Assembly (NCBI GenBank): GCA_016283275.1 | Contig: JAEEMP010000123.1 | Coordinates: 1-33,133 of the forward strand | DNA length: 33,133 bases | Source of the DNA: Lachnospiraceae bacterium | Lineage (GTDB): Bacteria > Bacillota > Clostridia > Lachnospirales > Lachnospiraceae | Reading direction: 5' to 3' | Shown: positions 1 to 33,133 of the stretch, one piece after another | How positions within the stretch are numbered: the first letter of the stretch is position 1 | Layout of the letters: each line of letters starts with the position of its first letter | Notes under the pieces: model-generated | What the model was told of the DNA's origin: nothing | The model's input: the letters and a program-made list of their open reading frames with translations, nothing else | Database searches by the model: none | Made by a program: the position numbers and the translations under genes

Positions 1-1263
1 ATCCGGGTCAGCGTACTTTTCAAGTTTCTCTTCGGTGACATTTCCGTTTTCAAGTCTGTCTATCACACGCCTTGTGATAAGATCCATCTCCGATGAAGAA
101 CGGGAGAAGTTTAAATACTTGCAACCGTATAAGAGCGGGGGACACGCGGGACGGATATGCACTTCTTTTGCACCGGATTTGTATAAGAATTCGGTCGTTT
201 CCCTGAGTTGCGTTCCACGTACTATGGAGTCATCTATAAGAAGAAGCTTTTTATCTTTGATAAGATCTTCGACGGCAATGAGTTTCATCTTGGCGATAAG
301 ATTACGCTGACTCTGCATTGTGGGCATAAAAGAACGCGGCCACGTGGGAGTATATTTTATAAAAGGTCTTGAGAAAGGAACGCCCGATTTATTGGCATAA
401 CCGATCGCATGAGCAAGACCGGAATCCGGAACACCCGCAACAACATCGGGTTTTGCGTTATCTCTTCCCGCCATTTTCTCGCCGCAGTTATATCTCATCT
501 TTTCAACGGATATCCCCTCGTATGAACTTGAAGGGTAGCCGTAATATATCCACAGGAAAGTACATATCTTCATGTCCTTTCCGGGTGCAACAAGCATTTG
601 GTACTTGTCGGGCGTTATAACGCCTATCTCGCCGGGCCCGAGTTCTTTTAACGTATCATAGCCTAAATTTTTATATGCGAAATCTTCAAACGATGCGCAG
701 AAAGCATCATCTTTGTGCCCTATAACAATGGGAGTCCTTCCGAGTATATCTCTTGCGCAGTATATACCTTTCGGAGTCATTAAAAGCAAGGAAAGAGAAC
801 CGTCTATGGATTCGAGAGCGTATCTGATGCCGTCGATGATGTTTTCTTTTTCATTGATAAGTGCCGCCACGAGTTCGGTGGAATTGATCTCGCCGCCGCT
901 CATTTCAAGAAAGTGAGAATGACCTTTTTCGAAAACCTTGGCGGTAAGTTCCTCCACATTATTTATCTTACTTACAGTTGTAATGGCATATGTACCGTGA
1001 TGGGAACGGACCGTAAGAGGCTGGGGTTCGAAATCAGATATGCAGCCTATTCCGAGAGAACCGTGCATATCCTGGAAGTCATGATCGAACTTGGTCCTGA
1101 AAGGAGAATTTTCTATGTTGTGAATAGCCCGGTCAAAGCCCTTTTCTTTGTCCCATACACACATACCGCCTCGCCTTGTGCCGAGATGGGAATGGTAATC
1201 AACACCGAAAAACAGATCAAATACACAATCTTTTCTTGAGGCAACGCCGAAAAATCCACCCAT
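1..1263 (-). CDS. PurF-like amidophosphoribosyltransferase homologue lacking the glutaminase Cys (3' end cut)
   Basis: Family role: PurF makes phosphoribosylamine from PRPP and glutamine, the first step of purine synthesis. The visible 421 codons begin MGGFFGVASRKDC and run off the left edge; PurF is usually 470-500 residues, so most of it is here. The C-terminal half has the phosphoribosyltransferase PRPP loop LIDDSIVRGTQL at about 342-353. Cysteines at 234 and 374/381 sit where iron-sulfur PurF proteins carry cluster ligands. The N-terminal half has the Ntn-glutaminase layout (HSHLGTRRGG at 24-33), but the residue after Met is Gly where active PurF has Cys, and the HNGNL motif reads HGTYAIT at 89-95. 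The start is ATG at 1263 with GGAGGAG seven bases upstream. It is divergent from the TPR gene. It may be an ammonia-dependent enzyme or a paralogue with another role; a canonical purF could lie elsewhere. Confidence 0.85.
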   Translation of the reverse strand, partial: MGGFFGVASRKDCVFDLFFGVDYHSHLGTRRGGMCVWDKEKGFDRAIHNIENSPFRTKFDHDFQDMHGSLGIGCISDFEPQPLTVRSHHGTYAITTVSKINNVEELTAKVFEKGHSHFLEMSGGEINSTELVAALINEKENIIDGIRYALESIDGSLSLLLMTPKGIYCARDILGRTPIVIGHKDDAFCASFEDFAYKNLGYDTLKELGPGEIGVITPDKYQMLVAPGKDMKICTFLWIYYGYPSSSYEGISVEKMRYNCGEKMAGRDNAKPDVVAGVPDSGLAHAIGYANKSGVPFSRPFIKYTPTWPRSFMPTMQSQRNLIAKMKLIAVEDLIKDKKLLLIDDSIVRGTQLRETTEFLYKSGAKEVHIRPACPPLLYGCKYLNFSRSSSEMDLITRRVIDRLENGNVTEEKLEKYADPD

Positions 1264-1294
1264 GATTAGTCTCCTCCGCGAAAAATTCAATTAC

Positions 1295-1324
1295 ATATTA
1301 AAAGTTAGCACAACGAAAAGTCAA
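1295..1324 (-). promoter_or_regulatory. Sigma-A promoter of the purF-like gene
   Basis: On the minus strand, TTGACT (1319-1324) and TAATAT (1295-1300) are separated by 18 bases. They lie about 30 bases upstream of the ribosome site GGAGGAG (1271-1277). Confidence 0.6.
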
Positions 1325-1381
1325 GGTCTATGTGCGAAACGATAAAATTAAAAAAGATTGGGTGTAAATTACTGTCAGTTA

Positions 1382-1390
1382 TGCTAAACT
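1382..1390 (+). promoter_or_regulatory. Possible extended -10 promoter of the TPR lipoprotein gene
   Basis: TGCTAAACT fits an extended -10 (TG-N-TAAACT). The only -35 candidate is weak (TTGGGT at 1358-1363), so this is tentative. Confidence 0.35.
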
Positions 1391-1434
1391 GAATGTGTTC
1401 GTATTATTTGCAGATGCGGTTATGAGGTACTGAC

Positions 1435-2379
1435 GTGAGAAAAGGGATTTCTATTTTTCTGGTACTGTGTATGATGCTTTCCGTCTCGGCGTGTTCGGGA
1501 AGAGAAGATTATAAAGAGGTTTACAGACGGCAGGGTATTCAGGCTCTTGACGAAGAGAATTATCAGGGTGCGATAGAAGCATTTTTAAAAGCTCTTTCGG
1601 AAAGCCGCGGAATAGTAAAGGCTAAGGATTACGATATTAATTACTATCTCGGTTACTCATATTATTTAAACGGCGATTACAATGACGCCATTTCGGTATT
1701 TGATTCGATAGTCAGCTTAAAACCGAAGGAAACGGATGCATATTACTACAGGGCACTTTCAAAATTAAAACTCGGCGATCTTAATTCCGCGGAAGAAGAC
1801 TTTCTGAAAGTTACGGAAGCAGAACCCGGCAATTACGATACTTATATAGATATATATTTCTGTCTTTGCGATGCGGGTTTTGAAGACGCGGGCAGGAATT
1901 ACCTTAAGGCTACGCTTGAAGGTGCACAATCCATGTCGGATTACGATAAAGGCAGGATCTGTTACTATCTTAAGGATTACTCAAACGCAAGGGTTTATCT
2001 TGAAAAAGGCAAAGACATGTCAGATCCCGATACTATACTTATACTCGGAAAGACCTATGAAGCCATAGATGATTACAATTATGCCTCGACCCTGTACAAT
2101 ACTTATCTTTCCGAGAAGGGCAACAATGCCGCGGTTTACAATCAGCTCGGTGTATGCCGTCTTAAGATGGAAGATTATCCTGCGGCGCTTTCCGCGTTCA
2201 CATCGGGACTTAATCTTGATGATGCGGAGTGGGAGCAGGAACTGTTATACAACGAAGCCATTGCTTACGAATATATGTTGGATTTCTCAACTGCAAAAGA
2301 AAAAATTGCCGCATATCTTGAAAAATATCCCAAGGATGATGCCGCCAGACGTGAACTTGAGTTTCTGTCCACCAGATAA
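1435..2379 (+). CDS. TPR-repeat lipoprotein
   Basis: A predicted lipoprotein of 314 residues. The N-terminus has a short basic stretch, a hydrophobic core and the lipobox SVSAC with the acylated Cys at position 20, so it should be anchored on the outer face of the membrane. From about residue 30 to the end it is made of tetratricopeptide-like helix pairs. Recognisable ones are ALDEENYQGAIEAFLKAL, YYLNGDYNDAISVFDSIV, LKLGDLNSAEEDFLKV and KMEDYPAALSAFTSGL. TPR arrays are protein-docking scaffolds, and no catalytic motif is visible. The start is GTG at 1435 with GAGGT six bases upstream. It is transcribed alone: a divergent gene precedes it and a terminator follows. Its partner cannot be told from the sequence. 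Confidence 0.88.
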   Translation: MRKGISIFLVLCMMLSVSACSGREDYKEVYRRQGIQALDEENYQGAIEAFLKALSESRGIVKAKDYDINYYLGYSYYLNGDYNDAISVFDSIVSLKPKETDAYYYRALSKLKLGDLNSAEEDFLKVTEAEPGNYDTYIDIYFCLCDAGFEDAGRNYLKATLEGAQSMSDYDKGRICYYLKDYSNARVYLEKGKDMSDPDTILILGKTYEAIDDYNYASTLYNTYLSEKGNNAAVYNQLGVCRLKMEDYPAALSAFTSGLNLDDAEWEQELLYNEAIAYEYMLDFSTAKEKIAAYLEKYPKDDAARRELEFLSTR

Positions 2380-2409
2380 CGGCAACAACAATATATTGTG
2401 GTCGTATTT

Positions 2410-2437
2410 AAGGGAAAAACATGGTTTTTCCCTTTTT
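2410..2437 (+). terminator. Rho-independent terminator after the TPR gene
   Basis: An 11-base-pair stem, AAGGGAAAAAC (2410-2420) with GTTTTTCCCTT (2424-2434), has a 3-base loop and is followed by more T residues. Confidence 0.8.
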
Positions 2438-2461
2438 GTTTCTATTTTTTGAACAACTCGT

Positions 2462-2477
2462 ACACTATATTTTGTGT
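2462..2477 (+). promoter_or_regulatory. NrdR box 1 upstream of nrdD
   Basis: ACACTATATTTTGTGT matches the known NrdR operator consensus (ACAC-W-ATAT-M-T-W-GTGT) nearly perfectly. NrdR is the ATP/dATP-sensing repressor of ribonucleotide reductase genes. The site lies 39 bases upstream of the nrdD -35. Confidence 0.82.
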
Positions 2478-2493
2478 TCACATAACAAAATTT

Positions 2494-2509
2494 TTCCGAT
2501 ATGTTGTGT
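2494..2509 (+). promoter_or_regulatory. NrdR box 2 upstream of nrdD (degenerate left half)
   Basis: TTCCGATATGTTGTGT keeps the right half of the NrdR consensus. It ends exactly 32 bases after box 1, about three helical turns, which is the paired spacing known for NrdR operators. Confidence 0.6.
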
Positions 2510-2516
2510 TTTTCAA

Positions 2517-2545
2517 TTGACTTTAATTTATTGGGGTGCTACACT
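2517..2545 (+). promoter_or_regulatory. Sigma-A promoter of nrdD
   Basis: TTGACT (2517-2522), a 17-base spacer, and TACACT (2540-2545). The -10 opens a stretch, ACACTAAATATAGTCG, that itself resembles an NrdR box. The same 15 bases recur at the purE promoter. Confidence 0.7.
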
Positions 2546-2602
2546 AAATATAGTCGCGGGAAATGGGGTGTTCCGCAAAATTTTGGAGGGAGATTTTTAA
2601 AA

Positions 2603-4993
2603 ATGTATCAGGTTGTAAAAAGAAACGGTGAAGTGTCTGACTTTACCCTCACCAGGATCAGCGATGCCATCATGAAGGCATTTGTTGCGACGGAGATTGA
2701 ATACAGCAACGATATAATTGACTTGCTTGCCCTTCGCGTGACAGCCGATTTCCAAAGCAAAGTCAAAGACGGACAGATTCACGTTGAAGATATTCAGGAC
2801 AGTGTCGAGAAAGTTCTTGAGCAGACCGGCTACGTGGAGGTAGCAAAGGCCTACATTCTTTATCGTAAACAGCGCGAAAAAATGCGCGTCATGAAATCCA
2901 CTATTCTTGATTACAAGGATGTTGTAAACAGCTATGTTAAGGTAGAAGACTGGCGTGTTAAGGAGAATTCCACCGTTACATATTCGGTCGGAGGTCTTAT
3001 CCTTTCAAACTCCGGTGCCGTTACCGCCAATTACTGGCTCAGCGAGATCTATGATGAAGAAATAGCCGAAGCACACAGAAATGCCGATATCCACATTCAT
3101 GATCTGTCCATGTTAACGGGTTATTGTGCAGGTTGGTCGCTTAAACAGCTCATTACCGAAGGACTCGGCGGTATACCCGGAAAGATCACTTCCGCACCCG
3201 CAAAGCATTTGTCGGTTCTGTGTAACCAGATGGTCAATTTCCTCGGCATTATGCAGAACGAATGGGCAGGAGCTCAGGCATTCTCATCGTTTGACACCTA
3301 CCTTGCTCCTTTTGTAAAGGCAGATAATTTAACATATCCCGAAGTTAAGAAATGTATCGAAGCGTTCGTTTATGGTGTTAATACCCCGAGCCGTTGGGGT
3401 ACACAGGCACCGTTTTCGAATATAACTCTTGATTGGACGGTACCGAACGACCTCGCAGAGCTTCCGTGTATAGTAGGCGGAAAGCCTCAGGATTTCTGCT
3501 ACAAGGATTGTAAGAAAGAGATGGACATGATCAACAAGGCCTTTATTGAGACCATGATCGAAGGCGATGCCAATGGCAGAGGCTTCCAGTATCCCATTCC
3601 TACATATTCGATAACCAGAGATTTTGACTGGGCTGAAACTGAGAATAACAAGCTTCTCTTTGAGATGACTTCCAAGTACGGAACTCCTTACTTCTCCAAT
3701 TACGTTAATTCCGACATGGAGCCCAGCGATGTCCGTTCGATGTGCTGTCGTTTAAGACTTGATCTTCGTGAACTTCGTAAAAAATCAGGCGGTTTCTTCG
3801 GCTCGGGTGAGTCAACCGGTTCGGTTGGCGTAGTAACCATCAATATGCCGAGAATAGCATATCTTTCGGCCAATAAGGATGATTTTTACAAGAGACTCAA
3901 TCGTCTTATGGATATCGCCGCAAGATCGTTAAAGGTTAAGAGAGGAGTTATCACAAAACTTCTCGATGAAGGGCTTTATCCTTACACAAAGAGATACCTT
4001 GGAACCTTTGATAATCACTTCTCTACGATCGGTCTTATAGGCATGAATGAAGTGGGTCTTAACGCAAACTGGCTTCGCGCGGACCTTACCGATAAGAGGA
4101 CTCAGGAGTTCACAAAAGAAGTACTCAATCACATGAGAAACCGTCTTTCCGATTATCAGGAAATGTACGGAGATTTATATAATCTTGAAGCAACACCCGC
4201 TGAGAGTACAACATATCGTCTTGCAAAGCATGACAAGAAGAAATGGCCTGCCATCAAGACGGCAGGTAAGCCCGGTGATACTCCTTATTACACCAACTCT
4301 TCACATCTTCCTGTTGATTTTACGAGCGATATCTTCGATGCTCTTGATATTCAGGATGATCTGCAGACGCTTTATACTTCGGGAACCGTATTCCATGCAT
4401 TTTTGGGTGAGAAACTTCCCGACTGGAAGGCAGCCGCAAACCTTGTAAAGACGATTGCCGATAATTACAAACTTCCGTATTATACGCTTTCGCCCACATA
4501 TTCAATCTGCAAGAACCACGTATATCTCGCAGGTGAGAAGAAGATCTGTCCTATCTGCGGAGCGGAGACCGAGGTATACAGCCGTATAACCGGTTATTAT
4601 CGTCCTGTCAAGAACTGGAATGACGGTAAGGCGCAGGAGTATGTAAACCGTACCACATACGATCTTGAAAGATCATCGCTTAAACGTCCGGTTTCAACGG
4701 TTGTCAAGATTTCATCGGAAGACGATGAGGTTACGGTTAATGCGGATCTTGCCAAGAATATGAGTTATCTGTTCACCACAAAGACATGTCCCAACTGCAA
4801 GCTTGCAAAGGAGATCCTTCAGGGAACGGATTATATTCTTATCGACGCCGAAGAAAACGCCGAACTTGTTGAAAAGTACGGTGTTATGCAGGCACCCACA
4901 TTGGTTGTTATCGAAAACGGTGCGGCCAACAAATACGTCAACGTATCTAATATCAAAAAATACGTTGAAAGCCGCAAGGGAGTGTTAGTTTAA
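2603..4993 (+). CDS. nrdD: Anaerobic ribonucleoside-triphosphate reductase with fused C-terminal redoxin domain
   Basis: Class III ribonucleotide reductase, which reduces ribonucleotides to deoxyribonucleotides with a glycyl radical in anaerobic cells. The chain is 796 residues. An ATP-cone regulatory domain (MYQVVKRNGEVSDF onward, about 1-90) is followed by the ten-stranded barrel. A zinc motif follows (CKNH at 636-639, CPIC at 649-652), then the radical loop RITGYYRP with Gly664. From about 720 there is an extra thioredoxin/glutaredoxin-like domain with a CPNC active site (Cys729, Cys732), which suggests built-in delivery of electrons rather than formate use (inference). ATG 2603 is chosen over the upstream frame opening at 2501, which overlaps the promoter; GGAGGG lies 12 bases before it. 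The activase nrdG is not adjacent. Regulation is probably by NrdR (boxes at 2462 and 2494). Confidence 0.95.
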   Translation: MYQVVKRNGEVSDFTLTRISDAIMKAFVATEIEYSNDIIDLLALRVTADFQSKVKDGQIHVEDIQDSVEKVLEQTGYVEVAKAYILYRKQREKMRVMKSTILDYKDVVNSYVKVEDWRVKENSTVTYSVGGLILSNSGAVTANYWLSEIYDEEIAEAHRNADIHIHDLSMLTGYCAGWSLKQLITEGLGGIPGKITSAPAKHLSVLCNQMVNFLGIMQNEWAGAQAFSSFDTYLAPFVKADNLTYPEVKKCIEAFVYGVNTPSRWGTQAPFSNITLDWTVPNDLAELPCIVGGKPQDFCYKDCKKEMDMINKAFIETMIEGDANGRGFQYPIPTYSITRDFDWAETENNKLLFEMTSKYGTPYFSNYVNSDMEPSDVRSMCCRLRLDLRELRKKSGGFFGSGESTGSVGVVTINMPRIAYLSANKDDFYKRLNRLMDIAARSLKVKRGVITKLLDEGLYPYTKRYLGTFDNHFSTIGLIGMNEVGLNANWLRADLTDKRTQEFTKEVLNHMRNRLSDYQEMYGDLYNLEATPAESTTYRLAKHDKKKWPAIKTAGKPGDTPYYTNSSHLPVDFTSDIFDALDIQDDLQTLYTSGTVFHAFLGEKLPDWKAAANLVKTIADNYKLPYYTLSPTYSICKNHVYLAGEKKICPICGAETEVYSRITGYYRPVKNWNDGKAQEYVNRTTYDLERSSLKRPVSTVVKISSEDDEVTVNADLAKNMSYLFTTKTCPNCKLAKEILQGTDYILIDAEENAELVEKYGVMQAPTLVVIENGAANKYVNVSNIKKYVESRKGVLV

Positions 4994-5002
4994 TATAGAT
5001 CT

Positions 5003-5032
5003 CATAAGGGGCGGTCCAAACCGCCTCTTATG
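5003..5032 (+). other. Hairpin between nrdD and pyrF without a U tract
   Basis: A 13-base-pair stem with one G-U pair, CATAAGGGGCGGT against ACCGCCTCTTATG, has a CCAA loop. The following bases are GATGTAAAG, so it is not a standard terminator. It ends 18 bases before the pyrF start and may be a processing or mRNA-stability element, leaving nrdD and pyrF co-transcribed. Confidence 0.7.
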
Positions 5033-5049
5033 ATGTAAAGAGGAAGAAC

Positions 5050-5970
5050 ATGATAAACAAGCTTATAAATGATATCAAGGCCAAAAACGCACCGATAGTA
5101 GTGGGACTCGATCCAATGCTTAAGTACGTTCCTTCTTTTATACAAGAAGAGAAATTCAAAGAGTTCGGAGCCAATGCAAAGGGTGCTTCCGAAGCAGTTT
5201 TAGAGTATAATAAGGGTATAGTCGATGCGGTGTACGATCTTGTTCCTGCGGTAAAGCCTCAGATCGCCATGTATGAGCAGTTCGGCCCCGAAGGTGTGAT
5301 CGCTTTTAAAAAGACCGTGGATTACTGCAAAGAAAAAGGGTTAACCGTAATAGGCGATATCAAGAGAGGCGATATCGGTTCCACAAGTGAAGCGTATGCT
5401 GTGGGACATCTTTCTTCAGTGGAAATTGGGGGTGAATTTCATGAAGGTTTTAACGAAGATTTTGCAACTGTCAATCCTTATCTCGGCTATGACGGCATTA
5501 AGCCGTTTATGGATGTATGTCGAAAAGAGAAGAAGGGGATATTTGTCCTTGTAAAGACATCCAATCCTTCAAGCGGAGAGTTTCAGGACAGGCTTATAGA
5601 CGGTAAACCATTATATGAGCTTGTGGCAGAAAAGGTTGATGAGTGGGGAAAAGATCTTATGGGCGATTCCTACAGTTATGTCGGTGCCGTTGTGGGTGCC
5701 ACATATCCGGAAATGGGCGCCGCTCTTCGTAAGGTTATGCCCAAAGCATATATTCTGGTGCCCGGTTACGGCGCACAGGGAGGAAAAGGCTCTGACCTTA
5801 AAGCGTTCTTTAACGAGGACGGTCTCGGAGCCATAGTCAATTCTTCCAGAGGAATAATCGCCGCCTATAAACAGGAAAAGTATTCATCTTTCGGTGAGCG
5901 TGGCTATGCGGATGCCGCAAGGCAGGCCGTACTTGATATGAAGGCCGATCTGAACGGTATTTTTACATAA
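5050..5970 (+). CDS. pyrF: Orotidine 5'-phosphate decarboxylase (type 2)
   Basis: Decarboxylates OMP to UMP, the last step of de novo pyrimidine synthesis. The 306-residue length fits the longer type 2 family. Signatures are VVGLDPMLKYVPSF near 17-30, FGPEGV near 79-84, the catalytic Lys/Asp motif GDIKRGDIGSTSEAYA near 103-118, VNPYLGYDGIKPF and the phosphate-binding VPGYGAQGG near 236-244. The start is ATG 5050 with an AGAGGAAG ribosome site. It follows nrdD by 56 bases and precedes the CotH kinase by 23, so a three-gene transcript is plausible. It is separated from pyrE by about 2.6 kb, and no other pyr gene is visible. Confidence 0.95.
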   Translation: MINKLINDIKAKNAPIVVGLDPMLKYVPSFIQEEKFKEFGANAKGASEAVLEYNKGIVDAVYDLVPAVKPQIAMYEQFGPEGVIAFKKTVDYCKEKGLTVIGDIKRGDIGSTSEAYAVGHLSSVEIGGEFHEGFNEDFATVNPYLGYDGIKPFMDVCRKEKKGIFVLVKTSNPSSGEFQDRLIDGKPLYELVAEKVDEWGKDLMGDSYSYVGAVVGATYPEMGAALRKVMPKAYILVPGYGAQGGKGSDLKAFFNEDGLGAIVNSSRGIIAAYKQEKYSSFGERGYADAARQAVLDMKADLNGIFT

Positions 5971-5993
5971 TTCAATATAACAGAGGGTTTGTT

Positions 5994-7631
5994 TTGAAAA
6001 CAAAAGCATTCCGATATGCTCTGATACCGGTTTTTATTGTTGTATTGGCAGCAGTTGCTTTTTTATTGAAAAATAGTTTTCCGGGCATAAGCGCCGGAAG
6101 CACGGAACCGTCTCAAGACGAAATTATCTTTTCGTACGGAGACGGTTTTTATGAGTCCGCAATAAAACTTAGATTATCGTTGAATAAGGGAATAAAAGGC
6201 ACGATCTATTATACGTTTGACGGAAATATCCCTTCTTATGATTCGGAAAAGTATAACAAGAAAATAGAACTGCGTCCTGAAGGCGATGATTATCCAAAGG
6301 GCTATTGTATCCGCGCTCAGGTAGTTCATACGGACGGAACCGTTTCCGAAGTGTATACACACAATTATATAATCTCGACTTCGGTGAAAAATCGTTTTTC
6401 AACTTCCGTAGTATGTGTTACGGGTGCTCCTGAACAGTTAACGGACGGACCTGATGGGATTTTCTTTGGCGATAATGTCGATAAAAGGGGAAAAGAGTCG
6501 GAAAGACCGATCCATCTGGAACTGTTCGATAAGGCAGGGAATGTGATCCTTTCTCAGAATTGCGGGGTAAGGCCTTACGGCGGGGCTTCAAGGCATGCCT
6601 TTGTAAAATCCATGAAATTCTATGCGCGTAAAGAATATGATCCCCAAAAGAAGTTTGCAACGGATATGTTCAACACTCCCAAAGAATACGAGGAAGGGAA
6701 TATTTCGGAATATAAAAGGCTTGTGCTCAGAAATCTCGGAAATGATTTTAATTTTGCATATATCAGAGATGAATTTTTACAGATCGAAGCAAGGAAAGCC
6801 GGTTATATCGATGCCGAAGGAGTCGTTCCCGCTGTTTTATATATAAACGGACGATATAATGGTCTTCTCTGGCTTCACGAAAATTATTGCGATGAATATT
6901 TCAAGGAAAAATACGGTGATAAGGCAAAGGGTGAGTTCGCGGTCATAGAAGGCACTGAACTGGAAAAAATATCCGATGAGCCGGATGCGCCGACAGATGA
7001 ATTCAACGCCAAGTACAATGAACTTATCAAGCTGGATCTTAAGGACGACGAAAATTATTCAAAAGTATGTGAATTCATCGACGTTGAGAATTACCTTGAT
7101 TATTATGCATACAATCTTGTGGTTAATAATTTTGACTGGCCCGACAATAATGTGAAATGTTTCAGATATTATCCCGTAGAAGAGGACAGGTATTCGGAAG
7201 GCGTATTTGACGGAAGATGGCGGTTTTTGCTTCACGATATGGACTGGTCTTTGGGCTGGGATGAGTTTTCTGTTGCATCCTATGATAATTTTGCGGCTTT
7301 TTTTGATGCGGGGTCTCCGTATGCGAATTCACTGATCACGCATCTTCTCGAAAGAGAAGAACTGAAGACCTATTTAAAAGGTAAGATCGAATATCTTTTG
7401 GATAATGTTTTTGAGAGTTCATCCGCACTTAAGGATTTTGATGAAGTTAACGGACTTAGGTCAAAAGAACAGGAGTATTATCAAAAGTGGCTTGAAGAAA
7501 ACGAAATATATGATGAAGGAGACTGGGGACCCGACTTTGATCATTATTTAAACAGTATGGAAGCAATAAATGTTTTTTTGACCCAAAGGCCTTCTTTCGT
7601 TAAAGAACTTGTAAAAAAATATCTGGAATAA
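5994..7631 (+). CDS. CotH-family protein kinase, membrane-anchored, with a chitobiase-like N-terminal domain
   Basis: A 545-residue protein. Residues 1-28 form a signal anchor (hydrophobic stretch ALIPVFIVVLAAVAFLL). Residues about 55-115 resemble the CHB_HEX_C beta-sandwich (GTIYYTFDGNIPSYDSEKY). From about 135 it follows the CotH kinase fold, with RPYGGASRHAFVKSMKFY, VLRNLGNDFNFAYIRDEF, NGLLWLHENYCDEYF and the metal-binding motif LLHDMDWSLGW. Characterised CotH proteins phosphorylate spore-coat proteins; homologues of this shape in non-sporulating Clostridia are probably surface or extracellular kinases (inference). The start is TTG at 5994 with GAGGG six bases upstream, preferred because it opens the signal anchor. 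It follows pyrF by 23 bases with no promoter seen. Confidence 0.85.
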   Translation: MKTKAFRYALIPVFIVVLAAVAFLLKNSFPGISAGSTEPSQDEIIFSYGDGFYESAIKLRLSLNKGIKGTIYYTFDGNIPSYDSEKYNKKIELRPEGDDYPKGYCIRAQVVHTDGTVSEVYTHNYIISTSVKNRFSTSVVCVTGAPEQLTDGPDGIFFGDNVDKRGKESERPIHLELFDKAGNVILSQNCGVRPYGGASRHAFVKSMKFYARKEYDPQKKFATDMFNTPKEYEEGNISEYKRLVLRNLGNDFNFAYIRDEFLQIEARKAGYIDAEGVVPAVLYINGRYNGLLWLHENYCDEYFKEKYGDKAKGEFAVIEGTELEKISDEPDAPTDEFNAKYNELIKLDLKDDENYSKVCEFIDVENYLDYYAYNLVVNNFDWPDNNVKCFRYYPVEEDRYSEGVFDGRWRFLLHDMDWSLGWDEFSVASYDNFAAFFDAGSPYANSLITHLLEREELKTYLKGKIEYLLDNVFESSSALKDFDEVNGLRSKEQEYYQKWLEENEIYDEGDWGPDFDHYLNSMEAINVFLTQRPSFVKELVKKYLE

Positions 7632-7635
7632 AAGA

Positions 7636-7669
7636 AAACCCGGGGCCGTTTAAACGGTTTCCCGGGTTT
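7636..7669. terminator. Bidirectional terminator between the CotH kinase and HAD genes
   Basis: An outer stem AAACCCGGGG / TCCCGGGTTT encloses an inner palindrome CCGTTTAAACGG (7646-7657). Convergent genes end on both sides. The minus-strand HAD stop codon (7650-7652) lies inside the hairpin. Confidence 0.75.
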
Positions 7670-8372
7670 CGTATTCTTTGTCAAGATATGCCTTTAAGTC
7701 AACAAAGCTGCCGTGAGGCCATTGGTTTATATCTTCATTGTATTTGTTGATCATGCAATCGGTAAGTAAAAATACTTTCATGCCGAGCTTTTCGGCTACC
7801 ATGTCCTCGCCGACATCATTTCCGACCATGAGACAATCTTCCGGCCCAACATTTAAGCGCCGCATGACTTCTCTGTAGTAATCAAGATTGGGCTTACAGT
7901 ATCCTATATTTTCATATGTGGTATACAATTCAAATTCATCGGGCTCAAGACCTGCCCAGTTGATACGCTGTCTGGTTGCCGTAGACGGGAATAGCGGGTT
8001 TGTGGCAAGGGCAACCCTGTAACCGCGTTCTTTAAGCATGTGTACGATCTCGGCAGCCATTTTATTAAAACCGCAAAACTGTTTGGCGTTCTTGAATTCC
8101 GTTGCATAGAATTCGTCGAATATTTGCATGTCTTCACGTGATTTATCACCGTATACGCCCGTAAAGTAATTCCAGAATGCGGTCTCATTCATGCAGCTTC
8201 CGTCGTTTTTGACCATGGCCGCGGTTCCGCCCCAGACGTTTTTAACGAGTTCTTTCGGCTCATAACCGTGCGGAGCGAGCATTTTTGCAAGATATTTAAA
8301 ATATCCTTCCGTGAATTCGGTCATATCCATCGGAAGAAGAGTGCCGTCAAGATCGAATAATACTGTGTTCAT
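7650..8372 (-). CDS. HAD-superfamily hydrolase (phosphatase-like)
   Basis: A soluble 240-residue haloacid-dehalogenase family enzyme. All four motifs are visible: motif I FDLDGTLL (nucleophile Asp and acid/base Asp near 7 and 9), motif II LATNPLFP, motif III Lys in YCKPNLDYY, and motif IV VGNDVGEDM. The helical cap between motifs I and II marks subfamily I. Substrate cannot be read from the sequence; its position between pyrF and pyrE suggests a nucleotide or sugar phosphate but does not prove it. ATG at 8372 follows GGGGAA. It has its own promoter (8429-8457) and a short leader hairpin (AGCCGT/ACGGCT, 8395-8409). Confidence 0.9.
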   Translation of the reverse strand: MNTVLFDLDGTLLPMDMTEFTEGYFKYLAKMLAPHGYEPKELVKNVWGGTAAMVKNDGSCMNETAFWNYFTGVYGDKSREDMQIFDEFYATEFKNAKQFCGFNKMAAEIVHMLKERGYRVALATNPLFPSTATRQRINWAGLEPDEFELYTTYENIGYCKPNLDYYREVMRRLNVGPEDCLMVGNDVGEDMVAEKLGMKVFLLTDCMINKYNEDINQWPHGSFVDLKAYLDKEYETRETV

Positions 8373-8428
8373 AGAATTTCCCCATAATTGTGTGAGCCGT
8401 GAAACGGCTTGCCTTAAACATTGGTGTA

Positions 8429-8457
8429 ATTATATGAAAACGGCGACCCAAAGTCAA
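8429..8457 (-). promoter_or_regulatory. Sigma-A promoter of the HAD hydrolase gene
   Basis: On the minus strand, TTGACT (8452-8457), a 17-base spacer and a consensus TATAAT (8429-8434). Confidence 0.8.
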
Positions 8458-8527
8458 TCATTTGATATATGCTCTCAAAGCTACAAGGATTTTGACTGAA
8501 ACGGCTATCTTTATTTTGATAAAAGTA

Positions 8528-8555
8528 TTGCCAATAAATACTGTTATGGTACAAT
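8528..8555 (+). promoter_or_regulatory. Sigma-A promoter of pyrE
   Basis: TTGCCA (8528-8533), a 16-base spacer, TACAAT (8550-8555), followed by ATATAGTGG. The predicted transcript start is only about 20 bases before the ribosome site, so there is no room for an attenuator. Confidence 0.65.
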
Positions 8556-8591
8556 ATATAGTGGTTTAAAAGATAATTGGAGGAACAGATT

Positions 8592-9269
8592 GTGGAACAG
8601 TACAAAGAAGAGTTTATTAACTTCATGGTCGAGTCGGACGTTTTGAAGTTTGGAGATTTTACGTTAAAGAGCGGAAGAAAGTCACCGTTTTTTATGAATG
8701 CGGGGGCATATGTTACGGGTTATCAGCTCATGAAGCTCGGAGAATATTATGCAAAAGCCATACATGACAGGTTCGGTGACGATTTCGATGTTCTTTTCGG
8801 ACCGGCATATAAGGGGATACCGCTTTCGGTTGCGACCGTTATAGCTTTTTCAAAGCTTTACGGCAAAGAGATAAGGTACTGTTCAAACAGAAAAGAAGTC
8901 AAGGATCACGGAGATGTCGGCATACTTTTGGGATCCAAGCTTAAAGACGGTGACAGGGTAGTGATAATCGAGGATGTTACCACATCCGGCAAGTCCATCG
9001 AGGAGACGTTTCCGATCATTAAGGCGCAGGCGGATGTTGAGATCAAAGGGCTTATGGTATCTTTAAATCGTTGTGAACGCGGCAAAGGCGAAAAGTCCGC
9101 GCTTGATGAGATCAAAGACCTTTACGGATTTGATACTGCGGCCATCGTATCTATGGCGGAAGTCAAAGAATATCTTCACAATCGCGAAGTAAACGGCCGT
9201 GTCGTTATCACGGATGAAATATATGCCGCGATCGGGGCATATTATGAAGAATACGGAGCTAAGGCGTGA
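8592..9269 (+). CDS. pyrE: Orotate phosphoribosyltransferase
   Basis: Joins orotate and PRPP to give OMP, the substrate of PyrF. It has 225 residues. Diagnostic stretches are the N-terminal FGDFTLKSGRKSPFF, GPAYKGIPLSVATV, the Lys-rich loop region near YCSNRKEVKDHGD and the PRPP-binding motif VVIIEDVTTSGKSI. I place the start at GTG 8592 because GGAGG (8579-8583) lies eight bases before it; an in-frame TTG at 8577 overlaps that ribosome site and cannot be the start. The stop overlaps the start of the next gene (GTGA). It has its own promoter at 8528-8555. Confidence 0.93.
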   Translation: MEQYKEEFINFMVESDVLKFGDFTLKSGRKSPFFMNAGAYVTGYQLMKLGEYYAKAIHDRFGDDFDVLFGPAYKGIPLSVATVIAFSKLYGKEIRYCSNRKEVKDHGDVGILLGSKLKDGDRVVIIEDVTTSGKSIEETFPIIKAQADVEIKGLMVSLNRCERGKGEKSALDEIKDLYGFDTAAIVSMAEVKEYLHNREVNGRVVITDEIYAAIGAYYEEYGAKA

Positions 9270-9577
9270 AAAAGCGAAGGATAATATATTCCAAGAAAAA
9301 ACATTCCGAAAAAGGTATTTTTTCTTTTGTTCTTGGCATAATCGTGCTTGTAAGCCTTATAGTATCGATAATCTTAAGTTACAGATTAAAAGGCAATGCG
9401 CCGACATCATTCGGGGCGGCAGGATTTTTGTGTACGCTGTTTTCGGCGGTCGGGATCATACTCGGGGTTGTTGGCAAACAGGAAGTTGATAAATTTCACC
9501 TTTTTGCATATATAGGCCTGTGCCTTAACATTTTGGATTTATTGTTTATCAGCACCATACTTTATGCGGGAATTTAG
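9266..9577 (+). CDS. Small three-helix membrane protein (DUF6142-like)
   Basis: A 103-residue protein with a very basic N-terminus (MKKRRIIYSKKKHSEKG) and three hydrophobic helices at roughly 18-38, 47-67 and 80-100. This places the N-terminus in the cytoplasm by the positive-inside rule. It resembles small DUF6142-type membrane proteins of Lachnospiraceae, which have no known function; that assignment is from memory. GTG at 9266 overlaps the pyrE stop by four bases, so translation is probably coupled. Whether it affects pyrimidine metabolism is unknown. Confidence 0.75.
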   Translation: MKKRRIIYSKKKHSEKGIFSFVLGIIVLVSLIVSIILSYRLKGNAPTSFGAAGFLCTLFSAVGIILGVVGKQEVDKFHLFAYIGLCLNILDLLFISTILYAGI

Positions 9578-9600
9578 GATCGTTTAGTGCAAAACATACA

Positions 9601-9629
9601 TTGCACGGGACACTTTATTCAAGTACACT
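9601..9629 (+). promoter_or_regulatory. Sigma-A promoter of purE-purM-purN-purD, with inverted repeat over the -35
   Basis: TTGCAC (9601-9606), a 17-base spacer and TACACT (9624-9629). The -35 is the right arm of the inverted repeat GTGCAA-N8-TTGCAC (9587-9606), a possible operator. Confidence 0.65.
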
Positions 9630-9664
9630 AAATATAGTAGAAAAACAATGAAAGGGACATATAT

Positions 9665-10171
9665 ATGGCAACTGTATCTATAGTTATGGGCAGTGATTCC
9701 GATATGCCTGTCATGGCAAAAGCGGCAGACGTGCTCGAAGAACTTGGAATTTCTTATGAAATGCGCATAATATCCGCACACAGAGAGCCCGATGACTTTT
9801 TTGAATATGCAAAGACAGCCGAAGCGCGCGGAGTTAAGGTTATAATTGCGGGTGCAGGTATGGCGGCTCATCTTCCCGGAATGTGTGCTGCGATCTTCCC
9901 TATGCCGGTCATCGGTATTCCCATGCATACGACATCACTCGGCGGCCGCGATTCACTTTATTCCATCGTGCAGATGCCAAGCGGTATCCCGGTTGCGACC
10001 GTTGCGATAAACGGAGGACAGAATGCCGGTCTTCTTGCCGCAAAGATCCTTGCCACATCGGACAGCGTTCTTTTGGATAAGCTTAAAGCATATTCGGAGA
10101 ATTTAAAGAAGAGTGTGCAGAAAAAGGATGAGACCCTTCAGAATACAGGATACAAAAATTACACAAAATAA
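9665..10171 (+). CDS. purE: 5-(carboxyamino)imidazole ribonucleotide mutase
   Basis: Moves the carboxylate of N5-CAIR to make CAIR in purine synthesis. It has 168 residues and starts at ATG 9665 after GGGA. Class I features are the N-terminal [16 protein letters not shown] (active-site His), [11 protein letters not shown] (second His) and [15 protein letters not shown]. The class II form that uses CO2 directly would have SAHK instead. Class I normally works with PurK, which is not in the window and may be elsewhere or absent. First gene of a four-gene purine operon; purM follows after ten bases. Confidence 0.94.
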
Positions 10172-10181
10172 GGAGCATACA

Positions 10182-11207
10182 ATGGATTACAAAAAAGCCG
10201 GTGTCGATATTGAAGCGGGCTACGCTTCCGTAGAGCTTATGAAAGAGCATGTAAAGAAAACATTTCGTCCGGAGGTTTTGGGCGGCATAGGAGGCTTCTC
10301 CGGAGCGTTTTCTCTTGAAAAGATCAAGAACATGGAGGATCCCGTTCTTTTGTCGGGAACCGACGGATGCGGTACGAAAGTCAAACTTGCATTTTTGCTG
10401 GATAAACATGATACGATCGGTATCGATGCGGTAGCCATGTGCGTTAACGATGTTGCCTGTGCCGGCGGTGAACCGTTGTTTTTCCTTGACTATATAGCCT
10501 GCGGAAAGAACTATCCGGAAAAGATAGCAAATATCGTTAAAGGTGTTGCGGAAGGATGTATTCAGGCGGGATGTGCGCTTGTGGGCGGTGAGACCGCCGA
10601 GCATCCGGGACTTATGCCGGAAGACGAATACGATCTTGCCGGTTTTTCCGTAGGAGTTGTCGAAAAGAAAGATCTTATCACGGGTGCGGATATAAAGCCG
10701 GGCGATACGCTTGTGGGAATAGCTTCTTCGGGTGTTCATTCAAACGGTTTCTCTCTTGTGAGAAAAGTATTTGAAATGACGACGGAAAGTCTTAATACAT
10801 ATTACGAAGAACTCGGGACCACGCTCGGTGAGGCACTTATCGCTCCCACAAGGATATATGTGAAGGCCTTAAAGAGTGTTAAGGATGCAGGTGTAAGGAT
10901 CAAGGGCTGCAGTCATATAACCGGCGGCGGTTTTTATGAAAATATACCGAGAATGCTTCCCGAAGGCATTGTGGCAGAAGTTAAGAAATCTTCTTATGAA
11001 GTTCCTCAGATATTTAGATTGATCGCGAAAAAGGGCGATATTTCCGAAGAAATGATGTATAACACCTTCAATATGGGTGTGGGTATGGTACTCTGCGTGG
11101 ATCCTTCGGATGCAGAAGCTACCATCGATGCATTAAAGGCAGCAGGTGAGAATGCTTTTGTTATCGGCACTGCAAAGGCCGGAGAGAAAGGTGTTGAAAT
11201 ATGTTGA
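10182..11207 (+). CDS. purM: Phosphoribosylformylglycinamidine cyclo-ligase
   Basis: Closes the imidazole ring: FGAM plus ATP gives AIR. It has 341 residues. The N-terminus [20 protein letters not shown] is typical. Family motifs are GGFSGAFSL, the ATP-binding [45 protein letters not shown] and the C-terminal [15 protein letters not shown] and [11 protein letters not shown] 10182 is used because AAGGAG (10170-10175) lies six bases before it; an upstream extension of the frame into purE has no ribosome site. It overlaps purN by seven bases. Confidence 0.95.
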
Positions 11208-11803
11208 GAATAGCCGTATGCGTATCGGGCGGAGGTACCAACTTAGGTGCGATCTTTAAAGCCATTGACAGCGGGATCATCAAAAACGGTGAAATAGTAA
11301 AGGTCATAAGCAACAATGCCAATGCATATGCACTTACAAGGGCAAAAGAAAGAAATGTCGAAGCCGTCTGCATATCACCCAAGTCATATCCCGACAGAGA
11401 GACTTTTAATGAGGCACTGTTAAGCGGGCTTAAAGAAGCCGATCCCGATCTTATAGTGCTTGCGGGTTTTTTGGTAAATGTACCGGAAATCGTGGTATCG
11501 GCATTCAAAAACAGGATCATAAACATCCATCCCGCGCTTATCCCTTCGTTTTGCGGTAAGGGATATTACGGACTTAAAGTTCACGAGGCCGTACTTGCAC
11601 GGGGCGTCAAGGTAACCGGTGCAACGGTGCACTTCGTGGATGAAGGTATAGATACGGGCAAGATCCTTGCCCAAAAGGCTGTTTATGTGGAAGACGGCGA
11701 TACACCCGAGATCTTGCAAAGACGTGTAATGGAACAGGCGGAATGGATAATCCTTCCCGATGTTATAAGCAGGATCTGCGCGGGAGAGATTTCGATAGGT
11801 TAG
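11201..11803 (+). CDS. purN: Phosphoribosylglycinamide formyltransferase (folate-dependent)
   Basis: Transfers a formyl group from 10-formyl-THF to GAR. It has 200 residues. Hallmarks are the N-terminal phosphate loop [13 protein letters not shown], the catalytic Asn and His in [10 protein letters not shown] near 108-117, and [14 protein letters not shown] carrying the third catalytic residue (Asp). ATG 11201 lies inside the end of purM (seven-base overlap), so expression is coupled. purD follows after 20 bases. Confidence 0.95.
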
Positions 11804-11823
11804 TACGTTAAGGAGATGTGGGT

Positions 11824-13098
11824 ATGAAAGTACTTGTGATCGGTGGCGGCGGAAGAGAGCACGCCATTTGTACAGCAGTCAGAAAGTCAAAAAAGGTTTC
11901 CGAACTTTACTGTGCTCCGGGAAATGCGGGCATAGCAAAGATTGCTAAGATCGTTAACATAGGCGTTATGGAGTTTGAACGTCTGGCTGATTTTGCAAAA
12001 GAAAACAGGATCGATCTTACGATAGTCGGTCCCGACGATCCGCTTGTGGGCGGTATAGTGGATGTATTCGAGGAAAAAGGTTTAAGAGTATTCGGACCGA
12101 GAAAGAATGCGGCGATACTTGAAGGCAGCAAAGCTTTTTCCAAAGATCTTATGAAGAAGTACAATATTCCGACGGCGGCTTATGAAACATTTGACAATGC
12201 GGATGATGCGCTTGCTTATCTAAAGACCGCACCGATGCCGATAGTCCTTAAAGCAGACGGACTTGCGCTCGGTAAGGGTGTTTTGATCTGCAACAACCTT
12301 AAAGAAGCCGAAGACGGTGTTAAAGAGATAATGCTGGATAAAAAGTTCGGCAACGCCGGGAATAAGCTTGTTATCGAAGAATTTATGACCGGTCGGGAGG
12401 TTTCGGTACTTTCGTTTGTGGACGGAAAGACGATAAAGACCATGTCTTCGGCACAGGATCATAAGCGTGCAAAAGACAATGATGAAGGTCTTAATACGGG
12501 CGGAATGGGAAACTTTTCTCCGAGCCCTTTCTATACGGAAGAAGTGGATAAATTCTGTAAAGAAAATATATATCAGCGTACTGTTGATGCCATGGCTAAA
12601 GAGGGAAGAGAATTCAAAGGTGTTATCTTCTTTGGCCTTATGCTTACGGAAAAAGGACCCAGGGTACTTGAATTCAATGCGCGTTTCGGGGATCCGGAAG
12701 CGCAGGTCGTGCTTACAAGGATGAAGAGTGACGTGATCGACGTTATGGAAGCATGCATAGACGGTAAGTTAAGTGAGACTCCAGTGGAATTTTATGATAA
12801 TGCGGCTGTTTGCGTGATCCTTGCAAGTGACGGATATCCGCTTGAATATAAAAAAGGCTTTGAGATAAAAGGGCTTGAGGCTTTTGAAGATAAAGAAGAT
12901 TATTATTGCTTCCATGCCGGTTCGAAGTTTTCGGAGGACGGAAAGGTTCTTACGAACGGCGGAAGAGTGCTTGGTATAACCGCAACGGCGCCCACACTTA
13001 AGGAAGCACGCAGGAAGGCATATGAAGCAACCGAATGGGTTTCTTTTGACAATAAATACATGCGTACCGACATAGGAAAAGCTATAGACGAGGCATAG
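11824..13098 (+). CDS. purD: Phosphoribosylamine-glycine ligase
   Basis: Ligates phosphoribosylamine and glycine with ATP, so it uses the product of PurF. It has 424 residues of ATP-grasp type: N-domain MKVLVIGGGGREHAI, GPDDPLVGGIVD, GSKAFSKDLM, ATP-grasp loop VLKADGLALGKGV, EEFMTGREVSVL, the signature HKRAKDNDEGLNTGGMG and metal site LEFNARFGDPEAQ. A GTG at 11818 is in frame, but it sits only two bases from the AAGGAG site (11810-11815). ATG 11824 has eight-base spacing and begins exactly at the conserved N-terminus. Last purine gene of this operon. Confidence 0.95.
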   Translation: MKVLVIGGGGREHAICTAVRKSKKVSELYCAPGNAGIAKIAKIVNIGVMEFERLADFAKENRIDLTIVGPDDPLVGGIVDVFEEKGLRVFGPRKNAAILEGSKAFSKDLMKKYNIPTAAYETFDNADDALAYLKTAPMPIVLKADGLALGKGVLICNNLKEAEDGVKEIMLDKKFGNAGNKLVIEEFMTGREVSVLSFVDGKTIKTMSSAQDHKRAKDNDEGLNTGGMGNFSPSPFYTEEVDKFCKENIYQRTVDAMAKEGREFKGVIFFGLMLTEKGPRVLEFNARFGDPEAQVVLTRMKSDVIDVMEACIDGKLSETPVEFYDNAAVCVILASDGYPLEYKKGFEIKGLEAFEDKEDYYCFHAGSKFSEDGKVLTNGGRVLGITATAPTLKEARRKAYEATEWVSFDNKYMRTDIGKAIDEA

Positions 13099-13139
13099 CA
13101 TTTCTAAGACCGTATTTACGGCTCGGACAGGAGGATGCA

Positions 13140-14672
13140 ATGAAAAAAATAAGAGTAATAATATTAACTGCGGTGTGTGCTTTGGCATTGGGCATCTTGT
13201 TTTTTATAAGTCCCGTAAGCGCATATGCCGACAACGCTAAGGCAACGGTAGTTGTGGACGGTGCATACGTTAGATCTTCACCGAGTTCCACCGGAGATAT
13301 CATAGCCAGCGTAATGAAGAATGATGTTGTGGAGGTCATCTCATCATCGAGCGATTCAGCAGGCAATACCTGGTACAAGATAGTGGTCGATGCAAAGACA
13401 TACGGATACATAAGAAGCGATCTTGTATCAACATCGGGATCGGTTCCCGCATCAACTTCTACGGAAACGTCAACGAGTACGTCGACCGGCACCACTACAT
13501 CAACAAGTACATCAACTTCGACAACATCCGTTTCCGCCGATGTAACTCCCGTAGAGCCCACAACGACTACTACACAGCCGACAGAACTTGTGGAAGTGGA
13601 ACCTGTGGACGGCAAGATATCATCAAGCGTTAATATCAGAAAGGGTCCTTCCACGCAGACAGAGGTAGTCGGAAGCATTGCTCCGAACATGATGATCGTT
13701 GTAACCGGATATGTTAATGACGGTCAGCATAACTGGTATTACATGACCTACAATTCGGATACCGTCGGTTATGTAAGATCTGATTTTGTAGCACTTTCGG
13801 GAGAACTTGTACAGAAAGTTGAACCGGAGCCCGAACCGGAGCCCGAACCGGAGCCCGAACCCGAGCCTGAACCCGAAAAGGTTTATTACGATTATGAAGT
13901 TACCTTCGATCAGGATGAAAACGGCGATACGGTCTGGTATTTAAACGATTATACCGAAGGTACCAGAAATGATGTAAAAGAACTTCTTTCAGCCAAGAAA
14001 GACCTTAAAGAGAAGACTGAGGCTTACGAAAAAGAAATAAAGTCGAAGAAGATCATAAATATAATACTTATCGTTGTGATCGTTCTTTTGCTTGCTGCAG
14101 GCGCTGTTGCATTTATCATGTTCCGCCGCTGGTATTACGGATATGATGAAACAGAGGAGCCGATCTCAAAGCCCAAATATGATTCAAAGCCTTCTTCCTC
14201 TTCATATTCGCGCACATCGCAGAAGACGGCTTCAACGGGAAAAAGTTCTTCATCAAGAAGCAATGATTTCAGGATGGAGACGGTCGGAGCAGAGAAAAGT
14301 GAGGCGACCAGAAGACCCGCCACATCGGCATCAGCTTCTTTGGCATCTTCTTCGCAATCCACAAAGGGTGCCGAGATACTTCCGGACGGCCATGTAAGAA
14401 TGCCTGACGGCACCATAAAGAGAGCTGTAGTAGGAACAAGACAGGCTGACGGTTCGGTTAAGTTTTCCGACGGACGCATAAAGCTTCCGGACGGCACGAT
14501 CATAAAGCCCGATGAGAATCCCGCACAGCCTGCAAAGGTTTCGGGAAGTTCTTCGCAGCAGGTCAAGGAAATACCTTATCCCAACAAGGCAAAGGCCAGA
14601 AATTTTGTGACCGAAGATGATGACATGGAGTTTGGTTTCTTAAATATCGATTCCGAACTTGACGAAGAATAA
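13140..14672 (+). CDS. Membrane-anchored protein with two SH3b domains, Pro-Glu linker and cytoplasmic PDG repeats
   Basis: A 510-residue protein. Residues 1-30 form a Sec signal ending AYA. A first bacterial SH3 domain (about 34-97, AYVRSSPSSTGDIIASV) is followed by a Ser/Thr-rich linker (98-150). A second SH3b (about 157-217, VNIRKGPSTQTEVVGSI) precedes a Glu-Pro run (228-246). A charged, coiled-coil-prone helix (275-303) leads into a membrane helix at 305-328, then a basic flank and a Ser-rich cytoplasmic tail. The tail has repeated PDG units (LPDGHVRMPDGTI, LPDGTII at 414-455) and an acidic C-terminus. SH3b domains usually bind peptidoglycan, so wall sensing or anchoring is likely (inference). 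ATG 13140 follows AGGAGG by five bases, 41 bases after purD. Confidence 0.82.
   Translation: MKKIRVIILTAVCALALGILFFISPVSAYADNAKATVVVDGAYVRSSPSSTGDIIASVMKNDVVEVISSSSDSAGNTWYKIVVDAKTYGYIRSDLVSTSGSVPASTSTETSTSTSTGTTTSTSTSTSTTSVSADVTPVEPTTTTTQPTELVEVEPVDGKISSSVNIRKGPSTQTEVVGSIAPNMMIVVTGYVNDGQHNWYYMTYNSDTVGYVRSDFVALSGELVQKVEPEPEPEPEPEPEPEPEPEKVYYDYEVTFDQDENGDTVWYLNDYTEGTRNDVKELLSAKKDLKEKTEAYEKEIKSKKIINIILIVVIVLLLAAGAVAFIMFRRWYYGYDETEEPISKPKYDSKPSSSSYSRTSQKTASTGKSSSSRSNDFRMETVGAEKSEATRRPATSASASLASSSQSTKGAEILPDGHVRMPDGTIKRAVVGTRQADGSVKFSDGRIKLPDGTIIKPDENPAQPAKVSGSSSQQVKEIPYPNKAKARNFVTEDDDMEFGFLNIDSELDEE
13821..13878 (+). repeat. 12-base tandem repeat encoding Glu-Pro dipeptides
   Basis: About four to five units of GAACCGGAGCCC, the last ones diverged, encode the EPEPEP linker of the SH3b protein. 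Such short in-frame repeats can change length by slippage. Confidence 0.85.
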
Positions 14673-14700
14673 ACATTTAATAAAATATATGTTCGCTTAA

Positions 14701-14729
14701 TTGACATGCATATGCGGCTGTTATATATT
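14701..14729 (+). promoter_or_regulatory. Sigma-A promoter of gntR-clpC-radA, embedded in a terminator hairpin
   Basis: Consensus TTGACA (14701-14706), a 17-base spacer and TATATT (14724-14729). The -10 forms the left-arm end and loop of the inverted repeat at 14715-14743. Confidence 0.7.
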
Positions 14730-14748
14730 CTATATAACAGCCGTTTTT
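14715..14748 (+). terminator. Terminator of the SH3b gene, also a candidate operator
   Basis: A perfect 13-base-pair stem, CGGCTGTTATATA and TATATAACAGCCG, has a TTC loop and is followed by TTTTT. It lies 43 bases after the SH3b stop. The same DNA covers the -10 of the next promoter, so as double-stranded DNA it could also bind a dimeric repressor. Confidence 0.8.
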
Positions 14749-14803
14749 GTGTCGTTTGCGCAAAATGTGCGGACGATCTTTTATTATAAAGCGAGTGATC
14801 ATT

Positions 14804-15181
14804 ATGTATATTGAGATTGATTTTGACAGTGAAGAAGCTTATTATATGCAGCTTCGGAACCGTATAATCGAAGGGATAGCGACCGGACGGATCATAGAGG
14901 GCGAAGCTCTTCCGAGTGTGAGAAAAATGTCCGAGGACATCGGCATTAATATGCATACCGTCAATAAAGCATATACGCTTCTTAAGGATGAAGGGTTTGT
15001 AAAAGTTGACAGACGGCGGGGCGCGGTCGTATCGGTGGACAGTGATCATATCCTGGACATAAACCGATTAAAGAAAGAGTTAAACATTACCATTGCCGGA
15101 GCCAGTTGCAAAGGCATATCCAGAGACGAACTTATTACTATAGTAGATGAAATACTTAAAGAATACGGAGGTGAAGTATAA
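14804..15181 (+). CDS. GntR-family (YtrA-type) transcription regulator
   Basis: A compact 125-residue regulator. Residues about 10-75 are the GntR winged helix (YYMQLRNRIIEGIATGRI, EALPSVRKMSEDIGINMHTVNKAYTLL), followed by the wing RRGAVV and a short helical dimerisation tail. This is the YtrA layout, without a large ligand domain. ATG 14804 opens the conserved part. An in-frame GTG at 14795 is possible and neither has a strong ribosome site. Its stop overlaps the clpC start (TAATG). It occupies the place where ctsR-mcsA-mcsB sit in many Firmicutes, so it may regulate clpC. The inverted repeat over its promoter is the obvious candidate operator. Confidence 0.88.
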   Translation: MYIEIDFDSEEAYYMQLRNRIIEGIATGRIIEGEALPSVRKMSEDIGINMHTVNKAYTLLKDEGFVKVDRRRGAVVSVDSDHILDINRLKKELNITIAGASCKGISRDELITIVDEILKEYGGEV

Positions 15182-17643
15182 TGAGACTTCCTTTTACGTC
15201 AAAGGCTGAGGATGCCCTTGATTATGCTGCAAGGATATCCAAACAGTTGAGACATTATTATGTGGGCGGGGAGCATATCCTTGCCGGTCTTATCGGTGAA
15301 AACACGGGTGTGGCTGCAAATGTCTTAAGAAGTGCAGGTATTACCGTTGATGCTGTTATAGAACTTATAAAGGATCTTACAGTTCGCGGAGAAGGTACGA
15401 TGCTTCGTGACAGATCAGGATTTACACCGAAGACCGACAGGCTTATTGAGAGAGCGGAGGAACTAGCGGTCAAGTATAAAAGCGATGCAATCGGTACGGA
15501 ACATCTTTTACTTGCTATCCTTGAGGATACCACAAGCTGTGCGGTTCAGATACTCATAGGCCTCAGAAAGAATCCTCAGGCACTTTACATGGATACACTT
15601 GTATCAATGGGGCTTGATGATGCAACTATCCGCGAAGAACTTAAAAAGAGCAAGCGGGGCAAGAAAGACGGCACCATTTTAAAGCAGTATTCAAAGGATC
15701 TTACGGAACTTGCACGCGAAGGGAAACTGGATCCCGTGATCGGGCGAAACGATGAGATCACCAGAGTGATCCAGATACTTTCAAGACGCAATAAGAACAA
15801 TCCGTGTCTTGTGGGTGAGCCCGGTGTAGGTAAAACGGCGGTTGTCGAAGGCTTAGCGACCAGAATAGTCAACGGGGATGTTCCGAAAACCGTTCAGAAT
15901 AAAAAACTCTTAACGCTTGATCTTTCGGGCCTTGTTGCAGGCACGAAATACAGAGGTGAATTCGAAGAGAGGATGAAGAGGCTTCTTAACGAAGTTATAA
16001 ATGACGGAAATATCATTCTCTTCCTTGATGAGCTTCATACGCTTATCGGTACCGGCGGTTCCGAAGGAAGCCTTGATGCGGCAAATATGTTAAAGCCGGC
16101 GCTTTCAAGAGGCGAGCTTCAGCTTATAGGTGCCACCACGATGACCGAATACCGTAAGTATATAGAGAAAGACGCAGCTTTGGAACGTCGTTTCCAGCCT
16201 GTTGAGGTCAACGAGCCTACCGAAGAAGAAGCGATCAGGATACTTAAGGGTATAGCTCACAAATACGAAGAACATCACAGCGTTAAATATACGGAAGCCG
16301 CACTTGAAGCAGCAGTGAGACTTTCTTCAAGGTACATAAACGATCGTTATCTTCCCGATAAGGCGATAGATCTTATGGATGAAGCCGGTGCGGCCGCTAG
16401 GGTTAAAAGCCTTGAAAAGCCCGATAAGACCGCGACACTTCGCGAAGATATCGCCAAGATTGAGCAGCAGATAGCACGAAGCGTCAAGATCGAAGCATTT
16501 GCGCAGGCCGTAGAACTCAGAGGCAAGCAGGAAGCACTTCTCAAAAAACTCGCGGCAATAGAGAAGCGTGAGCGTTCCTCGGTCAATGCGGCAACATGTA
16601 CGGTTGATGAAAATAATATCGCCGATGTAGTAGCAATGTGGACAAAGGTTCCGGTCAAGAAACTTCAGGAAAAAGAAAGCGACAGGCTTTTGAAACTTGA
16701 GGATACGCTTCATAAGCGTGTAATAGGTCAGGAAGAAGCCGTCAAGAGTATCGCAAAGGCGATGAGAAGGCAGAGAGTAGGTCTCCAGGATCCGAATCGA
16801 CCGATTGGGTCATTTTTGTTCCTCGGTCCCACAGGTGTGGGTAAGACCGAGCTTTCAAAGGCGCTGGCAGAGGCTATGTTCGGTTCTGAAAATGCGCTTA
16901 TAAGAGTTGATATGTCGGAGTATATGGAGAGCCATTCGGTATCCAAACTTATCGGTTCTCCTCCCGGATATGTGGGCTTTGATGACGGCGGACAGCTTTC
17001 GGAAAAGGTAAGGCGTAATCCGTACAGTGTTGTTCTTTTCGATGAGGTTGAGAAGGCTCATCCGGATGTGTTCAATATTCTTCTGCAGGTGCTTGATGAC
17101 GGTCATATAACCGATTCAAAGGGCAGAAAGATCAACTTCAAGAACACGATCATCATCATGACCAGCAATGCGGGCGCACAGAGAATAGTCGATCCCAAGA
17201 ATCTCGGATTTACGTCCAAGTCGGATGCATCCAAGGATTACCTTAAGATGAAGGATTCGGTGCTCGATGAAGTCAAAAAGATGTTTAAGCCCGAATTTAT
17301 AAACCGTATCGATGAGATCATCGTGTTCCATCAGCTTGATAAAAAGAACCTTACGGATATCTGTACGCTTCTTTCCAAAAATCTTATCAAGAGATGCAAG
17401 GAGCAGATGAATATAGACTTGACCTTCTCGAAAGAATTAAAGGACTATATCGTTGATAACTTTGCCGACATGAAGATGGGCGCCCGTCCGATCAAGCGCG
17501 CGATCCAGTCGTTTGTGGAAGATGCGCTGGCAGAGGATATTCTTAGAAAGAACATAAGACCGGGTGATAAGGTTATTGCCAGGGTCAAGGACAAGAAGGC
17601 CGTATTTACGGTTAAGAAGGAAACGAAAGATGCCAAAAAGTAA
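15181..17643 (+). CDS. clpC: ATP-dependent Clp protease ATP-binding subunit ClpC
   Basis: An AAA+ unfoldase that feeds ClpP and remodels misfolded proteins. It has 820 residues, typical of ClpC. A double Clp-N domain (about 1-145) is followed by nucleotide domain 1 with Walker A GEPGVGKT at 212-219 and [13 protein letters not shown] middle region follows (about 410-480, UVR-like stretch [20 protein letters not shown]). Domain 2 has GPTGVGKT at 549-556, [14 protein letters not shown] and [11 protein letters not shown], then the C-terminal D2-small domain. GGAGGT lies eight bases before ATG 15181, inside the gntR 3' end. It overlaps gntR by one base and radA by 14. No CtsR-type heptad repeats are visible upstream, and no clpP is adjacent. 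Confidence 0.96.
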
Positions 17644-18988
17644 AACGGTATTTTATTGCACATCCTGCGGCTATGAATCATCCAAATGGATGGGTCAGTG
17701 CCCCGGCTGCAGGGAATGGAACACCTTTGTGGAAGAACCTGTAAGGAGTGATAAGGCAGGGAGCAAAAGAACAAGTACTTTAAACAATAAGCCTGTACTG
17801 TTAAAAGAGGTATCTGCCGATGAAGCGGAGCGTTTTTCGACAGGTTTACCCGAACTTGACCGTGTGCTGGGCGGCGGTATCGTAAAGGGTTCGCTTGTGC
17901 TCATCGGAGGAGATCCGGGTATCGGTAAGTCCACACTTTTATTACAGGTTACAAGAAACCTTTCGTTAAGCGATAAGAAAGTACTTTACGTATCGGGCGA
18001 AGAGTCGCTTCGACAGATCAAGATGCGTGCCGACAGGCTGGGAAGCGATTATAAGGATATGCTTCTTTTGTGTGAGACTAATCTTGACGATATAGAGACT
18101 TCGATACTAGATATAAAACCCGATGTTGTTGTAATCGACTCCATTCAGACAATGTACAGGGATGATGTAAGCGCGGCTCCGGGCAGCGTATCCCAGGTCA
18201 GGGAGGCGACATCGCTTTTGCTCCGGATCGCGAAAGCAAATGAGATATCGATATTTATAGTCGGTCATGTTACAAAAGAAGGGGCTGTGGCCGGGCCTAA
18301 AGTTCTTGAGCACATGGTGGACACCGTTCTTTATTTCGAAGGCGACAGACATGCAAGCTACAGGGTTCTTCGCGGTGTAAAGAACAGGTTTGGTTCCACG
18401 GATGAGATAGGCGTATTCGAAATGAGGGAAGAGGGCCTTAAAGAGGTGCCCAATCCCAGTGAGTTCATGTTAAGCGGTCGTGCCGAGGATGCGTCGGGTT
18501 CGGTCGTGACCTGTGCAATGGAGGGCACAAGGCCCATAATGGTCGAGATTCAGGCACTTGTTTGTAAAAGTGCGTTCGGACTGCCGAGGCGTCAGGCCAC
18601 AGGAATGGATTATAACCGTGTAAATCTTTTGATGGCAGTGATCGAGAAGCGCGGTGGCATTACGATCGGCGATCAGGATGCCTATATCAATATCGCAGGC
18701 GGGATCAGGATAAACGAACCCGCAACAGACCTCGCAACCGTTGCAGCCATCATATCTTCTTTTAAGAATAAACCGATAGACGAAAAGACCGTTATTTTCG
18801 GAGAAGTAGGCTTAAGCGGAGAGATAAGGGCCGTAAGCCTTGCCGAGCAGCGTATCAAGGAAGCGAAGAAACTCGGTTTTAAAACCTGTGTGCTTCCTTA
18901 TGCCAATAAGACAGATTCTCTTTTAAAGATAACCGGTATCGAACCGGTTTTTGTAAAGAACATAAATGAAGCCAAAAACTATTTCTAA
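17630..18988 (+). CDS. radA: DNA repair and recombination protein RadA
   Basis: A RecA-like ATPase that helps branch migration and processing of recombination intermediates. It has 452 residues. An N-terminal zinc finger (CTSCG ... CPGC, first 30 residues) precedes Walker A GGDPGIGKST at 93-102 and Walker B VVVIDSIQ. The RadA-specific KNRFG motif is at 251-255. The C-terminal Lon-like domain follows (about 275-452, GDQDAYINIAGGIRI, FGEVGLSGEIRAV). ATG 17630 lies in the last codons of clpC (14-base overlap) with GAAGG nine bases upstream; the earlier in-frame opening has no ribosome site. The clpC-radA order is conserved in Firmicutes. Confidence 0.96.
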   Translation: MPKSKTVFYCTSCGYESSKWMGQCPGCREWNTFVEEPVRSDKAGSKRTSTLNNKPVLLKEVSADEAERFSTGLPELDRVLGGGIVKGSLVLIGGDPGIGKSTLLLQVTRNLSLSDKKVLYVSGEESLRQIKMRADRLGSDYKDMLLLCETNLDDIETSILDIKPDVVVIDSIQTMYRDDVSAAPGSVSQVREATSLLLRIAKANEISIFIVGHVTKEGAVAGPKVLEHMVDTVLYFEGDRHASYRVLRGVKNRFGSTDEIGVFEMREEGLKEVPNPSEFMLSGRAEDASGSVVTCAMEGTRPIMVEIQALVCKSAFGLPRRQATGMDYNRVNLLMAVIEKRGGITIGDQDAYINIAGGIRINEPATDLATVAAIISSFKNKPIDEKTVIFGEVGLSGEIRAVSLAEQRIKEAKKLGFKTCVLPYANKTDSLLKITGIEPVFVKNINEAKNYF

Positions 18989-19027
18989 GCGGTTTTTGAG
19001 TTTCCATAGTTATCTTCATAAATTCTT

Positions 19028-19070
19028 AAGGCAAACTAAATGATTTTTCATTGGTTTGCCTTTGTTTTTT
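19028..19070 (+). terminator. Terminator of gntR-clpC-radA
   Basis: The stem AAGGCAAAC / GTTTGCCTT is extended imperfectly by AAATGA/TCATT, and a long T-rich tail follows (TTTGTTTTTTT). Confidence 0.8.
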
Positions 19071-19130
19071 TAAATTTTACCTAGTAAGATGGTTCTTGTG
19101 TTAAGAAAAATATTTTAAGGGAGTTTTAAA

Positions 19131-21344
19131 ATGAAAAAGAAAGTGTTAAAACTATTATCCGCGTTAATGACAGGCGTTCTTCTGCTGACTTTGGGAGCCT
19201 GCGGAAAAAACGGAAACGGCGGTAACGGTCAGGGTGCCAACGGCCAGGGCGGTAACGATCAGAGCGCTATCATGGAAAACGACGGATTTATGTGGACGGT
19301 AAAAGAAAATACCATTCCGATGCCCAAGAATAATTATATAAGCGGCGATATCAAGATAAACGGAGATATACTCAGGTTTATCATGCATGAATATGACGAA
19401 AAAAACGACAAATCGAGTTCTTATGTAGCTGAGCAGAATATTTCCGGAGGTTCGGTAAATAAAGTTCTTTCACTTGAAAGTTGTGTCAATGAGAACGATT
19501 ACATTCAGAACTGGTATGAAGATGAAAACGGATTTATTTTTTTGATATCGTCTTACGACGAAAAAAAGGATGAGTCCTCGTACATCATTCGAAAGACCGA
19601 CGGATCGGGAAATGTGTTAAATGAGATCGATGTTTCCAAAGCCATAAAAAGTGACAGTGATTATGTAGGATGTTTTGTACGGGATAAAGCCGGCAATGTA
19701 TTGGTTTCCGATGATTCCAAGATATATATACTGGATCAGGAAGGAAATCTTAAGAATAAGGTTTCGGTAGACGGTTTTACCAGTTCCATGGTTGAACTTG
19801 AAGACGGAAGGATCGTCGCAAGCGGTTATTTCGGACGAAAAGGGAATATTTCACAGATCATTGATGTAAATACGGGAAAACTTACGGATGAATTAAAGGA
19901 TGCTCCGGAGAGTTATACTCCGTGGATACATAAAGAAGACAATGTTTATTACGTGATCAATGATTCATTTTTGTATGAATACAATTTAGATACACAGACT
20001 TCGGAAAGAATCCTTGAGTGGGCGGATGCGGATATGCGATGCCCCAATACATGCATTATCAATGATAACGGTGAAGACGGTTTAAGGATCATACAGGTTA
20101 ATTACAGCGAAACGGGAGAAGAAAGTATTGCAATTGATATCCTGAAAAAAGTAGAAGACGACGGAAGCCGAAAGACCCTTATAATGGCTTCGTATTACGG
20201 CGACTATGCTATTGAAGAATTCGTAAGAAGCTATAACCGTTCGCAGACAGATGTCAGAGTTAAGGTGGTCAATTACAGTGATACTTATGACTGGGAAGCG
20301 ATCGCTGATGCCATGAAAAACGATATCCTTGCAGGAAAAGTGGACATTGTGGACAGCCGTGAGTTAGCCAGTCTTGCTGTAAATGATACAAATTATATAG
20401 CCCTTGACGATTATATTGAAAAGGATCCCGAAATAAATTTAGATGATTATTATGAAAGCGTTATGAAGGCCATGCGTACAAACGGTCATCTCTATTCGCT
20501 TTCTCCAAGCTTTGATATTCAGACAATGCTCATAAACGGAAAATATGTTCAGTCTGATAAGATCACGATGGATGAGCTTATTGCAATAAAGGAAAAAGTC
20601 GGCAAAAATTTCATGGGTCCTGCGACAGCCGAATTGATATTGTCGGTGTTTTTAAATGCGTATCCCCAATTTTTGGATATGGAAAACGGAACGTGCGATT
20701 TTGACAACGAAGAGTTTGTAAAGCTTCTTAAATTTGCTTCGGAGTTTAGATCGGGAGAACCCGATTTCGATATGGACTACGATGAATTTAAAGAGATACA
20801 GGAAGAGAAACTTGTGGTCGTTCCGATGAGTCTTTCAAGGTTTGAAGATATCCAGGTATACGAAAAGCTTATGAACGGAAATGTCAAATTTACCGGATAT
20901 CCGGTAGATAAAGGTTCGGGACATTTAATAGGCTTCAACAGCGGCTATTCGATCCCGAAAACATCCAAGAATCAGGAAGAGGCATGGAGTTTTTTGAAAA
21001 ATCTCATGCTTGAATCCTATCAGAACGGAAGTTATCATATGGACGGCTTCCCGATAAGAAAAGCAAGTTTTGATATTGTGGCAAAGTCAATGCAGGAACA
21101 AGGAGGCGGCGGTGGTATTTCTACCGGCAGCACTATGATCGAGTACGGTCCGATAAGAGATTCGGATATAGAACTCGTCAAAGGGATCATTGATAAGGTT
21201 GAACTTCCCGGTGAATATAACGATGATATAATCAATATCATAACCGAAGAAGCCGGTTCGGTATTTAAGGGAGGCAAGGATCCCAAAGAAGTGGCAGGAA
21301 TCATTCAAAACCGCGTATCTTTATACCTCGCGGAACATAATTAA
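19131..21344 (+). CDS. Large extracellular solute-binding lipoprotein with an extra N-terminal domain
   Basis: A 737-residue lipoprotein. The signal has lipobox LGAC with Cys24, followed by a Gly/Asn/Gln linker (GNGGNGQGANGQGG). Residues about 45-340 form a beta-rich region of repeated short strands (for example KAGNVLVSDDSKIYILDQEG), propeller-like in appearance. Residues about 345-737 look like a family 1 ABC solute-binding protein: LIMASYYGDYAIEEFVRSYN, ADAMKNDILAGKVDIVD, GHLYSLSPSFDIQTMLINGK, NSGYSIPKTSKNQEEAWSFL. Such proteins deliver sugars or peptides to ABC importers, but no permease or ATPase gene is adjacent. ATG 19131 follows AAGGGAG by seven bases. It is a single-gene unit with terminators on both sides. 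Confidence 0.85.
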   Translation: MKKKVLKLLSALMTGVLLLTLGACGKNGNGGNGQGANGQGGNDQSAIMENDGFMWTVKENTIPMPKNNYISGDIKINGDILRFIMHEYDEKNDKSSSYVAEQNISGGSVNKVLSLESCVNENDYIQNWYEDENGFIFLISSYDEKKDESSYIIRKTDGSGNVLNEIDVSKAIKSDSDYVGCFVRDKAGNVLVSDDSKIYILDQEGNLKNKVSVDGFTSSMVELEDGRIVASGYFGRKGNISQIIDVNTGKLTDELKDAPESYTPWIHKEDNVYYVINDSFLYEYNLDTQTSERILEWADADMRCPNTCIINDNGEDGLRIIQVNYSETGEESIAIDILKKVEDDGSRKTLIMASYYGDYAIEEFVRSYNRSQTDVRVKVVNYSDTYDWEAIADAMKNDILAGKVDIVDSRELASLAVNDTNYIALDDYIEKDPEINLDDYYESVMKAMRTNGHLYSLSPSFDIQTMLINGKYVQSDKITMDELIAIKEKVGKNFMGPATAELILSVFLNAYPQFLDMENGTCDFDNEEFVKLLKFASEFRSGEPDFDMDYDEFKEIQEEKLVVVPMSLSRFEDIQVYEKLMNGNVKFTGYPVDKGSGHLIGFNSGYSIPKTSKNQEEAWSFLKNLMLESYQNGSYHMDGFPIRKASFDIVAKSMQEQGGGGGISTGSTMIEYGPIRDSDIELVKGIIDKVELPGEYNDDIINIITEEAGSVFKGGKDPKEVAGIIQNRVSLYLAEHN

Positions 21345-21355
21345 AAGTTTATACA

Positions 21356-21390
21356 AAAGACTGCCCCGCATAAAATGCGGGGCAGTCTTT
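21356..21390 (+). terminator. Strong terminator after the solute-binding lipoprotein
   Basis: A perfect 15-base-pair stem, AAAGACTGCCCCGCA / TGCGGGGCAGTCTTT, has a TAAAA loop. It starts 12 bases after the stop. Confidence 0.9.
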
Positions 21391-21402
21391 ATGACCGTTT
21401 GT

Positions 21403-21431
21403 TTGACAGGCAATGATTCTTTATGTACACT
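21403..21431 (+). promoter_or_regulatory. Sigma-A promoter of luxS
   Basis: Consensus TTGACA (21403-21408), a 17-base spacer and TACACT (21426-21431). Confidence 0.75.
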
Positions 21432-21469
21432 GAATCTTGTCTATACGAATAAAAACCGGAGGTTATACT

Positions 21470-22003
21470 ATGAATACAGATAAAAAACCCGAAATGATAC
21501 CGAGCTTTCAGGTAGACCACACAAAGATCGTGCCCGGTATATATGAATCACGCCTTGATACTCTCGGAAGTGAATTTGCCACAACCTTTGACATCCGTAT
21601 GAAAAAGCCCAATGCAGAGCCTGCGATCCATCCGAACGCGATGCATACCATTGAACATGTGGTCGCAACATTCTTACGTAATGATGACGAATGGAAAGAC
21701 AGGATCATATACTGGGGGCCCATGGGCTGCCTTACAGGCTGCTACCTGATCGTAAAAGGTCATCCCACTCCCGAAGAGATCCATCCTTTGATGATCCGCG
21801 CTTTTGAGCATATGGCAGAGTATGATGATGTTGTTCCGGGTGCAACTCCCGAAAACTGCGGCAATTACATTCTTCACGATCTTAACATGGCACGCTATGA
21901 AGCAAGACTTTTCCTTGACTGCTTAAAGAACAGACCTTGTTTTACATACCCTACCGCTGAACGTATCACTACGGAAAAAGGCATGACATTCTTCGATTCA
22001 TAA
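21470..22003 (+). CDS. luxS: S-ribosylhomocysteine lyase
   Basis: Cleaves S-ribosylhomocysteine to homocysteine and DPD, the precursor of autoinducer-2, in the activated methyl cycle. It has 177 residues, slightly longer than the usual 155-160. The metal site is His59-x-x-Glu-His63 (MHTIEH) plus Cys130 (ENCGNY), and the catalytic Cys87 lies in GPMGCLTG. TFDIRM carries the substrate-binding Arg. ATG 21470 is chosen because GGAGGT (21458-21463) is six bases upstream; an in-frame start at 21437 lies between the -10 and this site. It is monocistronic, and no mtnN or cysK is adjacent. Confidence 0.95.
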   Translation: MNTDKKPEMIPSFQVDHTKIVPGIYESRLDTLGSEFATTFDIRMKKPNAEPAIHPNAMHTIEHVVATFLRNDDEWKDRIIYWGPMGCLTGCYLIVKGHPTPEEIHPLMIRAFEHMAEYDDVVPGATPENCGNYILHDLNMARYEARLFLDCLKNRPCFTYPTAERITTEKGMTFFDS

Positions 22004-22015
22004 ACAGAAAAAATG

Positions 22016-22054
22016 AATGCCGCCCCGGGCTTTAAAGCCTGTGGCGGCATTTTT
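22016..22054. terminator. Bidirectional terminator between luxS and hflX
   Basis: An outer stem AATGCCGCC / GGCGGCATT encloses an inner GGCTTTAAAGCC palindrome and ends in TTTT. It serves convergent genes. Confidence 0.8.
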
Positions 22055-22059
22055 GACAA

Positions 22060-23334
22060 CTAAAGGCTTATGCCTTCCGATATCAGTTTTCCTTTAAGAC
22101 GTTTGGTCACTTCTGCTTTTATGAAGGTGCCTTTTTCGGAATAGTCGGTTTCAAGGACTGTGGCCGTTTCATTTATGAGATTTAGCAATGCTCCTTTGTC
22201 AAACGGGATCGTAGCTTCTATGATCTCGTTTTCTTTGTAGAGTTCGTCCTTTATAAGATCCGTTAATGCATCGATGTTTTCACCGTTTTTGGCGGATATG
22301 TATATTTTGTCTTTGCTGTGTTTTCCGGGTGCCGGTACAACAGGAAGCTTATCGCATTTATTGTATACATATATTCTGGGAATACCGGTACAGTCAATTT
22401 CTTTTAATGTATCTTCGGTAACTTCAAGCTGTTCTCTTACATAATCGTCGGAGGAGTCGAGGACCACCAAAAGCAGATCGGCATTGCGCGCTTCGGAAAG
22501 TGTGGAGCGGAACGCTTTTACCAGTCCGTGGGGAAGATTGCTTACAAAACCGACCGTATCGGATAAAAGAAAACTTATTTTATCATCACAGTCAATCCGC
22601 CTTACCGTAGTATCCAGAGTCGCAAACAACATATCTTTTTCGAAGACCATTTTTTCCTCTTCGGTCTTATTAAGAGTCAAAAGCCTGTTCATAAGAGTTG
22701 ATTTGCCGGCATTTGTGTAGCCTACAAGTGCGACCATCGGAATATCGTTTTTGGTGCGGAGAGCTCTTTGCACTCCCCTGTCATGGTCGATCGAATTGAG
22801 TTCGCGTCTTACTTCCGTAAGGCGTCTTTCTATGTGGCGGCGGTCAAGCTCAAGCTGTGTCTCGCCGCGGCCTTTGTTACTCAGGGAACCGGTTGCACCC
22901 GCCTGACGCCCCAGACTTGTACGCATGCCGACAAGCCTTGGAAGAAGGTAATTTAAATTTGCCGCTTCGACCTGAAGGCGTGCTTCACGGGTTTTGGCTC
23001 TTCTTGCAAAGATCTCAAGGATCAGACCGGTTCGGTCAAGAACGGCCGTATCGACTGTATCTGTCAGGTTTTTTAACTGTGCCGGAGACAGATTGTCGGC
23101 GATAATGCAATAATCAGCCGAAAGTATCCGGGCTTGTTCTTTTAACTCGTATACCTTGCCGCTTCCTATATATGTGGCCGGATTTGGATTTGCAAGAGTC
23201 TGTATCAAAACTCCGCAGACTTCCATTTCACATGCTTTGATAAGTCTTTTCATCTCATCGAGCATGTATTCAAAATCTAAGCTTCCGCTATCGACGGCTA
23301 CCAGTATCGCTCTTAAGTCTTTTTCTTCTGTCAT
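22060..23334 (-). CDS. hflX: GTPase HflX
   Basis: A ribosome-associated GTPase that splits stalled or hibernating 70S ribosomes. It has 424 residues. The N-terminal nucleotide-binding-like domain includes NPATYIGSGKVYELKE at 51-66 and TAVLDRTGLILEIFARRA. The coiled region RQAGATGSLSNKGRGETQLE has the conserved GRGETQLE. The G domain has G1 GYTNAGKST at 205-213, G3 DTVGF at 259-263 and G4 NKCD at 325-328. ATG 23334 overlaps the malQ stop by four bases, so translation is coupled to malQ. Confidence 0.96.
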   Translation of the reverse strand: MTEEKDLRAILVAVDSGSLDFEYMLDEMKRLIKACEMEVCGVLIQTLANPNPATYIGSGKVYELKEQARILSADYCIIADNLSPAQLKNLTDTVDTAVLDRTGLILEIFARRAKTREARLQVEAANLNYLLPRLVGMRTSLGRQAGATGSLSNKGRGETQLELDRRHIERRLTEVRRELNSIDHDRGVQRALRTKNDIPMVALVGYTNAGKSTLMNRLLTLNKTEEEKMVFEKDMLFATLDTTVRRIDCDDKISFLLSDTVGFVSNLPHGLVKAFRSTLSEARNADLLLVVLDSSDDYVREQLEVTEDTLKEIDCTGIPRIYVYNKCDKLPVVPAPGKHSKDKIYISAKNGENIDALTDLIKDELYKENEIIEATIPFDKGALLNLINETATVLETDYSEKGTFIKAEVTKRLKGKLISEGISL

Positions 23335-24818
23335 CGTCTGTATATACCTGCGAGTGTTCTTATAAAGCTGCGTCTTTCCTCGGATATCGCGTCATGATAA
23401 AGCCGCCATCTCCAGTTTGCGCCTATCGTGGACGGATGGTTCATTCTGGCTTCATTGCCGAGCATTAAAATATCCTGCATCTGTAATATTACCACATCGG
23501 CGACGGAAGAGTAAGCCAGCCTTATAAAAGCGTTCGGAATATCATCTTTTTTCTTTACACCCAGATATTCATACAAAAATGCCAGCTTATAATCGTCAAT
23601 ATTCTTAAAATGTCCGACAAGAGTGTCGCTGTCGTGAGTGGTGCCGTACACCACACAGTTGTTATCTTCGAAATTATGCGGAAGATATGGGTTTGACGGA
23701 TCTTCGTTAAAGGCAAACAATAATACCTTCATACCCGGCCAGCCGAGCTTGTTCATGAGTTTTCTTACCTGAGGGATAACGACTGTTCCGAAATCTTCAC
23801 ATATAACAGGGGTATCTTTTGCCGCTGTTTCGATCACATCCGTTAATGCTTTTCCGGGGCCTTTATACCATTTTCCGACAGTTCCGTCCGGGGATGTTTC
23901 GGGAACGGCATAAGTTTTAACGATCCCCACAAAATGGTTGATGCGAATGACATCGTAGAGCCTTACATTCATCGCGACACGCCTGTACCACCATAAGTAA
24001 TTGTCCTTTGCCATCTCATCCCAGTCATATAAGGGATTGCCCCATTTCTGCCCGCCTTTTGAGTATGCATCCGGAGGGCAGCCGGCTACTTCATCGAAAA
24101 AGCCGTCTTTATTTATCTTAAAGAGATTCCTGTGTGCCCATACATCCGCACTGTCGGGCGAAACGTAGAGCGGGATCTCACCGATGATCTTTACGCCTCT
24201 GTCATTGGCGTATTTTTTAAGCTTATCCCACTGTAAGAAAAATTCATATTGTATGAAGTTAAAGAACGCGATATTGTCTTTAAGATCTTCCGTATATCTG
24301 TTTACGCTTCCGGGTTCATGATCTCTTATATCATCATCCCAGGACTGCCATTCGTTATTGTCAAAACGGTTTTTAAGCGCCATGAAAAGAGAGTAATCGG
24401 AAAGCCAGTATTCATTTTCTTTTACAAAAGAAGCATATCCTTGACTTGATTGGTCAAATCTCGAAAAGGCTTTATAGAGGACTTCAAATCTTGATCTGAA
24501 CAAAAGAGAATAGTCCACTTCGTTTTCCTCGCTGCCCCAATCATAGGCATTTATTTCCTCGGGGAAAAGGAGCTTATCGCGAACAAGACTTTCAAGATCG
24601 ATAAGGTAGGGATTTCCCGCAAAAGCGGAAAAAGCCTGATAAGGGCTGTCTCCGTAACCGGATGGACCTATCGGGAGCACCTGCCAGTATTTTTGCCTCA
24701 GATCCACTAATGTGTCCACAAAATTAAAGGCTTCCGTACCCATTGTTCCTATACCGTATTTTGAGGGTAGACTGCTGATCGCCAGTAGAATTCCGGCGCC
24801 TCTTTCAAGCGATTTCAA
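23331..24818 (-). CDS. malQ: 4-alpha-glucanotransferase homologue (GH77) with the catalytic nucleophile Asp changed to Asn
   Basis: GH77 enzymes move alpha-1,4-glucan segments in starch, maltodextrin and glycogen metabolism. The 495-residue chain aligns well over its full length: GAGILLAISSLPSKYGIGT, WQVLPIGPSGYGDSPYQ, SAFAGNPYLIDLE, GEIPLYVSPDSADVWAH, KWGNPLYDW and LGNEARMNHPST. Of the catalytic triad known from Thermus amylomaltase (Asp293, Glu340, Asp395), this protein has Asn294 in RINHF (family: RIDHF), Glu341 in CEDFG and Asp396 in THDSDT (family: THDNDT). The nearby conserved Arg is Val297. It may therefore be inactive or altered. ATG 24818 follows GGAGG. It is the first gene of malQ-hflX, divergent from a LacI regulator that may control it. 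Confidence 0.9.
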   Translation of the reverse strand: MKSLERGAGILLAISSLPSKYGIGTMGTEAFNFVDTLVDLRQKYWQVLPIGPSGYGDSPYQAFSAFAGNPYLIDLESLVRDKLLFPEEINAYDWGSEENEVDYSLLFRSRFEVLYKAFSRFDQSSQGYASFVKENEYWLSDYSLFMALKNRFDNNEWQSWDDDIRDHEPGSVNRYTEDLKDNIAFFNFIQYEFFLQWDKLKKYANDRGVKIIGEIPLYVSPDSADVWAHRNLFKINKDGFFDEVAGCPPDAYSKGGQKWGNPLYDWDEMAKDNYLWWYRRVAMNVRLYDVIRINHFVGIVKTYAVPETSPDGTVGKWYKGPGKALTDVIETAAKDTPVICEDFGTVVIPQVRKLMNKLGWPGMKVLLFAFNEDPSNPYLPHNFEDNNCVVYGTTHDSDTLVGHFKNIDDYKLAFLYEYLGVKKKDDIPNAFIRLAYSSVADVVILQMQDILMLGNEARMNHPSTIGANWRWRLYHDAISEERRSFIRTLAGIYRR

Positions 24819-24861
24819 GATGTGCCTCCAAATAATTTCGTAATTTTTCGTAACTACCTAA

Positions 24862-24891
24862 AATTTACCACGTAAGAGCATATAAAGTCAA
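24862..24891 (-). promoter_or_regulatory. Promoter of malQ-hflX
   Basis: On the minus strand, TTGACT (24886-24891), an 18-base spacer and TAAATT (24862-24867) preceded by TGG. Confidence 0.55.
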
Positions 24892-24959
24892 GAAAATCGA
24901 AGTATTTTGGCGCTCATTAAATAATTATCGCAGCCATTTTTCTTTTACCAAAATGTTTT

Positions 24960-24971
24960 AGTTAATTAACT
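24960..24971. promoter_or_regulatory. Palindrome AGTTAATTAACT between malQ and the LacI gene
   Basis: A perfect 12-base palindrome immediately upstream of the lacI-type -35. It is a possible binding site, but A/T-only cores of this kind arise by chance. Confidence 0.4.
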
Positions 24972-24999
24972 TGAAAAAGCGTTTCGCTTCATATATACT
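24971..24999 (+). promoter_or_regulatory. Promoter of the LacI-family gene with an operator in the spacer
   Basis: TTGAAA (24971-24976), a 17-base spacer and TATACT (24994-24999). The inverted repeat AAGCG-TTT-CGCTT (24977-24989) fills the spacer, as expected for self-repression by a LacI-type protein. Confidence 0.65.
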
Positions 25000-25034
25000 T
25001 TTTAAAAGCTTCATATTTAAGAAAAGGAACGGCT

Positions 25035-26057
25035 ATGGCAACAACAATCAAAGATATCGCAAGCAGACTCGGGGTGGCTGTCAGTACCGTATCAAAAGGG
25101 CTTAACGGAGCTCCCGATATAAGTGAAGATTTAAGGCAGCTTGTGCTTGATACTGCGGTCGAAATGGGATATAAGACCAAAAAGATGCGTAAGGAAGAGC
25201 ATAAGAAGCTTGTTATTTTCGTTGAAAACATGGAATTTGCCGACGAAGAGGATTTCGGACACGATCTTATCCTGGGTTTTCAACAGATGGCATACAGAGA
25301 TAACTGGACAGTCAATGTAGTAAGGGTCAATTCAAATTTTCAATCCCGCGAAAAATACAGTACGTACATGCTCAAGCATGGGTATTCGGGTGCATTTGCA
25401 ATGGGATTTGCACTTCAGGATCTGTGGATGAAGCAGATATCAAAGACGGATATTCCGACCGCTCTTCTTGATAATTATGTTCCGTTAAATCGTAATGTCG
25501 GTTATGTGGGAACGGATTCCGATGAAGGTATAAATCTTGCCATCAAGCAGCTTGTCAAACTTGGGCATAAGAGAATAGCATTTTTAAACGGTTCGCCGAA
25601 CTCCTGGGTATCCGACAGGCGCCAGGAAGCATACGAAAACGGGATGAAAGAAAACGGTCTTGAACCCGATCCCGCACTTACGGCTTACGGTTACTATGTT
25701 GCAGACAGTGCGCGTTACCATGTACCGGGCATGCTTAAGGCCGGTGCGACCGCGATCCTGTGCGGAAACGATCTTATTGCTTCGGGTGTATATGAAGTTT
25801 GTGAAAAAGAAGGGCTTAAAATTCCCGAAGATATAAGTGTTATCGGTTTTGACGATATACCTCTCGCAACTGAGATCTCACCGACGCTTTCAACAATTCG
25901 GCAGGACAGACTGGAACTTGGCAAGTGCGCTTATTTCACGCTTAACTCGCTTATCCATAAGGTATCGATAAGCAAGACTATGTTAAGACCGGAGTTTATA
26001 GAAAGAGAGTCGATCGCCAAAGCATCAAAACGGTCAACTTATAAGGAGTCGAAATAA
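25035..26057 (+). CDS. LacI-family transcription regulator
   Basis: A 340-residue LacI/GalR repressor. Residues 3-50 form the helix-turn-helix and hinge helix (TIKDIASRLGVAVSTVSKGL, where family members often have SRVLN). Residues about 58-330 are the periplasmic-binding-protein-like sensor, with GYVGTDSDEGINLAIKQLV, GHKRIAFLNGS, ILCGNDLIASGVYEVCEKEG and VIGFDDIPLATEISPTLSTI. The ligand is probably a sugar. ATG 25035 follows AAAGGAAC. It is divergent from malQ, which suggests it controls alpha-glucan use, and it is probably self-regulated through the repeat in its own promoter. Confidence 0.93.
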   Translation: MATTIKDIASRLGVAVSTVSKGLNGAPDISEDLRQLVLDTAVEMGYKTKKMRKEEHKKLVIFVENMEFADEEDFGHDLILGFQQMAYRDNWTVNVVRVNSNFQSREKYSTYMLKHGYSGAFAMGFALQDLWMKQISKTDIPTALLDNYVPLNRNVGYVGTDSDEGINLAIKQLVKLGHKRIAFLNGSPNSWVSDRRQEAYENGMKENGLEPDPALTAYGYYVADSARYHVPGMLKAGATAILCGNDLIASGVYEVCEKEGLKIPEDISVIGFDDIPLATEISPTLSTIRQDRLELGKCAYFTLNSLIHKVSISKTMLRPEFIERESIAKASKRSTYKESK

Positions 26058-26076
26058 GTATTTAAGCGACTTTTTT
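26047..26076 (+). terminator. Weak terminator overlapping the LacI stop
   Basis: A short stem AGTCG / CGACT with a 15-base loop is followed by TTTTT. Its left arm lies in the last codons of the LacI gene. Confidence 0.35.
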
Positions 26077-26105
26077 ACAACCGTTATGATGGCTTAAATT
26101 AATGC

Positions 26106-26134
26106 TTGCTTATAAAAAACTTCCATGCTATAAT
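26106..26134 (+). promoter_or_regulatory. Strong promoter of tRNA-Trp
   Basis: TTGCTT (26106-26111), a 17-base spacer and TATAAT (26129-26134) with an extended TGC before it, as expected for a stable RNA gene. Confidence 0.8.
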
Positions 26135-26165
26135 CTGTTTCGTTGGTAAAATCCAAGAAACAAAT

Positions 26166-26236
26166 AGGGGCATAGTTCAAAGGTAGAACAGTGGTCTCCA
26201 AAACCATCGATGTGGGTTCGATTCCTACTGCCCCTG
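26166..26236 (+). tRNA. trnW: tRNA-Trp (anticodon CCA)
   Basis: A full cloverleaf of 71 bases. The acceptor is AGGGGCA / TGCCCCT, the D stem GTTC/GAAC, and the anticodon stem GTGGT/ACCAT holds the loop CTCCAAA with anticodon CCA. The T stem GTGGG/CCTAC carries TTCGATT, and the discriminator base is G. The 3' CCA is not encoded. It stands alone with its own promoter and terminator. Confidence 0.95.
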
Positions 26237-26238
26237 TC

Positions 26239-26268
26239 AAGAAGTCCGGTATCCCGGACTTCTTTTAC
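26239..26268 (+). terminator. Terminator of tRNA-Trp
   Basis: A perfect 11-base-pair stem AAGAAGTCCGG / CCGGACTTCTT has a TATC loop and a short T run. Confidence 0.85.
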
Positions 26269-26434
26269 TTTATACATATGGATATCTGCATGAACAAAGC
26301 GTATCGCTTGCGATACGCCCGCGCCGAGCGCGATTGCCGAAAGCAATAAATACCTTTCGCGCGAGTGCGCATCCTTAGCGGAGCGTTTTTTACTTTATAG
26401 GTAATTTCGAAGAAATTACCTATAAAGTAAAAGA
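26261..26434. repeat. Hairpin-dense element bounded by 14-base inverted repeats (MITE-like)
   Basis: TCTTTTACTTTATA (26261-26274) and its exact reverse complement TATAAAGTAAAAGA (26421-26434) bound about 174 bases without a gene. Inside are GCGTATCG-CTTG-CGATACGC (26299-26318), GCGC-CGA-GCGC (26321-26331), ATTGC-N5-GCAAT (26333-26347) and GCGC-GAGT-GCGC (26359-26370). There is also a 21-base-pair perfect stem (26388-26408 with 26412-26432, loop GAA). No target duplication is visible. It could be a miniature mobile element, a structured RNA, or stacked terminators. Confidence 0.55.
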
Positions 26435-26459
26435 GCTCGACCATAGGTCGAACTCTTTT
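26429..26459. terminator. Terminator-like hairpin, possibly bidirectional
   Basis: AAAAGAG-C-TCGACC pairs with GGTCGA-A-CTCTTTT around an ATA loop, with A and T runs on both sides. It shares four bases with the preceding 21-base-pair stem, so the two cannot both form fully. It may end transcription toward the next gene region. Confidence 0.5.
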
Positions 26460-26608
26460 AGTAAAAGGGGAATTTTATTTGGAATGCAATAAATAACTTA
26501 TTGACAATGCCATAATAACATACAAGTATCTAAGATATAAAACTATTTTGAGAAAAAATAGAATTATTTTGAGCCAAGTGTTATCCGCTTTCCGTTCCCA
26601 GGATAAGA
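26460..26608. other. A/T-rich gap between the hairpin element and the cyclic-nucleotide-domain gene
   Basis: No gene is seen. It contains a TTGACA (26501-26506) without a good -10 at normal spacing, and two direct copies of TATTTTGAG (26544-26552 and 26565-26573, 21 bases apart). No clear terminator for the minus-strand gene ending at 26609 is visible. Confidence 0.5.
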
Positions 26609-28888
26609 CTAAACGGTTCCTTCTATATAAGCTCTGTGTTCGGTTATTTCTTTGGGCACGGGGATACCTGAAGAGTTCAACTTCTGGATCACGTTATCAA
26701 GGTGATGAAGCTTCTGGGCCGTCTTTACCTCGTAATGATCGATGATCTCCTTAAACATGGGATTTGCGCCCATCTTTGTGCGCAGCTCTTTAGGGAACGG
26801 GCAATATGTGCTCATTATCGTACGTGCGATCTTGTTAAGCCTCGGTGAACCGGTGCCTTCATACAATACCCATGTGATATAATCCCTTACAAACATTTCC
26901 TTAAAGGAATTCTTTGACTTTATAAGGCTTTGCTTAACTTTTTCTTTTGCTTCCGCGGAAAGCTCGTTGTTCTTTCGATAGAACTGTACATAATCGAAAT
27001 ATTCGCTTGTAAGAGATCTGTCGGAAACGTCGTTCCAACGGGCACCCTGAATACGCTTGCACATTTCCCAGCGGAACTCGCCCACAAGGCGCACAAAAGT
27101 CGTGGGAAGGTCCTCGAGATGGAATGCCGAGATCATAAATCTGGCGGGAGTGGTACGCTTGCGTCCTTCGATTTCCTGCCACATTACACCTCTTGTCCCT
27201 ATATTGGGCATAAGGATCACGTCGGGAAATACTTCGACGCCGATAAATTCTTTGGGAATATTTGCTTTTTCATTTGTATAAACGGTTTCACGATAGAAAG
27301 CGCTGTAATCGATCTGCTTAACCTTTTTGATACTTTCGATAATACTGTCTACGGTAACAAGACAGGATTTTAACGGTTTTATTATGTTATGCTCGGAAAA
27401 GATTGGGCAGAAGGTCGACAGCCTTCCGAATGTGATCTTATTGACCATGGGAAACATATTTTCAAGCTCGAACTTAATCCTTTCAAACGGATCGTTGGCA
27501 AGACGGATCTCGTCTTCCGCAGAAATCTTTGCGGTTACCTTCTGCTCATGAAGGTATGCAAGAAAATCTACGTCAAATTCATTGCGGCTCGGATCTTTTG
27601 CAACGGTATATATGTTATAAAACCACTCATAAGCGGTATAGACTCCGCTTTTTTTGTCGCCTGCAAAATGCTCCGCAAGATTATACAGATAGTTGGCATT
27701 TTCGATCCCTGCAAGTTCTTCGTCCACGTAGCCGAAGTTAAAGAACATCTTAAGGATCGTGGGCACCACTTTATCCTTGACGCTCATTATAAAAGCCTCG
27801 GCATATACCTGATAGAAGAGCTTTGATATTTCCGCTCTTAAGGCGCGGGCATTGTCTTCGGTCGAGCTTTTATCGCTCAACTTCTTATATTGCATTATGC
27901 ATTTTCTGAAGTTATTTGCCGTGTCTTCATTAACACCCGAATAATCGAGGATAACGTCCAAAGAGTTTGCGAGTTCTTTGACAGCCTGAGGAGATACTTC
28001 CTCGGGCTCGCTTTCCTCGGCGGTAACGGTTGAAAGCCCCTGAAGCTTTGTACGATATGCCGAAACTCTTTCATATACAAGGTCCGTGTCGATACCCGGA
28101 TGGGTCTTGATATACTCGATCATCTGATCGATGCTTTCTTTTACAGCATTGCCGTCGGGCGAATCAGGGCCCAAACGATATAAAAGCCCCGAATACATAT
28201 CGAACATGTCGATACCGTTTTCCTGCATAAATACGGACATTTTTTCGGTATAATAGTCATTCATGTCTTCCATTACCGAGAAAGCGGAATGGATATCGGT
28301 GCTCGAACGATTAAGGGCACCGTTTATATATGCCGGAAATCCGGGAAGGAGCTGATTGATCTCAGCGGGAAATTCGCGGTATGAGGCATAATAACCCAGA
28401 AGCCACGGTTCAATATCGTCTTCCAAAGAAAGCGGTGCAAACGACTCAAACTGAGGCAGGGATCTGGAAATGATACCGTTTGAATTGCAGATATTGATAT
28501 ATTTATCGTAATATTCAAGGCTTAAGCGATAGACTTCGCCGCAGCTTTCCTTAAGACGGGCATATTGAACGAGGATCGCAAGCACCTGATTGATCATGGA
28601 AGTATAGAACATCCTGGAAACATCGGTGTTTCCCGTGATTATTTCTTTGAGTGAATTGGCTGTTTTAAGGGGAAAAGAAAGAAGAGTGGCCGTATCGGCA
28701 ACGGTATAGGTAAAAAAATGCGAATCATAAGCTATGTCGCACAGCCCGATGATATCGCCTTTCTTAAGTATTATCTCTCCCCCCGGAAAAGAAGCTCTTA
28801 CAGAGCCCTGAGTAATCAAATGCACAGCGTTTAAAACCTGTCCCGAGGTTACGATGACCGTTCCGGGATTAAGTTCTTTTGATGCCAT
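26609..28888 (-). CDS. Large protein with an N-terminal degenerate cyclic-nucleotide-binding domain
   Basis: A 759-residue protein. Residues about 5-90 fit the cNMP-binding beta-roll of the CRP family (VTSGQVLNAVHLITQGSVRA, LKKGDIIGLCDIAYD). The phosphate-cassette Arg of true cAMP binders is missing (SHFFTYTVADTATLLSFP), and there is no helix-turn-helix. The remaining ~660 residues are mostly helical and match no family I recognise. A conserved-looking segment near the C-terminus includes FPDVILMPNIGTRGVMWQEI and FRWEMCKRIQGARWNDVSDR. It has no signal or membrane helix, so it is cytosolic. ATG 28888 follows GGAGG by four bases; an in-frame TTG at 28906 has no ribosome site. It is a single gene with its own promoter and unknown function. 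Confidence 0.82.
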   Translation of the reverse strand: MASKELNPGTVIVTSGQVLNAVHLITQGSVRASFPGGEIILKKGDIIGLCDIAYDSHFFTYTVADTATLLSFPLKTANSLKEIITGNTDVSRMFYTSMINQVLAILVQYARLKESCGEVYRLSLEYYDKYINICNSNGIISRSLPQFESFAPLSLEDDIEPWLLGYYASYREFPAEINQLLPGFPAYINGALNRSSTDIHSAFSVMEDMNDYYTEKMSVFMQENGIDMFDMYSGLLYRLGPDSPDGNAVKESIDQMIEYIKTHPGIDTDLVYERVSAYRTKLQGLSTVTAEESEPEEVSPQAVKELANSLDVILDYSGVNEDTANNFRKCIMQYKKLSDKSSTEDNARALRAEISKLFYQVYAEAFIMSVKDKVVPTILKMFFNFGYVDEELAGIENANYLYNLAEHFAGDKKSGVYTAYEWFYNIYTVAKDPSRNEFDVDFLAYLHEQKVTAKISAEDEIRLANDPFERIKFELENMFPMVNKITFGRLSTFCPIFSEHNIIKPLKSCLVTVDSIIESIKKVKQIDYSAFYRETVYTNEKANIPKEFIGVEVFPDVILMPNIGTRGVMWQEIEGRKRTTPARFMISAFHLEDLPTTFVRLVGEFRWEMCKRIQGARWNDVSDRSLTSEYFDYVQFYRKNNELSAEAKEKVKQSLIKSKNSFKEMFVRDYITWVLYEGTGSPRLNKIARTIMSTYCPFPKELRTKMGANPMFKEIIDHYEVKTAQKLHHLDNVIQKLNSSGIPVPKEITEHRAYIEGTV

Positions 28889-28921
28889 AGACCCTCCAAA
28901 TTGCAAATAATAGTAAAACTA

Positions 28922-28959
28922 TCCACAAGAATACCCTTTGATTATACAATATTTGTGGA
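28922..28959. promoter_or_regulatory. Inverted repeat TCCACAA-N24-TTGTGGA flanking the -10 of the cNMP-domain gene
   Basis: Arms at 28922-28928 and 28953-28959 bracket the TATAAT of the minus-strand promoter. It is a candidate operator; the regulator is unknown. Confidence 0.4.
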
Positions 28960-28968
28960 AATGTTCAA
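28941..28968 (-). promoter_or_regulatory. Promoter of the cNMP-domain gene
   Basis: On the minus strand, TTGAAC (28963-28968), a 16-base spacer and consensus TATAAT (28941-28946). Confidence 0.7.
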
Positions 28969-28969
28969 G

Positions 28970-28981
28970 GTTAGTGCTAAC
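28970..28981. promoter_or_regulatory. Inverted repeat GTTAG-TG-CTAAC in the divergent region
   Basis: A perfect 5+5 inverted repeat between the two divergent promoters, next to both -35 elements. It is a possible site for the TetR regulator encoded two genes away (inference). Confidence 0.45.
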
Positions 28982-28984
28982 TTC

Positions 28985-29012
28985 TTGCCTTTTTTATCAA
29001 GTATGTTAAAAT
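28985..29012 (+). promoter_or_regulatory. Promoter of the DUF6508-like gene and tetR
   Basis: TTGCCT (28985-28990), a 16-base spacer and TAAAAT (29007-29012) with an extended TGT before it. Confidence 0.6.
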
Positions 29013-29081
29013 AATGTTACTTTGGTTTTTTATGTTCATATTTATTAAGCAATACCGAATATAAGCAGGGAGATTGAATAT

Positions 29082-29525
29082 ATGGTAGATATTCAGCTTA
29101 CGGAACACCGCGCAGAGATAGAGAGGCTTCTTGCATACATACCATGGCTCGAAGAAAAGAGCGGAGCTACGGTATCAAGGGTCTATAATGACAACGATAT
29201 TTCAAAGACGTCGGTTTCTTTTCCCGTATATGATGCAACGCTTTTAAGTTTTGTAAAAGAAGCGGATGCCACAGGGCTTATGTACGATAATTATCGTTAT
29301 ATTTATTCGGCATACGGGCTTAAGACTTTTGAAGATGAAAGACGTGCGATAGAGGATGCCGGGGTCAAGGACGGTGATGTTCTTTGCGGCATTCTTACAA
29401 GATATGTAAAAGGCGGTATTACAAAAGGTATCGTGTGGACCGATGCGGTTCGCGAAGGGATTTTTCTTCTTGTATTAAAGAAAATGAAAAAATTGTTGGA
29501 AATATGGGACGCACCGCTTGCATAA
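29082..29525 (+). CDS. DUF6508-like protein of unknown function
   Basis: A soluble 147-residue protein. It resembles DUF6508 proteins (from memory): the N-terminal helix ERLLAYIPWLEEKSG is followed by FPVYDATLLSFVKEADATGL and a C-terminal region CGILTRYVKGGITKGIVW with the typical DAVREGIF. No catalytic motif is apparent. ATG 29082 follows AGGGAG by nine bases. It precedes a TetR gene by 25 bases, so the two probably form one transcript and the regulator may control both. Confidence 0.75.
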   Translation: MVDIQLTEHRAEIERLLAYIPWLEEKSGATVSRVYNDNDISKTSVSFPVYDATLLSFVKEADATGLMYDNYRYIYSAYGLKTFEDERRAIEDAGVKDGDVLCGILTRYVKGGITKGIVWTDAVREGIFLLVLKKMKKLLEIWDAPLA

Positions 29526-29550
29526 GCGGGATCAAACGGGAGGAGTTAAA

Positions 29551-30138
29551 ATGAGCGATAAAGCGGCACGGAAAAAACAGTATATTCTCGATACCGCCAG
29601 AAAAGTGTTTTCGGAAAAAGGCTTTAAGGATGTCACCATGAAGGACATTGTTGAGGCCTGCGAGATAAGCCGCGGAGGGCTTTATATCTATTTCGAGAGC
29701 ACGGAACAGATCCTTTTGGAACTCATCAAACTTGATTCGTCGGAAAATGACGATGTTTTTTCACGTTCCCGCAAAGATGCCACCGCAGGTGATATTCTTG
29801 CACTGTTCTTAAAAGAACAGAAGAAGGAACTTCTGTCCAAAAAGGACAATCTTTCCGTAGCGATATATGAGTATCTTTTCACCAAGAAAAACGGCGGAGA
29901 TACCTTAAATATATACAAAGACCGGTTTTCGTCCGCCGTTAACGTTCTTACACATCTTATTGAGAACGGTACGGAAAACGGTGAGTTATATTGTGAAGAT
30001 GCCGAAGGGGCGGCCCGTAACATCATGTATGTCATAGAGGGGCTTAAGATAGCGGCCAATACCGTAGGGGTCACGGAGCAGGATATAGACAACGAACTAC
30101 TTTTTATAATGAGCGGTCTTCTTGCAGACGAAGAATAA
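29551..30138 (+). CDS. TetR-family transcription regulator
   Basis: A 195-residue TetR repressor. The N-terminal DNA-binding domain is clear at about 5-55: KKQYILDTARKVFSEKGFKD, VTMKDIVEACEISRGGLYIY and FESTEQILLELI. Residues about 70-195 form an all-helical ligand and dimer domain with no recognisable subfamily, so the inducer is unknown. ATG 29551 follows AGGAG by five bases; an in-frame upstream start at 29518 lies inside the previous gene and is not needed. A terminator follows directly. Confidence 0.92.
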   Translation: MSDKAARKKQYILDTARKVFSEKGFKDVTMKDIVEACEISRGGLYIYFESTEQILLELIKLDSSENDDVFSRSRKDATAGDILALFLKEQKKELLSKKDNLSVAIYEYLFTKKNGGDTLNIYKDRFSSAVNVLTHLIENGTENGELYCEDAEGAARNIMYVIEGLKIAANTVGVTEQDIDNELLFIMSGLLADEE

Positions 30139-30148
30139 ACAATCGGCG

Positions 30149-30182
30149 GAATCCAAAGGCAGTTTCTTTGGATTCTGTTTTT
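30149..30182 (+). terminator. Terminator after tetR
   Basis: A perfect 10-base-pair stem GAATCCAAAG / CTTTGGATTC with a 7-base loop and TGTTTTT tail, eleven bases after the stop. Confidence 0.85.
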
Positions 30183-30214
30183 GCATTAAAAAACGAGCAT
30201 AAATGAAAGGAGCA

Positions 30215-30228
30215 CCATTTTAAAATGG
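30215..30228 (+). promoter_or_regulatory. Palindrome CCATTTTAAAATGG over the purL start codon
   Basis: A perfect 14-base palindrome that includes the purL ATG (30225-30227). The AAAGGAG ribosome site (30206-30212) is just upstream. It could act as an operator or as a weak mRNA fold. Confidence 0.4.
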
Positions 30229-33133
30229 GCAATGTACGACGAATTTACGTTGAGAAAAAGAAACCCTTTGCCGTAAAGGCACAGGAACTTAAGGAGGAAA
30301 TTTCGGGATTTCTGGGCATAGACGGAGTTACCGATGTAAGGGTATTGATCCGCTATGACGTCGAAAATATATCGGATGAGATATTTACACTCGCATCCAC
30401 GACGGTATTCAGCGAGCCGCCTGTAGATGATATTTATTTTGAAAACCTTAAATTGAACGAAGGAGACAGAGTATTCAGCGTTGAATTCTTGCCCGGACAG
30501 TTCGACCAGCGTGCCGATTCCGCGGTTCAGTGCATACAGTTTCTTAAAGAGGATGAAAATCCGTTAATAAAGACCGCTGTAACATATGTGATAAGCGGTA
30601 ACATTACGGACGATGAATTTGACAGGATAAAGAAGAATTCCATTAACCCCGTCGATTCAAGGGAGACCGGACTTGAGAAGCCTTTGACTTTAAAGACAGA
30701 CTTCCCCGAACCCAAGGACGTGGTGATCTTTGACGGGTTTAAGGATATGCAGGAAGACAAGCTTAAAGATCTTTACAAGTCTTTGGGGCTTGCCATGACA
30801 TTTAAGGATTTTCTCCATATCCAGAATTATTTTAAGAATGAAGAAGACAGAGATCCTTCCATGACCGAGATAAGGGTTCTCGATACATACTGGTCGGATC
30901 ACTGCAGACATACAACTTTCTCTACGGAGCTTACAAACGTTGAGTTTGCCGACGGTTATTACAGGACTCCGATAGAGACCACATATCAAAGCTATCTTGA
31001 TACAAGAGCAGAAATCTTTAAGGACAGACCCGATAAGTTTGTGTGTCTTATGGATCTTGCGCTCATCGCAATGAGAAAGCTTAAAAAAGACGGAAAACTT
31101 GACGATCAGGAAGAATCCGATGAGATAAATGCCTGTTCGATAGTCGTACCCGTTGAAGTAAACGGAGTGACTGAAGAATGGCTTATAAGTTTTAAGAACG
31201 AAACACACAACCACCCTACCGAGATCGAACCTTTCGGTGGTGCCGCAACATGTCTGGGCGGTGCCATAAGAGACCCGCTTTCGGGCCGTTCGTATGTATA
31301 TCAGGCGATGCGCGTTACCGGTGCGGCAGATCCTACCGTTCCCGTAACCGAAACACTTAAAGGAAAGTTAAGTCAGAAGAAGCTTGTTAAAGGAGCTGCG
31401 GCAGGTTATTCGTCGTACGGTAACCAGATCGGTCTTGCAACAGGCTATGTAAAAGAAATATACCATCCCGATTACGTTGCAAAGAGAATGGAGATCGGTG
31501 CAGTTATGGGTGCCGCTCCGAGACGCAACGTAATAAGAGAGACATCGGATCCGGGAGATATAATCATTCTTTTGGGCGGCCGTACGGGTCGTGACGGTTG
31601 CGGTGGTGCAACAGGTTCTTCAAAAGTACATACGGAAAGTTCGATCGAGACCTGCGGAGCGGAAGTACAAAAGGGTAATGCTCCTACGGAAAGAAAAATA
31701 CAGAGACTGTTCAGACGTCCCGAGGTTACAAAACTTATCAAGAAGTGCAATGACTTCGGTGCGGGCGGTGTATCCGTTGCTATCGGTGAGCTTGCCGACG
31801 GTCTTAAGGTAAACTTAGACCTTGTACCCAAGAAATACGCAGGCCTTGACGGTACCGAGCTTGCGATCTCCGAATCGCAGGAGAGAATGGCTGTAGTGGT
31901 ATCGCCTGAAGATGCGGACCGTTTCCTTGAGTATGCAAATGAGGAAAACCTTGAAGCCGTCAAGGTTGCCACGGTCACAAAAGAGCCCAGACTTGTACTT
32001 ACATGGAGAGGCAAGGATATAGTCAATCTTTCAAGAGCCTTCCTCGATACGAACGGAGCTCATCAGGAAACAGGCGTATTTGTGGATATGCCCGATGAAA
32101 ATGAGAATTACTTTAAGAAGACGGCTGTACCCGCTGTTGAAGCGGCAGTTAAGCAGGATTCTTTTGCAAATGCATTGAAGGCTTCGCTTTCGGATCTTAA
32201 CGAGTGCTCACAGAAGGGACTTGTCGAGATGTTCGACTCCTCGATCGGTGCGGGCACGGTTACAATGCCTTACGGCGGAAAGAAACAGCTTACAGAGATC
32301 CAGACCATGGTCGCCAAGCTTCCGGTACTTGAAGGTACAAGCGATACCGTTACGATGATGAGTTACGGCTTCGATCCTTATCTTTCAAGCTGGTCGCCTT
32401 ATCACGGTGCGGTTTATGCGGTTCTTTCTTCGATGTCAAAGATCGTTGCGGCAGGCGGTGATGCCAAAAAGATAAGATTTACTTTCCAGGAATATTTCAG
32501 ACGTATGACCGAGGATCCCAAGCGTTGGAGCCAGCCTTTCGCGGCACTTCTCGGCGCTTACGATGCGCAGATAGGATTCGGACTTCCGTCGATAGGCGGT
32601 AAGGATTCAATGTCCGGAACATTTAACGATATCGATGTTCCGCCTACTTTGGTTTCTTTTGCGGTTGATGTGGCAAAAGAAAAAGACGTGATAACTCCCG
32701 AACTTAAGAATGCGGGCGATGTTTTGGTACATTTTGAGATCGAACGCGATGATTACGATATGCCCAACTATGAAAGTACAATGGAACTTTTTGAGGCAAT
32801 ACACAAGCTTTCGGGCGCAGGAAAAATCAAAGCGGCTTATACGCTTGATGCAGGCGGCGTTGCCGTAGCGGCTGCCAAGATGGCATTCGGTAACGGAAAC
32901 GGTGTTAAGTTTGATGAAAGCCTTGAACTTGAAGATCTGTTTAAAAACAACATGGGCGATCTTCTCGTTGAGATGAGCAGATTGGATGCCGAGGATCTTG
33001 ATATCGATCATGAAATTGTCGGCGTTGTTACTGATGACGGAGTATTCTCATTTAAGGGTGATTCCGTTTCGGCTTCCGATGCACTTGATACATGGAAGAA
33101 GCCTCTTGAGAAAATATTCCCCACAAAGGCCAA
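30225..33133 (+). CDS. purL: Phosphoribosylformylglycinamidine synthase, single-chain large form (3' end cut)
   Basis: Converts FGAR to FGAM with ATP and glutamine, feeding PurM. The frame is open from ATG 30225 to the right edge (969 codons). The single-chain enzyme is about 1,240-1,300 residues, so the C-terminal glutaminase domain lies outside. Visible motifs are the N-terminal PurS-like part (VRRIYVEKKKPFAVKAQEL), YWSDHCRHTTF at 222-232, NETHNHPTEIEPFGGAATC from 325, GGRTGRDGCGGATGSSKVH, and the second half with SWSPYHGAVYAV and GLPSIGGKDSMSG. The ribosome site AAAGGAG is 12 bases from the ATG, rather far. No promoter is clear between the tetR terminator and the start. Confidence 0.95.
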   Translation, partial: MGNVRRIYVEKKKPFAVKAQELKEEISGFLGIDGVTDVRVLIRYDVENISDEIFTLASTTVFSEPPVDDIYFENLKLNEGDRVFSVEFLPGQFDQRADSAVQCIQFLKEDENPLIKTAVTYVISGNITDDEFDRIKKNSINPVDSRETGLEKPLTLKTDFPEPKDVVIFDGFKDMQEDKLKDLYKSLGLAMTFKDFLHIQNYFKNEEDRDPSMTEIRVLDTYWSDHCRHTTFSTELTNVEFADGYYRTPIETTYQSYLDTRAEIFKDRPDKFVCLMDLALIAMRKLKKDGKLDDQEESDEINACSIVVPVEVNGVTEEWLISFKNETHNHPTEIEPFGGAATCLGGAIRDPLSGRSYVYQAMRVTGAADPTVPVTETLKGKLSQKKLVKGAAAGYSSYGNQIGLATGYVKEIYHPDYVAKRMEIGAVMGAAPRRNVIRETSDPGDIIILLGGRTGRDGCGGATGSSKVHTESSIETCGAEVQKGNAPTERKIQRLFRRPEVTKLIKKCNDFGAGGVSVAIGELADGLKVNLDLVPKKYAGLDGTELAISESQERMAVVVSPEDADRFLEYANEENLEAVKVATVTKEPRLVLTWRGKDIVNLSRAFLDTNGAHQETGVFVDMPDENENYFKKTAVPAVEAAVKQDSFANALKASLSDLNECSQKGLVEMFDSSIGAGTVTMPYGGKKQLTEIQTMVAKLPVLEGTSDTVTMMSYGFDPYLSSWSPYHGAVYAVLSSMSKIVAAGGDAKKIRFTFQEYFRRMTEDPKRWSQPFAALLGAYDAQIGFGLPSIGGKDSMSGTFNDIDVPPTLVSFAVDVAKEKDVITPELKNAGDVLVHFEIERDDYDMPNYESTMELFEAIHKLSGAGKIKAAYTLDAGGVAVAAAKMAFGNGNGVKFDESLELEDLFKNNMGDLLVEMSRLDAEDLDIDHEIVGVVTDDGVFSFKGDSVSASDALDTWKKPLEKIFPTKA

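Follow-up and report, generated by a model that had tools for sequence, protein, structure and literature searches.

The stretch of DNA analysed here, which we call the window, comprises 33,133 nucleotides from the genome of a rumen member of the Lachnospiraceae and carries a gene for a GH77 protein beside that of a LacI-family regulator (Table 1). The gene is assigned to a Lachnospiraceae clade of GH77 paralogues, named MalQ2 here, and a GGAGG lies at 24829-24825, 5′ of its start codon (minus strand, 24818-23331). Its product matches Pfam PF02446 with 550 bits over profile positions 2-462 of 465, as well as NCBIfam NF011080 with 597 bits (cut-off 477), and the NCBIfam models label it an ordinary 4-alpha-glucanotransferase. 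The first-pass annotation had described the fold as intact, and the predicted structure bears this out: the AlphaFold model (mean pLDDT 90.2) has the GH77 barrel and resembles Thermus-type amylomaltase (MalQ; 1cwy, 5jiw) in fold (TM 0.93 to 1cwy), length and sequence (39% identity, Foldseek).

Table 1. Features of the window around malQ2.
Feature	Position	Strand	Remarks
malQ2, GH77 4-alpha-glucanotransferase paralogue	23331..24818	-	495 aa, TTG start
Codon 294, AAC = Asn	23937..23939	-	nucleophile position (Thermus Asp293)
Codon 214, GAG = Glu	24177..24179	-	Thermus Asp213 position (-1 subsite)
Codon 341, GAA = Glu	23796..23798	-	acid/base kept (Thermus Glu340)
Codon 396, GAC = Asp	23631..23633	-	third carboxylate kept (Thermus Asp395)
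Operator-like tandem repeat ACGAAA-N4-ACGAAA	24836..24851	-	33 bp before malQ2 start codon
Promoter-like TTGACT-N18-TAAATT, putative	24862..24891	-	just before repeat
LacI-family regulator	25035..26057	+	divergent from malQ2; Pfam
hflX-like GTPase	22060..23334	-	ATG overlaps malQ2 stop codon; Pfam
ClpC-like and RadA-like genes	15181..18988	+	one border of conserved neighbourhood; Pfam
DUF6508 and TetR genes	29082..30138	+	other border of conserved neighbourhood; Pfam

When aligned to the amylomaltase of T. aquaticus as the reference, MalQ2 keeps 18 of the 21 listed active-site positions, and differs from the Thermus type by the change of the nucleophile from Asp to Asn, by Asp213 to Glu and Leu342 to Phe, and by a one-residue insertion after EDFG. 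Of the residues that mark an active enzyme of EC 2.4.1.25, the acid/base Glu and the third Asp are present as Glu341 and Asp396, whereas the Asp nucleophile is missing, Asn294 standing at the place of Asp293. Both the substitution and the retention of the two other carboxylates had been claimed earlier and are upheld. A misalignment that would place the nucleophile elsewhere is ruled out, since the pairwise chain alignment and the multiple alignments are concordant. The drift of neighbouring positions, which had been claimed as well, stands only in part: the change of HDN to HDS is fixed in all six copies of the genus (as is the insertion that turns EDLG into EDFGT), but the position of Val297 is mostly I, L or N rather than the canonical Arg throughout the paralogue clade and its neighbours, and says little about the nucleophile. 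The change of Asp213 to Glu214 was missing from the annotation, as were the pairing with LacI, the operator-like repeat and the ancestral operon.

A LacI gene lies upstream of malQ2 in all 43 clade rows with upstream sequence, being the first predicted upstream frame in 40 and the second in three. Clade members of malQ2 are usually followed by maltodextrin-type transporter genes; around malQ2 in the window's genus these are absent, and the LacI-malQ2 pairing persists where the transporter has been lost. Transporter genes of the same type are found in genomes of the genus that have no malQ2 (e.g. G017, G005, G014). As the linkage to LacI also occurs in rows that keep both Asp and Glu, it is alone no proof of a sensor role. 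The hflX-like gene adjoins malQ2 in the window and G008 only, and was rejected as a fixed functional partner because the overlap occurs in just two of six genomes. Regarding the borders of the neighbourhood, ClpC-like and RadA-like genes are also near the LacI-malQ2 pair in L086, L284 and L034-L036, while DUF6508 and TetR genes lie 3′ of the operon in L083 and L085, and 3′ of malQ2 in L034 and L035.

The tandem repeat, discovered by word counts, matches once in the window (0.02 expected). Among 36 loci scanned, 34 of them representing a part of the clade's loci, a relaxed form precedes 34 genes (both misses are non-clade) and the exact form 27; in 22 of the 36 regions a similar match to the promoter consensus lies 35-45 bp ahead of the repeat. 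Four of the five exact sites in the window's genome are at malQ2, a GH13 gene, a type I pullulanase gene and an SBP gene, compared with three matches for the reverse pattern used as a control. At these starch genes (SBP, GH13, pullulanase) the repeats are oriented opposite to the malQ2 repeat, both in the window's genome and in relatives; just two genomes lacking an Asn copy were scanned in this comparison. The repeat may be regarded as a candidate site of the adjacent LacI. A palindromic LacI operator was also considered and rejected, as near-perfect 16-base palindromes gave just scattered matches.

Counts for the family are based on 253 GH77 sequences of at least 400 aa, reduced to 172 distinct rows, which leaves out shorter pieces such as L121, the broken genes of G105 (L055) and G466 (L245), and the canonical copy that is split in G008 (L047). 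For the trees, rows of at least 85% identity were thinned to 136 tips, with Asn rows retained and motif columns masked, and each of the 172 rows was placed inside or outside the clade according to its nearest kept tip. Of the 47 clade rows, 17 have an altered nucleophile or acid/base, as against none of the 125 other rows; the remaining 30 clade rows retain both Asp and Glu, so the MalQ2 clade cannot be called non-catalytic in its entirety. The change of the nucleophile from Asp to Asn has at least three origins (a single origin is rejected, p-AU 9.4e-5), which are inferred for the window's genus, L117 and L240. Specifically, L117 combines the Asn nucleophile with Glu214 and an altered acid/base, L240 has Asp at 214, Lys at 292 and Asp in place of the acid/base Glu, and the operon copy of Roseburia faecis likewise carries Asp at the acid/base position. 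Changes of the acid/base number two on the 136-tip tree and one on a 47-tip tree. One relative, L248, is without most of its active site: where the other clade members are conserved to 90% or more, it keeps 3 of 13 positions in the active site versus 131 of 156 elsewhere (p 8e-6), together with 13 of 14 clade-specific residues. Because L248 is without most of the sugar contacts, sugar binding cannot be the role of MalQ2 everywhere. Two clade genes (in G105 and G466) are interrupted by an internal stop codon, and malQ2 must therefore be dispensable in some lineages.

The first-pass annotation had suggested looking for a second malQ in the genome, and a canonical copy was indeed located at G000:C102:19416-20852. 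A canonical-type second copy is present in 16 of the 17 searched genomes with a clade gene (17 of 18 chosen loci were searchable), in one case in two pieces, and in the window's genus the canonical malQ adjoins a phosphorylase gene.

The collection scan kept the best 80 of 357 relatives. The six copies found in the genus (the window and five orthologues) all have Asn at 294, encoded by AAC in three and by AAT in three; one of them (L082, YSD2013) comes from a record without a MAG label. A sequencing or assembly error at codon 294, which the draft state of the window's assembly (130 contigs) might bring to mind, can be practically dismissed when six assemblies agree on Asn through both synonymous codons; this excludes a read error and confirms that the substitution is authentic, as had been maintained. 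A duplicate in decay, with its nucleophile lost for want of selection, would fit the internal stops in G105 and G466 and the disappearance of the transporter genes around malQ2 in the genus, but it is very improbable in view of dN/dS values of 0.016-0.097 in the four unsaturated pairs (0.097 for the window and G008; 0.016, 0.030 and 0.026 for the pairs of G001, G002 and G013), of the stretch of 14 residues around Asn294 that is invariant in all six copies at identities down to 64%, and of the retained promoter-like and operator-like elements. For comparison, dN/dS of the canonical malQ is 0.041 between G001 and G013. By these ratios malQ2 is under strong purifying selection in the genus, which rejects a pseudogene; rather, a conserved catalytic motif has been lost while the remainder is conserved under selection, as expected of a pseudoenzyme.

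The protein could also still be an enzyme with altered chemistry, with Glu214 serving as nucleophile or base, or with a different donor. The side chain of Glu214 is one carbon longer than that of the ancestral Asp, Glu214 is present in all six copies of the genus and accompanies Asn in two of the three origins (the window's genus and L117), and other pseudoenzymes offer known cases of catalytic residues that have migrated (according to the accessible text of PMC10211241). Moreover, Glu341 and Asp396 are invariant across the six copies, so that residual or different activity is possible. Nevertheless, we judge this explanation improbable, given that the L240 origin keeps Asp214 and has the further changes listed above, that the acid/base has changed too in L117, that L248 of the same clade has lost its active site wholesale, and that the available part of PMC8781629 treats Asp213 as a substrate-binding residue outside the catalytic three. 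Somewhat less remote, though still unlikely, is that the protein serves as the non-catalytic member of a complex, its partner being the canonical MalQ, a GH13 enzyme or glycogen phosphorylase rather than the repressor, much as ISA2 works with ISA1. That the canonical malQ of the genus neighbours a phosphorylase gene would be in line with this, as would a GH77-phosphorylase fusion (1263 aa) that occurs naturally in [Clostridium] polysaccharolyticum and the near-complete set of clade-specific residues in L248; seven of the 14 such residues fall in helices 409-419, 424-437 and 480-492, which may form a contact face. However, this putative face is read from sequence and is common to catalytic-looking members, and no phosphorylase gene was found in the 47 clade rows, some of them incomplete, within two frames upstream and five downstream.

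The first-pass annotation had left two readings side by side, a non-catalytic glucan binder and an enzyme with altered chemistry, and the former is now favoured, because catalytic residues were repeatedly changed within one clade, because purifying selection is strong, because the genome has a canonical copy as well, and because in L248 the active site was dismantled with the rest conserved. MalQ2 is probably a non-catalytic protein of the maltodextrin regulon, either a sensor or a regulatory partner, and a role as glucan binder is plausible. More specifically, we lean towards a pseudo-amylomaltase, a GH77 paralogue of the type found in maltodextrin import operons, in which the carboxylate responsible for the glycosyl-enzyme intermediate is gone. 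Such a protein would be incapable of normal disproportionation, which the canonical malQ presumably performs for the genome. With less certainty, it might bind maltodextrin in the retained cleft and, when bound, signal by protein contact to the adjacent LacI or to pathway enzymes. The loss of a catalytic residue in a protein that is nonetheless conserved and tied to LacI is what suggests a sugar-binding regulator.

There are precedents for such a change of role. The yeast protein Gal3 is a relative of galactokinase that has no activity and relays the sugar state to Gal80, and plant ISA2 is a non-catalytic partner of the isoamylase ISA1. Like these, MalQ2 is a paralogue of a pathway enzyme in which catalysis is presumably lost while the fold and a presumed ligand site are kept, and which remains tied to its pathway; unlike them, it belongs to another family and has a putative partner and a putative loss of activity. 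A structure with the title ISA2-ISA1-ISA1 is on record. A bolder and rather doubtful extension is that the operon amylomaltase of Lachnospiraceae repeatedly became a cytosolic maltodextrin sensor acting on LacI, as a bacterial counterpart of Gal3, and that the bare LacI-sensor pair in the window's genus controls starch genes elsewhere.

If the pseudo-amylomaltase reading is true, the clade offers a compact system, with one nucleophile lost three times independently next to one regulator, in which comparison with catalytic-looking relatives could show how an enzyme becomes a sensor. As malQ2 is called an ordinary 4-alpha-glucanotransferase by NCBIfam, starch metabolism of Lachnospiraceae may be misread, both in the rumen and in the gut and including Roseburia faecis. 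The catalytic triad of GH77 is stated to be conserved in the accessible text of a 2024 review (Chem Rev, PMC11046441), and a literature search, weak since subscription journals were mostly uncovered, found no report of a GH77 Asn nucleophile or a GH77 pseudoenzyme. Natural replacement of conserved residues is described for Borrelia-type GH77, of which Arg291 to Lys is also seen in some MalQ2 relatives; the changes named in the available part of that paper (PMC8781629) are this one and Asp395 to Glu, the nucleophile not being among them. According to its entry, the structure 5jiw shows a Thermus chain with Ala293 and Asn395 together with a cycloamylose 34-mer, so a GH77 protein that has no nucleophile can hold a glucan. 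Finally, the malQ-glgP operon of Streptococcus mutans resembles the present locus in that malQ is under a maltodextrin regulator gene, malR, and differs from it in that malQ is needed there for starch metabolism (both from the accessible portion of PMC3737437), whereas here the product of the regulator-linked malQ2 is without the nucleophile, and it is the other, canonical copy that neighbours a phosphorylase gene.

The GH77 gene malQ2, on the minus strand of the window, matches the Pfam GH77 profile at 550 bits over nearly its full length, and the NCBIfam model NF011080 (4-alpha-glucanotransferase), which would give it that name, at 597 bits (cut-off 477). As the first-pass annotation had claimed, the nucleophile Asp is replaced by Asn: the codon AAC at 23939-23937 encodes Asn294, opposite Asp293 of Thermus aquaticus amylomaltase in the alignment, while the acid/base and third carboxylate are kept as Glu341 and Asp396 (Glu340 and Asp395 in T. 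aquaticus). PMC8781629 provided 21 reference positions in the active site, cleft and loops, 18 of which are kept here; the altered ones are Asp213 (Glu), Asp293 (Asn) and Leu342 (Phe). The fold, whose defining motifs had been described at first as intact, is predicted to be so by an AlphaFold model built from a 57-sequence alignment (mean pLDDT 90.2, pTM 0.92), whose top PDB match is T. aquaticus amylomaltase (TM 0.93).

Features of malQ2, its repeat sites and a related operon copy
Feature	Location	Strand	Remarks
malQ2 GH77 frame	window 24818-23331	-	495 aa, TTG start, GGAGG before start codon
ACGAAA-N4-ACGAAA	window 24836-24851		one occurrence in window, 0.02 expected
tRNA-Trp	window 26165-26238		adjoins LacI gene, beyond LacI from malQ2
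GH13 repeat site	window's genome		before GH13 gene
Pullulanase repeat site	window's genome		at start of type I pullulanase frame (713 bits)
SBP repeat site	window's genome		before solute-binding protein (SBP) gene at contig end
L248 / L278	G460:C230:2875-4347		GH77 in complete operon

A second malQ, for which a search had been proposed, is present on another contig of the same genome, with canonical motifs (RIDHFRG, EDLG, HDN) and preceded by LacI and phosphorylase genes. The Asn copy occurs in six of the 18 genomes examined for the genus, and these six also have a canonical copy; among the other 12, one has no GH77 match, one has fragments only and several are incomplete. In genome G008 (contig C48, locus L047) the canonical gene is in two pieces and the Asn copy is intact; the split may be an assembly indel, the genome being 72% complete. 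The five orthologues are 95, 71, 64, 64 and 64% identical to the window copy, and all six share Asn294, Glu214, the EDFGT insertion, HDS and the invariant stretch LYDVIRINHFVGIV. One of them (L082, Lachnospiraceae bacterium YSD2013) comes from a strain assembly record, not a MAG. A sequencing error at codon 294 is ruled out by the six copies, half of which use AAC and half AAT. Nei-Gojobori dN/dS is 0.097 between the window and G008, and 0.016, 0.030 and 0.026 in pairs of G001, G002 and G013, the remaining pairs tested being saturated at synonymous sites; for G001-G013 the canonical copy gives 0.041 against 0.016 for malQ2. These four values, together with the invariance of LYDVIRINHFVGIV, argue strongly against a decaying gene.

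The wider distribution of such changes was mapped, as had also been suggested, on a GH77 set of 172 distinct sequences of at least 400 aa (tree built without motif columns, 136 tips after thinning). Every sequence with a changed nucleophile or acid/base falls in one group of 33 tips (SH-aLRT 99), named MalQ2, to which 47 of the 172 sequences were assigned by nearest tip. Within it, 30 keep both Asp and Glu, nine have only an acid/base Asp, six (the window's genus) have only the nucleophile Asn and two are changed at both positions; outside it, both residues are intact in 125 of 125. Nucleophile loss requires three changes on both the 136-tip and the 47-tip trees, and a single grouping of all Asn sequences is rejected on the latter (p-AU 9.4e-5, a test that presumes a group named beforehand, on a tree with long branches). 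The other two origins, L117 (RMNHF, DDYGG) and L240 (KFNHF, DTYCG), belong to genomes placed in one genus with Roseburia faecis, which keeps the nucleophile and has Asp at the acid/base position. Operon-type GH77 genes with this Asp are seen in L106 (R. faecis M72), L094, L103, L104, L107, L238 and L243. Two of the three origins (all but L240) combine Asn with Asp213 to Glu, a change that might, as a guess, rebalance the charge near Arg292 once the nucleophile's charge is lost. Across the phylum, the codon pattern D-x-x-R-x-N-H-F-x-G occurs in one of 199 genomes, the window's own, and its Asp counterpart in 27, the pattern being strict enough to find only part of all GH77 genes. Two MalQ2 genes, L284 (G105:C28) and L281 (G466:C1), contain an in-frame stop codon, so some lineages can do without malQ2.

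The strongest single sign that some clade members may work without catalysis comes from the sequence of L248, in one lineage that is not the window's. Outside the active site its identity to L117 is 58%, but inside it the two match at 5 of 20 positions. Residues conserved to 90% or more among the other clade members are retained by L248 at 131 of 156 sites outside the active site but at 3 of 13 within it (Fisher p 8e-6), and so are 13 of the 14 residues distinguishing the clade from canonical copies. Mere decay would not be expected to take the active site first. The four others tested (L240, L117, L232 and the window gene) do not share this pattern.

In all 43 clade members whose locus reaches upstream, malQ2 is preceded by a LacI gene resembling that at 25035-26057 of the window, as the nearest predicted frame in 40 and as the next one in 3; the other four loci end at malQ2. 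Downstream, at least two homologues of SBP, MalF, MalG and GH13 are present in 32 of 47; the other 15 are six from the window's genus, L054 and L232, which lack the transporter, and seven that are cut short (operon genes of R. faecis and L117 were checked by Pfam). L086 and L284 have ClpC-RadA ahead of LacI-malQ2, while in L083 and L085 the operon is followed by DUF6508-TetR; both borders around one complete operon were not found in any locus examined. The order is ClpC, RadA, LacI, malQ2, DUF6508, TetR in L034 and L035, and ClpC, RadA, malQ2, LacI, DUF6508, TetR, with further genes in between, in the window, where no maltodextrin-type transporter or GH13 gene lies between these borders. Because the borders are shared and the transporter and GH13 genes are missing between them, the window malQ2 appears to be the remnant of an operon whose transport part was lost. 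In L080-L082, LacI is co-oriented with malQ2 and a tRNA-Trp gene lies between them; from its different place in the window we infer an inversion of LacI together with tRNA-Trp, the LacI-malQ2 pair staying together. Between RadA and LuxS, the window (19131-21344) also encodes a protein of 737 aa, present in G008 as well, whose second half contains a weak solute-binding domain.

Word counts revealed a tandem repeat, ACGAAA-N4-ACGAAA, upstream of malQ2. When the initial base of both halves is left free, it precedes 34 of 36 genes scanned (mean 0.02 of 36 in shuffled sequences), the two exceptions (L111, L112) lying outside the clade; 27 have the exact form within 140 bp, and in 22 of 36 regions a sigma70-like match stands 35-45 bp before the repeat. 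The exact repeat occurs 23 times in the six genus genomes with the Asn copy (backwards-read control, 5) and twice in two without it (control, 3). By position, it would belong to the adjacent LacI. Five exact sites exist in the window's genome: at malQ2, a GH13 gene, a type I pullulanase (inside the longest frame available, with the true start probably further downstream), an SBP gene and between a histidine kinase gene and an acyltransferase region, the last perhaps by chance. At this site (L319, G000:C101:20058-20073) and at L326 (G008:C188:2594-2609) the repeat has as neighbours a hybrid histidine kinase gene and an MBOAT (acyltransferase) region, with no obvious starch gene. In G001 and G013 the sites other than that at malQ2 lie before an SBP-MalF-MalG operon and before a CBM48-GH13 gene; G007 has them before an SBP-MalF-MalG operon and a pullulanase-like gene, and G008 before a pullulanase-like gene and a GH13 gene, with two further sites elsewhere. 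G002 has one site 2.2 kb before a MalF match; for its site on C114, no reference gene was found within 4.5 kb. At the starch-gene sites (L317, L318, L320, L322, L328, L288) the coding strand reads TTTCGT-N4-TTTCGT, the orientation opposite to that at malQ2. MalF-type transporter genes are present also in genus genomes without malQ2. A near-palindrome, AAGCGAAACGCTT, at 24977-24989 of the window, some 46 bp before the LacI start, is possibly a second regulatory site.

A retaining GH77 transglycosylase requires a carboxylate at position 293 for its glycosyl-enzyme intermediate; an Asn in its place should leave little or no normal disproportionation. Such covalent intermediates were observed in DPE1 and S. 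agalactiae amylomaltase (PMC4705983 and PMC7990933). Most of the rest of the cleft is kept, and crystals of a Thermus protein carrying Ala293 and Asn395 contained a cycloamylose of 34 units, so a GH77 protein that lacks the nucleophile can physically bind glucan. Of the two functions first proposed, the non-catalytic one is now favoured by the repeated changes within the clade, the strong purifying selection, the canonical copy in the same genome and the dismantled active site of L248, with glucan binding plausible, and altered chemistry, that is, an enzyme with shifted activity, stays as a rival, as does a subunit in an enzyme complex. The constant LacI pairing, the putative regulon and the retention of malQ2 where the transporter was lost make the product somewhat more probably than not a non-catalytic, maltodextrin-binding regulatory protein. 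That LacI would be its direct partner is a bolder and rather doubtful step.

Pseudoenzymes as such are already known. Natural active-site changes reported in Borrelia GH77 (PMC8781629) are Arg291 to Lys and Asp395 to Glu, whereas the window gene is changed at the nucleophile Asp293; among the matches listed from open-access literature, as far as their accessible text goes, no GH77 without the nucleophile is reported. In [Clostridium] polysaccharolyticum (L131:3120-6911), GH77 and a carbohydrate phosphorylase are naturally fused in a 1263-aa protein, and long GH77 frames in G034, G352, G381 and others may be similar fusions.
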